Part shown: positions 1-64,000 of the stretch, piece by piece
How positions within the stretch are numbered: position 1 is the first letter of the stretch
Layout: the number at the start of each line of letters is the position of its first letter
From: Opitutus sp. ER46
Lineage (GTDB): Bacteria; Verrucomicrobiota; Verrucomicrobiia; Opitutales; Opitutaceae
Direction: 5' to 3'
DNA length: 64,000 nt
Assembly: GCF_003054705.1 (NCBI RefSeq)
Contig: NZ_QAYX01000024.1
Span: forward strand, 124,001 to 188,000
Made by a program: the position numbers and the translations under genes
Notes under the pieces: generated by a model
What the model was told of the DNA's origin: nothing
Seen by the model: only the letters and a program-made list of their open reading frames with translations
Database searches by the model: none

Positions 1-639
1 GCTTTCCTTCACGGGCACGAATGCCGCGCCCTGCCACACGTGGATCGTGTTGATGACCTCGCGCGAGCGGTGCTGCACCTTCACCGGCCGCACATAGAGC
101 CGCTCGTCCAGCCGGAAGACATCCAGCATGAACTGCGTCGTCGCGCGCACCGACTCGATCGCGTAGCTCGAGTGGCGGTCTTGCAGTAGTCCAAAATACG
201 CCACCGTCTCGAGCTCGCGGAGACGCGGGCACGTGAGGCTGAAGAAATTGCCCAGGCTCTGGTCGGACCACCACGCGTCCGCCAGGTGCGTGAGGCAGTC
301 GAACACGTACAGCGCGCCGCGCCCGGCCTCCTCGATCACCGCGTGCACCTGGCGCACGAACGACTCGAAGCCCGTGGTGCAATCCAGCGTGTGAATCTCC
401 GCGCCCGAGTCCGCGGTGAGCAGCGGCGCGTGACGGGCAAAACGGAGGTACACCAAGTGGCGGCCGGCTGCCTTGGCCGCGGCGGCGAAGGGCGCGATCA
501 GGTCGGGGTAGGCGTCGATCGAGTCGACCTGCCAGACGATGTTGTCCCCCGGCTCGATGCCATGGAGCACCCGGTCGAGGCCGGGGAGTCCGGTGGTGAC
601 CGGCGGGAGGGCGTGGGTGTGCTTGGGCCGGGTGGACAT
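1..639 (-). CDS. Partial PEP/pyruvate-binding (PPDK/PEP synthase-type) protein, N-terminal region
   Basis: The frame is open from an ATG at 639 down to the window edge (213 codons, no stop), so the C-terminus is missing. The N-terminus reads TGLPGLDRVLHGIEPGDNIV and continues with alternating strands and helices like a RecA/KaiC-type ATPase fold, but the Walker A lysine-threonine pair is not evident. This kind of N-terminal domain is known in front of PEP/pyruvate-binding (PPDK-like) domains in several environmental bacteria. The dikinase part would lie outside the window, so that assignment is from memory of the architecture and unproven here. The leader upstream of the ATG is C-rich with no Shine-Dalgarno sequence. 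Alternative: a stand-alone KaiC-like protein. Confidence 0.6.
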   Translation of the reverse strand, partial: MSTRPKHTHALPPVTTGLPGLDRVLHGIEPGDNIVWQVDSIDAYPDLIAPFAAAAKAAGRHLVYLRFARHAPLLTADSGAEIHTLDCTTGFESFVRQVHAVIEEAGRGALYVFDCLTHLADAWWSDQSLGNFFSLTCPRLRELETVAYFGLLQDRHSSYAIESVRATTQFMLDVFRLDERLYVRPVKVQHRSREVINTIHVWQGAAFVPVKES

Positions 640-764
640 AACGGGGGGACGGGGTGGTCCGGAGGTGGTGATGAAGACAAAATCGCCGGCCGGGCGCGAG
701 CGCGCGCTCCGGCCGGCGAAGGGGGAACGGGCTCCGCGCGGGGCGGGACCCGGAGGCAGGGACC

Positions 765-2632
<1,868 letters not shown>

Positions 2633-3340
2633 ATGCGTGCCCCTCAACTCCTCCTGCTGTCGCTCGCGGCGGCGTTCCTGTGTTCCATTCCTGCCGCGCT
2701 CGCGGCGGAGTCAGCGGCCGCCCTCGCGGGTCCGGCGCCGACGCTCGCCGTGATTCCGGCGCCGCTGACGCTCGAGAACGCGGCGGTCGCATGGTCGGTC
2801 ATTGATGACCGCACGCTCGAACTCGTCGCGCCAAAGCACACCAACCTGTTCAACGCGCCGGACGGAAAGCTCATGCTCAAGGGCGCCCCGATGCTGCTGT
2901 TTCCCGCGGCGCCCGAGTTTCTGCTGACCGCGAGACTGTCCGCGCCGCTGACCTCGCGCTTCGATGTGGCCGCGCTCGTCGTGTACCAGGACGCCACGAC
3001 CTGGGTGAAGTTCTGCTACGAGAACTCCGCCACCCGGCAGCCGACTATCGTGAGCGTCGTGACGCGCGGATTGTCGGACGATTGCAACGCGCTGCCCGCC
3101 CCGGCGACGCACGCCTATCTGGCGGTTGCGCGAAAGGGCTCCGAGTTCTCGCTGCACTACTCGGAGGACGGGAAGAGCTGGGCGCTGATCCGGCACTTTG
3201 CGCTCGAGCTGAAGCCAGAGGCCCGCGTCGGCTTTGCCGCCCACGGCGCCGGCGCGACCGACCTCGCCGCGCGCTTTTCCGAAATTACCTACGCCCCCGT
3301 CGCCCCGAAAAACATGCGCCACCTGCAACTCGCGCCGTAA
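2633..3340 (+). CDS. Secreted DUF1349 (concanavalin-like) protein
   Basis: 235 aa from the ATG at 2633. An upstream in-frame ATG at 2561 would add 24 residues before a clear signal peptide (MRAPQLLLLSLAAAFLCSIP, cleavage near ALAAES), so the later start is preferred. The body (LTARLSAPLTSRFDVAALVV, then FCYENSATRQPTIVSVVTRG, then SLHYSEDGKSWALIRHF) matches the DUF1349 family, a concanavalin-like jelly roll found in secreted carbohydrate-associated proteins. No catalytic residues are assigned. It is probably exported and may bind glycan. It stands alone between gdhA and the convergent TrpB2 gene. Confidence 0.8.
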   Translation: MRAPQLLLLSLAAAFLCSIPAALAAESAAALAGPAPTLAVIPAPLTLENAAVAWSVIDDRTLELVAPKHTNLFNAPDGKLMLKGAPMLLFPAAPEFLLTARLSAPLTSRFDVAALVVYQDATTWVKFCYENSATRQPTIVSVVTRGLSDDCNALPAPATHAYLAVARKGSEFSLHYSEDGKSWALIRHFALELKPEARVGFAAHGAGATDLAARFSEITYAPVAPKNMRHLQLAP

Positions 3341-3420
3341 CCAGCGCACCCGCCAATGAACCCTCGATGCGCCGGGCACGAGGGCTGCAATTATTAAGTC
3401 CCCGTCAACAACGGCTAACG

Positions 3421-3460
3421 GGATAATGTCCAGATACTCGGAATAATGTCCGGATACTCG
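3421..3460. repeat. Tandem 20-bp direct repeat
   Basis: Two adjacent 20-base units, 3421-3440 and 3441-3460, differ at two positions and share ATAATGTCC and GATACTCG. They lie between the DUF1349 gene and the TrpB2 gene. They could be an operator pair or a remnant of an insertion-sequence end; no transposase is nearby. Confidence 0.7.
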
Positions 3461-3498
3461 CCGCCCCGAGATGCGCCTCGGGATGGCTCGACCTTTCT

Positions 3499-3518
3499 GT
3501 TTTCGCGAAAGCGAAAAC
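3499..3518 (-). terminator. Hairpin terminator of the TrpB2 gene
   Basis: 8-bp perfect stem GTTTTCGC/GCGAAAAC with a GAAA loop, starting four bases past the stop codon of the minus-strand TrpB2 gene. Similar TTTTCGC hairpins occur at 7225-7247 and 43345-43375. Confidence 0.75.
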
Positions 3519-3521
3519 GGC

Positions 3522-4841
3522 TCAGTCGTCGCTGCCGACGTCCTTCATGTGACCGGAGAGGTAGGAGTCGAAGGCGGCGAGATCGAGGAGACCGTTGCCG
3601 GTCAGGTTGAACATCAGGACCTTCTTCTTCCCTTCCTCGCGGCAGCGCTTCGCTTCGTCGATCAGGACGGCGAGCGCGTGCGAGGACTCGGGGGCGGGCA
3701 CGATGCCCTCGGTGCGGGCGAAGAGCACGGCAGACTCGAACACCTTCAGCTGCGGGCAGGCGACGGCCTCGATCAGGCCGAGCTTCCGGCAATGGCTCAC
3801 CATCGGCGCCATGCCGTGGTAGCGCAGGCCGCCCGCGTGGATGCTCGGCGGCATGAATTTGTGCCCGAGCGTGTACATCATCATCAGCGGCGTCAGCTCG
3901 GCCGTGTCGCCGAAGTCGTAGCGCAGCTCGCCCTGGGTGAGCGACGGACACGAGGCGGGCTCGACGGCGACGATGCGGTACTTTTTCCCGTGCTTCAGGT
4001 TTTGCTCGATGAACGGGAACGCGATGCCCGCGAAATTGCTGCCGCCGCCCGCGCAACCGTACACGATGTCTGGCTCCTCGCCCGCCAGCTCCATCTGCTT
4101 GATAGCCTCGATGCCGATCACCGATTGGTGGATGCACACATGATTCAGCACGCTGCCGAGCGCGTACTTGGTGTGCGGGTGCTTCACCGTGTCCTCCACC
4201 GCCTCACTGATCGCGATGCCAAGGCTGCCATTGCTCTGCGGGTCCTCGGCGAGGGCCTTGCGGCCAAACTCGGTCTCCATGCTCGGGCTCGCGTGGACCG
4301 TTGCGCCGTAGGTCTGCATGAGCAGCTTGCGGTACGGCTTCTGTTGATAGCTCACCTTCACCATGTACACCGTGCACTCGAGGCCGAAAACCTGGCAGGC
4401 CATGGCGAGCGACGAACCCCACTGGCCCGCGCCCGTCTCGGTCGCGAGACGCTTCGTGCCGGCCACCTTGTTGTAGTACGCCTGCGGAATTGCGGTGTTG
4501 GGCTTGTGGCTGCCCGCCGGACTCACGCCCTCATACTTGTAATAGATGTGCGCGGGCGTCTGCAGCGCCTTCTCGAGCCGGACGGCGCGCAGCAATGGCG
4601 TGGGCCGGTACAACGCGTACACGTCGCGGACTTCCTGCGGGATCTCGATGGAGCGCTCCGCGCTCATCTCCTGCGCGACGAGGTTGGCGGGGAAGATCGC
4701 CGTCATCAGGTCCGGCGTCACCGGCTGCCGCGTGCCCGGATGGAGCGGCGGGGGCAGCGGCTCCGAAAAGTCGGCGTTCAGGTTGTACCAGTGCGTCGGG
4801 ATATCAGCGGCCGTGAGGTTGAACTGAAGCGGAGTGCTCAT
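3522..4841 (-). CDS. TrpB2-type tryptophan synthase beta subunit-like PLP enzyme
   Basis: 439 aa PLP fold-type II enzyme joining indole and serine into tryptophan. Length and the N-terminal extension (TAADIPTHWYNLNADFSEPL) are typical of the TrpB2 class rather than canonical TrpB. The PLP lysine lies in AGSHKPNTA, the phosphate-binding loop is GCAGGGSNFAG, and LTGNGLLDL is near the C-terminus. The start at 4841 is chosen because the 26 residues before it in the open frame are not conserved-looking. The leader is pyrimidine-rich (CTTTCTTCCCCCCG) without a Shine-Dalgarno sequence. No trpA neighbour is present, in keeping with TrpB2 often acting alone for indole salvage. A hairpin terminator follows. 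Confidence 0.92.
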   Translation of the reverse strand: MSTPLQFNLTAADIPTHWYNLNADFSEPLPPPLHPGTRQPVTPDLMTAIFPANLVAQEMSAERSIEIPQEVRDVYALYRPTPLLRAVRLEKALQTPAHIYYKYEGVSPAGSHKPNTAIPQAYYNKVAGTKRLATETGAGQWGSSLAMACQVFGLECTVYMVKVSYQQKPYRKLLMQTYGATVHASPSMETEFGRKALAEDPQSNGSLGIAISEAVEDTVKHPHTKYALGSVLNHVCIHQSVIGIEAIKQMELAGEEPDIVYGCAGGGSNFAGIAFPFIEQNLKHGKKYRIVAVEPASCPSLTQGELRYDFGDTAELTPLMMMYTLGHKFMPPSIHAGGLRYHGMAPMVSHCRKLGLIEAVACPQLKVFESAVLFARTEGIVPAPESSHALAVLIDEAKRCREEGKKKVLMFNLTGNGLLDLAAFDSYLSGHMKDVGSDD

Positions 4842-4966
4842 TGAAGCGGGGGGAAGAAAGGGAGGGGTTAGCCCGGCGAAAAACCCGTCGACGCTGCACG
4901 AGCCGCGACGCGGCGTCACGAAAGTAGTGCGTCACCACGAGGCGGCCGGCTGGGCCGCCCGAAATT

Positions 4967-5057
4967 GTTCTCTTTCTCGTTCTCGTTCTCTCAATCCGGC
5001 GGCCCTGCGCCGAGCCGGGCGATGCGACCTCACGAGAACGAGAACGAGAACGAGAAC
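4967..5057. repeat. Inverted GAACGA-dialect repeat, left part of an element split by the group II intron
   Basis: A pyrimidine arm (4967-4992) and a purine arm (5033-5057, repeats of GAGAAC) form an imperfect inverted repeat around a 40-base spacer. The right side of the element resumes after the intron at 7046. The organisation matches the uninterrupted element at 25103-25250. Confidence 0.75.
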
Positions 5058-7045
5058 GTCGCGCCAGCTAGCAGGGCGTGAGGAAGACCAAACGAACACA
5101 AAAAAGAGAACGTTAGGAATGAAACATGCCGAAGATACCCTGCGGGTGAACGAATCCCGCCCCGGAAGGCTGGCTGCCGCCGGGAAGCGAACATTGCGTA
5201 GCGCGACCGAGAGGAGCGCACGAAGCGTATGGAGCGAGGACTGAAGCCACGTGACTGACCTCCGAAAGTTCCGAAGCCGTGGTCTCCCTGTTCGTTCTAG
5301 GGGGGACGAGACCGAAGCACCCGCAGTAAGTCGTGACCGGAAAGGCACGCCGGCCAGGGGTGTGGAGGCTGGCCGGAGGCTAAGAAGGTGGCAGAGGTTC
5401 GAGCGGGTATCCTGTGAAGCTGGGAGAGCCGCCAAACCGCTCTGGCAACAGGGCGACTGGACCGCGAGGGACAACCGAAGCGGGCTGGGGAGGTTGGGCG
5501 GCAGTCTTAGCGGCCCCATAGTAGCGTTGAAAGCAGGCGAACCTTGGACCGGAGGGAGCCTGTGAGTAGCGAAGGGGAAAGCCGCCGGGCAGAGGAAAGT
5601 GCTGAGGGCGCAAACGCCGGGGAGCAACCGCCCCGAGACAGCGTTTCCCAGCGTCAGCAGCACATAGCGAAGATGGCGCGCAAGTATGTCGGCAGTCCGA
5701 TCACCACGCTGAATCATCATCTTGATCAGCTGTGGCTGTACGAGGCGTACCGGCGAGTGCGACGGGACGGTGCCCCCGGGATCGATGGGCAGACGGTGGC
5801 GGACTATGGCCGCGACCTGGACGCAAACCTGAAGGACCTATGGGAGCGGGTACATAGTGGCCGCTACCGGGCGCCTTTGGTGAAGCGGGTGCACATCCCC
5901 AAGAACGAAACGGAAACGCGTCCCATTGGGATACCGACCGTGGAGAACAGGGTGCTGGAACGAGCGGTGCAGATGCTGCTGGAGCCGATCTATGAAGTGG
6001 ACTTCCTGGATTGCTCCTACGGCTTCCGCCCCGGGCGCTCACCGCACGACGCGTTGGCCGCAGTGCGAGAGATCGTGATGCGGATGGACGGTGGTTGGGT
6101 GGTGGACGTGGATGTGAAGCAGTATTTCGACACGATCCCGCACCAGCAACTGCGAGACATCGTGAGCCGACGGATACGTGACGGAGTGATTGAACGGCTG
6201 ATTGCCAAGTGGCTGAAGGCCGGCGTCTGGGAAGACGGGCAGGTGAGCTACCCAGAGGCAGGAACACCGCAAGGCGGGGTGATCTCACCCTTGCTGAGCA
6301 ACATCTACCTGCACGAGGTGTTGGATCGCTGGTTCATGGAAACGATCAGGCCAAAGTTGCAGGGTAAGGCGGAGCTGATCCGCTTTGCCGACGACTTTAT
6401 CGTGATCTGCGAGCGCCAGGACGAAGCCCTTGCCCTGGTGGCAGAGCTGCGCACCCGGTTCACCGCTCATGGGCTGACCATCCATCCGGAGAAGACCCGC
6501 GTGGTGGACTTCCGGCATCCGTGGAAAAGCGGCCAGGTCCCGCAGACCTTCGACTTCCTGGGCTTCACCCACTACTGGGGGAAGACGCAGCGGGGCGGGT
6601 ATGCGGTGACGCGCCAGACCCGAGGCAAGAAGCTGCACGCGGTGCTGAGCCGAATCCGCGCCTGGTGCAAAGCGCATCGGCACGACCGGCTCAGCGACCA
6701 GCACCGTGAACTCAGCGCGCAAGTGCGCGGGCATTACCAATACTACGGTATCCGCGGAAACTACCGCATGCTCCAGCGCTTCCGCCACGAGGTCGAACGG
6801 GGCTGGGCGTACTGGCTGATGCGCCGCTCGCGGGAGCGGCGCGGTCCCGCGGCGATCTGGCGGCTGCTCCAAGGTCACTTGGCGCTGCCGTCCGCTCATA
6901 TCGTCCACGGCGCCACCCTCGAACCTGGATGCCTGTCACTCTAGCGTAGCGAACTCCTCTGCTTGAAGAACCGGATGCGTTAATTGCGCTCGTCCGGGTC
7001 TGTGGGGGCGTCGGCGGCCATACCGCCGGCGCTACCCGGAAGAAC
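5058..7045 (+). mobile_element. Group II intron with reverse transcriptase ORF
   Basis: A ribozyme domain I-like leader of about 500 bases precedes the maturase ORF. After it, 6970-7003 is a domain V-like hairpin (CCGGATGCGTTAATTGCGC, closing GTCCGG), and 7005-7036 a domain VI-like hairpin with an unpaired A in GCGCTACCC. Boundaries are inferred by comparison with the related repeat at 25.1 kb: joining 5057 to 7046 restores GAGAACGAG. In support, TTCGTTCT at 5291-5298, in a hairpin loop, can pair with AGAAC (5053-5057) plus GA (7046-7047), as expected for EBS1/delta. The 5' end would read GTCGCG rather than the usual GTGYG, so it could be off by some bases. Confidence 0.75.
5562..6944 (+). 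CDS. ltrA: Group II intron-encoded reverse transcriptase/maturase
   Basis: About 460 aa. Reverse-transcriptase blocks are in order: TRPIGIPTVENRVLERAVQ, FLDCSYGFRPGRSPHDAL, VVDVDVKQYFDTIPH, GTPQGGVISPLLSNIYLHEV, then the catalytic RFADDF and the later TFDFLGFTHY. A maturase (X)/GIIM-like C-terminus follows (VRGHYQYYGIRGNYRMLQRF). No HNH endonuclease domain is visible. The open frame starts at a TTG at 5544, but GTG at 5562 is preceded by GGAGGGAG, the clearest Shine-Dalgarno sequence noticed in the window. The protein would splice the intron RNA and reverse transcribe it during retrohoming. The ORF is complete and may be functional. Confidence 0.93.
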   Translation: MSSEGESRRAEESAEGANAGEQPPRDSVSQRQQHIAKMARKYVGSPITTLNHHLDQLWLYEAYRRVRRDGAPGIDGQTVADYGRDLDANLKDLWERVHSGRYRAPLVKRVHIPKNETETRPIGIPTVENRVLERAVQMLLEPIYEVDFLDCSYGFRPGRSPHDALAAVREIVMRMDGGWVVDVDVKQYFDTIPHQQLRDIVSRRIRDGVIERLIAKWLKAGVWEDGQVSYPEAGTPQGGVISPLLSNIYLHEVLDRWFMETIRPKLQGKAELIRFADDFIVICERQDEALALVAELRTRFTAHGLTIHPEKTRVVDFRHPWKSGQVPQTFDFLGFTHYWGKTQRGGYAVTRQTRGKKLHAVLSRIRAWCKAHRHDRLSDQHRELSAQVRGHYQYYGIRGNYRMLQRFRHEVERGWAYWLMRRSRERRGPAAIWRLLQGHLALPSAHIVHGATLEPGCLSL

Positions 7046-7295
7046 GAGCTGCGGGGCGGCTACGATAGCTGCGTTCGACCCTCAATCCCTCAATCCCTCC
7101 AGGCAGGACACGGAGGCCACAGAGATCGGAGGAGGGGCACAGAGCGAAGGCCCGGCCGATTTTCCTCCGTGTCCTCTTCCGGCCTCGGTGCACTCTGTGA
7201 CGAGAACGAAGATTGTCCCCGCTTCAGTTTTCGCGGAGTGAAAACTGCCCTCAATCCCTTGAGAGAAAGAGGAAGAGTAAGAGGAAGAGAAAGAG
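7046..7295. repeat. Mosaic of intergenic short repeats downstream of the methyltransferase gene
   Basis: In order: the right part of the intron-split element with TACGATAGCTGCG (7061-7073); two CTCAATCC units (7079-7100); a 12-bp inverted pair AGGACACGGAGG (7105-7116) / CCTCCGTGTCCT (7164-7175), with a second pair CACAGAG/CTCTGTG further along; a hairpin (7225-7247); and a purine tract of GAAAGAG/GAGTAAG words (7261-7295) ending 8 bases from the stop of the minus-strand methyltransferase gene. No gene was found here. Confidence 0.75.
7225..7247 (-). terminator. Hairpin terminator candidate downstream of the methyltransferase gene
   Basis: 8-bp stem CAGTTTTC/GAAAACTG with a 7-base loop, 57 bases past the stop codon of the minus-strand methyltransferase gene. 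Confidence 0.55.
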
Positions 7296-7303
7296 ATCCC
7301 GGC

Positions 7304-8233
7304 TCAACCCTCCCAGCGGCCGTAGATGCCGCAGGGGAGGACCTTGCCGTCCTTCTGGATTGGCAGGCCGACTTCGCCGGAGCTGAGCTTGCCGCCGCGG
7401 TCGTGGAGGAGCTCGGCGAGCAGGTTCTCGACGACCGTCGGCGAGAGGCGGGCGGTGTAGGCGTTGATCAGGAAGAAGAGCGGGCGCTCGGACAGCAGCG
7501 CGCGGCATTCCACGAGCAGATTCCAAAGGTGCTCCTCGAGTTTCCAGAGTTCCCCGGTGCTGCCGCGGCCGTACGTCGGCGGGTCCATGATCACGGCGTC
7601 GTAACGGCGGCCGCGCTTCAGCTCCCGGCGGGCGAACTTGAGGCAGTCGTCGACGATGTAGCGGATCGGCGCAGCGGCCAGGCCGCTGAGCGCCGCGTTC
7701 TCGCGGCACCACTTCACCATGCCCTCGGCGGCGTCGACGTGGCACACGCTGGCGCCCGCCTTCGCGGCGGCGACGGTGGCGGCGCCGGTGTAACCGAAAA
7801 GATTGAGCACGTTGATCTCGCGGCCCTCCGCGCGCGCCGAGCGGATCAGCCGGCTGAACCAATCCCAGTTGACGGCCTGCTCCGGGAAGAGGCCGGTGTG
7901 TTTGAAGGACGTGGGCCGAATTTTCAGCGTGAGCCCGAGCGGGTCATACTTGATCTGCCAGGACTCGGGGAGCGGGCGGCGGAATTCCCATTTGCCGCCG
8001 CCGGTATCGGAACGGTGATAAAAGCCATCCCAGCCCTCCCAGCGCGCGGGGGTCGCGGCGCCGGTGCGGCTGCGCTCAGTGCCGCTGCGGGGCCAGATGA
8101 TCTGCGGATCGGGGCGCACGAGGTTGAAGCCGCCCCAGCGCTCCTGCTTCATGCCGTCGCCGCAGTCGACCAGTTGATAGTCCCGCCAGTGATCGGCGAG
8201 AAGGAGGCTGGGTCGGGAGGCGGGCGCGGCCAT
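7304..8233 (-). CDS. Class I SAM-dependent (RlmI-like) RNA methyltransferase
   Basis: 309 aa cytosolic methyltransferase of the COG1092 type (RlmI/RlmK-like). The SAM-binding segment is NVLNLFGYTGAATVAAAKAG followed by acidic VDAAEGMVKW. Motif IV is DAVIMDPPTYGRG, the [ND]PP[YF] signature of base methyltransferases. The C-terminal INAYTARLSP and SGEVGLPIQKDGKVLPCG segments fit the family. The N-terminal PUA domain of RlmI is absent, so this is a short form. The target is probably rRNA, but the base is not predictable. It is divergent from the DUF481 gene; its 3' end abuts a purine/pyrimidine repeat tract. Confidence 0.85.
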   Translation of the reverse strand: MAAPASRPSLLLADHWRDYQLVDCGDGMKQERWGGFNLVRPDPQIIWPRSGTERSRTGAATPARWEGWDGFYHRSDTGGGKWEFRRPLPESWQIKYDPLGLTLKIRPTSFKHTGLFPEQAVNWDWFSRLIRSARAEGREINVLNLFGYTGAATVAAAKAGASVCHVDAAEGMVKWCRENAALSGLAAAPIRYIVDDCLKFARRELKRGRRYDAVIMDPPTYGRGSTGELWKLEEHLWNLLVECRALLSERPLFFLINAYTARLSPTVVENLLAELLHDRGGKLSSGEVGLPIQKDGKVLPCGIYGRWEG

Positions 8234-8399
8234 GGTTCCGGGCAGGCAAGAGCCGCCGGGGGCGGCTGTCGAGCTGAGTTTGGGATGGCCGGGGCGGGCC
8301 GTTTTGGGTTATTGACCAGAGGTCACGAGGTTCTGAACGTTTCCCCCTGTATCCGGATAGGCGTTTCGGCGCAGCCGGGTGCCCCACCAAGAACACACC

Positions 8400-9431
8400 A
8401 TGAACTCCTCACTCGTTTCCCGCGTGCTCCTGTGCGCCGCCGCGCTCGCGGCCGGCCGGCTGGCTGCTGATACCATCGATACCCGCAACGGCGCCCATCT
8501 GGTCGGCAAGATCGTCAAGATCGACGCCGGCGAGATCACGATCGACACCGACTTCGCCGGCAAGGTGAAGGTGAAGCAGGCCGAAGTCGCCAGCTTCTCC
8601 ACCGAGGCGCCGATCGCGGTCCGGCTGGCCAGCGGCACCCGCTTCGACGGTCAGGTGACCGGCGCGACCGGCGGGACGCTCCAGATCACCGGCCCGGACG
8701 GCACCGTGAACACCACAGTGGCCAAGGTGGCTGCCAGTTGGGAGGCGGGCGGCGTCGACCCGGCGGTCGAGCAGCGCCACTGGGAATACGAGGCGTCGGT
8801 CGACGTCTCCGGCAAGACGGGTAACAAGGAGCAGCTTGGCACCGCCGGCGAGGCGCGCGCCCAGATGAAGACCTCGCGCGACACGTTGCAGTTCTACACC
8901 GCGTACAACCGGCAGATGAGCGACGGCGAGAAATCGGCCGACCAGTTCAAGGCCGGCACCGACTACCAGAACAACTTCGCCGGCAAGACCTCGTGGTACG
9001 TGCGCGACGAGGGTGGCTTTGACCGCGTGAAGGATATCGAGGTGTACAACATCGCCGCGGCCGGTCTGGGCGTCGATTTTGTGAAGAAGGCCAAGCACAC
9101 GCTGACGGCTCGAGGCGGTGTGTCGTTCCGCTTTGAGAACTACAAGAACCCGCTGACCGAGGACGTGAAGAGCCTCGGCTTGGACATCGGGCTGCTGAAT
9201 GAAATGGAGTTCGAGAGCTCGAAGCTCGTGACGCGCATCTCATTCGTGCCGTCGTTCGACGACTTCGCGAATTACAAGCTCGTCCACGAAAGCTACTATC
9301 AGATTCCGCTCGCCAGTCCGGCCTGGAAGCTCCGCCTCGGCGTGAGCAACGACTACACCTCCAAGCCCGGCGTCGGCGTCGAGAAACTGGATACCGCCTA
9401 CTTCACCCGCCTCGTGCTGAACTGGTACTGA
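8400..9431 (+). CDS. DUF481 family outer-membrane-type protein
   Basis: 343 aa from ATG 8400 (an upstream in-frame ATG at 8379 adds only seven residues). A signal peptide (MNSSLVSRVLLCAAALAAGR) is followed by a small beta-rich domain with repeated GxxxxGKIVKIDAGEITIDTDF and ASGTRFDGQVTGATGGTLQI units, then an amphipathic beta-strand region ending LDTAYFTRLVLNWY with a terminal aromatic, typical of outer-membrane beta-barrels. The C-terminal part fits DUF481 (putative salt-induced outer-membrane protein). Substrate is unknown. A strong hairpin terminator follows. Confidence 0.8.
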   Translation: MNSSLVSRVLLCAAALAAGRLAADTIDTRNGAHLVGKIVKIDAGEITIDTDFAGKVKVKQAEVASFSTEAPIAVRLASGTRFDGQVTGATGGTLQITGPDGTVNTTVAKVAASWEAGGVDPAVEQRHWEYEASVDVSGKTGNKEQLGTAGEARAQMKTSRDTLQFYTAYNRQMSDGEKSADQFKAGTDYQNNFAGKTSWYVRDEGGFDRVKDIEVYNIAAAGLGVDFVKKAKHTLTARGGVSFRFENYKNPLTEDVKSLGLDIGLLNEMEFESSKLVTRISFVPSFDDFANYKLVHESYYQIPLASPAWKLRLGVSNDYTSKPGVGVEKLDTAYFTRLVLNWY

Positions 9432-9472
9432 GATCGCCGGGACGCTTCCGCTTCGCCGCCGGGAGCAATGAC

Positions 9473-9507
9473 CGAGGGCCGACCACCGTGGAGGAGGTCG
9501 GCCCTCG
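9473..9507 (+). terminator. Terminator of the DUF481 gene
   Basis: 12-bp perfect stem CGAGGGCCGACC/GGTCGGCCCTCG with an 11-base loop, followed by TGCGTTTTCC. A GTG at 9488 that could start the next open frame lies inside this hairpin, arguing for a later start of that gene. Confidence 0.85.
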
Positions 9508-9619
9508 TGCGTTTTCCGGGCGCGGCGCCCCGAGCGGCCGGAGGAGTGGATGCCTATGCGCATGGCTACGCTGCTCTTGCCATCGGGCGGCGAGTGCGGT
9601 GGCGTTCGCGGCTCCCGCC

Positions 9620-12010
9620 GTGGGCCACCCCGCTTTGCGCCGCGTTACTCGAAACTTCCCGAGACTCCGCCGTCTCGCCGGCGTGCTGGCCTTCGCCGTG
9701 CTCTCCGGCCCGCTGGGCGCCGCTGGACCGGCTCCCTCCCGGGCGGAGCTGACCGCCCTGTTCGCGCCCGAACGGGTGTCGCAGGTGGCGCTCTCGCCCG
9801 ACGGAAAAACCCTGGTGTGCGTCCTGCGGGAGGGCCGGGCGCTGCGGCTGGTCACCCGCGACCTCGACCATCCCGCCGCCCGTGTGCCCCTGCGCGTCGA
9901 GGTCGAACCCCGGGGTTCGGCGTCCGGGCCGGGCGGCGGGCTCGGCCTGCCGTATCTGTGTTTCATGGACGCCACGACGCTCGTGTATGTCGTGCGCCTG
10001 CCGGCGAAGACCGAGGACGCGGTGCCGTCGGAGGAACTCCATGGGGTGGATCTCCGCACCGGCCAGGACCGGCGCCTGCTGGACCAGACGGTCTTCGAGC
10101 GCGACTACACGCCGCCGGTGCGGCGCCGCCATGTGAACCTCGACATCGAAACGGATGAGCCGGGGGAGATTGGGGAGGAGGGCGAGGACACCACCGCCGT
10201 CGCGCTGCCCGAAACCATCGATGTGCCCCGCGCGTTCCGGGTGCTGGGCCCCGTGCCGGGCGAACCCGGCTTCCTGGTCGTGGAGGCGCTGGGCAATGCG
10301 CTGGTGCCCGTGGAAACGTACCGCGTCGACCTCCGGACCGGCGTGCGGACCGCGGTCGCCGCCGAGGAGGATCCGGCCCGGATGCTGTACGATGGCACGG
10401 GACGTCCGCGCGTGCGGGAAACCGCCCGCGTGCAGGGGGTGGGTGCCGACAACATGGAGGACGAGCGCAGCCCGGTGCTGGCCCGGGCCTCCGGCAAGAT
10501 TGTGCCGCAGGTCTTTGAATATCGCACGGCTCGGGGCTGGCGTCCGCTCGACGCGCTCGTGGGCGCAGCGGCCGGGCTGCGTTTCAGCCACGCCGATGCG
10601 GAGTACTACGAACCGCGTTCACTGCCGCTCGCGTTGGGCGGCGATCCGCGGGTGCTCTATTACGCGTCCAACGTGGGCCGCGACACGTATGCGCTCTTCA
10701 GCCTGGACCTGGAGACCGGGGCGCGGACGTCGGTGTACGCCGCAGCGAAGGTCGATCTCGCCGGTCCGGGCGATGCGTTGAGCGAACGCCCCCTGGTGTT
10801 TGATCGCGCGCGGCGGCTCGTGGGCGTGCACGTGCCCGGCCGTCCCGGTACGACGCACTGGTTCGACGCCGGGCTGGCGCGGCTCCAGGAGGAGGCGGAG
10901 CGTGCGTTTCCGGGGCGCCGCGTGACGCTGCGGGAATGGAGCGACGCGCAGGATCGCGTGCTCGTTGAGGTGGGAGGGCCGGGCGATCCCGGACGCGTTT
11001 ACCTGTTGGAGACGACGCCGCGGCTGCGGTACACCGAGTTACTGCGGCGGGCGGGCAACCTCGACGCCCGGGGGCTGGCTTGGGCGTTCCCCGTGGCGCT
11101 CCCGGCGGCCACGGGCGAACCGCTGGCCGGCAGCCTGACCGTGCCGCGGCGCACCCGCCTGAAGCTGCCGCCGCTGGTGGTGCGTTTGCGCGATGCGCCG
11201 GGCACGCGGGCGGAGCGGGACGAGTTCGATCGCTGGGCGCAGGCGCTCGCGGCGTATGGTTTCATGGTGCTGGACCTCGATTACCGGGGCGCGACGGCTG
11301 GCGACCGGCTGGCGGCGGACGGGTTGCGCCGCGATCCGGATGGAGCGCCGGTGCGGGACGTGGTTGCGGCGCTGGACGCGCTGGCGGCGCAGCATCCGTA
11401 TGACCAGCGGCGCGTGGCCTTGTTGGGGGAAGGGTTTGGCGGCTACGTGGCGCTGCGGGCGTTGGCGCAGTTTCCGGCGCGGTTCCGCGGGGCGATCACA
11501 ATCGATGCGCCCACTGACCTGCGGGCGTGGCTGGCGGAGACCGGCCCCGGGTCGACCGCCGAACTGGAGTCGATGCGTTCGGTCTTCTTCACGACCAAGG
11601 ACGAGGGGCCGGACATCGACAAGATGCTCAATGAAGCTCCGAAGGCGCGGCGGGGTCGGCGTGGCTGGAACCGGCCGGTCCTGCCGGAGCCGATCGCGTG
11701 GCGCCGGGCCTATTTTGGCAACGCGTCGCTGGGCCAGGCTTCGGTGCTGACGCAGGCGGCGGCGTTGCGCGCGCCCGTGCTGATCCTGCAGGACGAAGAC
11801 CGGGCTGATTTTTCGCCGGCGCACGGCCGGAAGCTGCGCGACGCGCTGGAGCGCGCCGGGCAGGAGGTGGAGTACGTGCGATTGCCGCCGACGTACGCGC
11901 AGCGCGATCCGGAGACGTTGGCCCGCGTCGCGCGCCGGATGGGTGAGTTCCTGAACGACCACCTGTTCGACTACCGCGTCGATGTGGGGAAGGAGCGGGA
12001 GGTGAAATGA
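9620..12010 (+). CDS. Module 1: secreted S9 prolyl-oligopeptidase-like protein lacking the catalytic triad
   Basis: About 796 aa from the GTG at 9620. The frame is open back to 9488, but that part overlaps a terminator. The chosen N-terminus has a signal peptide (RRLAGVLAFAVLSGPLGAA). A beta-propeller-like region with the S9 signature (RVSQVALSPDGKTLVCVLRE) is followed by an alpha/beta-hydrolase domain. The nucleophile elbow reads GEGFGG (Gly605) where active S9 enzymes have GxSxGG. The Asp position aligns to QDEDRADF without a suitable Asp, and the His segment reads LPPTYAQRD. It is therefore predicted to be a non-catalytic binding or scaffold protein in the periplasm. It overlaps the next gene by 4 bases (ATGA), indicating translational coupling. 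Module copies 2 and 3 share the same change. Confidence 0.85.
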   Translation: MGHPALRRVTRNFPRLRRLAGVLAFAVLSGPLGAAGPAPSRAELTALFAPERVSQVALSPDGKTLVCVLREGRALRLVTRDLDHPAARVPLRVEVEPRGSASGPGGGLGLPYLCFMDATTLVYVVRLPAKTEDAVPSEELHGVDLRTGQDRRLLDQTVFERDYTPPVRRRHVNLDIETDEPGEIGEEGEDTTAVALPETIDVPRAFRVLGPVPGEPGFLVVEALGNALVPVETYRVDLRTGVRTAVAAEEDPARMLYDGTGRPRVRETARVQGVGADNMEDERSPVLARASGKIVPQVFEYRTARGWRPLDALVGAAAGLRFSHADAEYYEPRSLPLALGGDPRVLYYASNVGRDTYALFSLDLETGARTSVYAAAKVDLAGPGDALSERPLVFDRARRLVGVHVPGRPGTTHWFDAGLARLQEEAERAFPGRRVTLREWSDAQDRVLVEVGGPGDPGRVYLLETTPRLRYTELLRRAGNLDARGLAWAFPVALPAATGEPLAGSLTVPRRTRLKLPPLVVRLRDAPGTRAERDEFDRWAQALAAYGFMVLDLDYRGATAGDRLAADGLRRDPDGAPVRDVVAALDALAAQHPYDQRRVALLGEGFGGYVALRALAQFPARFRGAITIDAPTDLRAWLAETGPGSTAELESMRSVFFTTKDEGPDIDKMLNEAPKARRGRRGWNRPVLPEPIAWRRAYFGNASLGQASVLTQAAALRAPVLILQDEDRADFSPAHGRKLRDALERAGQEVEYVRLPPTYAQRDPETLARVARRMGEFLNDHLFDYRVDVGKEREVK

Positions 12011-13746
12011 AGCGCACGTCGTGGGCGAAACTCGGGACCGTGCTCCGGGCGCTTGGCTGGCTCGCGTTGCTGGCGTCGGCGCCATCGGGGACGGTGGCGG
12101 CACCGGCGGAGGCGCCGCTCGAAATGCCCCCGATGATCGTGTCGGAAGGCACGACGCGGAAGCCGTGGCGTTACGCGGCGGCGCCCGGGATCGAGATCCT
12201 CGGCCGGTGCGACGACTCCGACCTGCGCGATCTCATCCGGCGGAATCACGCACTCACGCACCTCATGCGGGTCATCCTGCCCGACGAACTCCAGTTTCAC
12301 ACCAGCGTTCCCCGGATGGTCGTGGTGGTGGAGGCGTCGTCGGCGCCGACGCTCGCGCGCGACTTTCTGGAACGGTTTGGGGAGGTCGCCGAGGGCGGCG
12401 GCGCGCGGCGACCGGGCGATGGGGCCGCGGCGCGGGCGGAGGGGAAGGCAGGAACGCAGGAGCCGGTGGCCGTTCCGCGCGACGTCCGCGTGTTCCCGAA
12501 CCTGATGCTGCAGGACCTGGATGCGTTCATGATGTTCGCGATGGTGGAGCCGGGGGCCTTCAACGCGGCGGACTATCGGTTTACGGAAGAGCACCTGCGG
12601 GTGATGCTGACCAACCGCACCCCGGCGCTGCCGGTGTGGTTTGTTGAAGGCTGGCTGCGCATGTACCGGGCCTCGCGCTTCGGCGACGACGAGATCGTGC
12701 TGGCGCCGCTCGCGTGGCTCTCCGCCAGTGAAGTCGAAAACCTGCAGGCCGATCCCGACCTGCCGCGGCGTGTGATGCCGCTGCCGGCCTTCTTCGCGCT
12801 GCGTGCCGAGCCGACCGACGCCGCCGATGCGGCGGCTTGGCGTGGCCAAGCGGAGCTGCTGGTGCGCTGGATGCTTGCGACGCCGGAGCGGCGCGCCGCG
12901 ATGGGACGCTTCGTGAGCGGGGCGGCGGCCGAGGGTGAATCTGAGGCCCTCGTGCGGACCTGCTTCGGCGTCGACTACGCCACGCTGCGTGACGAGCTCA
13001 GCGACTCGCTGCTTTCACAGGTCGTCGAGTTTCGCCGCATCCCGACGGAGCGGCCGCCGCGGCTGCGCGGGATGGTGAGCCACATCGCGACGCCGGCGGA
13101 GATCGGCCGGTTGAAAGGCGAGTGGGAGCGGCTCGAGACGAACTACGTGCGGCTCCGGCATCCGGCGTACGCGTCGAAGTATCTGGAGCTGGCGCGCGAG
13201 ACGATTGCGAAGGCGCGCGAGTCGGCACCGGGCGACCCCGGGCTTTTGGCGGTGGCGGGTTTGCTTGCCTGTGACCAGGGATTGCCGGAAGAGGCGCGAC
13301 CGCTCCTGGAGGCTGCGGCCGCGCGCCAGCTTTGCCGGCCGCGCGTGTACGCGGAGCTGGCCGGGCTACGGCTCGACGAAATGGGCAAGGGCGAGGCCGG
13401 GGAGGCGCGGCGGCTCAGCGTGGCGCAGGCGGAGATTGTGGTGGAGACCCTGGCGCTGGCGCAGAAGCAGCAGCCTCCGCTCGCGCTGACCTATGGCACG
13501 CTCGCGGCGGCGTGGGCGCGCAGCGACATGCCGCTGACCGTCGCTGACCTCGCGGTGTTGGCCGATGGCCTGCGCCGTTTCCCGCGCAATCTGCAGTTGT
13601 TGTACTTTGGGGCCATCCTGGAGGCGCGGCACCAATCGATCGCCCAGGGCCTGGCTCTGGCCGAGCGGGGCCTCGCCACCGCCACCACGCCGGCCGCCCA
13701 GCAGCGTTTCCGCGACCTGATCGCCGCGCTGAAGCGCAGCCCATAG
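12007..13746 (+). CDS. Module 1: secreted helical-repeat partner protein of unknown function
   Basis: 579 aa, coupled by an ATGA overlap to the upstream S9-like gene. A signal peptide (VLRALGWLALLASAPSGTVA) is followed by a conserved start of the mature chain, MPPMIVSE, then PWRY and GIEILGRCDDSDL. Around residues 200-215 is FTEEHLR, then LPVWFVEGW, resembling the distal part of gluzincin/peptidase-MA sites, but the first His and the Glu of HExxH are missing. The C-terminal half is helical and TPR-like ([25 protein letters not shown]). It is paralogous to the genes at 16310 and 21685. The last 29 codons and the 3' flank are almost identical to those of the copy at 16310. The family was not recognised; a role as partner of the pseudo-peptidase is inferred from coupling. 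Confidence 0.85.
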   Translation: MKRTSWAKLGTVLRALGWLALLASAPSGTVAAPAEAPLEMPPMIVSEGTTRKPWRYAAAPGIEILGRCDDSDLRDLIRRNHALTHLMRVILPDELQFHTSVPRMVVVVEASSAPTLARDFLERFGEVAEGGGARRPGDGAAARAEGKAGTQEPVAVPRDVRVFPNLMLQDLDAFMMFAMVEPGAFNAADYRFTEEHLRVMLTNRTPALPVWFVEGWLRMYRASRFGDDEIVLAPLAWLSASEVENLQADPDLPRRVMPLPAFFALRAEPTDAADAAAWRGQAELLVRWMLATPERRAAMGRFVSGAAAEGESEALVRTCFGVDYATLRDELSDSLLSQVVEFRRIPTERPPRLRGMVSHIATPAEIGRLKGEWERLETNYVRLRHPAYASKYLELARETIAKARESAPGDPGLLAVAGLLACDQGLPEEARPLLEAAAARQLCRPRVYAELAGLRLDEMGKGEAGEARRLSVAQAEIVVETLALAQKQQPPLALTYGTLAAAWARSDMPLTVADLAVLADGLRRFPRNLQLLYFGAILEARHQSIAQGLALAERGLATATTPAAQQRFRDLIAALKRSP

Positions 13747-13791
13747 CGCGCGTGCTTTCTGCCCCAAGACCCCGCAACGGCGGGGCCCGGC
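13658..13791 (+). repeat. 134-bp near-identical 3'-end block, copy A
   Basis: Aligns without gaps to 17946-18079 with five mismatches by eye (about 96 percent). It covers the last 29 codons of the module 1 partner gene, its stop and a small hairpin. The rest of the two genes is far more diverged, suggesting gene conversion or recombination at the module boundary. Confidence 0.9.
13770..13785 (+). terminator. Short hairpin after module 1
   Basis: 6-bp stem CCCCGC/GCGGGG with an AACG loop, 24 bases past the stop of the module 1 partner gene. An identical hairpin occurs at 18058-18073 after module 2. Confidence 0.6.
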
Positions 13792-13809
13792 CGGATGCCC
13801 TGGAGCAAA

Positions 13810-13874
13810 ATGTGACGCCGTGACGGCCTGACCCCGTTTGCCTGAGACGGGGTCAGGCCGTCACCGCGTCACAT
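13810..13874. repeat. REP-like palindrome, copy 2
   Basis: Arms 13810-13837 and 13847-13874 (28 bases, one mismatch) with a 9-base loop TTGCCTGAG. It separates module 1 from module 2. The remaining gap, 13875-14099, shows no gene; its first bases resemble those after the palindrome at 19356. Confidence 0.9.
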
Positions 13875-14099
13875 TCCGTTCATAATTGGGGGCAGCGCGT
13901 CAGTATCCCGTCTCGGGTCCAGATAACTTGATTGGTCTTCGACCTGAGCCAAGGGGGCATCCGGCGTGGGAGGGGTGAGAAAACCGACCGGACCGCCGGC
14001 GGGCATTCGTGTGTCGACCCCGAAGGAGCGCCGGTTCAGCCTACGCGGGCTCGTTACCCAGACCCGTTTCCGACTCTCTGTCCGCCTGTTTCGTTGCCC

Positions 14100-16313
14100 G
14101 TGTCGTCCTGCGTCAGATCGATTCTCGCCTGCGTCGCCCCGGCGCTTCTCCTCGTGCTCTCGCCCACCGCCGCGCGTGCGTCGGATGTGACGCGTGGGCA
14201 GCTGACAGCGCTCCTGAGCCCCGATCGGATCATTGCCGCCACGCTCGCTCCCGATGGTCGCCATGTCGCCTTTGTGGCCCAGGAGCCGGACCGGACGTCG
14301 CTGCTAATCCGTGATCTGGACGCCGCCGCGGCGGAGACCGTCACGGTGTGGAGCGGAGCTGGGACGGCGCGGACCTTTTCGTTTCGAGCGACGGCGTCGT
14401 TCTCGGATCGGGTGAACTTTCTTGGGTGGGCGGATGCCCAGACCTTCGTGTACGGGCTGCACGAGGGGGCAGACGGGCATGGTCCCGAGCTGGAACTGCA
14501 CGTGGTGGACGCCAGCGGTCGCAATCGCCGCAGGCTGATCGACTCCGACTCACTGGCGGTGGTTCACGGCTCCGGCAGCGAGGCGAAGGCGAGGCCTTTC
14601 ATTGTCCTTGGTTTTGCTGCCGGCGCCGCGCCTGAGGTTCTGGTGCAGGTCGGCTCCGGCATTGCGGGCGTCGAGGTCCTGGCGATCGATCCGCAGACGG
14701 GACGGCGCCGGACGATCGCCGATGAACGGCGGAGAGGACGCTACCTGTGCGACGCGACAGGCGAGCCACGGATTTTCTGCCCATTTGAGGAGGACGCGGG
14801 CAAGGACCCCCAGTTCGAATACCGCCCCGCCCACAGCAAGCGCTGGCAAGCGCTCGAGCAACGCGTCCCTGAACTACGCTTCCGGGCCAGCGACTCCGCG
14901 TATTTCGAACCACACGCCTTCCCGCTGGGCTTTGGTGGCGAGAGCGAGGGGCTGTACTTTGCGACAAACGTGGGACGGGACACGTACGCCGTGCGCCTGC
15001 TGAGGCTGGAACGTGAGGCGCACACGGCGTGTGTTGCCGAGGACGCCGCGTACGACCTTGCCAAGCCGGATGACGCCTTCGGTGAGGGGCCGCTGGTGTT
15101 CGATCGTGCGCGCCGGCTGGCGGGGGTCCGGCGACCGGCCGCTGGGGCCGGCACACGCTGGCTCAACCCTGAACTGCAACGGCTGCAGGACGAGTTGGAC
15201 GCCCGGTTCGTCGGTGCATCCGTGACGATCATCGAGTGGACGGAGGCGTACGATCGCGTGCTGGTTCACGTCGCGGAAGACGGTACCGCTGGACGGCTGC
15301 ATCTCGCACGCCGCGGCGCCACGCTCGAGGTCGCGGAGATTCTCCGTCCGTTGGACCCGACGTCGGCGGAGGCGCGGCCGACGGTCCTGCCGCTGGTGGT
15401 TACAGCGCCCGCCGGGCACACGCTCTCCGGGTGCATCACGTTGGCGCACGAACCCCGGCGCGATCCGGCTCCGTTGGTTGTTGTCCTGCATGACCTGCTC
15501 CGACCGGCACTGCAGACCGCGGACCCATCGGTTCCGTGGCGACCCATCAGTCGTCGGCATCGGCTGGCCCAGTCGCTCGCCGCGTTTGGTTTTCATGTGC
15601 TCGAAGTCGAGTGCCGCGGCACGTCGGGGCGGGGGGCGGCATTTCGGAACACGCTCAAAGATGCTCCGGTTCGCGCGCCGCTCGACGATGTACAGGCGAT
15701 GCTGGCGGCCGCCGCTCGGGTACAGGCGTGCGACGTCCGGCGCGTTTCGATCGTCGGGGAAGGCTATGGTGGTTTGCTCGCGCTGCGTGCGCTGGGGTTG
15801 TTTCCGAACCAGTTCCGCGCCGCGGTGAGCATCCAGGCACCGATGGATCTCGCCGCCTGGATTCAGGCGCCAGTCACCGCGCCCCTGTTGCCAATCGATG
15901 AGAAGCCGCTGCCCTTCGAAGGAGGCGAGGGACGGCCGATGTTGATTGCGCCAGCGGTTCGCGGCCCGCACTGGCGGCGGTCGGCCTGGCAGATGCGTTT
16001 CGGAGCATTTTTCGGCGGGAATGCCGCCTGGTTGCGCGAGGCCTCGGTCACGACTGACGTCGGCGCGCTCGGAGCCCCGGTGCTCGTGCTCGAAGATCCA
16101 GCGCCGCTCCTGCAGCCGGGCCCGGGCGGACGCGAACTGTACCACCGCGTGAAGCGTGCGGGCAAAGCGGCGGAGTACCGCGCGCTGCACGGCCCGCTGC
16201 TGGCAGGCGCGGTGGAGGAGCAACTCGCCGCGGTGACGCATCTAGCCGGGTTCCTGAACACCCACCTCTACGATTACGCGGTGCAAGTTGGGGCCGAGAA
16301 GGAGGTGCCGTGA
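14100..16313 (+). CDS. Module 2: secreted S9 prolyl-oligopeptidase-like protein lacking the catalytic triad
   Basis: About 737 aa from the GTG at 14100. A TTG at 13932 would add 56 unlikely residues. GTG 14100 gives a good signal peptide (CVRSILACVAPALLLVLSPT) and aligns with the GTG start of module 3. The propeller-like N-terminal region begins DRIIAATLAPDGRHVAFVAQ. The hydrolase domain has the elbow GEGYGG with Gly555 in place of Ser; the Asp region reads LEDPAPLLQPGPGG; the final segment (ALHGPLLAG) contains a His of uncertain alignment. At least the Ser and Asp are lost, so peptidase activity is not expected. It overlaps the partner gene by GTGA. Confidence 0.85.
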   Translation: MSSCVRSILACVAPALLLVLSPTAARASDVTRGQLTALLSPDRIIAATLAPDGRHVAFVAQEPDRTSLLIRDLDAAAAETVTVWSGAGTARTFSFRATASFSDRVNFLGWADAQTFVYGLHEGADGHGPELELHVVDASGRNRRRLIDSDSLAVVHGSGSEAKARPFIVLGFAAGAAPEVLVQVGSGIAGVEVLAIDPQTGRRRTIADERRRGRYLCDATGEPRIFCPFEEDAGKDPQFEYRPAHSKRWQALEQRVPELRFRASDSAYFEPHAFPLGFGGESEGLYFATNVGRDTYAVRLLRLEREAHTACVAEDAAYDLAKPDDAFGEGPLVFDRARRLAGVRRPAAGAGTRWLNPELQRLQDELDARFVGASVTIIEWTEAYDRVLVHVAEDGTAGRLHLARRGATLEVAEILRPLDPTSAEARPTVLPLVVTAPAGHTLSGCITLAHEPRRDPAPLVVVLHDLLRPALQTADPSVPWRPISRRHRLAQSLAAFGFHVLEVECRGTSGRGAAFRNTLKDAPVRAPLDDVQAMLAAAARVQACDVRRVSIVGEGYGGLLALRALGLFPNQFRAAVSIQAPMDLAAWIQAPVTAPLLPIDEKPLPFEGGEGRPMLIAPAVRGPHWRRSAWQMRFGAFFGGNAAWLREASVTTDVGALGAPVLVLEDPAPLLQPGPGGRELYHRVKRAGKAAEYRALHGPLLAGAVEEQLAAVTHLAGFLNTHLYDYAVQVGAEKEVP

Positions 16314-18034
16314 GCACGCCGTGGGCACGCGGATGGAGATCGCTGCTGTTTCTTGCGTTCGGCGCGACGCTCGTCGCGGGCGCGGGTGGTGCGCCGGCCG
16401 TTGACGCGGACAGGGTGGTGGCCTTGCCGCCCTTGATCGTGAGCGACGTTTCGGGGCGACAGCCCTGGCGTTATCTGGCCGCGCCCGGCGTCGAGATCCT
16501 TGGGCGCTGCGACGACGCGATCATGTGCGAGCTCGTGGAGCGGGAGCATCGGCAGAACGAGCGCATGCGCGTGCTGCTGCCGGAGGAGCTGCGTTTCCGC
16601 TCCGATGAACCGAAGACCGTCATCCTGGTGGATGCGCAGCTGGCGCCGAAGCTCGCACGCGGGTTTGTCGAACAACTTGGCGACGTGGCGGCTGGGCTGG
16701 CGGAGACGAGGGACACGGCGGTCGCGCGGCGGCCCCCGGCCGCGGCGGGTCTCGAGGCATTGCTGGCGAGCCTCAACGCGCGGCTCCTGCCGAACCTGGT
16801 GCTCGACGCGGAGGATCATTTCGTGACGTACGCTCTCGTGGAACGGGGACCCGCGGCGGGGCGTTTCTTCTTCACGCGGGAGCACTGGCGGCAGGCGATG
16901 ACGCGGCGGACGCCAGCGTTGCCGCCATGGTTTGTAGAAGGATGGATGCAGCTGCTGGATGGGCTGAGCGGAGACGATGACGCGTTCGAACTGCGGCCGA
17001 TGACGTGGCTGTCCCTCGAGGATACGGCTCGCTTGCAGCGGGATCCGGATGCGCCGCGAGGATTGCTCCCGCTCGCGGAGTTTTTCACGGCAAAGCCGAA
17101 GACGCTGACCGAGGCGGGGCGCCGGTTGTGGCTCGACCAGGCGGAGTTGCTGCTGCGGTGGGGGCTCGACGAGCCGAAGCGCCGCGAGGCACTGTGGCGG
17201 TTCGTCGCAGCGGCGGCGCGCAACGGCGTGTCGGACGCGCTGTGCCAGGAGAGCTTCGGGATGGGTTATGCGCGGTTGCAGGAGCGGCTCGGCGAGTTCG
17301 TCGAGGCGGCGACGAGCCGGGCCTGCGTGTTGCGTTTCCCCACCCTGGCGCGGGTGCCCAAATCAGAGGTGCGGGACGCAACGCCGGCAGAGATCAATCG
17401 CCTGAAGGGCGAGTGGGAAAGATTGGCGCTGGGCTATGTGCGGGCGCGCTATCCCGGGTATGACAAGCCGTATGAAGCGGCGGTGCGCGAGACCGTGGGA
17501 CGTGGGCTCGACCGCGCGCCGCAGGATGCGGCGGTACTGGGGCTCGCGGGCTTGTTGGAGATCGACCTTGGTCGGACCGAGGCGGCGCGGGCCCTGCTGA
17601 CACGAGCGGTGGACGCTGGGGCGACCCGCGCTCTCGTGCGAGTTCGCCTCGCGGCTCTGCGACTCGCAGAGGCGCGGCGGGAAGCTGGTCGCGACGGCGA
17701 GGTGGCGACGGCAGAGGTGGCCGAGTTGGAACACGTGCTTGCGCCCACGTGGCAACGGCAGCCGGCGCTCGCGAGTGGCTATGCGGTGCTCGCTGAAGCG
17801 TGGTATCGTGGCGGAGGTCCACTGACACCGGTGGCGCGCGAGCGATTGCAGGAAGGGCTAGCCTGTTTTCCGGAGCATCTCTCGTTGCTCTTTTTTGCCG
17901 CGCGCCTCGAGGCGCGGAGCGGCGATGCGCATGAGGCCGAGGAGTTGGCCGAGCGGGGCCTCGCCACCGCCACCACCCCCGCCGCCCAGCAGCGTTTCCG
18001 CGACCTGATCGCCGCGCTGAAGCGCAGTCCATAG
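16310..18034 (+). CDS. Module 2: secreted helical-repeat partner protein of unknown function
   Basis: 574 aa starting with a GTG that overlaps the upstream stop (GTGA). A signal peptide (SLLFLAFGATLVAGAGGAPA) precedes the family start LPPLIVSD, PWRY and GVEILGRCDDAIM. The gluzincin-like relic reads FTREHWR, then LPPWFVEGW, again without an HExxH. The helical C-terminus ends in the same 29 residues (LAERGLATATTPAAQQRFRD onward) as the module 1 partner. A hairpin and the IS-split palindrome follow directly. Function not recognised. Confidence 0.85.
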   Translation: MSTPWARGWRSLLFLAFGATLVAGAGGAPAVDADRVVALPPLIVSDVSGRQPWRYLAAPGVEILGRCDDAIMCELVEREHRQNERMRVLLPEELRFRSDEPKTVILVDAQLAPKLARGFVEQLGDVAAGLAETRDTAVARRPPAAAGLEALLASLNARLLPNLVLDAEDHFVTYALVERGPAAGRFFFTREHWRQAMTRRTPALPPWFVEGWMQLLDGLSGDDDAFELRPMTWLSLEDTARLQRDPDAPRGLLPLAEFFTAKPKTLTEAGRRLWLDQAELLLRWGLDEPKRREALWRFVAAAARNGVSDALCQESFGMGYARLQERLGEFVEAATSRACVLRFPTLARVPKSEVRDATPAEINRLKGEWERLALGYVRARYPGYDKPYEAAVRETVGRGLDRAPQDAAVLGLAGLLEIDLGRTEAARALLTRAVDAGATRALVRVRLAALRLAEARREAGRDGEVATAEVAELEHVLAPTWQRQPALASGYAVLAEAWYRGGGPLTPVARERLQEGLACFPEHLSLLFFAARLEARSGDAHEAEELAERGLATATTPAAQQRFRDLIAALKRSP

Positions 18035-18079
18035 CGCGGGTGCTTTCTGCCGCAAGACCCCGCAACGGCGGGGCCCGGC
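17946..18079 (+). repeat. 134-bp near-identical 3'-end block, copy B
   Basis: Counterpart of 13658-13791 with five mismatches. It includes the end of the module 2 partner gene and the hairpin at 18058-18073. Both copies are followed 18 bases later by a REP-like palindrome. Confidence 0.9.
18058..18073 (+). terminator. Short hairpin after module 2
   Basis: Same CCCCGC/GCGGGG stem and AACG loop as the hairpin after module 1, 24 bases past the stop. Confidence 0.6.
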
Positions 18080-18135
18080 TGGAGATTTTCGTGAGAAATG
18101 TGACGCCGTGACGCCCTTGTATCTTGGACGGTGAA

Positions 18136-19307
<1,172 letters not shown>

Positions 19308-19519
19308 AAGACCGTTGCTGACCCCGTCTCAGGCAAACGGGGTGACCGCGTCACATGCGTTCAATGGAGACCGGGGGCGGCGTCAGTTTGTCGGGTTCGC
19401 GGGGGGCAGAGAGGCGGCTTGGGCTGTGGCATGGCCGGTTGGCTGTCGTAAAAAGTTGTTGTGAATGGTGTTCGTTTGGCGCGACGGTGGCGTCCTGCGC
19501 TTAGATAACCTCCGCGTCC

Positions 19520-21688
19520 GTGTCCTACCCCGGCCGATACTTCACTTTTCTGGCGCTGATGGCGGCGTTGGTTGCGCCCGTTGAACGGGCGTCAGCCGCG
19601 CGCCCGCGCGATCCGTCGCGGGACGAACTTGCCGAACTGTTCCAGACCTCGCGGTTGTCGCAGGTCCTGCTCTCTCCGGACGGGCAGCGGTACGCCTACG
19701 TCGTGACCGAGCGCGGGGCGACGACCTTGCTGACGCGGAAGCTCAACGACCCGGAGGCGCGCGAGGCCTTGTTTGTCGAACTGAGGTCCAGCAATCCGCG
19801 CGAGTCGCCCAATCTGGGATACTTCGGTTGGGCCGATGCCGAGACACTGGTGTATCTGATCACTTTCCCGGACCGGCCGCCGGGTCGGGACCAGGAACTC
19901 CGGGCCGTGCGCGCGGACGGCCGGGATAACCGGCTCCTGCTGCAACCGGCCGACATGCCGGAGTACGTCGTTTTCAGCGACGAGACGGATGGGCCCGCCC
20001 TCAATATCCGCCGAAGCATGCGTGTGCTGGGTTTTGCACCCGATGTGCCGGACACGGTGTTGGTGGAGATCGCCGGCCATGTCGGCGCGCGGGGACGATA
20101 TGACGTCGCGCGCGTCAACTGGCGCACCGGCGCGCGCACCCGCCAACCCGGCGACGACCGCGAAGGCCGCCTGCTGTTCGATGCCTCAGGCGTCGCCCGC
20201 GTGTACGAGTCGCCGCGCGTGACGCCGTCGATATTAACGAGCATTCGCGGCGCAAAGCCGGACCTGCCGTGGCTGTCATCCCAGCAGTCGGTTCACGTGC
20301 GCGGTCCCGGGCAGAGCCGCTGGAAACCCCTGGCGCGGCTGGGGGAGGCGGCCGCCCTGCATTTCGATCACGGCCCGATGGACGAGTTCAAGCCGCGCTC
20401 GGTGCCGCTCGCGATCGGCGCGGATCCGCGACTGCTCTATTTTGCGTCCAACGTCGGCCGCGACACCACCGGCCTCTACGCGCTCGACCTAGACACCGGC
20501 AAGCGCACCGACTTTGCGGTCGAGTCGGCGGAGTACGATATCATGGACGTGCAGGAGGTCTTTAACCCGCGCGCGCTCGTGTTCGACCGCCGGCGTGTCC
20601 TGGTCGGGGTAAGGTTGCCCGGGGTGCCGGCAACGACGCGGTGGTTCGATCCCGTGCTGGAGCAACGGCAACGCGAGGCGACGGCCCGTTTTCCGGAACG
20701 CGAGGTGCAGATCCTGGGCTGGAGCGAGGCGCGTGACGTGGTGCTGCTGGCGGTGCTGCCCGCGGGAGGTTTTGTCCGGTACATCGTGATGCGGGCCGGC
20801 CAGCCGCCGCAGTTCACCGAGATTCTGCGTCGTCTCGCGTTCAGCGGCGACCTGCCCCGGCCGCGCACCGTCCCGGTTGACTTCACCACGCCGGCGGGCG
20901 TGCGGCTGACCGGCGCGGTGACGCTGCCGCGTATGCCCCGGAGCAACCCTCCGGCCCTGATCGTGCGGTGTCGCGACCTGCCCGGCTCCGCGATCCTGCC
21001 GATGCTCTCCCAGCGCGAATCGCAGGTGCTCGCCGCCTATGGTTTCATGGTGCTCGACCTGAATCACCGCGGATTTTCCGGCCTTGGCACGCGGCACCGC
21101 GACGCGATCCGGGGCGCGTGGGAACGAGTGCCGCTCGAGGATATTCGGGCCGCGCTGGGCTGGCTGGGCGAACACCACCCGTACGATCGTCGCCGGGTGG
21201 GGCTTTTCGGCGAAGGCTTCGGCGGATACCTGGCGCTCCGCGCTCTGCAACAGGAGCCGCAGCTGTTCCGCTGCGCCGTGGTGTTTCACGGCCCCGCCGA
21301 ACTCCACGGCTGGGTGGCTGGCATCGCCGCAAACTCGATGTCCCTGCCGGAGGCGAATCCGCTGATCGCCCGCCGCCGCGCCTTCTTCAATTTCTCGCCG
21401 GCCGCGCCTGAGCCTCCGTCGGTCCTGAGCACCGCTGCGGATCTGCGCCGACCGGTCATGCTCGTCGCCGATCCGACACGGCTCGATCCCGTGGCCGACC
21501 AGGCCCGGACCCTGCGCGACAAACTCAAGGCGGCGGGAACCGAGGTTGAGTACCTGGAGTTGTCCGGAACGCTGGCGCGCCAGGACGCAACGAACGCCGC
21601 GCGCGTGTTTGAGCGCATCGGCCGATTCTACGCCGGGAGAATGTACGACTATCGCGTCGAGGTTGGCGCAGAGCGGGAGGTCGATTGA
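19520..21688 (+). CDS. Module 3: secreted S9 prolyl-oligopeptidase-like protein lacking the catalytic triad
   Basis: 722 aa from GTG 19520. A signal peptide (FTFLALMAALVAPVERASA) precedes the propeller-like region (RLSQVLLSPDGQRYAYVVTE) and the hydrolase domain (YGFMVLDLNHRGFSG). The elbow is GEGFGG with Gly566 replacing the nucleophile. The Asp region reads VADPTRLDPVADQ, offset from the usual position, and the His segment is LSGTLARQD. It is predicted to be catalytically dead like its two paralogues and may bind peptides or a partner in the periplasm. It overlaps the partner gene by TTGA. The gap before it (19357-19519) shows no gene. Confidence 0.85.
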   Translation: MSYPGRYFTFLALMAALVAPVERASAARPRDPSRDELAELFQTSRLSQVLLSPDGQRYAYVVTERGATTLLTRKLNDPEAREALFVELRSSNPRESPNLGYFGWADAETLVYLITFPDRPPGRDQELRAVRADGRDNRLLLQPADMPEYVVFSDETDGPALNIRRSMRVLGFAPDVPDTVLVEIAGHVGARGRYDVARVNWRTGARTRQPGDDREGRLLFDASGVARVYESPRVTPSILTSIRGAKPDLPWLSSQQSVHVRGPGQSRWKPLARLGEAAALHFDHGPMDEFKPRSVPLAIGADPRLLYFASNVGRDTTGLYALDLDTGKRTDFAVESAEYDIMDVQEVFNPRALVFDRRRVLVGVRLPGVPATTRWFDPVLEQRQREATARFPEREVQILGWSEARDVVLLAVLPAGGFVRYIVMRAGQPPQFTEILRRLAFSGDLPRPRTVPVDFTTPAGVRLTGAVTLPRMPRSNPPALIVRCRDLPGSAILPMLSQRESQVLAAYGFMVLDLNHRGFSGLGTRHRDAIRGAWERVPLEDIRAALGWLGEHHPYDRRRVGLFGEGFGGYLALRALQQEPQLFRCAVVFHGPAELHGWVAGIAANSMSLPEANPLIARRRAFFNFSPAAPEPPSVLSTAADLRRPVMLVADPTRLDPVADQARTLRDKLKAAGTEVEYLELSGTLARQDATNAARVFERIGRFYAGRMYDYRVEVGAEREVD

Positions 21689-23460
21689 ACGCGCGCCTGA
21701 ACCCACGGCTGCTCCTGCTCGCGCTCACCCTGGCACTTCTTGAGCGCTCCCCAGCAGGCGGCGCCGAGGAGCCGGCGACGGTGCAACTGCCGCCGATGAT
21801 CGTGTCGGAGAACACCTCCGACCGCCCCTGGCGCTACGTCGGCACGCCGCAGATGGAGGTTCTCGGGCGCTGTGATGACGGTGTGCTCAAGGACATGGTG
21901 ACCCGAACCTACCGGCTCAACGAGCTGCTGGGCATGCTCCTGCCGCCGGCGTTGCAGCACCAAACCACGCACCCACGTCAGGTGATCCTCGTTGACGCGA
22001 AGTCCGTCCCGGGGCTCTCCCGCGAGTTCCTTGCCCAGTTTGGCGGCCTCACGTACGCCCGGCCGCCGGCCACGTCGAACCCGTCGCCGGCCCCAGGCCG
22101 GCCCGGGCAACCCGGAGTCGTCGTCGACCCGTCGGTGCCAGGCACCGCGTTGCCGCCGCTCCCGGGCGAGGCGCGAATCCAGACGATCCCCAGTCCGGTG
22201 CTGTACGACCTGGACCGCGTTGCGACCTTCGCGATCGCCGAGCGCAGCTCGATCGATCTCACGGCAATGTGCTTCACGCCCGAATACGTCCGGCTGCTCC
22301 TGGTCGGGCGCACGCCGGAGCTGCCGGCGTGGTACGTTGCGGCTTGGTTGCGGCTGTATCCGGCGTGCGACTTTCGCGACAAGGCAATCCACGTGGCTCC
22401 GCTGATCTGGCTGAACGAGGCGGAGACGAGGGTACTGCGTGACGATCCGGATGCGCCGCGGCGGGTGATGCCGCTGGTGGACCTCCTGGGCGGCTGGCCG
22501 TCGGCCGCGGACAAGGCGGCGGTCGAGCACTGGACCGTGCAGGCGGAGCTCCTCCTGCGCTGGGCGTTGCTCAACCCGGAGCGGCGCGCGGCGCTGGCGC
22601 GCTATATCGGAACGGCGGCGCGGGCGGGGGACTCGGAGGCCCTTTTCCGCGAGTGCTTCGGCTTTGGTTACGCCGATGCGCGGGACTATCTCAGCGATTA
22701 CCTGCCCACGGCCGTGCGGAAAGGGGTCGTCTTCGAGTTGGCGAAACCCGCCAAACCGCCGCGCCTGCGTCCGCGGGACGCCACCCCGGCGGAGATCGGT
22801 CGGATCAAGGGTGACTGGGAGCGGCTGGAAACGGCGTTCGTGCGGAAACGGTATCCGGAGTTTGTCGGGCCGTACCTGATGCTCGCGCGCCAGACGATCA
22901 CGCGGGCGCGCGAGGTGGCCCCGCAGGATCCTGGGCTGCTGGCGGTGGCGGGGCTGCTCGAGTGCGACGAAGGTGATCATGCCGCGGCGCGTCCTTTGCT
23001 GGAGGCGGCGGTGGCGGGCGCACGCTGTTCGCCCCGGGTGTACGTGGAGCTCGCCGGGCTGCGGCTCGAGGACTTCACCCGGTCCGACGACAACGAGTTC
23101 CAGCCGCTGGGCCCGGGACAGGCCAGTTTTGTGCTCGAGACGCTGGCCCCCGCGCTGGAACAACAGCCGGCGCTGCCCGCGACCTACGCGCTGATGGCAG
23201 CGGTCTGGGCGCGCAGCGCGACGGGCGTCGGGCCGAAGGAGATCGCCCTCCTCGACGAGGCGCTCCTGCGGTTCCCGCGGCATATCCCGCTGCTGTATTT
23301 CGGTGCCATGGTCATGGCGCAGCACCGCTCGATTGACGCGGCCCTGACGCTGGCGCGAACGGGCCGCGCGCTGCCGCAGCCGGCCGCAATGCAGAAGCGC
23401 TTCGACGAGCTGACGGCGGTGTTGACGAAAGCCCAGGCTGATCGGGCTCCGCGCAAGTAG
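21685..23460 (+). CDS. Module 3: secreted helical-repeat partner protein of unknown function
   Basis: 591 aa starting at a TTG overlapping the upstream stop (TTGA). A signal peptide ([20 protein letters not shown]) is followed by [12 protein letters not shown] and [13 protein letters not shown]. The protease-like relic is the most eroded of the three (FTPEYVRLL, then LPAWYVAAW, with EG replaced by AA). An extra proline-rich insert (about residues 130-160) is present. The helical repeat part ([20 protein letters not shown]) resembles the other copies, but the C-terminal tail does not share their 29-residue ending. Function not recognised. Confidence 0.85.
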
Positions 23461-23540
23461 CGCGCCGGGGCGGCGCGGTTTACCGTCACGTGCCGAGGCG
23501 GTTGTTGCCGGGAAATTCTGTTTTCTCTTATTTCATCACG

Positions 23541-25088
<1,548 letters not shown>

Positions 25089-25102
25089 GGGCGGGTTCGG
25101 GG

Positions 25103-25308
25103 TCTTACTCTTACTCGTTCTCTTTCTCTCCGGCTCAGCCAGTCGCCGCCAGCGACTGGCTCGAGAACGAGAACGAGAACGAGCCGGCGGGGGGTACGAT
25201 AGCTGCGGTCGGCCCTCAATCCCTCAATCCCTCAATCCCTCAATCCCTCGAGAGTAAGAGTAAGAGGAAGAGAAAGAGTAAGAGGCGGGCCGGCGGTGGC
25301 CGGCCCGC
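25103..25308. repeat. Composite intergenic inverted repeat, undisturbed relative of the intron-split element
   Basis: In order: a pyrimidine arm (25103-25130), a small hairpin (AGCCAGTCGC/GCGACTGGCT), a GAACGA-type purine arm (25160-25183), TACGATAGCTGCGGTCG (25195-25211), about four CTCAATCC units (25214-25249), a second purine tract (25250-25285) and a 10-bp hairpin GCGGGCCGGC/GCCGGCCCGC (25285-25308). It starts just after the GH51 stop. Parts of it recur at 4967-5057 and 7046-7100. Confidence 0.85.
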
Positions 25309-25369
25309 GGGGACCGTCAGGCAGCGGGCGGACTTTCCCGGCGCTCTTAACCGCGTAGTTTCTTTCGCC

Positions 25370-26470
25370 GTGCGAATCCCCATTGCTGCTGCCCTGGTCC
25401 TGACCCCGCTGGCCGTCGCGTCCGCTTGTGCGGCGCCCGCGGTTGCGCCGCAGTCCGCCTCCGCCGCGCCGGCGGCCGTGACCGACCGCGTCGCGCCGAA
25501 GCCGTTGTATCGGGATCCTTTGTACGATGGCGCCGCGGATCCGGTTGTCATCTGGAACCCCGCGGTCGGCCGCTGGTGGATGTTCTACACCAACCGCCGC
25601 GCCAACGTCCCCGGGCTCTCCGGCGTCGCCTGGGTGCACGGCACGCCCATCGGCATCGCCGAGTCCGCTGACGGCGGGCTCACCTGGCGCCCCGCCGGTG
25701 AAGCCGTCATCCAGCTGCCGCCCGACGTCGCGGGCGAACAGCCCACGTGGTGGGCGCCGGACGTGCTCACGGCGCCGGATGGCACGCACCACATGTTTCT
25801 CACCGTGGTGCCCGGCGTGTTCGAGGACTGGAATCATCCACGGCGGCTCGTGCACCTCACCAGCCGCGACCTGCGCACCTGGAGCCAGGGACGCGTGCTC
25901 GCGCTGGCGTCGGATCGCGTGATCGACGCGGTGGTGCACCGGCTGCCCGACGGTACGTGGCGGATGTGGTACAACAACGAGCGCGACGGGAAATCGATCT
26001 ACTACGCCGACAGCCCCGACCTGGAGAACTGGACCGACCGCGGCCGCTGCGCCGGCGTGGCCGGGCGTTGCGAGGGCCCTTACGTGTTCCAGTGGAAAGG
26101 CCGCGCCTGGATGATCGTCGACACCTGGCGTGGACTCGGGGTGTACCGGTCCGACGATTTCGAGCACTGGACCGGCCAGCCCGAGCTACTCCTGGCCAAG
26201 CCGGGCCGCGGAGCCGACGACGGCGTCAACGGCGGCCATGCCGGCATCGTGGTCAATGGCGACCGCGCGTTCTGCTTCTACTTCACACACCCGGGTCGCG
26301 CCGGGACGATCACGCCGCAGGACAAGAACGCCCTGGAGACACGCCGCAGTTCGATCCAGGTCGTCGAGCTCTTCGAACGCGCGGGGGTGCTCTCCTGCGA
26401 TCGCGACACGCCGACGCGCATCACGCTCGTGCCGCCGGCCGCGGCGGCTCCGGCTAACGCGTCCCGCTGA
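25370..26470 (+). CDS. GH43-type five-bladed beta-propeller glycosidase
   Basis: 366 aa from GTG 25370. The frame is open back to 25085, but that stretch translates the repeat tracts (SYSYSFSFS) and is rejected. Signal peptide: IPIAAALVLTPLAVASACA. Clan GH-F-like features include the propeller start YDGAADPVVIW, WWAPDVLTAPDGTHHMF, VIDAVVHRLPDGTWRMWYNN and CEGPYVFQWKGRAWMI, which supply plausible Asp/Asp/Glu catalytic residues. Likely a secreted alpha-L-arabinofuranosidase or beta-xylosidase-type enzyme; family placement (GH43 versus related propeller families) is not certain. Confidence 0.8.
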   Translation: MRIPIAAALVLTPLAVASACAAPAVAPQSASAAPAAVTDRVAPKPLYRDPLYDGAADPVVIWNPAVGRWWMFYTNRRANVPGLSGVAWVHGTPIGIAESADGGLTWRPAGEAVIQLPPDVAGEQPTWWAPDVLTAPDGTHHMFLTVVPGVFEDWNHPRRLVHLTSRDLRTWSQGRVLALASDRVIDAVVHRLPDGTWRMWYNNERDGKSIYYADSPDLENWTDRGRCAGVAGRCEGPYVFQWKGRAWMIVDTWRGLGVYRSDDFEHWTGQPELLLAKPGRGADDGVNGGHAGIVVNGDRAFCFYFTHPGRAGTITPQDKNALETRRSSIQVVELFERAGVLSCDRDTPTRITLVPPAAAAPANASR

Positions 26471-26544
26471 GGACGACCTCGGGAGGAGGGCCAAACGTAC
26501 GCGATTCCCGGCTGCCGCGCCGCAACCCCTCCCAGCCTCCTCTC

Positions 26545-29124
26545 ATGCGTTTCCCTGCATCGCTGATTCCGTTGTTGGCGCCACGGGTCCACGCCGCCAC
26601 CGGCGGTTGGCGGTGCCGACTCCCTGCCGTGCTCGCGCTGGGCGTGGGAATCCTTCTCGCTGGGGCAACCTCGGCGCGCGCGGAACCCTGGGTGCGGAGC
26701 GAGACGGCGGGGGCGGACTTTGCGCTGGTGGCCAGGGACGGGGCGACGGCGACGCTGATGGTTTCGCCGACCGACGCGAAGGTGGTGAACCTGGCGGCCG
26801 CGGATCTCGCGCGGGACATCGAGCGCGTGACCGGGCGGCGGCCCGCGATCGCGACGACTCCGTTCGCGGGCGCATCGGGTCCGCTGGTGCTGATCGGCAC
26901 ACTCGGCGCGAACCCGTTGATCGATCTGCTCGTGGCCGACCGAAAGCTCGAGGCGACGTACCTGTCCGGCGCCTGGGAGAGTTTCCTGATTGCGACAGTG
27001 ACCGATCCTTTCCCCAACGTGCCCCGGGCGCTGGTGATCGTGGGCAGCGATAGGCGCGGCACGGCGTTCGGCGTGTATGAATTGGCCGAGGCGATCGGTG
27101 TGTCGCCGTGGCACTGGTGGGCGGACGTCGCGCCGGCGCATCAGGAGGCGCTGTATGTGGCGGCGGGCGCGCGCCGGTTTGGTCCGCCGTCGGTGAAGTA
27201 TCGCGGCGTGTTCCTCAACGACGAGGACTGGGGCCTGCAGCCCTGGGCGGCACGGACGCTGGAGCCCGAGCATGGCGGCATTGGGCCGCGGACGTACGCG
27301 AAGCTCTTCGAGCTGATGTTGCGGCTGAAGGCCAACACCGTGTGGCCGGCGATGCACGCGTGCACCAAGGCGTTCAACGCGTTCCCCGAGCACCGGCAGT
27401 TGGCGGACGATTACGCGATGGTCATGGGCTCCTCGCACGCCGAGCCGATGCTGCGGAACAACGTCGGCGAGTGGACGGAGCCGGGCGAGCGTTATGACTA
27501 CGTGAGCAATGCCGCGGGCGTGCGCGCGTACTGGGAGCAGCGGGTGCGGGAGAACGGCGCGTTTGAGAACATCTACACGCTCGGTATGCGCGGGGTGCAC
27601 GACTCCGGCATCCAGGGCGCGAAGACCGATGCGGAGCGGATCGCGGTGCTCGAGCGGGTGTTCGCCGACCAGCGCGCGCTGCTCGCGCAGCATGCGCGGG
27701 GCGGGGGGCGGGCGCCGCAGATGTTCTGCGCGTACAAGGAGGTGCTCGGCCTGTACCGCCAGGGCCTGAAGGTGCCGGACGACGTGACGATCGTCTGGCC
27801 CGACGACAATTTCGGCTACGTTCGCAACTACGCCTCCACCGAGGAGCAGAAGCGCGCGGGAGGCTTTGGCGTGTATTATCATTTGTCCTACCTCGGCGCG
27901 CCGATGGCCTACCTCTGGCTGTACACGACGCCGCCCGCGCTGGTCTGGGAGGAGATGACCAAGGCGTACGCGCACGGCGCGCGCACGCTGTGGATCGCGA
28001 ACGTCGGCGACCTGAAGCCGGCGGAGATCGGCACCGAGTTCTTCCTGCAACTGGCGTGGGACGTCGACCGTTGGACGCGCGAGACGGAGCCCGACTTCCT
28101 GCGCACCTGGGCGGCGCGGGAGTTTGGGGAGAAAGCGGCGCCGGAGATCGCCGCGATCCTGGCGGAATACTACGCGCTCAATTTCACGCGCAAGCCCGAG
28201 CACCTGCAGCCGTGGCTGCCGAAGCAGAGCCCGCGGCTGAGCGGGCTTTCCGTCGCGGACCGGCAGGCGCGGCTCGAGCGGTTCGACGCGCTGCGTCGGC
28301 GCACCGAGGCGGTGGGTCAGACGGTGCGGCCGGAATTGCGCGATGCGTTTTTCGAGCTGGTCGCGTACCCGGTGCACGGCAGCGCGCTGGCCAACGAACG
28401 TTTTCTGCGCGGGGAGCTGGCGGCGATCGCCCCGACGCCCGCCGAGCAGGAAGCCAACGCGCGGCACGCAATGGTAGCCGACGCCGCGCTCAAGGAGCTC
28501 ACCCGCCGGTTCAACGAGGAGATCGCGGGCGGGAAGTGGCGCGGGTTCATGCATCTCGAGCCGGCGGACGAGCAGTGGAAGTCCTTCCGGCTCCTGCCGT
28601 GGACCCTGCCGGCCGCGGGCCTCACGGCCGAAAAGCCGACTTGGCGCTCGCTCCCGGCGGGCACAGTGGTGGTCCAGGCGGAAGCCTCGACCGGTTCGCG
28701 CCCGGGTGCGGCCGGCACGTGGGAGATGATTCGCGGGCTCGGTCACGACGGCGACGCCGTGACGTTGTTTCCGACGACCGCGCCGAGCGTGGCTCTGGCG
28801 GAGGTCGCGACGAAAGCGGCGCGACTGGACTACACGCTGGAGCTTGGCGCCGGCCAGACGCCCGTGACCTTTCACCTCATCCCGACGCAGCCGCTGCAGG
28901 CCGGTCGCGGACTGCGGTTCGCCGTCGCGCTCGACGACGCCGCGCCTCGCGAGGTGGTGCTCGACGTCAGGGACGGCTCCGGCGAATGGGCGCTTGGCGT
29001 GATTGCCAATGAGGTCACGGTGACCGTGCCGTTGGAGGTGGCGAAGGCGGGGACGCACGTGCTCCGGCTCTACGCGATCGACGCCGGCGTGGTCATCGAC
29101 CGCCTGTCATTTCCGAGAAGCTAA
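26545..29124 (+). CDS. Alpha-glucuronidase, GH115
   Basis: 859 aa, the usual GH115 size. It removes (4-O-methyl-)glucuronic acid side chains from polymeric glucuronoxylan. Signal peptide near residues 25-47 (LPAVLALGVGILLAGATSA). Family blocks: FGVYELAEAIGVSPWHWWAD, YRGVFLNDEDWGLQPWA, LKANTVWPAMHACTKAF, TLGMRGVHDSG, VWPDDNFGYVR and YHLSYLGAPMAYLWLYTTPP. A C-terminal beta domain follows. It is co-directional with the other island genes. A 34-bp perfect inverted repeat begins 33 bases after the stop. Confidence 0.95.
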   Translation: MRFPASLIPLLAPRVHAATGGWRCRLPAVLALGVGILLAGATSARAEPWVRSETAGADFALVARDGATATLMVSPTDAKVVNLAAADLARDIERVTGRRPAIATTPFAGASGPLVLIGTLGANPLIDLLVADRKLEATYLSGAWESFLIATVTDPFPNVPRALVIVGSDRRGTAFGVYELAEAIGVSPWHWWADVAPAHQEALYVAAGARRFGPPSVKYRGVFLNDEDWGLQPWAARTLEPEHGGIGPRTYAKLFELMLRLKANTVWPAMHACTKAFNAFPEHRQLADDYAMVMGSSHAEPMLRNNVGEWTEPGERYDYVSNAAGVRAYWEQRVRENGAFENIYTLGMRGVHDSGIQGAKTDAERIAVLERVFADQRALLAQHARGGGRAPQMFCAYKEVLGLYRQGLKVPDDVTIVWPDDNFGYVRNYASTEEQKRAGGFGVYYHLSYLGAPMAYLWLYTTPPALVWEEMTKAYAHGARTLWIANVGDLKPAEIGTEFFLQLAWDVDRWTRETEPDFLRTWAAREFGEKAAPEIAAILAEYYALNFTRKPEHLQPWLPKQSPRLSGLSVADRQARLERFDALRRRTEAVGQTVRPELRDAFFELVAYPVHGSALANERFLRGELAAIAPTPAEQEANARHAMVADAALKELTRRFNEEIAGGKWRGFMHLEPADEQWKSFRLLPWTLPAAGLTAEKPTWRSLPAGTVVVQAEASTGSRPGAAGTWEMIRGLGHDGDAVTLFPTTAPSVALAEVATKAARLDYTLELGAGQTPVTFHLIPTQPLQAGRGLRFAVALDDAAPREVVLDVRDGSGEWALGVIANEVTVTVPLEVAKAGTHVLRLYAIDAGVVIDRLSFPRS

Positions 29125-29156
29125 CGTCCGAACTGCCCCGCGCTCTCTCTCCCAAC

Positions 29157-29266
29157 TCTTTCTCTTACTCTTCCTCTTTCTCTTACTCTCGCTCTTCCGG
29201 TCCGTGTCGCCGGTCGGCGACCAACGGATTTTGAGAGTAAGAGAAAGAGGAAGAGTAAGAGAAAGA
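29157..29266. repeat. 34-bp perfect intergenic inverted repeat (AAGAG dialect)
   Basis: Arms 29157-29190 (pyrimidine) and 29233-29266 (purine) are exactly complementary over 34 bases, although built of degenerate hexamer-like words (CTCTTA, CTTCCT, CTTTCT). The 42-base spacer itself contains a GTCGCCG/CGGCGAC hairpin. It lies between GH115 and GH97. Confidence 0.95.
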
Positions 29267-29286
29267 TTCCTGATGACCCCCTCCCC

Positions 29287-31245
29287 ATGAACGCACCCCG
29301 ATTCCTCCTCGCGACCCTGGCGCTTTTCGGCCCCGTGCTGGGAGCCGCTCGCGCCGCCCCGGCTCCGGTCACCTCGATCGCCAGCCCGGATGGCGCGCTG
29401 GTGGTCGACGTGCAACTCGCCCGGCCGGCGGGAACGCTCACTTACTCCGTCACGCGCGCGGGCCAGCCGGTGCTGGCGGCGTCGCGGCTTGGGCTCGTGC
29501 GGGACGACACGGACTTTACGCGCGGGCTGACGCTGGTCGCCGTGGAACCGGGGCGGGCGATCGAGGAGAAGTATGAGATTCTGACGGCGAAGCGTCGGGC
29601 GAACACGTACCGCGCCAACCGCCAAGTCGTGGAACTCGTCAACGCCGACGGCGCCAAGCTTCAGGTGGAGTTCCAGGTGTCGAACGACGGCGTCGCGTTT
29701 CGTTATGTGTTCCCGGGGACGAGCGCGGTCGTGCGCTGGCTGCGCGAGGAGGTGACGTCGTTCGCCTTCCTGCCGGGGACGCGGGCCTGGCTGCAGCCGA
29801 TGTCAGAGGCAAAGACCGGGTGGTCGCGCGTGAACCCGTGCTACGAGGAATACTTTGAGAAGAACATCGCGGTGGGCACGCCCTCGCCGCAGGCGGGCTG
29901 GGTTTACCCGGCGCTGTTCCGGTCGGGCGACACCTGGCTGGTGGTGAGCGAAGCGGGGCTGGGCCGAGACTACTGCGGCACACGGCTGCGCAAGGAGTCG
30001 CCGAACGGCGAATATACCATCGGGTTTCCGGACGCGCGGGAGACGTTCCCGGGCGGACCGCTGAATCCGGTGTCGGTCCTGCCCTGGCGGACGCCGTGGC
30101 GGCTGATCGCGATCGGCAGCCTGCAGACGGTGGCGGAGTCGATGCTCGGGATCGACCTCGCAGACCCGGCGCCGGCGCGTGCGCCGGCCGGGCGGCCGGG
30201 CAAGGCGTCCTGGAGCTGGCCGCTGTTGGGTGATCCGCAGACGACCTATGACGTGCAGCGCCAGTTCATCGACTACGCGGCGGAGATGCACTGGCAGTAC
30301 TGCCTCATCGATTCGATGTGGGACCAGCAGATCGGCTACGAGAAGGTGAAAGAGCTGATCGACTACGCCCGGACCAAGGGCGTGTCCGTCCTGCTCTGGT
30401 ACAACTCGAACGGCACGTGGAACGACGCGCCGCAGACGCCGCGGCACCGGTTGCTCACGCATGCGAGCCGGATCCAGGAGTTTGAGCGCCTGAAGGCGAT
30501 GGGCGTCGCCGGGCTCAAAATCGATTTCTTCGGCGGCGATGCACAGTCGATGATCGCGTACTACCACGACATCCTGGCGGACGCGGCGCCGTACGGATTC
30601 CAGATGAACTTCCATGGCGCGACGCTGCCCCGCGGCTGGAACCGCACGTACTCGCAGCTCATGACGATGGAGGCGGTGAAGGGCCTCGAGTACGTGACCT
30701 TCGACCAGCGAAATGCCGACGAGGAACCGGCGCATGCGACGATCCTGCCGTTCACCCGGAATCTCTTTGACCCGATGGATTTCACGCCGCTCGTGCTCGA
30801 CCGGATCAACAAGATCGAGCGCCGTACCAGCAGCGCCTTCGAACTCGCGCTCGCGGTCGTGTTCACGTCAGGCATCCAGCACTACGCGGAGATTCCCGCG
30901 GGCATGGCCAAGGCGCCCGAGTACGTGCGCGAGTTCCTGCGTCACGTGCCGAGCGTCTGGGATGAGGTGCGGTTCATTGACGGCCTGCCTGGCGAGTTCG
31001 TCGTCCTGGCGCGCCAGGGCGAGGGCCGCTGGTACGTGAGCGGGATCAACGCCGAGTCGACGGCGAAGCCGCTCACGCTGGACCTGCGGCGGCTCGGGCT
31101 CCCGGCGGGACGCAAAGGCATGCTTATCCAGGACGGCGCCCCGGGGAACCTGTCCTTCCAGCAGTCGGCGGTGAACCTCGGGGCCGACCTGAATCTCCCT
31201 GTGACCCTCGCTCCGCGCGGCGGTTTTGTCCTGGTCTTTGAATAG
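29287..31245 (+). CDS. GH97 glycosidase, retaining alpha-galactosidase-like subgroup
   Basis: 652 aa secreted enzyme (signal peptide FLLATLALFGPVLGAARAAP). N-terminal beta-sandwich, then a (beta/alpha)8 barrel (KASWSWPLLGDPQTTYDVQR; AEMHWQYCLIDSMWD), then a small C-terminal sandwich. The segment GVAGLKIDFFGGDAQSMI carries the Asp that acts as nucleophile in the retaining GH97 branch; inverting SusB-type enzymes use glutamates elsewhere. Likely an alpha-galactosidase or related activity on hemicellulose or pectin side chains. The start codon follows a CCCCTCCCC leader. Confidence 0.92.
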   Translation: MNAPRFLLATLALFGPVLGAARAAPAPVTSIASPDGALVVDVQLARPAGTLTYSVTRAGQPVLAASRLGLVRDDTDFTRGLTLVAVEPGRAIEEKYEILTAKRRANTYRANRQVVELVNADGAKLQVEFQVSNDGVAFRYVFPGTSAVVRWLREEVTSFAFLPGTRAWLQPMSEAKTGWSRVNPCYEEYFEKNIAVGTPSPQAGWVYPALFRSGDTWLVVSEAGLGRDYCGTRLRKESPNGEYTIGFPDARETFPGGPLNPVSVLPWRTPWRLIAIGSLQTVAESMLGIDLADPAPARAPAGRPGKASWSWPLLGDPQTTYDVQRQFIDYAAEMHWQYCLIDSMWDQQIGYEKVKELIDYARTKGVSVLLWYNSNGTWNDAPQTPRHRLLTHASRIQEFERLKAMGVAGLKIDFFGGDAQSMIAYYHDILADAAPYGFQMNFHGATLPRGWNRTYSQLMTMEAVKGLEYVTFDQRNADEEPAHATILPFTRNLFDPMDFTPLVLDRINKIERRTSSAFELALAVVFTSGIQHYAEIPAGMAKAPEYVREFLRHVPSVWDEVRFIDGLPGEFVVLARQGEGRWYVSGINAESTAKPLTLDLRRLGLPAGRKGMLIQDGAPGNLSFQQSAVNLGADLNLPVTLAPRGGFVLVFE

Positions 31246-31350
31246 TGCCGGCGCCCGCCTGCGCCGGACTCGTCGAACGGTCCCGCGCGGGCGTCGTTGG
31301 CGGGCGTCGTGACGATGCCTCTCCTTGTCCGCGGTTGATCCCGTTTCCCC

Positions 31351-32418
31351 ATGAAATTTCTGCTCCTGCTCGCCTCCCTCGCGGCGTCCCTTGGTGCCGC
31401 GGAACCTCCGGCGGCTTTCGCTCCGGCTGAAGCTCCCATGCCGCCGCCCCGCGTGGCGGGCGTGCGCATCGGGGTGCATGACCCGGTGATGATCCAGCAG
31501 GGCGAGACCTATTACCTGTTCGCCACGGGTCGCGGGATCGCGGTGTGGTCCTCACGGGATCGCGTATGGTGGAAACCCGAGCCGCCGGTCTTCGCGGCGC
31601 CGCCGCCGTGGGCGGTCGAGGCGGTGCCGACCTTCAAGGGGCACATTTGGGCGCCGGACATCGTGCGTCATGGCGGCCGCTACCTGCTGTACTACTCGGT
31701 GTCGGCCTTCGGCAAAAACACGTCCTGCATCGGGGTGGCGAGCAACGTGACGCTCGATCCCGCGGACCCGCGTTTTCGCTGGGTCGATCATGGCAAGGTG
31801 ATCCAGTCCTTTCCCGGGCAGACCAACTGGAATGCGATCGATCCGGCCTTCATCACCGACGAGCACGGCACGCCGTACCTGGCGTTCGGCTCGTTCTGGG
31901 GTGGGCTCCAGTTGGTGCGGCTGAAGCCGGACGGACTCGCGCCCGACCAGGACCCGGCGGAGGCGATCACGATCGCGAGCCGCAAGCGGGACCCGAACGT
32001 GCCGAATCCGCCGGCGCCGCCGGATGACCCGATGGCGGCGGCCGATGCGGGCGGGAATGCAATCGAGGCGCCGTTCATTTTCCGCCGGGGCGGCTGGTAC
32101 TACCTGTTCGCGTCGATCGACCTCTGCTGCCGCGGGCCCAAGAGCACGTACAAGATGATCGTCGGGCGCGCGAAGGACGTGAAAGGTCCGTATCTCGACC
32201 GGCTTGGCCGCCGGCTGGCGAGCGGCGGGGGCACGCTCCTGCTGGCGGGCAATGCCGAGTGGTACGGCGTCGGGCATTGCGGCGTGTACACCTTCGACGG
32301 CGCGGACTGGGTGGTCTTCCACGGTTACGACGCGGCGGACCGCGGTCGCTCGAAGTTGCGCATCGAAAAGCTCACCTGGGACGCCGAAGGGTGGCCCGGA
32401 AAGGCGAAGGGAGAATGA
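31351..32418 (+). CDS. GH43 arabinanase-type glycosidase
   Basis: 355 aa secreted protein (signal peptide KFLLLLASLAASLGAAEPPA). Propeller landmarks: IGVHDPVMIQQGETYYLF with the base Asp, HIWAPDIVRHGGRYLLYYS, NAIDPAFITDEHGTPYLAFG and NAIEAPFIFRRGGWYYLFAS with the acid Glu. The pattern is that of endo-1,5-alpha-L-arabinanases and related GH43 enzymes. A partner for the two GH51 enzymes in arabinan breakdown. The stop codon lies at the start of an AATGCAGAATG repeat. Confidence 0.9.
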   Translation: MKFLLLLASLAASLGAAEPPAAFAPAEAPMPPPRVAGVRIGVHDPVMIQQGETYYLFATGRGIAVWSSRDRVWWKPEPPVFAAPPPWAVEAVPTFKGHIWAPDIVRHGGRYLLYYSVSAFGKNTSCIGVASNVTLDPADPRFRWVDHGKVIQSFPGQTNWNAIDPAFITDEHGTPYLAFGSFWGGLQLVRLKPDGLAPDQDPAEAITIASRKRDPNVPNPPAPPDDPMAAADAGGNAIEAPFIFRRGGWYYLFASIDLCCRGPKSTYKMIVGRAKDVKGPYLDRLGRRLASGGGTLLLAGNAEWYGVGHCGVYTFDGADWVVFHGYDAADRGRSKLRIEKLTWDAEGWPGKAKGE

Positions 32419-32441
32419 TGAATGCAGAATGCAGAATGCTC
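32411..32441. repeat. AATGCAGAATG-type short repeat
   Basis: Tandem AATGCAG words overlapping the GH43 stop codon. A similar tract (GAATGCAGAATGTAGAATTC) lies at 49350-49370 after the small secreted protein gene. Confidence 0.7.
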
Positions 32442-32627
32442 ACGCCTGGGGGTGTGTTGGACCACGGGGAACGGTGAATGAGATGACTTCATTTCCTGAA
32501 GGACGGCGGGGTTGACGGTCAGTCATTCGATGGGGTTGTTGGCGCGGGCGGGCGGGGCAGAGTGACAGTCTGAATTTCCGGGCCTTCTTTCCCGGTCCGC
32601 GCGTCTCCCCTTTTCCCCATTTCTTCC

Positions 32628-34679
32628 ATGCGCCTGCGTCCGTTCGTCCTTCATGCCTTCGTCGCGACCCTTGCCGCCGCCAGCTTTGCCGCCCCGGCGA
32701 TTCCGGTCCGCATTACCATCGATGCCGCGGCGCGCGGCCATGCGGTCAGCCCGATGCTGCACGGGCTCTTCTTCGAGGACATCAACTACGCCGCGGACGG
32801 CGGATTGTACGCGGAACTCGTGCAGAACCGTTCGTTCGAGCACGACGAGGCGCTGTTCTCCTGGGGCACGGTGAGCCGCGGGGCGGATGGGCAGGTGACG
32901 ATCGAGACGGCGCAGCCGCTCAATGAGCGCAACCCGCATTACGCGCGGCTGGCGGTGCGCGCGCCCGGCCGGGGCTTTGGGCTGGCGAATTACGGCTTTG
33001 GCGGCCTCCCGGTCGCGGCGGGGGAAACCTACTTCGTTTCGCTGCGGGCGCGCGGGCAACTCGCGGCGCCTACCCCGGGGCCGGCGACGGCGCAACCCGC
33101 CCTGCAGGTGATTCTGGAGGATGAAACCGGCCGCCGGCTGGGGGCGTGCGCGCTGGCGACCCCTACCACCGAGTGGTCGAAGCTCGAGGGCACGTTCAAG
33201 GCGTCGGGACCGGCGACCAACGGCCGGCTCGTCGTGCTGGTCAACGCGCCCGGCCAGGTCGACGTCGACGTCGTTTCGCTCTTCCCGGAGAAGACGTTTC
33301 ACGGCCGCCGCAATGGCGTACGCGCCGACCTCGGTCAGATGCTGGCCGACCTGAAGCCTGCGTTCCTCCGCTTCCCCGGTGGCTGCATCGTGGAAGGCAA
33401 GGACTTGGCAAACCGGTACCAGTGGAAGGACACGATCGGCGACATCGCGGAACGCCGGCAAAACTGGAGCCGCTGGCGCGATGCGATCCGCAACCAGACC
33501 GCGCCGCAGTACTACCAGACGTACGGGCTCGGGTTCTTCGAGTATTTCCAACTCTGTGAGGACCTCGGCGCCGAGCCCGTGCCCGTCCTCAGTTGTGGCA
33601 TGGCGTGCCAGTACCAGAGCGGCGAACTCGTGCCGCTCGACCAGCTGGATCCCTATGTGCAGGACGCGCTGGACCTGGTCGAGTTTGCCAATGGTCCCGT
33701 CACTTCGACCTGGGGCGCGAAGCGCGCGGCAATGGGGCATCCGGCGCCGTTCAACCTGAAGTACCTCGGCGTGGGCAATGAACAGTGGGGTGAGCAGTAT
33801 TTCCCGCGGTATCGGGCATTCCATGACGCGTTGAAGGCCCGCTATCCCGACCTGCACATCGTGACCACGGCGGGTCCCGGCGTGGACGACGGAAGCTGGA
33901 AACTCGCGTGGGACCGCTTCCGGAGCGACACGCCAGCGGACATCGTGGACGAGCACTATTACCGTCCCCCGCAGTGGTTCCTGGAGAACGCGAGCCGGTA
34001 CGATGCGCAGCCGCGGCCGGGTCCGAAGGTGTTTGCGGGTGAGTTTGCGGCGCACGAGCGGGATCGCCGGGCCACGCTGCGTGCGGCGGTGGCGGAGGCG
34101 GCGTTCATGACCGGGCTTCTGCGCAACAGTGACGTGGTGGTGATGTCGGCCTACGCGCCGCTGTTCGCGCGCGCCGGGGCGATCCAGTGGCAACCGGACC
34201 TGATCTGGTTCGACAACACGCGGGTGCACGCGACCGGCTCGTACCACGTGCAGCGCCTCTTCAGCCGCAACCGGCCGGATGTGCTCGTGGGCCTGCAGAT
34301 CGCCGGCGAGCCGATCCGGCTCACGCCGCTGCCGGCCAAGGAAATCTCGACCTACGGCGCCGCGCCGTTGCCGCCGTATCACCCTGCATCGGTACCGACG
34401 GTGTTTGCCGTGGCGGGCATCGACCGCACGGCGGGCGAGTTGGTCGTGTTTCTCGTCAATCCCTTTGCGGAGCCGCGGGCGGCAACGCTCGACCTCCGTG
34501 GCGTGAACGGCACCAACGGCCGGGCGGTGGTGCTGACCTCGGCGTCGGCCGACGACACCAATACCTTCGCGGAGCCGACGAGGATCGCGCCGCGCGAGGA
34601 GTCGTTCACGCGCGGCACCGGCCCCCTGGTCCGGGAACTCGCCCCGCAGTCGGTGACGGTCCTGCGGCTGGGGCTGTGA
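32628..34679 (+). CDS. Alpha-L-arabinofuranosidase, GH51, with N-terminal CBM-like domain
   Basis: 683 aa, longer than the other GH51 because of a carbohydrate-binding-like beta-sandwich (about residues 75-225) inserted after the first strand (SPMLHGLFFEDINYAADGGL). Signal peptide at residues 1-22. Catalytic segment: LRFPGGCIVEGKDLANRY, acid/base Glu in GVGNEQWGEQ and nucleophile Glu in FAGEFAAHE. It is related to GH51 enzymes such as those acting on arabinoxylan. The leader is CCCCTTTTCCCCATTTCTTCC, with no Shine-Dalgarno sequence. An imperfect pyrimidine/purine inverted repeat follows the stop. Confidence 0.93.
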   Translation: MRLRPFVLHAFVATLAAASFAAPAIPVRITIDAAARGHAVSPMLHGLFFEDINYAADGGLYAELVQNRSFEHDEALFSWGTVSRGADGQVTIETAQPLNERNPHYARLAVRAPGRGFGLANYGFGGLPVAAGETYFVSLRARGQLAAPTPGPATAQPALQVILEDETGRRLGACALATPTTEWSKLEGTFKASGPATNGRLVVLVNAPGQVDVDVVSLFPEKTFHGRRNGVRADLGQMLADLKPAFLRFPGGCIVEGKDLANRYQWKDTIGDIAERRQNWSRWRDAIRNQTAPQYYQTYGLGFFEYFQLCEDLGAEPVPVLSCGMACQYQSGELVPLDQLDPYVQDALDLVEFANGPVTSTWGAKRAAMGHPAPFNLKYLGVGNEQWGEQYFPRYRAFHDALKARYPDLHIVTTAGPGVDDGSWKLAWDRFRSDTPADIVDEHYYRPPQWFLENASRYDAQPRPGPKVFAGEFAAHERDRRATLRAAVAEAAFMTGLLRNSDVVVMSAYAPLFARAGAIQWQPDLIWFDNTRVHATGSYHVQRLFSRNRPDVLVGLQIAGEPIRLTPLPAKEISTYGAAPLPPYHPASVPTVFAVAGIDRTAGELVVFLVNPFAEPRAATLDLRGVNGTNGRAVVLTSASADDTNTFAEPTRIAPREESFTRGTGPLVRELAPQSVTVLRLGL

Positions 34680-34687
34680 GGCTCGCG

Positions 34688-34808
34688 TCTCTTACTCCTA
34701 CTCTTCCTCTTTCTCTTACTCTCACATCCGTTCCGTTTGTGCTGCCGCCGTGCTCTTGGCGAACCGCGGACTGGGAGAAAGAGAAAGAGTACGAGTAAGA
34801 GAAAGAGG
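34688..34808. repeat. AAGAG-dialect imperfect inverted repeat
   Basis: Pyrimidine arm 34688-34723 begins nine bases after the GH51 stop; purine arm 34775-34808. The arms are complementary at most positions but not perfectly. The rest of the gap to 34964 shows no gene. Confidence 0.85.
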
Positions 34809-34964
34809 GGGCCGCCGACCTGTCCGAACGGCCACGGGCGGGCGCCTTGACCGGGGGCGAAGGCGCGAGTCGGCTACTGCGCGCGGGGCGCCGCCCCCGC
34901 CTTGGTGACCTGACCTCCTTTCGCTGACCGCCGCTCCCTGCTTCTCCCCCCGTCTTCCCCTTTC

Positions 34965-37325
34965 ATGAAAACCCTCGCTGCAACCTGTGTTCTCGCCCTG
35001 TCGGTGATGGCCGGCCCGAAGCTGGCGGCGGCCGCGGCGCCGGACGTCCCGGCGACACCGGCCCGGCATACATTCGCGATCGGCTCGGAGGATTTCCTGC
35101 TCGACGGCCAGCCGCTGCAGATTCGTTGCGGCGAGGTGCATTTTGCGCGGGTGCCGCGCGAGTACTGGCGGGACCGGCTGCAGCGGGTGAAGGCGATGGG
35201 ACTCAACGCGGTCTGCGCGTACCTGTTCTGGAACTACCACGAGTGGGAGCAGGGAAAGTTCAACTGGAGCGGCCAGGCGGACGCGGCGGAATTCTGCCGG
35301 TTGGCGCAGGAGGAAGGACTGTGGGTCGTGCTGCGGCCGGGACCGTATGCGTGCGCCGAGTGGGAAATGGGCGGGCTGCCGTGGTGGCTGCTGAAGCAGG
35401 AGGACATCGCGCTGCGGACGCGCGATCCGCGCTTCCTGGCGGCGAGCCGGGCGTGGCTGGCGGAAGTCGGCCGGGTGCTCGGGCCGCAGCAGGTCACCCG
35501 CGGCGGGCCGATCCTGCTCGTGCAGGTGGAGAACGAATACGGGTTCTTCGGCAACGACCTCGCGTACCTGCAGGAGATGCGGCGCGCGGTGGTGGACGCC
35601 GGTTTTGACGTGCCGCTCTTCGCCTGCAATCCGACGTCAAAGATTGGCAGCCCGACGCCGTCGGAGCTGTTCAAGGTCGTGAACTTTGGCCGCGATCCGG
35701 CCGCGGGGTTCAAGGCGCTGCGCGCGGTGCAGCCCACCGGGCCTTTGATGTGCGGCGAATTCTATCCCGGCTGGTTCGATACCTGGGGTGCGCCGCATCA
35801 CCTCGGCAACACGCCGCAGTACCTGGCGGACCTGGCCTACATGCTCGAGCACCGCGGCTCGTTCAGCATCTACATGGCGCATGGTGGGACGAGCTTCGGG
35901 CTCTGGTCGGGGGCCGACCGACCCTTCAAGCCCGACACCAGCAGTTACGACTACGACGCGCCGATCGCGGAGAACGGCGCGCTGGGCGAGAAATTCGTCG
36001 CGACGCGCGCGCTGATGGCGAAGCACCTACTGCCCGGGGAAACGCTGCCGCCGGTGCCCGCGCCCATTCCCACGATGGCGGTGCCCGCCTTCCCGTTGGA
36101 CGAAATCGCGCCGGTGTTCGCCAACCTGTCGGCGCCCCAAGCGGAGGCGCAGCCGCGGACCTTTGAGGCGTACGACTATGCGCGCGGTGCGATGGTGTAC
36201 CGGACGACCTTGCCGGCGGGCCCGGCGGCGGTGCTCGAGGTCGGTGCCGCGCATGACTTTGGCTTTGTGTTCGTCGACGGTCGCCGCGTGGGCGTTCTGG
36301 ACCGCCGCGCGCGCAGCTATCGGCTGGCGCTGCCGGCACGAGAGAAGCCGGCGCAGCTCGACCTCCTCGTGTACGCGCTCGGTCGGGTGAACTTCGGCGT
36401 CGAGGTGCACGACCGCAAAGGTCTGCATGGGCCGGTGACGCTGACCGCCAAGGCCAGCGCGCCGGTGACGCTCGCGGGCTGGCAAGTGTTTGCGGTGCCG
36501 GTGGAGAAAGGACGTGAGGCGCTGCGTTGGGAGAAGCGCGGAGCGGGGGGCGCCGCGGCGACGGGCCCGGCGTTTTGGCGCGGCGACTTCGAAATTGGGC
36601 AACCGGCCGACACGTTCCTCGACCTGAGCCACTGGGGCTTCGGCGTGGTGTGGGTGAACGGCCATTGCCTCGGCCGCTTCTGGAATATCGGGCCCACGCA
36701 GACCGCGTATGTGCCCGGCCCGTGGTTACGCGCCGGGCGCAACGAGGTGGTGGTGCTCGACCTCGTCGGCCCCGAGGCGCCAGTCCTGGCCGGACTCGCG
36801 CGACCGATCCTCAATGCCCTGCGGCCGGAACGCGATTTTTCACCCGTGGCCGCGCCGGGGAAGCTGCGGCTCGATGGCGTGAAACCCGTGCATAGCGGCA
36901 CGTTCGCGCCCGGCGGCGACGCCCAGGAGGTGCGGTTCACGGCGCCCGTGACCGGGCGCCAGCTCTGCTTCGAGGCGGTGAATGCCCATGACGGCAAGCC
37001 GGTGGCGGCAATCGCCGAACTCGAACTGCTGGGTGTGGACGGCCAGCCGCTCTCGCACGCGGCCTGGACGCTCGCGTACGTCAGCAGCGAGGAGAAGGCG
37101 TTCGAGGACGGCTCGGCCGGCAACGCGCTCGATGGGCAGACGGCGAACGCGTGGGTCACGGCCTGGAGCTCCGGTGCGGCCGCGTACCCCCATCGTCTGG
37201 TGATCGACCTTGGCGCCCCGTCCAAGGTCAGCGGCCTGCGCTACACGCCGCGGAGCGGGGCGGATGCTGCCGGGCGCATCAAGGAGTACCGCGTGTACGT
37301 GGGCGACGCACTGGTGGCGCGGTGA
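34965..37325 (+). CDS. Beta-galactosidase, GH35
   Basis: 786 aa secreted enzyme (signal peptide ATCVLALSVMAGPKLAAAAA). GH35 barrel: IRCGEVHFARVPREYWRDRL, GLNAVCAYLFWNYHEW, GPYACAEWEMGGLPWWLL, acid/base Glu in VQVENEYG and nucleophile Glu in MCGEFYPGWFDTWG. C-terminal beta domains include a jelly roll (VNGHCLGRFWNIGPTQ) and a discoidin-like module over the last 150 residues. Likely releases galactose from arabinogalactan or pectic galactan oligosaccharides. Two hairpins follow the stop (37352-37372 and 37419-37439). Confidence 0.93.
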   Translation: MKTLAATCVLALSVMAGPKLAAAAAPDVPATPARHTFAIGSEDFLLDGQPLQIRCGEVHFARVPREYWRDRLQRVKAMGLNAVCAYLFWNYHEWEQGKFNWSGQADAAEFCRLAQEEGLWVVLRPGPYACAEWEMGGLPWWLLKQEDIALRTRDPRFLAASRAWLAEVGRVLGPQQVTRGGPILLVQVENEYGFFGNDLAYLQEMRRAVVDAGFDVPLFACNPTSKIGSPTPSELFKVVNFGRDPAAGFKALRAVQPTGPLMCGEFYPGWFDTWGAPHHLGNTPQYLADLAYMLEHRGSFSIYMAHGGTSFGLWSGADRPFKPDTSSYDYDAPIAENGALGEKFVATRALMAKHLLPGETLPPVPAPIPTMAVPAFPLDEIAPVFANLSAPQAEAQPRTFEAYDYARGAMVYRTTLPAGPAAVLEVGAAHDFGFVFVDGRRVGVLDRRARSYRLALPAREKPAQLDLLVYALGRVNFGVEVHDRKGLHGPVTLTAKASAPVTLAGWQVFAVPVEKGREALRWEKRGAGGAAATGPAFWRGDFEIGQPADTFLDLSHWGFGVVWVNGHCLGRFWNIGPTQTAYVPGPWLRAGRNEVVVLDLVGPEAPVLAGLARPILNALRPERDFSPVAAPGKLRLDGVKPVHSGTFAPGGDAQEVRFTAPVTGRQLCFEAVNAHDGKPVAAIAELELLGVDGQPLSHAAWTLAYVSSEEKAFEDGSAGNALDGQTANAWVTAWSSGAAAYPHRLVIDLGAPSKVSGLRYTPRSGADAAGRIKEYRVYVGDALVAR

Positions 37326-37351
37326 AGGTTCAATTGCCCCGCGGCCGAAAT

Positions 37352-37372
37352 CCACCGCCGACGGGGCGGTGG
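37352..37372 (+). terminator. Hairpin after the first GH35 gene
   Basis: 8-bp stem CCACCGCC/GGCGGTGG with a 5-base loop, 27 bases past the stop. A second perfect hairpin GCGCCCCG/CGGGGCGC follows at 37419-37439. Confidence 0.6.
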
Positions 37373-37499
37373 CTTCGGGCGCGATGCCAGCGAGTGTCTG
37401 CTGGGGCGGCTTGCCTTGGCGCCCCGCCGGACGGGGCGCTGAAATGGGGTGTTTCTTCCTGTTCCCTTCCGCGCCAGAGTCCGTCCTGCTTCCTCACCC

Positions 37500-38669
37500 A
37501 TGATTAGCTTTCTTCGACCGGGCCGCCTTTCGCTGGCGGCATGCGTTGCGCTCCTGGCGGGCGTCGGGTCCACGAACCTCTCCGCGCTGGATCGTCCCGA
37601 CCGCACGTTCCAGGTGTTCCAGTTTCCGCGGGACCGCATTCCGCGCGTCGACGGCGACGCGAGTGACTGGGCGATGGTGCCGGAGACGTACGCCATCGGG
37701 CTGCCCGAGTTCGTCGACGACACTGGCAACCACGCCACGCAGGATCCCGCGAATCTCGCCGTGAAGGTGCGCGTTGGCTGGGTCGCCGGACTGAACCGGC
37801 TCTATTTCCTCTATGAGGCGACAGACAACTGCCTCGATTTCGCCGACCCGACGCTGAACTGCGACACGTTTGAGGTGATCGTGGACGGCGATGCCTCCGG
37901 CGGGCCGCTGCTCGACGTGACGCACAAGGAAATCGCCACCCCTCGCCACGTCGGCGAGGCGTCGGTCGCGCTCGATCCGCGCATCGGCCCGGCGGAGGCG
38001 CACTGGGCGATTCACGGCGTGCACGCGCAGAACTATCACGTGTTCACGCCGGCGGTGGGCAAGGACTGGTGCATCTCGTGGAACGCGGCGTCGTGGACGA
38101 AGGAGTTTCCCTGGGCCAACGCGGTTTGTCGTCACGACGCGCCCGCGGGCAAGCCGGGCAAGGTGGTGCTCGAATTCTGGATCACGCCCTTCGACTACGC
38201 CGGGCCGGAGGGGCCGCAGCGGGCGGTGGAGTCGGTGCTGCGGGAGGGCAAGATCATCGGGCTGGGCCTGATCGTGATCGATTACGACAAGCCGATCCGC
38301 GGCCAGCGCGGCTTCTGGAATCTTTCGCGTCATCACACGTCGTACGGCGACGCCTCGGAACTCTGCGCCTTCCGCCTGATGCCAATTGAGCCGGCGCTCC
38401 TGCCGGCGCTCGATGCGCGCTGGTCGTTCCAGGTGGTCGACCACGACCGGGGTGTCGTGGCGTTCAAGGACGAGTCGGTCGGCCGGGTCACTGCCTGGAA
38501 GTGGACCTTTGGCGACGGCGAGACCTCGATCGAGGCGCATCCGGTTCACACCTACAAGCAGCCCGGCAACTACGTCACGACCCTCGAGGTGACTGACGCC
38601 GACGGCCGGACCTCCCGGCTCTCGCGCATCTGGGATGTTCAGCTGCGGCAAGGGCCGCAGCTGAAGTGA
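37500..38669 (+). CDS. Secreted CBM9-like plus PKD-domain protein
   Basis: 389 aa from ATG 37500. Signal peptide RLSLAACVALLAGVGSTNLS. N-terminal CBM9/DOMON-like beta-sandwich (VDGDASDWAMVPETYAIG; LYFLYEATDNCLDFADP; FEVIVDGDASGG), then a PKD domain near the C-terminus with the WxFGDG signature (WKWTFGDGETSIEAHPVHTY). No catalytic motif; probably a carbohydrate-binding or adhesin-like accessory protein. The last codons (QGPQLK and stop) come from a hairpin plus GAAGTGA repeat that also ends the GH35 gene at 43233. Confidence 0.85.
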   Translation: MISFLRPGRLSLAACVALLAGVGSTNLSALDRPDRTFQVFQFPRDRIPRVDGDASDWAMVPETYAIGLPEFVDDTGNHATQDPANLAVKVRVGWVAGLNRLYFLYEATDNCLDFADPTLNCDTFEVIVDGDASGGPLLDVTHKEIATPRHVGEASVALDPRIGPAEAHWAIHGVHAQNYHVFTPAVGKDWCISWNAASWTKEFPWANAVCRHDAPAGKPGKVVLEFWITPFDYAGPEGPQRAVESVLREGKIIGLGLIVIDYDKPIRGQRGFWNLSRHHTSYGDASELCAFRLMPIEPALLPALDARWSFQVVDHDRGVVAFKDESVGRVTAWKWTFGDGETSIEAHPVHTYKQPGNYVTTLEVTDADGRTSRLSRIWDVQLRQGPQLK

Positions 38670-38858
38670 GGGTGAGAGTGAAGGTGAGAGTGGAAACTGA
38701 CAGTGGGCAAACGTGGGCTCGGCGGCGTTGCGGTAACAATCACCGGAACTGATCCCGCGTGGACACGGCTCGCCGACTCCTCTCGTTCCGAGCCACTTTC
38801 ACTCTCACTTTCACTGCGGCTGTCACTTTCACTCCGGCCGTGGCGGTGCCACGGCCGG
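38641..38858. repeat. Two convergent copies of the GTGAAAG-dialect repeat
   Basis: Copy a: hairpin CAGCTGCGGC/GCCGCAGCTG (38641-38664) plus a purine tract (38665-38694), overlapping the end of the CBM9/PKD gene. Copy b, inverted, at 38794-38834, carries the related CAGCCGCAG and GTGAAAG words and lies after the kinase gene. Each copy thus follows the stop of its own convergent gene. Confidence 0.85.
38834..38858 (-). terminator. Terminator hairpin of the hybrid kinase gene
   Basis: 11-bp perfect stem CCGGCCGTGGC/GCCACGGCCGG with a 3-base loop directly after the kinase stop codon. Confidence 0.75.
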
Positions 38859-40649
38859 TCAGGCAGGGCGGACGGCGATCCAACGATCGATGGTGGCGAG
38901 GAGTTCACCGATGCGGACCGGTTTCTGCAGGTAGTCGTTCATGCCGGCGGCGAGGCAGTCGGAGCGGTCGTCGGGGCTGTTGTTTGCCGTAACGGCGATG
39001 ATCGGCGGGCTGCCGTCGGGGCGGCGGGCGCGGATCTGGCGGGTGGCCTCGATGCCGTCGAGTTCCGGCAGGCGGATGTCCATGAAGACGATGTCGTAAT
39101 GGCGTTCGGTCACGAGCGTGACGGCCTGGGCGCCGGTGTCGGCGTATTCGGCGGAACAACCGAGGGCGGCGAGCATGCGGCCGAGGACGATCTGGTTGAT
39201 GACATTATCCTCGGCAACGAGCGCGCGGTAGCGGCTCACGGGCATGCGGTGGAGCTCGGAGTTCGCAGCGGGGTGGGTCGTGCGCTGCCCTCGCAGGGCT
39301 TGGTTGAGCGCCTCGTGGGTGAGGATCGGCTTCACCACGACGGCGTCGAAGTCGCCGGGTTCCTCGGATGGGACCTCCGGATAGCGCAGCGAGGAGGCGA
39401 GCAGGATGCGGCGCACCGTGCCGAAGGTGGGGTGCTTGATCGCGAGGAGCAGGCTGCCGTCATCGGCCGCCAGCACGGAGTGATCGAAGATGAAGGCATC
39501 GTAGGCGCAGCCGCTGCGGGCCTCGCGTTGGAGCACCTCACGGGCGTCGCGGGCGGAACTGACGGCGTCCACCAGGGCGCCGCAGACCTGCAGCAACTCG
39601 GTGATCGCGTGGCGGGCCGGGGCGAGGTCGTCGGCCAGGAGGACGCGCAATGGACGGCCCTCAGCCATCGGCGGCATCGGCAGCTTCGGGTTGGGCTCGA
39701 GGGGGACGACGAACCAGAACTGCGAACCGCGGCCGGGTTCGCTGCGCAGGCCCATGGTTCCGCCGAGGAGATCGACGAGCGCGCGGCAGATTGCGAGACC
39801 GCGACCCGGGTGGAGCGGGCGTTCGCCGGGCGGCGGCTTGGCGAGCAAGGAGGCCTGTGCGGTGGGTTCGATGCCGATGCCGGTGTCGGTCACGGCGAAA
39901 CGGATCGCGTGGAGCATGCCGGGAGTGGCGGCGGCGGTCAGTTTGCCCGCGTCGGTCACCTCGACGAGAATGTGACCCTGCGCGGTGAAGCGGACGGCAT
40001 TGGTGACGAGGTTGAGGAGGACCTGACGGAGCCGCGCGGCGTCGCCGACGTAGCCGCTGGGCAGGGTGGCGTCGACGCGGAGGACGAGTTCGAGGCCCTG
40101 GACGTTGGCGCGCGGGGCGAGGATGCGCACGACATCGGCAGCGACGTCACGGAGCGAGAACGGACTGCGTTCGAGCTCGATGGTGCCGGCCTCGATGCGG
40201 GCAAAGTCGAGCAGGTCGTTGAGCAACGCGACCAGCGATTCCGCCGAGGACTGCAGGGTGGCGAGGCATTCGCGCTGCTCGGGGGCGAGGGGGGTGTTGC
40301 CGAGCAGTTCGGCCGAGGCGAGCACGCCGTTGAGCGGGGTCCGAATCTCGTGGCTGACGCTGGCGAGGAAGTGGTCGCGGGCCTCGCGCGCCTCCGCGAG
40401 CTGGGCCTCGGCGCGGTGGCGGGCGGACTCGAGCTCGGCGCGCGCGCGGCGCAGACGAACAGCCTGCCGCCACCAGGCGAGCACGGCGATCGCGGTGACG
40501 AGGAGAGCTGCTGAGACGGTGGCGAAGCCGGTGGACCCGAGTGGGGGCGGAGGAGCGAGGTCAGCTGCGGAGACCGCGGCGGGGAAGGCGAGCACTGGGG
40601 ACAGCCCGCGCAGGAGGCGGAAGGTGCGATGCAGTCGGGGTAAGCGCAC
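38859..40649 (-). CDS. Hybrid sensor histidine kinase with two receiver domains
   Basis: 596 aa from GTG 40649; the frame is open further upstream but translates poorly, and this start gives a signal-like segment. One membrane segment (STGFATVSAALLVTAIAVLAW) is followed by a short coiled linker. The H box is FLASVSHEIRTPLNG, the N box VLLNLVTNAVRF, the G box FAVTDTGIGI. Receiver 1 (RVLLADDLAPARHAI; phospho-acceptor in FIFDHS) is divergent; receiver 2 (ALVAEDNVINQIVLG; FMDIRLPELDG; lysine in QKPVR) is canonical. The periplasmic part is too short for a classical sensor domain, so the input is unknown. Divergent from the second GH35 gene with about 100 bases between starts; it may help control the island. 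Confidence 0.88.
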   Translation of the reverse strand: MRLPRLHRTFRLLRGLSPVLAFPAAVSAADLAPPPPLGSTGFATVSAALLVTAIAVLAWWRQAVRLRRARAELESARHRAEAQLAEAREARDHFLASVSHEIRTPLNGVLASAELLGNTPLAPEQRECLATLQSSAESLVALLNDLLDFARIEAGTIELERSPFSLRDVAADVVRILAPRANVQGLELVLRVDATLPSGYVGDAARLRQVLLNLVTNAVRFTAQGHILVEVTDAGKLTAAATPGMLHAIRFAVTDTGIGIEPTAQASLLAKPPPGERPLHPGRGLAICRALVDLLGGTMGLRSEPGRGSQFWFVVPLEPNPKLPMPPMAEGRPLRVLLADDLAPARHAITELLQVCGALVDAVSSARDAREVLQREARSGCAYDAFIFDHSVLAADDGSLLLAIKHPTFGTVRRILLASSLRYPEVPSEEPGDFDAVVVKPILTHEALNQALRGQRTTHPAANSELHRMPVSRYRALVAEDNVINQIVLGRMLAALGCSAEYADTGAQAVTLVTERHYDIVFMDIRLPELDGIEATRQIRARRPDGSPPIIAVTANNSPDDRSDCLAAGMNDYLQKPVRIGELLATIDRWIAVRPA

Positions 40650-40752
40650 GCGGTGACTCTGCGCGGCGCGCCGGCTGAGGCAAGCCGCCCGCGCCTGACG
40701 CTGCCAACGGCTTCGCGGTTGGCGGCGCGGTGAAGTGCGGTAGATTTTCGGC

Positions 40753-43233
40753 ATGCTCCGGTCACTCGTCGCCCTGCGCGTCTGGATTCCCCTTTGCCTT
40801 GCTCTCACGACGGTGGCGGCCGCGCCGCTCACCCTCACGCTCCCCGAGCCGAAACCCGCGGAGTCGGGGTATTTCAAGATGGGGGCAGCCCGCAGCCCCG
40901 ATGGCCACATCCTCGCGGTGGACAGCCGCACGCTGCGCCGTGACGGCCGCGCGTGGCTGCCAGTGATGGGTGAGATGCACTACAGCCGTTATCCCGCGGC
41001 GGAGTGGCGGGAGGAGCTGCTGAAGATGAAGGCGGGGGGCGTGGACATCGTCGCGACGTACGTCTTTTGGATCCACCACGAAGAGGTGGAGGGCACCTGG
41101 GACTGGAGCGGCGCCCGTGACCTGCGGCGGTTTGTCGAGACGGCGCGGGACGTCGGGCTCGACGTCATCGTGCGCTGCGGTCCCTGGTGTCATGGCGAGG
41201 TGCGCAACGGTGGCCTGCCCGAATGGGTCGTGGCGCGGACGGATTGGAAGCTGCGCTCGCTGGACCCGGCGTTCCTGGCGGCGACGCGGCAGCTCTACGC
41301 GCAGATCGCGGCGCAGGTGCGCGGGCTGTTGTGGAAGGACGGTGGGCCGGTGGTCGGGATCCAGGTGGACAACGAGTATCCTGGCCCGGCGGAGTACCTG
41401 CTCGAGTTGAAGCGCATGGCGCGGGCGGAGGGGCTCGACGTGCCGCTCTACACGCGGACGGGCTGGCCGGCGCTCACGACGCCGATGCCGCTGGGAGAGA
41501 TCGTGCCGCTGTACGGCGTGTACGCGGAAGGTTTCTGGGACCGGCAGACGACTTCGATGCCGGGCCGGTACTGGGCGGGATTTCACTTTTCGGCGCTGCG
41601 CACCGATGCGGCGATTGCGACGGAGATGTTGGGCAACCGCGCGGCGAAGGATGATGTGGACGCGGCGAAGTACCCGTATCTTACGTGCGAGATCGGCGGC
41701 GGCATGATGAACAGCTATCACCGCCGCATCCTGATCGATCCGTGCGACATCGAGGTGACCACGCTGATCAAGGTGGCGGGTGGCAGCACGCTGCCGGGCT
41801 ATTACATGTACCACGGTGGCACGAACCCGGAGGGCGTGCGCACGACGCTGATGGAGGCGCAGGACACGCGGATGACGAATTACAACGACCTGCCGGTGAA
41901 AACCTACGATTTTCAGGCCCCCCTTGGGGAGTATGGCGAAGTTCGGCCGCAGTATCACCGCCTGCGCCGGCTGCACCTGTTCCTGCGTGAGTTTGAGCAG
42001 GAGCTGGCGGCGATGACGGTGGCGCTGCCGGACGTGCGTCCGGCCGGGCGGGACGATGTCACAACGCTGCGCTGGGCGGCGCGCTCCGACGGGCGGCGCG
42101 GTTTCGTGTTCGTGAACAACTACGAGCGGGGCCGGGTGTTGGCGCCGAAGGCGGGCGTGCAGTTCGCGCTGCGGCACGGGGAGGAGACCGTGACGTTCCC
42201 AACTCAGCCGGTGACGATCCCGTCTGGGGTGTCGGCCTGGTGGCCCTTCAACCTGAACCTGGGCGGCGTGACGTTGGTGTCGGCGACGGCGCAGCCATTC
42301 AGTCGCGTGGTCGAGCCGGACGGCAGCGAGACCCTCTTCTTTGCGGAGACGCCGGGCGTGGCGGCGGAGTTCGTCTTCAAGGAGGAGTCGGGCGTGGAGC
42401 TGACCACCTCGGGCCGGTTGGAGCGGACCGAGGGGCGTTGGGTGGTGCGCGACGTCGCCCCGGGCCGGGGCTGGGCGGTGCGGGCGGTGACCAACACGGG
42501 GCGCGTCCTACGCTGCGTCCTGCTCAGCGAGGCGGACTCGCTGGCGTTCTGGAAAGGGCCGCTCGGCGGTCGGGAGCGGGCGCTGCTGACGCGGGCGACC
42601 GTGGTTTTTGAGCACGACACCGCGCAGGTGACCGCGGCGGAGGGGGCGGACCAGGAGGTGGCCGTTTATCCCGTGCCGGCGGAGATGCGCGTGGTCGGCG
42701 CGGCGTTGTCGGTCAGCTCGGCGGGATTGTTCGGCCGCGTGCAGCTGCCGGTGACGGCGACGGTGCGCCCGGTGGCGTTCGAGCGCGTGCGGGAGGCGGG
42801 GCCGGCGCGGGCGATCAAGGTCGCGCCGACGAAGCAGGGCGTGGCGATGCAGCCGACGGAGGCGGAGTTTGCGGCGGCGGCGGTGTGGCGGGTGACGCTG
42901 CCCGAGGCGATCGATTGGGCGCGCCGGCCATTGCTGCGCTTCAACTACGTGGGCGACGTCGCGCGGGTGAAGCTGGGCGACACGCTGGTGACGGATGATT
43001 TCTACAACGGCCGGCCGCGGAACCTGGGACTGTGGCGCCATGCCGCCGCGTTGCGGCAGGGTGAATTGCGACTGGAGGTGCTTCCGTTGGTGAAGGATGC
43101 ACCGATCTTCCTGGCTGAAGCCGCGCGACCGGCGTTCGCTGACGGAGCCCCTGTGGCCGAACTGAAGTCGGTCGAGCTGATCGAGACCGGCACGTGCACG
43201 CTATCGGCTGCGGCGGGGCCGCAGCCGAAGTGA
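40753..43233 (+). CDS. Beta-galactosidase-like GH35 glycosidase
   Basis: 826 aa secreted protein (signal peptide LRVWIPLCLALTTVAAAPLT). GH35 barrel: VMGEMHYSRYPAAEWREELL, TYVFWIHHEEVEG, CGPWCHGEVRNGGLPEW, acid/base Glu in IQVDNEYPG (Asp replaces the usual Glu before Asn) and nucleophile Glu in LTCEIGGGMMN. It is divergent from the first GH35, so likely a different linkage preference. C-terminal beta domains. The gene ends GPQPK plus stop inside the GTGAAAG-type repeat. Confidence 0.9.
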   Translation: MLRSLVALRVWIPLCLALTTVAAAPLTLTLPEPKPAESGYFKMGAARSPDGHILAVDSRTLRRDGRAWLPVMGEMHYSRYPAAEWREELLKMKAGGVDIVATYVFWIHHEEVEGTWDWSGARDLRRFVETARDVGLDVIVRCGPWCHGEVRNGGLPEWVVARTDWKLRSLDPAFLAATRQLYAQIAAQVRGLLWKDGGPVVGIQVDNEYPGPAEYLLELKRMARAEGLDVPLYTRTGWPALTTPMPLGEIVPLYGVYAEGFWDRQTTSMPGRYWAGFHFSALRTDAAIATEMLGNRAAKDDVDAAKYPYLTCEIGGGMMNSYHRRILIDPCDIEVTTLIKVAGGSTLPGYYMYHGGTNPEGVRTTLMEAQDTRMTNYNDLPVKTYDFQAPLGEYGEVRPQYHRLRRLHLFLREFEQELAAMTVALPDVRPAGRDDVTTLRWAARSDGRRGFVFVNNYERGRVLAPKAGVQFALRHGEETVTFPTQPVTIPSGVSAWWPFNLNLGGVTLVSATAQPFSRVVEPDGSETLFFAETPGVAAEFVFKEESGVELTTSGRLERTEGRWVVRDVAPGRGWAVRAVTNTGRVLRCVLLSEADSLAFWKGPLGGRERALLTRATVVFEHDTAQVTAAEGADQEVAVYPVPAEMRVVGAALSVSSAGLFGRVQLPVTATVRPVAFERVREAGPARAIKVAPTKQGVAMQPTEAEFAAAAVWRVTLPEAIDWARRPLLRFNYVGDVARVKLGDTLVTDDFYNGRPRNLGLWRHAAALRQGELRLEVLPLVKDAPIFLAEAARPAFADGAPVAELKSVELIETGTCTLSAAAGPQPK

Positions 43234-43250
43234 AAGTGAGAGTGAAAGTG
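43205..43250. repeat. GTGAAAG-dialect repeat overlapping the GH35 stop codon
   Basis: Hairpin CGGCTGCGGC/GCCGCAGCCG (43205-43227, 3-base loop), then GAAGTGA supplying the stop, then GTGAAAG/GTGAGAG words to about 43250. Same structure as 38641-38694. Confidence 0.88.
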
Positions 43251-43344
43251 GGCGGGAGATGGAACGTGGATGAGAGCGAAGGGGCGGTGCGAAGGTGGAA
43301 TGACTCACGTGCGCCCCGTTCGAGCGCCGTTCTGGTCGTCTGAT

Positions 43345-43375
43345 CTCTTGTTTTCGCCAGCGGCGAAAACAAGAG
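43345..43375. terminator. Bidirectional terminator between GH35 and the CE1 esterase
   Basis: 14-bp perfect stem (CTCTTGTTTTCGCC and complement) with a 3-base loop between convergent genes, flanked by A/T-rich arms on both sides. Confidence 0.85.
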
Positions 43376-43379
43376 GCAG

Positions 43380-44510
43380 TCAGCGGGTTGGGGGCGGGGC
43401 CTGGAAGAGCTGCGGCAGGAAGTCGGCGAGGTAGGGGCGCCAGACGCGGAAGCTGTGTTTGCCGGGCGTCTCCACCCAGGTGTGTTTCACTTTCCGCTCC
43501 TTGAGCCAGGCGACGAACGTCCGGTTTGGCACGATCAGGCCGTCCTCGGTGCCGCAGGCCATCCATAGCAGCCGCATGTCCAGCTTCTCGTCGGCATCGG
43601 GGAAGCGGGCCTCGAAATCGGTGGGCATGCCGCCGGCACTGAAGGCGCCGACCCAGGCGAACCGCTGCGGGGCGCCGAGGCCGAACAGGAGCGACTGGGT
43701 GCCGCCCATCGACAGGCCCGCGATGGCGCGCGACTCGCGGTCGGTCTTCACGCGGTAGCTGCGCTCAACGAGGGGGATGATCTCACGGACGAGGGATTCG
43801 CCGTACTTCTGGTTGCTCTCCATCCAGATGTCCCGGCCCGCGGCCGAGCGTACGGTATTCCAGCCGCCCGCGACGACGTCGCGGTTGCCATAGCCACGCG
43901 GCATCACGATCAGCATCGGCTGGGCCGCGCCGCGGGCGATGAGGTTGTCGACGATGATATTGGCGCGGCCGACGGTGACCCACGCGTCCTCGGCGTCGCT
44001 GTAGCCGTGGAGCAAGTACAGCACGGGGTAGGTGCGGCTGGCGGCGGCATCATAGCCGGGCGGCGTGTACACCCAGACGTCGCGCTCCTCGCCGATCACG
44101 GCGGAACGGTAGTGGTGCCGATGCAGGACGCCGTGCGGGACCTCGCGGATCGTCCAGGCGTTGTCGCCGGGGACCTCCACCTGGTTCTCGGTGCCGAAGA
44201 GGTTGTACTTGATGAAGGGATTGAGCGGATCGAGGACGCGCTGGCCGTCGACCATGAGCGAGTAAACGTAGATGTCGGGCGCGACCGGCGGGGTCGTGAG
44301 CGTCCAGGTGCCCTCGGCGTCACGCGTGAGCGGCTGGGCCGCCGGGAGGGCCTCGCAGCGCAGCATCACCTCCTTCGCGTTGGGCGCGACATGGCGGAAC
44401 GTGATGCTGCGGTCCGCGTTGATAACGGGGGAGGTGATGACGTCGGCGGGGAGTGAGGACATGGTACCGAGGGCGGTGAGCCCGAGGAGGAGGGCGAAGG
44501 AAAACTTCAT
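43380..44510 (-). CDS. Secreted CE1-type esterase (feruloyl esterase-like)
   Basis: 376 aa (signal peptide SFALLLGLTALGTMSSLPAD). N-terminal E-set/CBM48-like domain (RSITFRHVAPNAKEVMLRCE), then an esterase D-like alpha/beta hydrolase: YPVLYLLHGYSDAEDAWV, nucleophile in IAGLSMGGTQSLLFG, His in GKHSFRVWRPYL. This architecture is known from xylan-associated ferulic or acetyl esterases of CE1, and from xylanase-linked Fes-type proteins. It would free hydroxycinnamate from arabinose side chains so that the GH51 enzymes can act. Followed on the same strand, upstream, by the GH53 gene (33-base gap), suggesting a two-gene operon. Confidence 0.88.
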   Translation of the reverse strand: MKFSFALLLGLTALGTMSSLPADVITSPVINADRSITFRHVAPNAKEVMLRCEALPAAQPLTRDAEGTWTLTTPPVAPDIYVYSLMVDGQRVLDPLNPFIKYNLFGTENQVEVPGDNAWTIREVPHGVLHRHHYRSAVIGEERDVWVYTPPGYDAAASRTYPVLYLLHGYSDAEDAWVTVGRANIIVDNLIARGAAQPMLIVMPRGYGNRDVVAGGWNTVRSAAGRDIWMESNQKYGESLVREIIPLVERSYRVKTDRESRAIAGLSMGGTQSLLFGLGAPQRFAWVGAFSAGGMPTDFEARFPDADEKLDMRLLWMACGTEDGLIVPNRTFVAWLKERKVKHTWVETPGKHSFRVWRPYLADFLPQLFQAPPPTR

Positions 44511-44543
44511 GATGAATCGGGGAAAGGGGAAACGAGGGCGGTG

Positions 44544-45674
44544 TCAGTCGCGATTGGGGACGCGACCGCGGGTGAATTTGTCGAAGACCCGCGTGACCGG
44601 CAGGGCATTGCCGTCGGCGTCGAACATGCCGCGGCTGTGGATCGGGCCGGGTGGCACGGCGGGCTCCCACCAGAAGACGCCTTTGCCGAGGCCGTACGGC
44701 GTGGCGAGGACGGCGCGGTTCACCTCTTCGAGAAAATCGCGCTGCCCTTCCGGGCTCTCAGGGAACGGGGCGGGGTAATCCTTATACTCGGCGGGGCGCC
44801 AGTTGTAGGCGACCTCGACGAGGATGATGTCCTTCCGGTAGCGCTCGGCCATGGCGGCGAGCCCCTGGCGCAGCTGCAGGAGCGAGCCGTGCCACCAGGG
44901 GTAATAGGACTGGCCAATCACGTCGAACGTGACGCCGCGCTTAAGCAACTCGTCGAAGAACCACTGCGTGGTGGCCACGTCGCCGGGCTTTTCGATCTGG
45001 ATCAGGATGCGCGGGGCGACGGCGTTGCCCGTGCCCGCCCGCACGCCGGCGATGCCGGCCTTCACGAACCCGGCGAACGCGTCCCACTGCTCGGGCAGTT
45101 TGCCGTGGGGCCAGAGCATGCCGGGCGTGATCTCGTTGCCGATCTGGACCATGTCGGGCATCGCGCCCGCCTCGCGGAAGGCGATGATCGTGTCCCGCGT
45201 GTAGTCGTGGACGGCCTGCGTGAGCTGGCCGCGGGTGAAGCCGGCCCAAGCCTGCGGGGGAGTCTGCCGGTGCGGGTCGGCCCAGGTGTCGGAGTAATGA
45301 AAATCGAGGAGGAACTGATAACCCAGGGCCTTGGCCTGGCGTGCGAGGGCGATCGTGTAGGGCAGGTCGTTGGGGAGCCGGGTCGGGGTGTGAAACAGCC
45401 GCAGCCGGATCCAGCTGTAGCCGTGGTCACGGAAGAGCTGCAGCCCCGGTTTTACCACGCCCTCGTCCTTGAACTGCACGCCGCGGGCTTCCGCGGCGGC
45501 GAGAAAGGAGAGGTCGGCGCCGACAGCGTAGGCGAGCGGCGCGCGTGGGGTGGCGGCGGTGGCCGGCGTCGACGTTGTGGGGGCGGGGCTCGTGCAGGCG
45601 CCGACGAGCAGCGCGAGCGTCGCGGCCAAACCCGCGGGCAACGAGCGGCGCCAGGCAGGGGGAAGAGCGTGCAT
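44544..45674 (-). CDS. Arabinogalactan endo-beta-1,4-galactanase, GH53, lipoprotein
   Basis: 376 aa with a lipobox (LLVGACTSP), so likely membrane-anchored at the cell surface or in the periplasm. GH53 landmarks: YAVGADLSFLAAAEARGVQF, WIRLRLFHTPT, FLLDFHYSDTWADPHRQTPP, acid/base Glu in QIGNEITPGMLWP and nucleophile Glu in ILVEVAYNW. It cuts the beta-1,4-galactan backbone of type I arabinogalactan, giving oligosaccharides for the GH35 and GH2 enzymes. First gene of the GH53-CE1 pair, divergent from GH2. Confidence 0.94.
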   Translation of the reverse strand: MHALPPAWRRSLPAGLAATLALLVGACTSPAPTTSTPATAATPRAPLAYAVGADLSFLAAAEARGVQFKDEGVVKPGLQLFRDHGYSWIRLRLFHTPTRLPNDLPYTIALARQAKALGYQFLLDFHYSDTWADPHRQTPPQAWAGFTRGQLTQAVHDYTRDTIIAFREAGAMPDMVQIGNEITPGMLWPHGKLPEQWDAFAGFVKAGIAGVRAGTGNAVAPRILIQIEKPGDVATTQWFFDELLKRGVTFDVIGQSYYPWWHGSLLQLRQGLAAMAERYRKDIILVEVAYNWRPAEYKDYPAPFPESPEGQRDFLEEVNRAVLATPYGLGKGVFWWEPAVPPGPIHSRGMFDADGNALPVTRVFDKFTRGRVPNRD

Positions 45675-45832
45675 GGGGCGGAAAGACGCGGCGCCAGCTG
45701 AACCGTGACACCGCGGGAACGCGAGCCTGCGGCCAGAGGAAAGCCGCCGGTGCGTCCGTCAGCACCGTCGCATTGCCGCGGCGCACCGAAACGCTTCGCT
45801 GAACGTCTCGCGTTCGTTTCCCTTCCTCCCTC

Positions 45833-48772
45833 GTGGCCACCCGTTCTCCCATCTCCCGTCTGTGCGCCCTCTCGTTGGTGGCGCTTGCTGTGATCCTCTC
45901 CTCCTGTGCCGGCCCGACCGACGTGCGGGCGCCCTTGCCGCCGGCGACGCAGTCGCTCGCGGGCGAGTGGCGGTTTGCCCTCGACCGCGCGGATGCGGGC
46001 GTGGCGGAGCGCTGGTTCGAGCGCGCGCTCGACGGCCGGATCAAGCTGCCGGGGATCCTGCAGGCGCAGGGATTCGGCGATGAGATTCGGACCGACACGC
46101 CCTGGGTGCTGATGCTGGGCGATGCCTGGTGGAAGCTGCAGCCGGAGCGCCTGCGGGCGAAGTTCTCGCAGCCCGGCCACGTCGAAGTGCCGTTCCTCTC
46201 GCAACCCCCGCGGCACTATCTCGGCGCCGCCTGGTACCAGCGCGACGTCGAGGTGCCGGCGGCGGCGGCCGGCCGGCGGTTCGTGCTCTTCCTCGAGCGT
46301 CCGCACTGGGAAACGACGGTATGGGTCGATGACCGCGCGTATCCCGCGCAAAACAGCCTCGTTGCCCCGCATGTGACCGACCTCGGGCGGCTCGCGCCCG
46401 GGAAGCACCGGCTGACCGTGCGGATCGACAATCGGCAGATCGTGCGCGACCCGAGATTCGACGGCCATGGGCCGGACAGCCACAGCGTGTCGGACGCGCT
46501 GGGCGCCACGTGGAACGGCGTGGTTGGACGCATCGAGCTGCAGTCGACGCCGCTGGTGTGGCTCGAGGACGTGCAGGTTTTCCCTAATGTGCGCCGCCGG
46601 TCGGCGCTGGTGCGCGTGCGCGTGGGCAACGCGACCGGTGAACCCGGCGCAGGCACGGTCACGGCAGGCGAGGGGACAGTCCCCGTGCAATGGGATCGCA
46701 CCGGCGGTGCCGCCGACATCGAGGTGGCGCTCGGGGCCGACGCGTCCCTCTGGGACGAGTTTCATCCCGCGCTGCATGACGTGCGCGTGGTGCTGCGCAC
46801 GCCGGCGGGCGAAGAGGAGCGCACGGTGCGGTTCGGGCTGCGCGAGGTGGCGTGGCGCGACAAGGAACTGCTCGTCAACGGCCGGTCGGTGAACCTGCGG
46901 ACGACGCATTTCGGCGGCGACTTCCCGCTCACGGGTTATCCCGCGACGGACGTCGAGACCTGGCGCCGGATGTTCCGCGTGTGTCAGGACTTCGGGCTCA
47001 ATGGCATGCGGTTCCATTCCTGGTGTCCGCCGGAGGCGGCGTTCACGGCGGCGGACGAGCTGGGCTTCTACCTGCAGGCCGAGTGCGGGCTGTGGGCGCC
47101 GTTCAACCCCGGCAGCCCGTACACGCGGTACCTCGAGGAGGAGACGCCGCGGCTGCTGCAGGCGTACGGCAATCACGCCTCGTTCGTGTTGTTTTCGCCG
47201 AGCAACGAGCCGGCGGGGAAATACGTGGAGATCACACCGGCCTGGGCGGCGCGCTGGTACGAGAAGGATCCGCGCCGGCTGTATTCGGCGGGCACGGGCT
47301 GGGGGCGGCGGCCGCAGGTGACGGACGGGCCGCAGTTCGCCGCGCTGGTGGAGTTCGCGCGGCAGGACCTGCGCAATTGGAGCGGCTGGTTCGGGCGCGA
47401 CTATCGCGCCGCGCTGAGCGACGTGCACATCCCGGTGCTCGCGCACGAGATCGGCCAGTGGTGTGCGTATCCGGATTTCTCGGTCATCGATGCGTTCACC
47501 GGCTACCTGCAGCCGGGCAATTTCCGGATCTTCCGGCATCTTGCGGAGCAGACCGGCGTGGCCGGGTTCAACCACGACTTCGTGCAGGCGTCGGGCGCGT
47601 TCCAGCTCGCGTGCTACAAGGAGGAGATCGAGGCCAACCTGCGCACGCCCGGACTGGCGGGTTACCAGCTCCTCGACCTGCGCGACTACCTCGGGCAGGG
47701 CACCGCGCTCATCGGCGTGGTTGACGCGTTCTGGCGGCCCAAGCCGTACGTCACCGCAGAGACGTTCCGTCGCTTCAACGCGACGACGGTGCCGCTCGCG
47801 CGCCTGGCGGAGCGGACCTTTACGACCGCCGAAACCCTGACGGCGGACGTGGAGCTGTATCATTTCGGCGCGCAGCCCCTCGCGGAGGCGCGGCCGTACT
47901 GGAAGGTGGTCCGCGCGGACGAGCCAGCTGCGGTGGTGGCGCAGGGCGAGTTTGCGACGCGCGACGTGCCGATCGGAAAGAACCTGCCGCTTGGCCGCGT
48001 GAGCGTGCCGCTGGCGTCGCTGCGCGCTCCGGCGGCGTACCGCCTCGTGGTGGGCCTTGCCGGCACGACCGTGGAGAACGACTGGAACGTGTGGGTGTAC
48101 CCGGCGCACATCGAGCCGACGACACCGGCGGAGGTGCTGATGACTTCGAAATGGGCCGAGGCGGAGGAGCGGTTGGCTGCCGGAGGCAAGGTGCTCTTCA
48201 TTCCGACGGCGGCGGACCTGCCGCGCGGCCGGAGTCCGGAAATGAGCCGCACGCCGGTGTTCTGGAACATCCAGATGACGGTGCGGCCGCCGCGGAATCC
48301 GAAGCCGCAGTTCGATGCGATGCTGGGGCTGCTGTGCCAGCCGGGGCATCCGGCGCTGGCAGGATTCCCGACGGGGATCGGCTGTGACTGGCAATGGACG
48401 CCGCTGATTGATGGCGTGCGTTCGGTGAACCTGACCGAGGCGCCGCGGGCATTGCGGCCAATTGTGGCGACGATCGACGACTGGAACCGCAACTGGCGGC
48501 TCGGCGTGATCTTCGAGGCCCAAGTTGGCGGCGGCCGGCTGCTGGTCTGCACGATCGACGTCGGCGCGGCGGACGCGCCGGTCGGGGCGCGGCAACTGCG
48601 CCGATCGCTGCTCGACTACATGGCGGGCGACGCATTTCGGCCGGCGGCTAGCCTGACACTCGAGGACGTGCGCGCGCTCTGGCGACCCGCGCCCGAAGCC
48701 GGCGAGGTCGACCAGCGCGAGTTCGATCCGGACCTGAACGACGGCCGCCGGCGTGCGGTGCCGGGCGCCTGA
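45833..48772 (+). CDS. GH2 family glycoside hydrolase, lipoprotein
   Basis: 979 aa from GTG 45833, with lipobox VILSSCAGP. GH2 architecture: N-terminal jelly roll (LAGEWRFALDRADAGVAERW; YLGAAWYQRDVEVP), Ig-like domain, then the barrel (GLNGMRFHSWCPPEAAFTAA). The acid/base Glu is in FSPSNEPAG and the nucleophile Glu in VLAHEIGQWCAYPDF. Long C-terminal beta extension. Substrate (beta-galactoside, beta-glucuronide or other) cannot be fixed from sequence; the context suggests galactan or arabinogalactan side chains. It shares a 158-base divergent promoter region with the GH53 gene. Confidence 0.9.
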   Translation: MATRSPISRLCALSLVALAVILSSCAGPTDVRAPLPPATQSLAGEWRFALDRADAGVAERWFERALDGRIKLPGILQAQGFGDEIRTDTPWVLMLGDAWWKLQPERLRAKFSQPGHVEVPFLSQPPRHYLGAAWYQRDVEVPAAAAGRRFVLFLERPHWETTVWVDDRAYPAQNSLVAPHVTDLGRLAPGKHRLTVRIDNRQIVRDPRFDGHGPDSHSVSDALGATWNGVVGRIELQSTPLVWLEDVQVFPNVRRRSALVRVRVGNATGEPGAGTVTAGEGTVPVQWDRTGGAADIEVALGADASLWDEFHPALHDVRVVLRTPAGEEERTVRFGLREVAWRDKELLVNGRSVNLRTTHFGGDFPLTGYPATDVETWRRMFRVCQDFGLNGMRFHSWCPPEAAFTAADELGFYLQAECGLWAPFNPGSPYTRYLEEETPRLLQAYGNHASFVLFSPSNEPAGKYVEITPAWAARWYEKDPRRLYSAGTGWGRRPQVTDGPQFAALVEFARQDLRNWSGWFGRDYRAALSDVHIPVLAHEIGQWCAYPDFSVIDAFTGYLQPGNFRIFRHLAEQTGVAGFNHDFVQASGAFQLACYKEEIEANLRTPGLAGYQLLDLRDYLGQGTALIGVVDAFWRPKPYVTAETFRRFNATTVPLARLAERTFTTAETLTADVELYHFGAQPLAEARPYWKVVRADEPAAVVAQGEFATRDVPIGKNLPLGRVSVPLASLRAPAAYRLVVGLAGTTVENDWNVWVYPAHIEPTTPAEVLMTSKWAEAEERLAAGGKVLFIPTAADLPRGRSPEMSRTPVFWNIQMTVRPPRNPKPQFDAMLGLLCQPGHPALAGFPTGIGCDWQWTPLIDGVRSVNLTEAPRALRPIVATIDDWNRNWRLGVIFEAQVGGGRLLVCTIDVGAADAPVGARQLRRSLLDYMAGDAFRPAASLTLEDVRALWRPAPEAGEVDQREFDPDLNDGRRRAVPGA

Positions 48773-48931
48773 GCGGCTGAGGCCACCGGGCAGAGAGCCG
48801 GCTCAGGAAGCCACTTACCGGCCGGCGGCGAGACGCGGCGGCTACCATGAATGGGTAGAAACGACTAGGGCGAAGGGCTCGACGGCGTCGCGAAAACGCT
48901 GTCATGTCGTGGCTACCAGCTTCTCCCCATC

Positions 48932-49318
48932 ATGGCGTGCTTCCGTTTTCCGGTCCTGGTTTGTGCGTTGCTCCTGCCCGGCGTCGACGGCGCCGCGGAG
49001 ATCGACGGCGCGTGGCGCGCGGAATTCGACAGCGCGGTGGGGATTCAAAAGTACGTGTTCGAGTTGAAGGCGGACGGGCAGAAGCTGTTGGGGCGCGCGC
49101 TGGGGGAGCGCTCGACCGACAAGTCGGAGACGCCGATCACCGATGGCCGCCTGACAAAGAACGAAGTCTATTTCGTGGAGCGGCTGAACTACCAGGGTGT
49201 GAGCCTGCGCGTGGATTACCGTGGCACGGTGAAAGGGGACGAACTGGTTCTGACACGCATCGTCGGCGGAGTTTTCACTGAGCAATTGGTGGCGAAGCGG
49301 CTCAAAACCAAGGGCTGA
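48932..49318 (+). CDS. Small secreted protein of unknown function
   Basis: 128 aa with a signal peptide (FRFPVLVCALLLPGVDGA). The mature part is a single small beta-rich domain (IDGAWRAEFDSAVGIQKYVF; VDYRGTVKGDELVLTRIVGG), a pattern seen as stand-alone or appended domains in secreted proteins of this phylum. No catalytic residues recognised. The start ATG follows CTTCTCCCCATC. An AATGCAG repeat lies 20-50 bases past the stop. Confidence 0.75.
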   Translation: MACFRFPVLVCALLLPGVDGAAEIDGAWRAEFDSAVGIQKYVFELKADGQKLLGRALGERSTDKSETPITDGRLTKNEVYFVERLNYQGVSLRVDYRGTVKGDELVLTRIVGGVFTEQLVAKRLKTKG

Positions 49319-49339
49319 AAGCTGAAGCCCGAAGGCAAA

Positions 49340-49480
49340 TGGAGAATTTAGAATGCAGAATGTAGAATTCTGCGCGGTGGAGGCGTGAGGAGCGGAGGAA
49401 GTTCGAGAGATCTGGGGGGCACCGCCCATGGGGTTCTCCGTCCACGCTCACTCTCACTTTCACTCCCAACTTTCACTCGG
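49340..49480. repeat. AATGCAG repeat and pyrimidine tract before the sigma factor gene
   Basis: GAATTTAGAATGCAGAATG-type words at 49343-49370, then a CACTTTC/CACTCTC tract at 49445-49480 (complement of the GTGAAAG dialect). Nothing else is evident between the two genes. Confidence 0.7.
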
Positions 49481-49527
49481 ATTTTTCGCGTTCGGTTTCG
49501 GGGCGTGTGGTGACCTAGAGTCGGAAC

Positions 49528-51138
49528 ATGACCGGATCAGATGCAGAACTGCTGCAGCGTTACGTGTCCGCAGGGGCCGAGGAAGCCTTTGCCGAGTTGG
49601 TGCGTCGTCATATCGATGGCGTGTACTCGGCGGCGGTGCGGCGCGTGGGCGGTGACACGCATCTGGCCGAGGACGTGGTCCAGCAGGTCTTCGCGGCGTT
49701 GGCGCAGAACGCGGCTGCGCTGGTCCGCCATCCTGCGCTCTCGGCCTGGCTGTACGTCAGCACCCGGAACCAGGCGGTGAACGTGGTGCGCCGGGAACGA
49801 CGGCGCAAAACCCGCGAACTGGAGGCCATGGCCATGCGCGAGAACGAACCCGAAGCCGAGGCGATCGACTGGAGGCGGGTGGCGCCCGTGCTGGATGCGG
49901 CGATCGACCAGCTCAACGAGACCGATCGCACGGCAGTCGTCCTGCGCTACATCGAGCGCCGTAGTTTTGCGGAGGTGGGCGCCACCTTGCGAGTGTCGGA
50001 AGACGCGGCGCGGATGCGCGTGGATCGCGCGCTGGAGCGCATGCGGCTGAGCCTGCAGCGGGCAGGAGTGTCCTCGACCGCGGCGGCGCTTGGCCTCGTC
50101 CTGACGAACCATGCCGTCGGCGCGGCGCCGGTGGGTCTGGCGGCGAGCGTGACGACCGCGGCGCTGACGGCGCCGCCGGTGGCGGCGGCTTCGGGCGCGC
50201 TGATCGGGTTTATGAGCACCACCAAAGTGATCGCCGGGGCGGTGGGCATCGCCGCGCTGGTGGCGATCGGCACCGCGACGCGCCAGGCTTATGTCCTGCG
50301 CCAGGCCGAACACGCCTTGACGGCCGCCACGCAGGACAACGAGAGCCTCGACACCCGCCGGCAGCTGGCGGTGCGCCGGGCGGTGACGGCGGAGGAGGCG
50401 ATTACCGGCCTGGACAAATCAATCGCCGACGCCCAGGCGGCGAAGGCCCAGCAGGAGCAGCGGGCAAAACTGCTCGCGGCCGCGACCGGCCGACCCTCGG
50501 CGGCGGCGCTGAGTGCGGGGCAGGCGCTGATGGATCGGTATCCCGAGTTGCGCCAAGCGGTGATCGCCTACGCCCGCGCGCAAGTTTACGCCCGGTTCGG
50601 ACCCTACATGCGGAACCGGAACCTGACTCCGGAGCAGGAGGAGCTCTTCGTGAACTGGATGGTCCTCGACTCGGGGTCGGTCCGCCGGCTCACCGGTCCC
50701 GACGGCGAGCCGATCATGCTGGCGGTGCCTGACTGGGGTAATCGCGAAAAGCGCCGGGAAATGGAGCGGACCCTCGGGCAGATGCTCGGGATGGAGGCGG
50801 GCCAGGAGCTGCGGACGTTCGTGGAGCAGTACCCGGCCCGCACCCTGGCATCCTCGCTGGCGGGGTCGCTGTACTTCACAGACACGCCGTTGACGGCGGA
50901 GCAGAGCACCGCGCTGGTCGCGGCCGTGGCCGAGGCGAGCAAGCTGAACCGGAAAACCGGCTGGAATGGCCAGTACGACTGGGCCGCGGTGCTGCCGAAA
51001 GCGAAGCCGGTGTTGTCGGAATCCCAATACGCGGTGCTCACGTCGTATCAGACGCAGCAGGTGTTTGAGGCCAGGATGATGGCAGCGCTGCGCGGGGATG
51101 GCGCGGCGGCGCAGGCATCCACCAACCCGAATCGCTGA
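49528..51138 (+). CDS. ECF sigma factor with C-terminal membrane-anchored extension
   Basis: 536 aa. Residues 1-90 are sigma region 2 (AFAELVRRHIDGVYSAAVRR; DVVQQVFAALAQ; WLYVSTRNQAVNVVRRERRR). Residues 125-185 are region 4 (DRTAVVLRYIERRSFAEVGA; DAARMRVDRALERM). A hydrophobic segment (KVIAGAVGIAALVAIGTA) near residue 235 then leads to a long helical domain. Sigma factors fused to a membrane segment and extracytoplasmic tail are common in Verrucomicrobiota and Planctomycetota and probably sense signals without a separate anti-sigma. The C-terminal domain resembles the product of the next gene, which starts three bases after the stop. Confidence 0.88.
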   Translation: MTGSDAELLQRYVSAGAEEAFAELVRRHIDGVYSAAVRRVGGDTHLAEDVVQQVFAALAQNAAALVRHPALSAWLYVSTRNQAVNVVRRERRRKTRELEAMAMRENEPEAEAIDWRRVAPVLDAAIDQLNETDRTAVVLRYIERRSFAEVGATLRVSEDAARMRVDRALERMRLSLQRAGVSSTAAALGLVLTNHAVGAAPVGLAASVTTAALTAPPVAAASGALIGFMSTTKVIAGAVGIAALVAIGTATRQAYVLRQAEHALTAATQDNESLDTRRQLAVRRAVTAEEAITGLDKSIADAQAAKAQQEQRAKLLAAATGRPSAAALSAGQALMDRYPELRQAVIAYARAQVYARFGPYMRNRNLTPEQEELFVNWMVLDSGSVRRLTGPDGEPIMLAVPDWGNREKRREMERTLGQMLGMEAGQELRTFVEQYPARTLASSLAGSLYFTDTPLTAEQSTALVAAVAEASKLNRKTGWNGQYDWAAVLPKAKPVLSESQYAVLTSYQTQQVFEARMMAALRGDGAAAQASTNPNR

Positions 51139-51141
51139 CCC

Positions 51142-52032
51142 ATGAATGCAAAAATCGTGCTTTGGCTGGGCGCCCTGCTGGGTGTCGTGGCGACCCTCAC
51201 GACCGTGCGGTTGAGCCGTGCGGTGACCGAGAACCGGGCGGGTGCCGCGGTGCTGCAGGAGAAGCGGGTACGACTCGAAACGGAGACGCGGCAGGCCGAG
51301 CAGCGGGCGACCGAGGCGGAGCAGCGGCGGGCGGCGCTCGAGGCCGAACTGACGGAAGCCCGTGCGGTGAAACCCCAGGCGACCGCCGCGCCGGCGGCCG
51401 CAGCGCGGGAGCGCACGATGCGGGACGTGATCCTGAACGATCCGGCGCTGCAGGCCATGTGGCTCGAGGGCAATCGGGCGCGCGCGGGGCGGACCTACGG
51501 CCCGCTGCTGGCGCAGCTCCAGCTTCCGCCAGAGAAGGCCGGGCAGTTCATGGATGCCGTGATGAAGCGGGCGGAGCAGCAGCTGGACCTCGCCGGGACG
51601 GCGCAGGCACAGGGCGTGGAAGGCGCGGAAGCGGTGAAAACGCTGGCGCACCAGTTGCAGGAGGAGTGGGTGAACAGCCAACGCGAGCTGCTGGGCGAGG
51701 AAGGGTTCGCGCAGTTCAAGGAATTTGAGCGCACCGCGCAGGTGCGCGCGCTTGTCGAAAAGCTGGCGGGCAGCCTGGTGCTGGACGCCGAAAAGCTCAC
51801 GCCGGCGCAGGCGCAGCAGCTGATGCAGGCGGTGGCCACGGCGACGCCGAAGTATGCCGCGGGTGAGACGGCCGAGCTGACGTCGGTGAACTGGGAGTTG
51901 GCCGACGCGCAGGCGCGGCAGATCCTGAGTCCCGCGCAGTTCGCGGCATACGAGCGCGGGGTGCGCCTCGACGTACGCCTGGAGAAGGTGCTCGGCGAGG
52001 TCGTCAAAGCGGAAAAGCTGACGCGGAACTAA
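51142..52032 (+). CDS. Membrane-anchored coiled-coil protein paired with the ECF sigma factor
   Basis: 296 aa. An N-terminal hydrophobic helix (IVLWLGALLGVVATLTTVRL) is followed by a Glu/Arg/Ala-rich coiled coil (residues 25-75) and a helical domain with LTPAQAQQLMQAVATATPKY and ILSPAQFAAYERGVRLDVRL. This resembles the tail of the upstream sigma factor (LTAEQSTALVAAVAEASKLN; VLSESQYAVLTSYQTQQVFE). The two were probably generated by duplication of the extracytoplasmic domain. It may associate with the sigma factor tail and regulate it; function not otherwise recognised. Confidence 0.75.
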   Translation: MNAKIVLWLGALLGVVATLTTVRLSRAVTENRAGAAVLQEKRVRLETETRQAEQRATEAEQRRAALEAELTEARAVKPQATAAPAAAARERTMRDVILNDPALQAMWLEGNRARAGRTYGPLLAQLQLPPEKAGQFMDAVMKRAEQQLDLAGTAQAQGVEGAEAVKTLAHQLQEEWVNSQRELLGEEGFAQFKEFERTAQVRALVEKLAGSLVLDAEKLTPAQAQQLMQAVATATPKYAAGETAELTSVNWELADAQARQILSPAQFAAYERGVRLDVRLEKVLGEVVKAEKLTRN

Positions 52033-52207
52033 GGAGTGAAAGTGAGAGTGAGGGTGAAAGTGGGAGCGAAAGTGAGGCGGCGGCGTTGACGGGCCTGGCG
52101 GCGTTGCAGGTGGAAAAGTTGCAAGTGGGAAGGTTGAGCGGGCGGCCACGCACACGCCGAAATGGGGTCGGATCTTTGTCTTCCTCTTCCTCTTTCTCTT
52201 TCTCTCC
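52033..52207. repeat. Purine and pyrimidine repeat tracts of two dialects
   Basis: A GTGAAAG/GTGAGAG purine tract (52033-52078) starts at the stop of the coiled-coil gene. It is followed by a 15-base tandem pair of GTTGCARGTGG type (52106-52135) and a CTTCCTCTTTCT pyrimidine tract (52173-52207). No gene found before 52315. Confidence 0.8.
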
Positions 52208-52314
52208 GGGGCCGGCCCGAGGGGGCTGAGCGGGCGCGCGAGAATTTCGTAACTTTGACGCGAATTGCCGGGTAATCGGGGGAGCGCCGCGTTGTGCGGG
52301 CGCGTCCCCCCACC

Positions 52315-54861
52315 ATGCATTCATTCCTTCAAGATCTGTGTCACTCGTTCCGGCTGCTGGCGCGCACCCCGGGCTTTACGCTCACGGCGGTCCTGATCCT
52401 TGCGCTCGGCATCGGCGCGAACACCGCGGTGTTCAGCCTGGTGCAGGAGCTATTGTGGCTGCCGCAGCCGTTCCAGGAGCCGCAGCGGATCGTGCAGCTC
52501 TATTCGCAGGACCAAAAGGACCCGCGGAGCTTCCGGCTGTTTTCGTACGGCACGTATCGCGACCTGGCGGCGCAGGACCAGGTGTTTTCGGGGGTGCTGG
52601 CGCACAATCTGACGATGGTGGGAATCGGCGAAGGCGGGGAGGCGCGGCGGGGGTTCGCGGCGATCGTGAGCTCGAACTATTTTTCGGTGCTCGGGGTGCC
52701 GCTGGCGCAAGGGCGGGCGTTCTCGGCGGAGGAGGAGCAGCCCGGGAGCCGGATCCCGGTGGTGATTGCGAGCCACGCATACTGGCAGCGCACCGGCTTT
52801 GATCCGGCGCTGGTGGGCAAGACGGTGCGGGTGAACGAGCGGCTCTACACCGTGGTGGGGATCACGCCGCCGCGGTTCGCGGGCACGATGACGATCATGG
52901 GGCCGGAGCTTTATTTCCCCCTCGGCGTGTACGACTGGGTGGCGCGCGGCGCCGCGAACGATGGCCGCGAGGTGCTGAACCAGCGGTCGGCGCACGAGCT
53001 CTTCCTGCTTGGGCGGCTGAAGCCCGGCATGAGCGTCGAAGCGGCGCGGCCGGTGCTGGCGACGATGGCGGAGAACCTTGGCCGGAGTCAGCCGGTGGAC
53101 GAAAAGGAACGCGTGTACTTTGCGGGGCCCCTGCCGCGGCTGAGCACGAGCGTGAGTCCGACGGGGCGCGGCGGGCTGGGCGTGATCGGCGGCCTGCTGC
53201 TGGGCATGGCGGGGATCGTGCTCCTGATCTCGTGCCTGAACCTGGCGAACCTGCTGCTGGCGCGCGGGCGGGCGCGGCGGAAGGAGATCGCGGTGCGGCT
53301 GGCGCTGGGCGGCAGCCGGGCGCGGATCGTGCGGCAGCTGCTCACCGAAGGCGCAGTGCTGACCCTGCTCGGTGCGGCTGCGGGGCTGTTGTTGGCGCGC
53401 TGGGGCACCGACGCGCTCGTGGCTTCGATGGCGGCGCGGGTGCCGCTTGCGCTCTTCTTCCAAGGCGTGACGAACGGGGCGGCCTTTGCCGCGACGCTCG
53501 GGTTTGCAGCGCTCGCGACGCTCGGTTTTGCGCTCGGGCCGGCGCTGCGGCTCACCGGGGCGGCGCGGCCGGAGGATTTGAAGGAGCAGCCGGGCGAGGA
53601 CGCGCCCACGCGGCGGCGCCGGGCCTGGCTGCCGCGGCATCCGCTGGTGGTGGCGCAACTGGCGCTCTCACTCGGGTTGTTGTGCACGGCGGGATTGTTT
53701 GTCCGCGGGGCGCTGAAGGCGGCGCGGATCGACACGGGTTTTCGCGCAGACGCGACGCTGCTCGCGGAGCTCGACACGCGGCTCGCGGGGTACGACGAGG
53801 GGCGGGCGCTCGACGTGTATCGCGCGCTCGTGGAGCGGCTCGCGGCGCTGCCCGGGGTGGAGGCGGCGAGCGTGGGCTCGGTGGTGCCTTTCGGGGACAC
53901 AAGCATGGGCCGGGAAGTACGGCGGGCGGGGCTGGTGTTGGAGCCCGCGGCGCGGCCAGCGACGGCGGCCGAAGGCCGTGGCTATCAGGCGCGCTGGTCC
54001 AGCGTGGGAGCGGACTATTTCCGGGCCATGGGACTGCCGCTGCTACGCGGGCGGGGTTTCACGTCGGCGGAGGCGGACCAGAAAGGGGCGCCGCGGGTGG
54101 TCGTGATCGACGAGGTGCTGGCGCGGGAGCTGTATCCCGACGGCAACGCGCTGGGTCAGCGGGTGGAGTTTGGCGGGCCGGGGCGGAAGCCAAAGCCCGA
54201 GGACAGCATGGAGGTGGTGGGCATTGTGCCGGCGACGCGCTGGACGTTTTTCAAGGCTGAGGGCGAGGGGGCGGTCTACGTGCCCTTCGCACAGGGCTTT
54301 GAGAGCAACGCGTTCCTGCATGTGCGCGTGGCGGGCGGCGCGCCGGAGGCGGCGCAGGCGTTGAGCGATGTCGTCCGCCGGGAAATCAGGGCGGGCGCGC
54401 CGGCGGTGCCGCTGTTTCGCGTGAAGAGTTTTGCGCAGCACCTCGATGGGAGCATCCAGCTTTGGGTGGTGCGCACGGGCGCGGTGCTGTTTGGGAGTTT
54501 CGGCGTGCTGGCGTTGCTGCTGGCGGTCGTCGGCGTGTACGGCGTGAAGAGCTACGCGGTGAGTCGGCGCACGCGCGAGATCGGCATCCGGATGGCGCTC
54601 GGCGCCGACGGCGCGAAGGTGCGCGCCATGATCCTGCGCGAGGGGGTGGCGACGATCGTGGCCGGACTGGCGCTCGGCGGCTTGCTCGGCGTGGCGCTGG
54701 GGCAGGCGTGTCGCGGACTGCTTTACGACGTGAGCGCGATCGATCCGGTGGCGTTTGTGACGGCGATCGTGGTGCTGACTGCCGCGGGTCTTGCCGCCTG
54801 CTGGTTCCCCGCGCGTCGCGCCACGCGGATCAGCCCGATGACCGCGCTGCGGACGGAGTGA
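52315..54861 (+). CDS. ADOP-type ABC transporter permease (MacB/FtsX-like)
   Basis: 848 aa from ATG 52315; an in-frame start at 52294 adds only seven residues. N-terminal LARTPGFTLTAVLILALGIG is the hallmark of the acidobacterial duplicated-orphan-permease (ADOP) family. A periplasmic core domain precedes the first FtsX unit (GIVLLISCLNLANLLLARGR; RRKEIAVRLALGGSRARIV), then a second core and second FtsX unit (VLALLLAVVGVYGVKSYAVS; REIGIRMALGADGAKVRAMI). No ATPase gene adjoins it, as is typical for ADOPs. Substrate unknown. A GGAAGCC-type repeat starts right after the stop. Confidence 0.92.
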   Translation: MHSFLQDLCHSFRLLARTPGFTLTAVLILALGIGANTAVFSLVQELLWLPQPFQEPQRIVQLYSQDQKDPRSFRLFSYGTYRDLAAQDQVFSGVLAHNLTMVGIGEGGEARRGFAAIVSSNYFSVLGVPLAQGRAFSAEEEQPGSRIPVVIASHAYWQRTGFDPALVGKTVRVNERLYTVVGITPPRFAGTMTIMGPELYFPLGVYDWVARGAANDGREVLNQRSAHELFLLGRLKPGMSVEAARPVLATMAENLGRSQPVDEKERVYFAGPLPRLSTSVSPTGRGGLGVIGGLLLGMAGIVLLISCLNLANLLLARGRARRKEIAVRLALGGSRARIVRQLLTEGAVLTLLGAAAGLLLARWGTDALVASMAARVPLALFFQGVTNGAAFAATLGFAALATLGFALGPALRLTGAARPEDLKEQPGEDAPTRRRRAWLPRHPLVVAQLALSLGLLCTAGLFVRGALKAARIDTGFRADATLLAELDTRLAGYDEGRALDVYRALVERLAALPGVEAASVGSVVPFGDTSMGREVRRAGLVLEPAARPATAAEGRGYQARWSSVGADYFRAMGLPLLRGRGFTSAEADQKGAPRVVVIDEVLARELYPDGNALGQRVEFGGPGRKPKPEDSMEVVGIVPATRWTFFKAEGEGAVYVPFAQGFESNAFLHVRVAGGAPEAAQALSDVVRREIRAGAPAVPLFRVKSFAQHLDGSIQLWVVRTGAVLFGSFGVLALLLAVVGVYGVKSYAVSRRTREIGIRMALGADGAKVRAMILREGVATIVAGLALGGLLGVALGQACRGLLYDVSAIDPVAFVTAIVVLTAAGLAACWFPARRATRISPMTALRTE

Positions 54862-54863
54862 GA

Positions 54864-55230
54864 TGGCCGGAAGCCGGAGGCCAGAAGCCAGAGGCCCGAA
54901 GTCGGAAGCCGGAAGCCGGAAGCCTGAGGTCGGAAGCCGGAAAGCAGACGTCAGAAGACGGAGGACAAAGCCAGAGGCACGCAGTCGGACGACAAACGAT
55001 AACTCGCCAAATCTGGCTAGTTACGCCCGATAACTCGCCAGAATTGGCTAGTTATCGCATTCGGGCCGGCTGCGGGTCTCTGCCTTTCATTTGGCTGCCC
55101 TCCGCTCCCGCCCACTTTCACTCGGCTTCCCGCTGATCTCTGACATCTGACGTTTGACCTCTGATTTCCGGCTTCTGGCTTCAGGCCTCAGGCCTCCGGC
55201 TTCGGGCCTCCGGCCTCTGGCTTCCGGCGG
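54864..55230. repeat. GGAAGCC-dialect inverted repeat with nested GATAACT palindromes
   Basis: Left arm 54864-54960 consists of variants of GGAAGCCG/GGAGGCCAGAAGCC. Right arm 55143-55230 consists of their complement (CCGGCTTCTGGCTTCAGGCC). Inside the spacer are two consecutive short palindromes, GATAACTCGCCA with TGGCTAGTTA (about 54999-55025 and 55030-55058). The arms abut the ADOP stop on one side and the upp stop on the other. No gene found in the gap. Confidence 0.85.
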
Positions 55231-55237
55231 CTGCCGC

Positions 55238-55855
55238 TCACGTGCCGTAGAGGCGGTCGCCGAAATCGCCGAGGCCGGGAAGGATGTATTTCCGGTCGTT
55301 GAGCTGGCGGTCGAGGGCGGCGGTGTGGATGGGGGTGCCGGGGTGATGCTTCTCGACCTCGGCGACGCCTTCAGGGGCAGCGACGATGCACACGAGCGTC
55401 GGGTTCTTCGCGCCCTGTTCCTTGACGATGGTGAGCGCCTGCACGGCGGAGCCGCCGGTGGCGAGCATCGGGTCGACCAGGAAGACGTGCCGGTTGGAGA
55501 GCGGCGGGAGTTTGCAGTAATAGCTGCGGGCGACGGCGGTGGCGTGGTCGCGCTCGAGGCCGATGTAGCCGACGCTCACGTCGGGAAAGAGATCGCTGAA
55601 CGGCTGCACCATGCCGAGGCCGGCGCGCAGGATGGGCACGACGACGAGGGTTTCGTGGGCGAGTTCGCGGCCCGTCATCCGCTCGAGCGGGGTTTCGATC
55701 TCCTTGGCGGAGGTCTCCACGTTGGCGGTGGCCTCGATCGCGAGCAGCATGCTGATCTGGTATGCGAGCGTGCGGAACGTGGCCGGCTTCGTGGTCTTGT
55801 CACGCAGGTGCGTGATGATGTGAGCCGCAAGAGGATGATCGAGGACGTTGAGCAT
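55238..55855 (-). CDS. upp: Uracil phosphoribosyltransferase
   Basis: 205 aa from the ATG at 55855 (MLNVLDHPLAAHIITHLRDK). The frame is open 29 codons further, with no family resemblance there. It converts uracil and PRPP to UMP in pyrimidine salvage. The PRPP loop is HVFLVDPMLATGGSA; other family blocks are TLVVVPILRAGLGMV, GYIGLERDH and the C-terminal LNDRKYILPGLGDFGDRLYG with the uracil-binding segment. The leader CCTGCCTCTTCCGTC is pyrimidine-rich. Confidence 0.95.
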   Translation of the reverse strand: MLNVLDHPLAAHIITHLRDKTTKPATFRTLAYQISMLLAIEATANVETSAKEIETPLERMTGRELAHETLVVVPILRAGLGMVQPFSDLFPDVSVGYIGLERDHATAVARSYYCKLPPLSNRHVFLVDPMLATGGSAVQALTIVKEQGAKNPTLVCIVAAPEGVAEVEKHHPGTPIHTAALDRQLNDRKYILPGLGDFGDRLYGT

Positions 55856-56070
55856 GACGGAAGAGGCAGGTTGGACCGGAGTCCGACCGCACGGTGCGCG
55901 GGACGCGGTGACGACCGGCCGGCGGCTCCGATGGACGGACAAGGGACGCTCGCGTTATGGCGACGGCGGCGGGGCGCGCCAACCCGCAATTTCGGTGCGG
56001 GCGGGGCATTTTGCCCGACGCAATGGGCCATGGCGTCGAATGCGGCGCCTGCGACGGGGCGGCGATGGCG

Positions 56071-56760
56071 TCAGAGCAGGTCCCGCTCGACCTTGGCCTT
56101 GAGGCGGGACTCGAACTCCTTGCGGAGGGATTTGCGCTTGCCGCGCAGGCCGGGCAGCAGCGCGAGCCACTGGTAGGCCTCCTCCCGGAGGTATTTTGGC
56201 ATCGTGGGCTCGGTCGCCAGCACGCGGTCGAGGGCGCGGACGCACTGGGCGGCGGTTTGCTCGCACACGAGCTGCGCGGTGGCGGAGCCGTGCTGGCCGG
56301 CGAGCCGGAGCACGTCGTCGAGGCCGTGATGGCGCAGGCGGCTGCGGTAGAGCGGCAGGCTGGGCACGATCACATGCGCAGTCCGCGGGAAACCGGACGC
56401 CATGAGGTTCCACGGGGTGGACCGGGCGTCACCCCCGTGGCGGACGTCGCTGCGGACGAGGACGGCCGGGATGTCGGCAAATTTCGCCATCATGAACTCG
56501 ACGACGGTGCCGCTATCGAGGTCGGAACCGTCGAAGCAGAACACGGCGAGATCGCAGGCGACGAGGGCGCGGAGCAGTTGGTCGCGGATCGAACGCGAGC
56601 CGCGGCCGGGCGGCACGAGGTCCTGGGGCAGCAGGCAGCGAAAACGCCCGTGCGACTTCTCGTAGATGGCCTCGGCGAGCCAGGCGTTGCCGATGAGGTG
56701 CTTGAGGTCGAACATCTCGCCGCCGAGATAGACCGTGTAGCTGGGGCGGGTGGCTTTCAG
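56071..56760 (-). CDS. Nucleoside 2-deoxyribosyltransferase-like protein, start uncertain
   Basis: About 229 aa. The first strand YTVYLGGEMFDL, substrate helix and LVACDLAVFCFDGSDLDSGT followed by VVEFMMAKF (catalytic-type Glu) fit the nucleoside deoxyribosyltransferase family (PF05014). No ATG, GTG or TTG precedes the essential first strand without reading through the repeat tract and into the upstream acylase gene. CTG at 56760, at the edge of the repeat, is used provisionally. Possible role: nucleoside or nucleobase salvage or removal. Last member of the minus-strand operon; C-terminus rich in Lys/Arg (GLRGKRKSLRKEF). Confidence 0.7.
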   Translation of the reverse strand: MKATRPSYTVYLGGEMFDLKHLIGNAWLAEAIYEKSHGRFRCLLPQDLVPPGRGSRSIRDQLLRALVACDLAVFCFDGSDLDSGTVVEFMMAKFADIPAVLVRSDVRHGGDARSTPWNLMASGFPRTAHVIVPSLPLYRSRLRHHGLDDVLRLAGQHGSATAQLVCEQTAAQCVRALDRVLATEPTMPKYLREEAYQWLALLPGLRGKRKSLRKEFESRLKAKVERDLL

Positions 56761-56803
56761 AGTGAAAGTGGAGGAAGTAAAAGTGAGAGTGAGAGTGGGA
56801 CGG
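56758..56803. repeat. GTGAAAG-dialect tract at the start of the deoxyribosyltransferase-like gene
   Basis: Purine-rich on the plus strand (GTGAAAG, GTGAGAG words), so pyrimidine-rich on the coding strand. It fills the gap between the acylase stop (56831) and the next reading frame. Confidence 0.75.
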
Positions 56804-56830
56804 AGGGGGGTGAGACGGAAAGGTCGAGCT

Positions 56831-59299
56831 TCAGGGTGGGGTGAGGGTGAGCGTGTGAGCGGTCGGGCCGGGGAGGAAGGGGGTGGGTTCGCCGCGGGCC
56901 CAGGCCTCGTGGCCGGCGCGGTAGAAAGGCGAAAGCGGATGGCCGCTCTGGCCGCACGGCATGTGGAAGATGCCCTCGGCCTCGTGGCCCGGGGCGACCA
57001 CGAAGCGCTCGCTGGCACCGTGCTTGGGGCGCTGGACGCGCGGCATGTCGATGTCGCCCGGCTGCGGGTCGGCGGGCATGTCGAGCTTTGAGCGGAGGAA
57101 CCAGGGCAGCGTGTAGCTGAACGGGTGGCGGATCTCGGCGCGATTGCGGAGGCCCCAGGTGGCGTGCGGCAGGCGCACCTCGGCGCGGTTCAGTTCCGTG
57201 ATCGTGTCATCGACGGCCGCCACGAGGAGTGCGTCCCACGACGGATATTTGGGGTCGAGAAGGTGGGCGGGTTTCTCCTCGAGGATGCGCCAGACGGCGT
57301 CCTCAAGCAGGAGCGAGTTCCACCGGAAGTCCTTGTTGGCGGAGGTGCACGCGGCGAAGGCCGGGGTGAAGACGTGGGTGTAGACGGCGACGCGGAAGAG
57401 ACGGACGATCGAGTAGCTGATCGCGTCGACGCTGGCGCGGCCCTCCCATTTCTCGGCGTAGCCGCGCAGCGCGCCGCGCACGTCCTTCTCGGCGATCGCT
57501 GCGGGGGTGAGGGTGGCCATGAGGAGCTTGTGCCAGCGCTCGAGGAACAAGGCGCGGTCGTCGAGCTGGATGGCGAGCAGGTCGCGCGGGGTGGCCTGCT
57601 GCAGGCGGGCAAGATCGTCGCGGAGTTGGGCGGCGCGCGCGGGGCGGGCGTAGGCGGCGTCGCCGAGAACCTTGAGGGCGTCGCCGCCGAGCATGCGCTG
57701 GTTGCCGGACCAGATGCGGCCGTCGGGCGCGGCCTGTTCCGCGCCGTGCCCGGTGAGGCGGGAGGTGATGACGGGGATTTGATCCGCGGGCGTGTAGCCC
57801 TCCCAGCTGCGATCGCCGTACTGGAAGGAGACGGGCAGGCGGCCATCGTAACCGGCGCGGCGCGGGAGGCGGCCGGCGATGGTCCACGCGATGTCGCCGG
57901 CGGCGTCGGCGGCGACGAGGTTCTGGGGGGGCAGGCCGGCGCGGTGGGCGATGGCGACGGCAGCGGAGACGTCGGTGGCGTCCTCCATGAGCAGGAGGTC
58001 GAGGTTCATCGCGGCGGGATCGTGTCCGGTCCACAGATACACGAGCGGACGGCCGGTGTCGTCGTGGTCGACGACGGGGCCCCAGATGGTCCAGTCGATG
58101 GTGACCTTCTCGGTCTTGGCGCCCTTGACGGCGATGGTTTCCTCGCGGGACTCGATTTCGAGCAGATCGGCGTGGCCGGGGGCGCGGTAGAGGCGCGGGT
58201 GGACGGCGTTGGTGTCGACGACGATGATATCGCCGGTGTCGGCGTAGGCGTTGGTGAAGCTCCAGGCGACGCGACCGTTGCTGCCGGCGATCATGAGCGG
58301 CGTGCCGGGGAGCGTGACGCCGGTGATCTTGCGGCCGCCGAACTCGAAGGAGGCGCGATACCAGGTGTTGGGGACGGAGAGGGTCAGATGCATGTCGCTC
58401 GCGAGGAGCGCGGCGCCATTGGCGGTGTGAGTGCCGGCGAGGGCGAGCGCGTTGGATCCCTGCTTCTGCTCGGGGTCGCGCGCGAGAAGGTCGAACGGCT
58501 CGCCGGCGTGGCGGTTCGTGGCCGCGAGGGCGGCGGGCGCGGGCAGCGCGAGCTGCGTGATGGACTTGCCGCGGACGTCGACGACGTGCGGGCCCGGGAT
58601 GGGAGCGACGGCGCCGCGGGAGCCGTCGAGGGCGGCGTCGGCGGACGTCTGGAGCGGGGCGAAGAAGGCGAGGCCGGAGGCCCCCATGACGTTGCGGAGC
58701 GTCATCAGCGTGCGTTCGTAGCGACCCGTGCCGTCCTGCAGATCGATGATCATGGCGGCGTTGACGAGCATGGTGTCTTCGGGGCGCCAGGGCGCGGGGG
58801 TGGCGCGGGAGATGACATACTCGAAGGGCGGTTCGCGGAGGGCGGCGAGGCCGGCGTTGACGCCCTCGGCATAGGCTTCGAGCAGCGCGCGGTGTTCGGG
58901 GGGGAGGGCGGCGACGGTCTGCCGGGTAAGGCGGCGAAACCCGTGCTGCCGCATGGCCTTGTCGGTGGGGAGGGTGCGTTCGCCAAACAACTCGGAGAGT
59001 TCGCCGGCGGCGAGGCGCCGCCAGACGTCCATCTGGAAGAACCGATCCTGGGCGTGGACAAAGCCGAGGGCGCGGGCGACGTCGGCGCGGGTTTGTCCCC
59101 GGATCGTGGGTACGCCCAGCGCGTCGCGCTCGACGCTGACGGCGGCGGTGAGACCGGGCACGGCGGCAGAGCCGTCGAGTTGCGGCAGGCTGCGTTGGAT
59201 CCGGCTGTAAACCCAGGCGACGGCGATGACGGCGAGGAGAACGAGGACGCTGACAGCGCTGGCGAGGAGGCGGAGACGTTTCGAGAGGGCGGGTTTCAC
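56831..59299 (-). CDS. Penicillin acylase family Ntn-hydrolase
   Basis: 822 aa, the usual size of the precursor. An N-terminal membrane anchor (LLASAVSVLVLLAVIAVAWV) is followed by the alpha-chain region (GVPTIRGQTRADVARALGFV; AQDRFFQMDVWRRLAAGELS). Autocleavage is expected before Ser282 in KQGSNALALAG, whose freed amino group is the nucleophile. Beta-chain blocks are SDMHLTLSVPNTWY and VTLPGTPLMIAGSNGRVAWS. It hydrolyses amide bonds of unknown small molecules (acyl-homoserine lactones, N-acyl amino acids or beta-lactams are known family substrates). The GTG start overlaps the gntK stop (GTGA). Confidence 0.92.
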   Translation of the reverse strand: MKPALSKRLRLLASAVSVLVLLAVIAVAWVYSRIQRSLPQLDGSAAVPGLTAAVSVERDALGVPTIRGQTRADVARALGFVHAQDRFFQMDVWRRLAAGELSELFGERTLPTDKAMRQHGFRRLTRQTVAALPPEHRALLEAYAEGVNAGLAALREPPFEYVISRATPAPWRPEDTMLVNAAMIIDLQDGTGRYERTLMTLRNVMGASGLAFFAPLQTSADAALDGSRGAVAPIPGPHVVDVRGKSITQLALPAPAALAATNRHAGEPFDLLARDPEQKQGSNALALAGTHTANGAALLASDMHLTLSVPNTWYRASFEFGGRKITGVTLPGTPLMIAGSNGRVAWSFTNAYADTGDIIVVDTNAVHPRLYRAPGHADLLEIESREETIAVKGAKTEKVTIDWTIWGPVVDHDDTGRPLVYLWTGHDPAAMNLDLLLMEDATDVSAAVAIAHRAGLPPQNLVAADAAGDIAWTIAGRLPRRAGYDGRLPVSFQYGDRSWEGYTPADQIPVITSRLTGHGAEQAAPDGRIWSGNQRMLGGDALKVLGDAAYARPARAAQLRDDLARLQQATPRDLLAIQLDDRALFLERWHKLLMATLTPAAIAEKDVRGALRGYAEKWEGRASVDAISYSIVRLFRVAVYTHVFTPAFAACTSANKDFRWNSLLLEDAVWRILEEKPAHLLDPKYPSWDALLVAAVDDTITELNRAEVRLPHATWGLRNRAEIRHPFSYTLPWFLRSKLDMPADPQPGDIDMPRVQRPKHGASERFVVAPGHEAEGIFHMPCGQSGHPLSPFYRAGHEAWARGEPTPFLPGPTAHTLTLTPP

Positions 59300-59850
59300 A
59301 GGGAAAGGGCGTGGCGGACGGAGGCGACGATGGCGGCGGGTGGCGGCGTGACGTCGATCGTCAGGGCGCCGTGCGGAGGTTCAAGCGTGGCGAGCTGGGT
59401 GTCGAGGAGGTGGCCGGGAAAGAAGTGTCCGGTGCGGCCGGCGAGGCGGGACTGCAGCAAGGCGGGAGCGCCGGTGAGGTGGACGAGTCGGACGCGCGAA
59501 TCGTCGGTGCGGAGGAGTTGGCGATAGGATTCGCGGAGGGCGGAGCAGGCGAGGACGACGGGGGTGTTCGTGGCGAGGGCGGCGTCGATGTGCTGGCGGA
59601 GGGCCTGAAGCCAGGGGAGGCGGTCGGCATCGGTGAGCGGCTGGCCGGCCTGCATTTTGGTGCGGTTGGCGGGCGGGTGGAGATCGTCGGCGTCGAGGAA
59701 AGACCAGCCGAGGTCGGCCGCGAGTCGGCGGCCGATGGTGGACTTGCCGCTGCCTGCGACGCCCATGACGAGGATGACCCCGGGTGGCGGGACGGGCGGG
59801 GAGGGAGGAGTGGGTGTCGTGCTGGTCACACGCGCCGCCGGAACGGCCAT
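59296..59850 (-). CDS. gntK: Gluconokinase
   Basis: 184 aa from ATG 59850; the longer open frame to 60354 overlaps the DUF5069 gene and is rejected. P-loop kinase with Walker A MGVAGSGKST, then FLDADDLHPPANRTKMQAGQ and LTDADRLPWLQAL, characteristic of GntK, then SALRESYRQLLR. It phosphorylates gluconate to 6-phosphogluconate, feeding the pentose phosphate or Entner-Doudoroff pathways. It overlaps DUF5069 by TGATG and the acylase by GTGA, so the three are translationally coupled. Confidence 0.93.
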   Translation of the reverse strand: MAVPAARVTSTTPTPPSPPVPPPGVILVMGVAGSGKSTIGRRLAADLGWSFLDADDLHPPANRTKMQAGQPLTDADRLPWLQALRQHIDAALATNTPVVLACSALRESYRQLLRTDDSRVRLVHLTGAPALLQSRLAGRTGHFFPGHLLDTQLATLEPPHGALTIDVTPPPAAIVASVRHALSL

Positions 59851-60305
59851 CAGACGGAGGTCCAGGCGTGGGAGGCCACGGGATCGCGGCCCTCGTCGAA
59901 ATCGAGGTAGTCGAACATCGTGTGGATGGGACGGCCCTCGAGGCGGCTTTCCCTGATGCGGGCGGCGAGGGTGTCGGCGGCGGAGTCGCGCCAGCCGCGT
60001 TTGGCCATGAACCCATTCCAGACCTCGCATTCGTCGTCCCGACGGCGGCCGCCACGCTGCTCGGCCCAGGCGAGAATCTCCTCGTCGGTGGCGCCGGAGG
60101 AGAGAGTGTGGGCCTTGAGGTCGGCGTAGGCGACCTGGAGGAAAGTGCAGCAACGAAGATCGAAACCCTTGCCGAGATTGGCGCCGTATTCGTCGAGCGG
60201 CAGTTGGCCGGCGGCCTGCAGGCGGATCTTGTCGAGCATGCGGCCGAAGTACACGAGGCGGCCGACTTTGGTGTAGGGGCTGCGCAAACCGGGAACGTAG
60301 GACAT
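59850..60305 (-). CDS. DUF5069 family protein
   Basis: 151 aa. GLRSPYTKVGRLVYFGRMLD and HIHTMFDYLDFDEGR-type sequence (here RPIHTMFDYLDFDEGRDPVA) match the DUF5069 family, common in Verrucomicrobiota and Planctomycetota and without a known activity. Cytosolic, no signal peptide. First gene of the coupled run with gntK and the acylase; the leader CCTAACCTACTCCC is pyrimidine-rich. Confidence 0.85.
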   Translation of the reverse strand: MSYVPGLRSPYTKVGRLVYFGRMLDKIRLQAAGQLPLDEYGANLGKGFDLRCCTFLQVAYADLKAHTLSSGATDEEILAWAEQRGGRRRDDECEVWNGFMAKRGWRDSAADTLAARIRESRLEGRPIHTMFDYLDFDEGRDPVASHAWTSV

Positions 60306-60415
60306 GGGAGTAGGTTAGGAGGCCCCAGATGCCATGGATTCGGTGGGACCGCAACCCCGGGGCCCGGGAGGGAGGCGGAAGGAATCGGGGTGGGTTTGCG
60401 AGCGGGCGTGGCCGT

Positions 60416-60694
60416 TCAGCGGACGCGCCCGTAATAGGTGACCGTGGCGAGCGTGCCGAGGAGCCAGGTCGGCAGGTTGACCCAGAGGGCGTCGAATGGA
60501 ACCGGGTAGTGGTGGACGCACCAGATCACGGCGACGTGCTTGAGGGCGATGAGGAGCCAGCAGATGAGGATGAGGCGCTCGACGCGAGGATTGCGACGCT
60601 CCCGTTCGCGGGTGCGTACCTCCTCGACGAACGCGGCGCACTCCGTATCCGGAGAACTCGAGCCGGTGAAGAGACGGACCAGAGCGGAGAGCAT
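60416..60694 (-). CDS. Small membrane protein, unknown
   Basis: 92 aa from the ATG at 60694; the frame is open further upstream without support. Two hydrophobic segments (LILICWLLIALKHVAVIW and ALWVNLPTWLLGTLATVTYY) flank a short loop, after an Arg/Glu-rich cytoplasmic segment. No family recognised. Transcribed ahead of the DUF5069 operon and possibly with it (110-base gap); divergent from DUF3016. Confidence 0.65.
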   Translation of the reverse strand: MLSALVRLFTGSSSPDTECAAFVEEVRTRERERRNPRVERLILICWLLIALKHVAVIWCVHHYPVPFDALWVNLPTWLLGTLATVTYYGRVR

Positions 60695-60852
60695 GGCGCG
60701 CGGGCAAGATAAACCTTTGGCGCCAAAGGCAACGCGCCACGGGGAAAAGGGCGTGGCGTCGGCCGCCGAGCGGACAACCGCTGATGGCCGCGCAGTTGTG
60801 TTGCTTTGACCTCGGAACCTTTGGGGGGCAGTGTCCGTCACATCCGACAACT

Positions 60853-61383
60853 ATGAAACCCACGATGCTCCTTGTGGCCGCTGCGTTGGCGGCCATGCCG
60901 TCGATGCAGGCGGCAAGTCAGGCGACGCCGGCTCCTGACGCGCGGGCCGAGGTGGCCTTTGTGTCTCCCGACAAGTTTACGGACGTGCGCGACAGCTACA
61001 CCGGCTCCGAGTCGGCGCGCGACGCAACCCTCGAGCAGATTCGCGAGTACTTCGTCGAACAGGCGAAGCGTTTCGTGCCGGAGGGCTACAAGCTTTCGGT
61101 TTCGGTGACTGACATCGATCTCGCGGGTGACTTCGAACCGTGGCGCGGCCCGAACTGGGACGACGTGCGCGTGGTGAAGGACATTTATCCGCCGCGCATC
61201 ACGATGTCGTTCCGGCTGACGGACAGCACGGGCAAGGTGGTGAAGGAAGGGAAGCGCGACCTGCGCGACCTGGCCTTCATGATGAAGATCACGACGGTGT
61301 TCCGCGATGATCCGCTGCGGCACGAAAAGACCCTGATCTCGGATTGGTTCCGCGACGAGTTCCGGGACATCCGGAAGTCCTGA
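60853..61383 (+). CDS. Secreted DUF3016 family protein
   Basis: 176 aa from ATG 60853. Signal peptide LLVAAALAAMPSMQAASQAT. Domain: VAFVSPDKFTDVRDSYTGSE, KRFVPEGYKLSVSVTDIDLA, FEPWRGPNWDDVRVVKDIYP and PRITMSFRLTDSTGKVVKEG, matching DUF3016 (periplasmic, function unknown). Upstream in-frame ATG at 60784 would add 23 residues in front of the signal peptide and is not used. Confidence 0.85.
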   Translation: MKPTMLLVAAALAAMPSMQAASQATPAPDARAEVAFVSPDKFTDVRDSYTGSESARDATLEQIREYFVEQAKRFVPEGYKLSVSVTDIDLAGDFEPWRGPNWDDVRVVKDIYPPRITMSFRLTDSTGKVVKEGKRDLRDLAFMMKITTVFRDDPLRHEKTLISDWFRDEFRDIRKS

Positions 61384-61441
61384 GCCCATGCACGCGGCCA
61401 GGAGTTGCGCGGTGGCTGGCGCCGGCTTTCTTCTCTGATCC

Positions 61442-61834
61442 TTGAGCAAGCCGGCCCCCGCTTCCGCCAACCGCCTCGACAAGTGGCTATGGGCAGTTCG
61501 CGTGTTCAAAACGCGAAGCCTCGCCACCGATGCGTGTCGTGCGGGCAGCGTGGAGATCAACGACCAGCCGGCGAAGCCGGCGCGTGAAGTGCGGTCAGGC
61601 GAGCAGGTGAAGGTGCGTCAAGGCGTCGTGACGCGAACCCTTGCCGTGGTCGCCGTGCCGCCCGCGCGGGTCGGAGCGCGACTGGTGGCGACGTACTGCA
61701 CGGAACTCACACCGCCGGAAGAATTCGAAAAGGCGCGCGAGCAGCGCGTGCAGCATTTTCTCGCTCGCGAGAAGGGCAGTGGGCGCCCGACCAAGCGCGA
61801 CCGGCGCTTGATCGACCATCTGCTCGAGTCGTAA
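61442..61834 (+). CDS. hslR: S4-domain RNA-binding protein (HslR/Hsp15-like)
   Basis: 130 aa starting with TTG. The S4 domain occupies residues 10-65 (ANRLDKWLWAVRVFKTRSLA; AGSVEINDQPAKPAREVRSG), and the basic tail (KGSGRPTKRDRRLIDHLLES) fits Hsp15-type proteins, which bind stalled 50S subunits carrying peptidyl-tRNA and help ribosome recycling. It stands between DUF3016 and the RRM gene. Confidence 0.88.
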   Translation: MSKPAPASANRLDKWLWAVRVFKTRSLATDACRAGSVEINDQPAKPAREVRSGEQVKVRQGVVTRTLAVVAVPPARVGARLVATYCTELTPPEEFEKAREQRVQHFLAREKGSGRPTKRDRRLIDHLLES

Positions 61835-62313
61835 CGGCACGGTTGCTGCCAAGGGCGAACGCTCGGGCAACCGTGTTCTTCGTGCTCTGGGCCGCGGCAG
61901 AGCGGGGCCCTGAAATGGTTCTGATTCGCGATAAGCCCAAGTCGATTGGAGGCCCGAGCCATGCGTGTGTAAACTATACTAAATTAACGACTTGAGCGAA
62001 TCTGCGTGCTGCTTAATCCGGTCTAGAAACGGCGCAAATGGAGCGGCTTTTTGCGATATGCAACCCATGCCGCGCGCCTGTCTTTTGTTAGTCGCTGCCA
62101 TTAGCTTTTTTGCGCGAGTGTTTGCCTGCGCATTAGCCAGATTTGCCTTGCCAGAAGCCAAACCGCCTGCACGTTTTCGGCGAATCGTTAGAGAAAGCGT
62201 TGAGATGACAGTTTCTGGTGAGTCGTTGGCTGAGCGTTTGGCTTAAGTGATGATTTCGAAACCCAAGTTGGGAACGGACTGCCAGTAGACGGTGGATCTA
62301 CGAGACATCACTA
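61835..62313 (+). promoter_or_regulatory. Long, A/T-richer leader region of the RRM gene
   Basis: 479-base gap clearly richer in A/T than its neighbours from about 61960 on (for example AAACTATACTAAATTAACG). TATACT at 61975-61980 is a good -10 candidate without an obvious -35. If used, it would give a 5' UTR of about 330 bases, as seen for cold-induced RNA-binding proteins. An 84-codon open frame (61992-62246) is not convincing. A small RNA is also possible. Confidence 0.45.
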
Positions 62314-62679
62314 ATGAGTAACTCCAAACTGTACGTCGGTAACCTGTCCTTCAAGACGACCGAGGATGAGCTGCGCGCGCATTTCGGCCAGTTCGGCAGC
62401 GTGACCGACGTTTACGTCGCGATGGATAAGATGACCGGCCGCCCGCGCGGTTTCGCGTTCGTCACCATGGGCACGCCCGAAGAGGCCAAGGCCGCGGCGG
62501 AAAAGATCAACGGCACCGAGCTCGGTGGCCGTCAGCTCACCGTCAATGAAGCGCGTCCGAAGGAAGAGCGTCCCGCCGGTGGTTTCGGCGGTGGCGGTCG
62601 TGGCTTCGGCGGCGGCGGCGGTGGCCGCGGTGGCTTCGGTGGCGGTCGTGACCGCGATCGTGGCGAGCGTCGCTACTAA
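62314..62679 (+). CDS. RRM-type glycine-rich RNA-binding protein
   Basis: 121 aa. A single RRM with RNP2 KLYVGNLSF and RNP1 [10 protein letters not shown] (residues 4-80), followed by a Gly/Arg-rich tail ([22 protein letters not shown]). The class is known in cyanobacteria and Verrucomicrobiota, often cold-induced and acting as an RNA chaperone. A long A/T-rich leader precedes it, a strong terminator follows, and a DEAD-box helicase lies downstream, suggesting a shared role in RNA structure remodelling. Confidence 0.93.
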
Positions 62680-62706
62680 TCCAGCGTCCCTAACCTAGCA
62701 TTTTCG

Positions 62707-62736
62707 AGGGACGAATCCCTTCGGGGGTTCGTCCCT
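62707..62736 (+). terminator. Intrinsic terminator of the RRM gene
   Basis: 13-bp hairpin (AGGGACGAATCCC, TTCG loop, GGGGTTCGTCCCT with one mismatch) followed by TTTTCTTTTTC. A second, weaker hairpin (GCAGCC/GGCTGC) follows at 62747-62761. Confidence 0.9.
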
Positions 62737-62881
62737 TTTCTTTTTCGCAGCCCGAGGCTGCGCAAAAGGGAAGGGCTCCGAGAACGGAGGCAGGGGCTGT
62801 GGTGATCACTGGCCGTGCGCGTTTCTTTTTTTCCCTCGATCCCAGACTCCGGTTTTTGCCGCGCATCGCGGCGTATTTCTC

Positions 62882-64000
62882 ATGCCTTTCAAAGCTCTCA
62901 ATCTTTCCCCAGCGGTGCTCCGCGGCGTCCAAGCCGCGGGCTACGCTGAACCCACGCCGATCCAGACGCGCGCGATTCCCGTCGTGCTCGGCGGTGGCGA
63001 CCTCATCGGCTCGGCCCAGACCGGCACCGGCAAGACGGCGGCGTTTGCGCTGCCGATCCTGACGCGGCTCGGCGCTTCCATGGCCGGCCGTTCCGGGCCC
63101 CGCGTGCTCGTGCTCGAGCCCACGCGGGAACTCGCGGCGCAGGTTGAAACCGCGTTTCGCGATTTCGCCCGCTTCTCCGATTTGCGCCCGCTCGCCGTAT
63201 TCGGCGGCGTCGGCTATGGCCACCAACGGTCCGAGCTGCGGCGCGGCGTCGACATCATCGTGGCCACGCCCGGCCGGCTGGTGGACTTCCTCAAGGAGGG
63301 CGCGCTTTCGCTGCGCGACGTGCAGATCCTCGTCCTCGACGAGGTCGATCGCATGCTCGACATGGGATTCCTCCCGGTGGTGAAGGACATCATCGCGCGC
63401 TGCCCAAAGGAGCGCCAGACGCTGTTCTTCTCGGCCACCGTGCCCCCGGAGATCGCGGCCGTCGCATCTTTTGCACTACGCCACCCGACGCGCGTCGAGA
63501 TCGGCGTGAACCGCTCGATCACGAAGTCCGTGAGCCATGCGCTGTACCCGGTGGCCTACGAGCAGAAGTTTGAACTGCTCGAGGCGCTGCTCGCCCGCAC
63601 CGACTTCGACAGCGTGCTGATCTTCTCGCGCACGAAACACGGGGCCGACCGCATCGCGCGCCGGCTCAAGCACCAGCACAGCGTCGCCGTGCTGCATGCC
63701 AACCGGTCCCAGAACCAGCGCATCGAGGCGCTTGCCGGGTTCAAGAGCGGCAAGTACGCGATCATGGTCGCGACCGACATCGCGGCGCGCGGCATCGACG
63801 TCGCGGGCGTGTCCCATGTCATCAACTACGACGTGCCGGAGAACCCCGAGGATTACGTGCACCGGATTGGCCGCACCGGCCGGGCGCAGGCTGTGGGCGA
63901 CGCGTTCACGATCGTCACGCCGGAGAATGCGTCCGACGTGCGCGACATCGAGCGGTTTATCGGGGCGAAGATCCCGGAGCTGCAGCTCGAAGGCTTTGCG
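62882..64000 (+). CDS. DEAD-box RNA helicase, C-terminus outside the window
   Basis: 373 codons from ATG 62882, open at the window edge. Motifs in order: Q motif (YAEPTPIQTRAIP), I AQTGTGKT, Ia PTRELAAQ, Ib TPGRL, II DEVD (instead of DEAD), III SATVP, IV VLIFSRT, V ATDIAARGID, VI HRIGRTGRA. This is the complete helicase core; a basic C-terminal tail of RhlE type would follow. Cytosolic ATP-dependent RNA unwinding, probably in cold adaptation or ribosome assembly. The upstream context is the RRM gene and its terminator. Confidence 0.95.
   Translation, partial: MPFKALNLSPAVLRGVQAAGYAEPTPIQTRAIPVVLGGGDLIGSAQTGTGKTAAFALPILTRLGASMAGRSGPRVLVLEPTRELAAQVETAFRDFARFSDLRPLAVFGGVGYGHQRSELRRGVDIIVATPGRLVDFLKEGALSLRDVQILVLDEVDRMLDMGFLPVVKDIIARCPKERQTLFFSATVPPEIAAVASFALRHPTRVEIGVNRSITKSVSHALYPVAYEQKFELLEALLARTDFDSVLIFSRTKHGADRIARRLKHQHSVAVLHANRSQNQRIEALAGFKSGKYAIMVATDIAARGIDVAGVSHVINYDVPENPEDYVHRIGRTGRAQAVGDAFTIVTPENASDVRDIERFIGAKIPELQLEGFA

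Follow-up and report, generated by a model that had tools for sequence, protein, structure and literature searches.

Three tandem pairs of predicted pseudo-S9 and pseudo-metallopeptidase-TPR genes in Opitutus sp. ER46

The window analysed here, a stretch of 64,000 nucleotides from Opitutus sp. ER46, contains three consecutive gene pairs, each consisting of an S9-type gene (S) and an overlapping gene for a tetratricopeptide repeat (TPR) protein (P). Judged from their sequences, S and P are both pseudopeptidases, and the two genes have descended jointly and duplicated as pairs. We give even odds to the two products, as dead peptidases, being exported and joining 1:1 into a complex that serves binding rather than cutting.

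Organisation of the array

An earlier note had described the three pairs and the four bases (ATGA, GTGA or TTGA) over which stop and start codon overlap in each. Both the overlaps and the reading frames were reproduced, all six frames being open over the following coordinates.

8379..9431, + strand: DUF481 gene, upstream of the array (Pfam)
9620..12010, + strand: S1, putative pseudo-S9 protein, predicted to be exported, beta-propeller and alpha/beta-hydrolase fold, 796 aa (PF00326, AlphaFold, Foldseek)
11426..11443, + strand: S1 nucleophile elbow GEGFGG, Ser replaced by Gly
12007..12010, + strand: ATGA overlap, S1 stop and P1 start
12007..13746, + strand: P1, putative pseudo-metallopeptidase-TPR protein, predicted to be exported, 579 aa (AlphaFold, TPR by Foldseek, homology to HExxH proteins)
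12583..12651, + strand: P1 stretch matching the place of HExxH...LPxWxxEG, HExxH absent
13658..13829 and 17946..18117, + strand: 172-bp tract with 90.7% match, P1 3' end and intergenic DNA against P2 3' end and intergenic DNA
14100..16313, + strand: S2, putative pseudo-S9 protein, predicted to be exported, 737 aa
15756..15773, + strand: S2 nucleophile elbow GEGYGG, Ser replaced by Gly
16310..16313, + strand: GTGA overlap, S2 stop and P2 start
16310..18034, + strand: P2, putative pseudo-metallopeptidase-TPR protein, predicted to be exported, 574 aa
16874..16942, + strand: P2 stretch matching the place of HExxH...LPxWxxEG, HExxH absent
18243..19307: IS110-type transposase gene, between pairs 2 and 3 (Pfam)
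19520..21688, + strand: S3, putative pseudo-S9 protein, predicted to be exported, 722 aa
21209..21226, + strand: S3 nucleophile elbow GEGFGG, Ser replaced by Gly
21685..21688, + strand: TTGA overlap, S3 stop and P3 start
21685..23460, + strand: P3, putative pseudo-metallopeptidase-TPR protein, predicted to be exported, 591 aa
22276..22344, + strand: P3 stretch matching the place of HExxH...LPxWxxEG, without HExxH or the later Glu
23490..25088, + strand: arabinofuranosidase gene, downstream of the array (Pfam)

Summed over S and P, each pair encodes 1311–1375 aa. Simple hydropathy places an early, Sec-signal-like hydrophobic stretch at all six N-termini, in agreement with the earlier statement that signal peptides are kept in every copy. 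The strong divergence reported for the copies holds for the proteins as a whole, with BLASTP identities of 32–38% for S and 37–46% for P, but it is not uniform: the 3' ends of P1 and P2 are near-identical. Their last 89 nt agree at 96.6% and form part of the 172-bp tract, which extends beyond both stop codons and is probably due to local conversion. Scans of the DNA gave no promoters (0.9 expected) and eight terminators (9.4 expected).

The flanking genes recur elsewhere. According to gene clusters, relatives of the DUF481 gene are found in 14 other examined regions, where they usually precede an unpaired P, and genes similar to the arabinofuranosidase gene follow an unpaired P in L075, L084 and L097.

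S: an S9 fold without the catalytic triad

PF00326 matches S1, S2 and S3 with E-values of 1e-14, 3e-14 and 2e-17. The AlphaFold model of S1 (pLDDT 82.8) aligns with 8wt1 over 808 columns in Foldseek (E 1.2e-27), and a complete S9 fold of propeller and alpha/beta-hydrolase domain is thus predicted for S. The Ser-Asp-His triad and the GxSxGG motif of active family S9 peptidases were not found, S1–S3 lacking all three residues. At the Ser position of the 46-row alignment A4, Gly occurs in 42 rows, Asp in two, and Trp and Lys in one each; Ser is seen in none. The elbow glycines are nearly invariant (46/46 at position 603, 42/46 at position 605), which indicates that the pocket is kept.

The nucleophile is likewise missing from all 28 P-adjacent S proteins with a readable elbow (26 from A4 and two later ones); an S fragment adjoining P in L115 was counted as a junction, its elbow being unreadable. 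Among 49 matches to the S profile (E 1e-40, 115 genomes), 47 lack Ser. The remaining two, from G035 (GGSFGG) and G092 (GASYGG), keep it, so the edge of the profile extends to active S9 proteins. Asp and His are each retained in seven of the 50 Ser-less rows. Elsewhere in this genome, Ser is retained at ordinary S9-type loci in all seven cases examined (L152–L157 and L159, out of 19 other PF00326 matches). S as an active peptidase was rejected for want of the triad; on this sequence evidence S is assigned as a pseudopeptidase, and the S9-peptidase label from Pfam would mislead on activity for the group.

P: a metallopeptidase-TPR relative without HExxH

No Pfam family matched P1–P3 above its cut-off, and none of the 63 P rows of alignment A3 (which leaves out the P matches L039, L104 and L129) gave a Pfam peptidase match. 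For P1, the AlphaFold model (pLDDT 85.7) shows TPR similarity in Foldseek. HExxH is missing from 63/63 A3 rows. It is present in the distant homologues L179, L202, L203 and L205 (two), of which L202 and L203 match DUF1570 above its Pfam cut-off, and L203 is in register with the P profile (domain i-E 2e-10, 370 ORFs searched). An HE..H string in L178 falls outside the motif place. When the P profile was compared directly with Peptidase_MA_2 proteins, the match was weak (E 5e-4, probability 32%); hence, the homology argument rests on the intermediate homologues, through which a relation to DUF1570 / Peptidase_MA was found over the peptidase domain of P. P thus reads as a pseudopeptidase in which a first domain with kinship to HExxH metallopeptidases is combined with TPR repeats.

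The conserved start of P, noted earlier as LPP[ML]IVS...PWRY...GRCDD, is indeed kept in the pairs. It is not specific to them, however, since nearly all A3 rows, including those without an S neighbour, share the block in the form LPP..V / W.Y / E.LSRC, which rules it out as a mark of pairing. A motif common to other proteins of the window, such as a TonB box, was also considered for this block, and a pattern search found none in window ORFs without PWRY.

Gene coupling and pairing across genomes

The earlier note proposed to score across genomes how often homologues of P directly follow S with an overlapping start. An in-frame 4-base overlap is present at 23 of the 26 S–P junctions found, three of which belong to the window. 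With rough gene calls, the overlap is present at 20/23 S–P junctions (three from the window) as compared to 22/192 other co-directional junctions in the same regions, i.e. the S–P value exceeds background. Where P follows a MocA gene, 4/16 junctions overlap. In L077 the gene order is reversed and the genes still overlap, and G360 carries two tandem S–P pairs, both overlapping. Counting the reversed one, the pair was found in 21 sampled species. No ORF in the examined regions matches both profiles, as a natural S–P fusion would.

Linkage from the side of P is divided. Regions were examined for 61 P rows of at least 212 bits from genomes other than that of the window, among the matches listed; the last of these (G014:C529, L219) has no S match on its 3-kb contig. 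Adjoining S genes accompany 29 of the 67 assignable P rows, and 38 rows have none, a divided outcome for the refuting condition of the earlier note (homologues of P mostly unlinked from S-like genes). S occurs without P in 20/46 A4 rows. In a P tree of 73 rows, to which L039, L104, L129 and five later P genes (L178–L182, with no S match in their regions) were added, the 29 paired and 38 unpaired rows require only two state changes. A branch with support 95 has all 29 paired rows on one side and 37 of the 38 unpaired rows on the other. L104 is a P of the paired clade without an adjoining S, and it carries an extra C-terminal stretch. Six rows were left unlabelled: L039, L091 and L106, where the upstream side is a contig end, and L150 and L151 (two), which are distant paralogues. 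A first tree of 65 rows, in which L091 and L106 were taken as unpaired, also gave two changes. The S tree is a quick tree of 54 rows, with L213–L218 left out. In summary, the S–P pairing is old.

Joint evolution of S and P

Across 28 pairs, S and P distances correlate at 0.94, a value that includes shared species history; none of 5000 permutations was as high, the best reaching 0.48. Within the window, distance correlation did not discriminate cognate partners, another permutation scoring higher (0.9419) than the cognate one (0.9395). Ratios of dN/dS were 0.14–0.37 for S and 0.15–0.38 for P (nine comparisons each, restricted to relatives, as the window copies are too diverged), which points to purifying selection on both genes in the relatives tested. 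For the earlier suggestion that the two products work together, these data provide a long-kept 1:1 genetic relation, composed of the coupling, the distance correlation and the two state changes.

Proposed role and alternative explanations

Both products lack the parts for cutting yet are evolutionarily coupled, which suggests a non-cutting partnership, e.g. in binding or sensing. Coupled translation would yield a putative periplasmic 1:1 S–P complex. Within it, a ligand, peptide-like or of another kind, may be held by the propeller and S9-fold pocket of S, while P may dock a further protein through its TPR domain. Such a complex would sense, carry or scaffold, not cut, and the tandem copies would differ in ligand or client. 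More tentatively, and with somewhat less than even probability, the array can be read as a lineage-specific two-subunit receptor of the Opitutaceae periplasm, in which a pseudo-S9 and a pseudo-metallopeptidase-TPR protein, unrelated to each other, are translationally locked at 1:1 and have radiated in tandem towards different ligands or clients.

It is very unlikely that S and P remain enzymes of unusual catalysis, for instance through a non-canonical nucleophile (S) or a site that works without zinc (P). The near-invariant elbow glycines and the Asp or His equivalents that persist in a few S rows would fit this idea, but the Ser column is mostly Gly, which is incapable of the nucleophile role, and no conserved replacement residue exists at the Asp and His columns of S or the HExxH columns of P. 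That the genes merely share an operon and do separate jobs, the overlap saving space and the matching trees reflecting shared vertical descent, appears unlikely as well. Four-base overlaps do occur at the background and MocA–P junctions given above. Against this reading stand the overlaps at 23/26 S–P junctions, which persist even with reversed order (L077), and the duplication of the pairs as units, both in the window (W1–W3) and in G360.

A rather improbable alternative, suggested by the gene neighbourhood, is that the pair assists TonB-dependent uptake across the outer membrane as an accessory module, handling or gating imported oligopeptides. Receptor-type genes are present in 8/25 paired and 4/18 S-only regions vs. 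1/38 P-only regions (Fisher p 0.002), although this tally (12/43 S-containing vs. 1/38) counts orthologous regions separately, two gene clusters from the very regions tallied served to build the receptor profile, and some of the genes are fragments. Pfam confirmed the receptor type in two regions, L101 and L119. Conversely, 17/25 paired regions, including that of the window (5001–30000), have no receptor gene. Two different peptidase folds have thus lost their catalytic residues and evolve as a unit in the 21 sampled species, offering a bacterial system to ask how enzyme folds turn into binding proteins, with paralogues ready for specificity tests.

Comparison with known systems

The portion of a pseudometallopeptidase review that was available (PMC11266112) mentions neither DUF1570 nor tetratricopeptide. 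In the open-access literature searched, no paper was found on Opitutaceae with prolyl oligopeptidase or DUF1570, nor on pseudoenzymes with prolyl oligopeptidase and the catalytic serine. Papers found on Verrucomicrobia S9 peptidases or pseudoenzymes were unrelated by title, and among the matches listed for TonB, pseudo-S9 peptidase and Opitut none fitted by title.

P resembles the metallopeptidase-TPR proteins of the DUF1570 / Peptidase_MA_2 type in domain order, the LPxWxxEG helix and the TPR, as seen via L202, L203, L205 and L179, and differs from them by its loss of HExxH. BepA of E. coli is a periplasmic M48 metallopeptidase-TPR protein, and we take it to be the one recognised protein of that architecture among the best 50 Foldseek rows for P1 (E 7e-4, TM-score about 0.2). 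The likeness lies for the most part in the TPR.

For S, the closest parallel is provided by DPP6 and DPP10, inactive S9B proteins that act as auxiliary subunits of Kv4 channels. As described in the accessible part of PMC4350108, Ser is replaced by Gly in DPP10 (elbow GKGYGG) and by Asp in DPP6, and DPP10 is a type II membrane protein that retains His and Asp. To this extent, propeller and hydrolase fold are kept as in S, with the same kind of Ser exchange (GEGYGG in S2), and partner binding in place of catalysis would be an analogous trait, proposed here for S–P. In contrast, the S proteins of the window lack Ser, Asp and His alike, have a signal-like N-terminus and are coupled to P; their loss of Ser is presumably independent. 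A heterodimer of two soluble pseudoproteases is represented by CspC:CspA of Clostridioides difficile, which acts in signal transduction according to the excerpt available (PMC12880746); CspC is subtilisin-like (PMC6199464, in part) and functions in spore germination. CspC:CspA and S–P have two dead proteases in common, those of S–P being encoded side by side. They differ in their folds: S1 is S9 by fold and P1 matches TPR and BepA rather than the subtilisin-like CspC/CspA family, so that Opitutaceae would pair an S9 with a metallopeptidase-TPR fold.

Three coupled gene pairs

The array comprises three tandem pairs of an S9-like gene (S) and its partner (P), set between two flanking genes:

8379-9431, DUF481 gene, upstream flank
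9620-12010 (+), S1
12007-13746 (+), P1
14100-16313 (+), S2
16310-18034 (+), P2
18243-19307, IS110-type transposase gene
19520-21688 (+), S3
21685-23460 (+), P3
23490-25088, arabinofuranosidase gene, downstream flank

All six frames are open and the pairs overlap by ATGA, GTGA and TTGA, as the earlier note had described; in line with the signal peptides it claimed, all six proteins have an early hydrophobic stretch at the N-terminus. Pfam assigns S1-S3 to PF00326, and P1-P3 gave no Pfam match above cut-off. BLASTP identity among the copies is 32-38% for S and 37-46% for P. P1 and P2 share their 3' ends and sequence beyond in a 172-bp tract, 90.7% identical between 13658-13829 and 17946-18117; outside it the two proteins are about 44% identical, and the tract probably reflects local conversion. 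The IS110-type gene is flanked by palindrome halves (left at 18097, right at 19320-19356), of which an intact copy lies at 13809-13875; the element seems to have inserted into this REP-like palindrome. The same 16-base word forms a further inverted pair, with two mismatches each, at 2408-2474; at 5544-6944 the translation, judged by eye, suggests a reverse-transcriptase-like ORF of the group II intron type.

S, a pseudo-S9 protein

The AlphaFold model of S1, built from a 46-row alignment (pLDDT 82.8), matches S9 structures along the chain (Foldseek; 8wt1, E 1.2e-27). When solved S9 chains are aligned to S1-S3, their Ser falls on Gly within the elbow sequences GEGFGG, GEGYGG and GEGFGG, respectively. 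Across the 46 rows this position holds G in 42, D in 2, W in 1 and K in 1. A search of 115 genomes with the S profile gave 49 matches with E of at most 1e-40, and 47 of these lack Ser; the two exceptions, from genomes G035 (GGSFGG) and G092 (GASYGG), have no adjoining P in the stretches read. None of the 28 P-adjoining S genes with a readable elbow (26 in the alignment, two in genome G360) carries Ser. With four Ser-bearing S9 proteins as yardstick, Asp is kept in 7 and His in 7 of 50 Ser-less rows, and S1-S3 lack both. As a control, seven ordinary S9-type loci were fetched from among the 19 other PF00326 matches of the same genome, and all seven keep Ser. In a quick tree, 48 rows of this S type separate from four active S9 rows with support 100; Ser-less rows L209i and L211 are placed among the active rows, which points to separate Ser losses.

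The genome of the window (25 contigs, 5.7 Mb) holds a fourth, solitary Ser-less S gene (region L132, 6113-8698, contig 11; elbow GRGHGG), with no P match in the surrounding 16-kb region. In genome G065, a Ser-less S9 gene adjoins a Ser-bearing one on the same strand (region L209, 458-2632 and 2592-4499), a separate, predicted active/inactive S9 pair.

P, a pseudo-metallopeptidase with TPR repeats

The P1 model (AlphaFold, pLDDT 85.7) matches TPR proteins and, weakly, BepA in Foldseek, and 63 aligned P rows gave only TPR-type and stray matches against Pfam. A profile from these rows finds distant HExxH proteins of the same family in regions L179, L202, L203 and L205 (twice), those of L202 and L203 matching DUF1570 above cut-off. 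Aligned in register to P, the L203 protein places HEYVH opposite xDYVx, which is non-conserved in P, and LPLWLNEG opposite LPxWFVxG; HExxH is kept in 0 of the 63 rows. Direct comparison of P with Peptidase_MA_2 proteins was weak (E 5e-4, probability 32%).

Paired-clade P proteins in regions L104 (2926-5820) and L039 carry an extra C-terminal stretch of ~300-400 residues. That of L104 has no Pfam match and, with no adjoining S, might substitute for that protein. An LPKF.V start marks distant P paralogues (L151, 4596-8398; L150, 5054-7003): two adjoining genes in genome G008, and one in the genome of the window, where its neighbour was named by eye as transporter-like.

Coupling and pairing history

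Regions around P and S matches were fetched from 115 related genomes. They contain 26 same-strand S>P neighbours, the window's three included, and the stop/start overlap occurs in frame at 23 of these 26 junctions, the exceptions being L099, L101 and L120. A single script run across all called junctions gave overlap rates of 20/23 for S>P, 1/2 for P>S, 4/16 for MocA>P, 1/10 for other>P, 2/20 for other>S, 2/10 for S>other, 2/27 for P>other and 22/192 for unrelated junctions. Region L077 has the reversed order, P then S, again with a 4-base overlap (GTGA), and G360 has two tandem pairs, both overlapping.

On the 73-row P tree, 29 rows are paired with S and 38 are unpaired. These states need 2 changes on the tree (shuffled mean 22). 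A branch with support 95 sets off all paired rows, together with one unpaired row (L104) and one unassignable row. Pairing is therefore inherited rather than casual. S and P distances correlate at 0.94 over 28 pairs (best of 5000 permutations, 0.48), a value to which shared species history contributes. When paralogues are swapped, four genomes show a clear drop in the correlation, two a slight one and the window's none. Among relatives, dN/dS is 0.14-0.37 for S and 0.15-0.38 for P (nine comparisons each); there both proteins, though apparently dead, are maintained.

Neighbours and distribution

Sixteen unpaired P genes lie behind a Gfo/Idh/MocA-type gene and four directly behind a PmoA-like gene, both gene types being named from their translations by inspection. 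Relatives of the DUF481 flank occur in 14 other regions and of the arabinofuranosidase in three; between such flanks, relatives hold PmoA-like, MocA-type and unpaired P genes where the window holds the S-P array. Receptor-type genes occur in 12/43 S-containing vs 1/38 P-only regions (p 0.002), and none lies around the window's array; these neighbours of S give a weak hint of a role in envelope uptake.

P was found in 16 of 288 genomes sampled across the phylum, all from the window's own family; in the related set, G075, from another family of the same order, has a P match at E 1.5e-14. S at E 1e-35 or better is found in 10 of the 288, nine from the own family, and three of these (G092, G128 and G220) have Ser-bearing proteins at the matched place.

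Comparison with known systems

Taken together, the sequences show that S and P have both lost catalytic residues, are coupled, descend jointly and are under constraint. We infer that S and P would form a 1:1 exported complex, binding instead of cutting. Within the open-access collection searched, no publication describing such a pair turned up. Both inactive S9 proteins and pairs of pseudoproteases have precedents; as far as our searches reach, a pseudo-S9 protein coupled to a pseudo-metallopeptidase-TPR protein is new. According to PMC4350108 and PMC4873792, DPP10 is an S9 protein that has Gly in place of Ser and serves Kv4 channels, its GKGYGG resembling GEGYGG of S2. According to PMC12880746, CspC:CspA is a signalling heterodimer formed by two pseudoproteases, like the arrangement proposed here from sequence for S-P. 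Both precedents make a non-cutting 1:1 S-P complex plausible.
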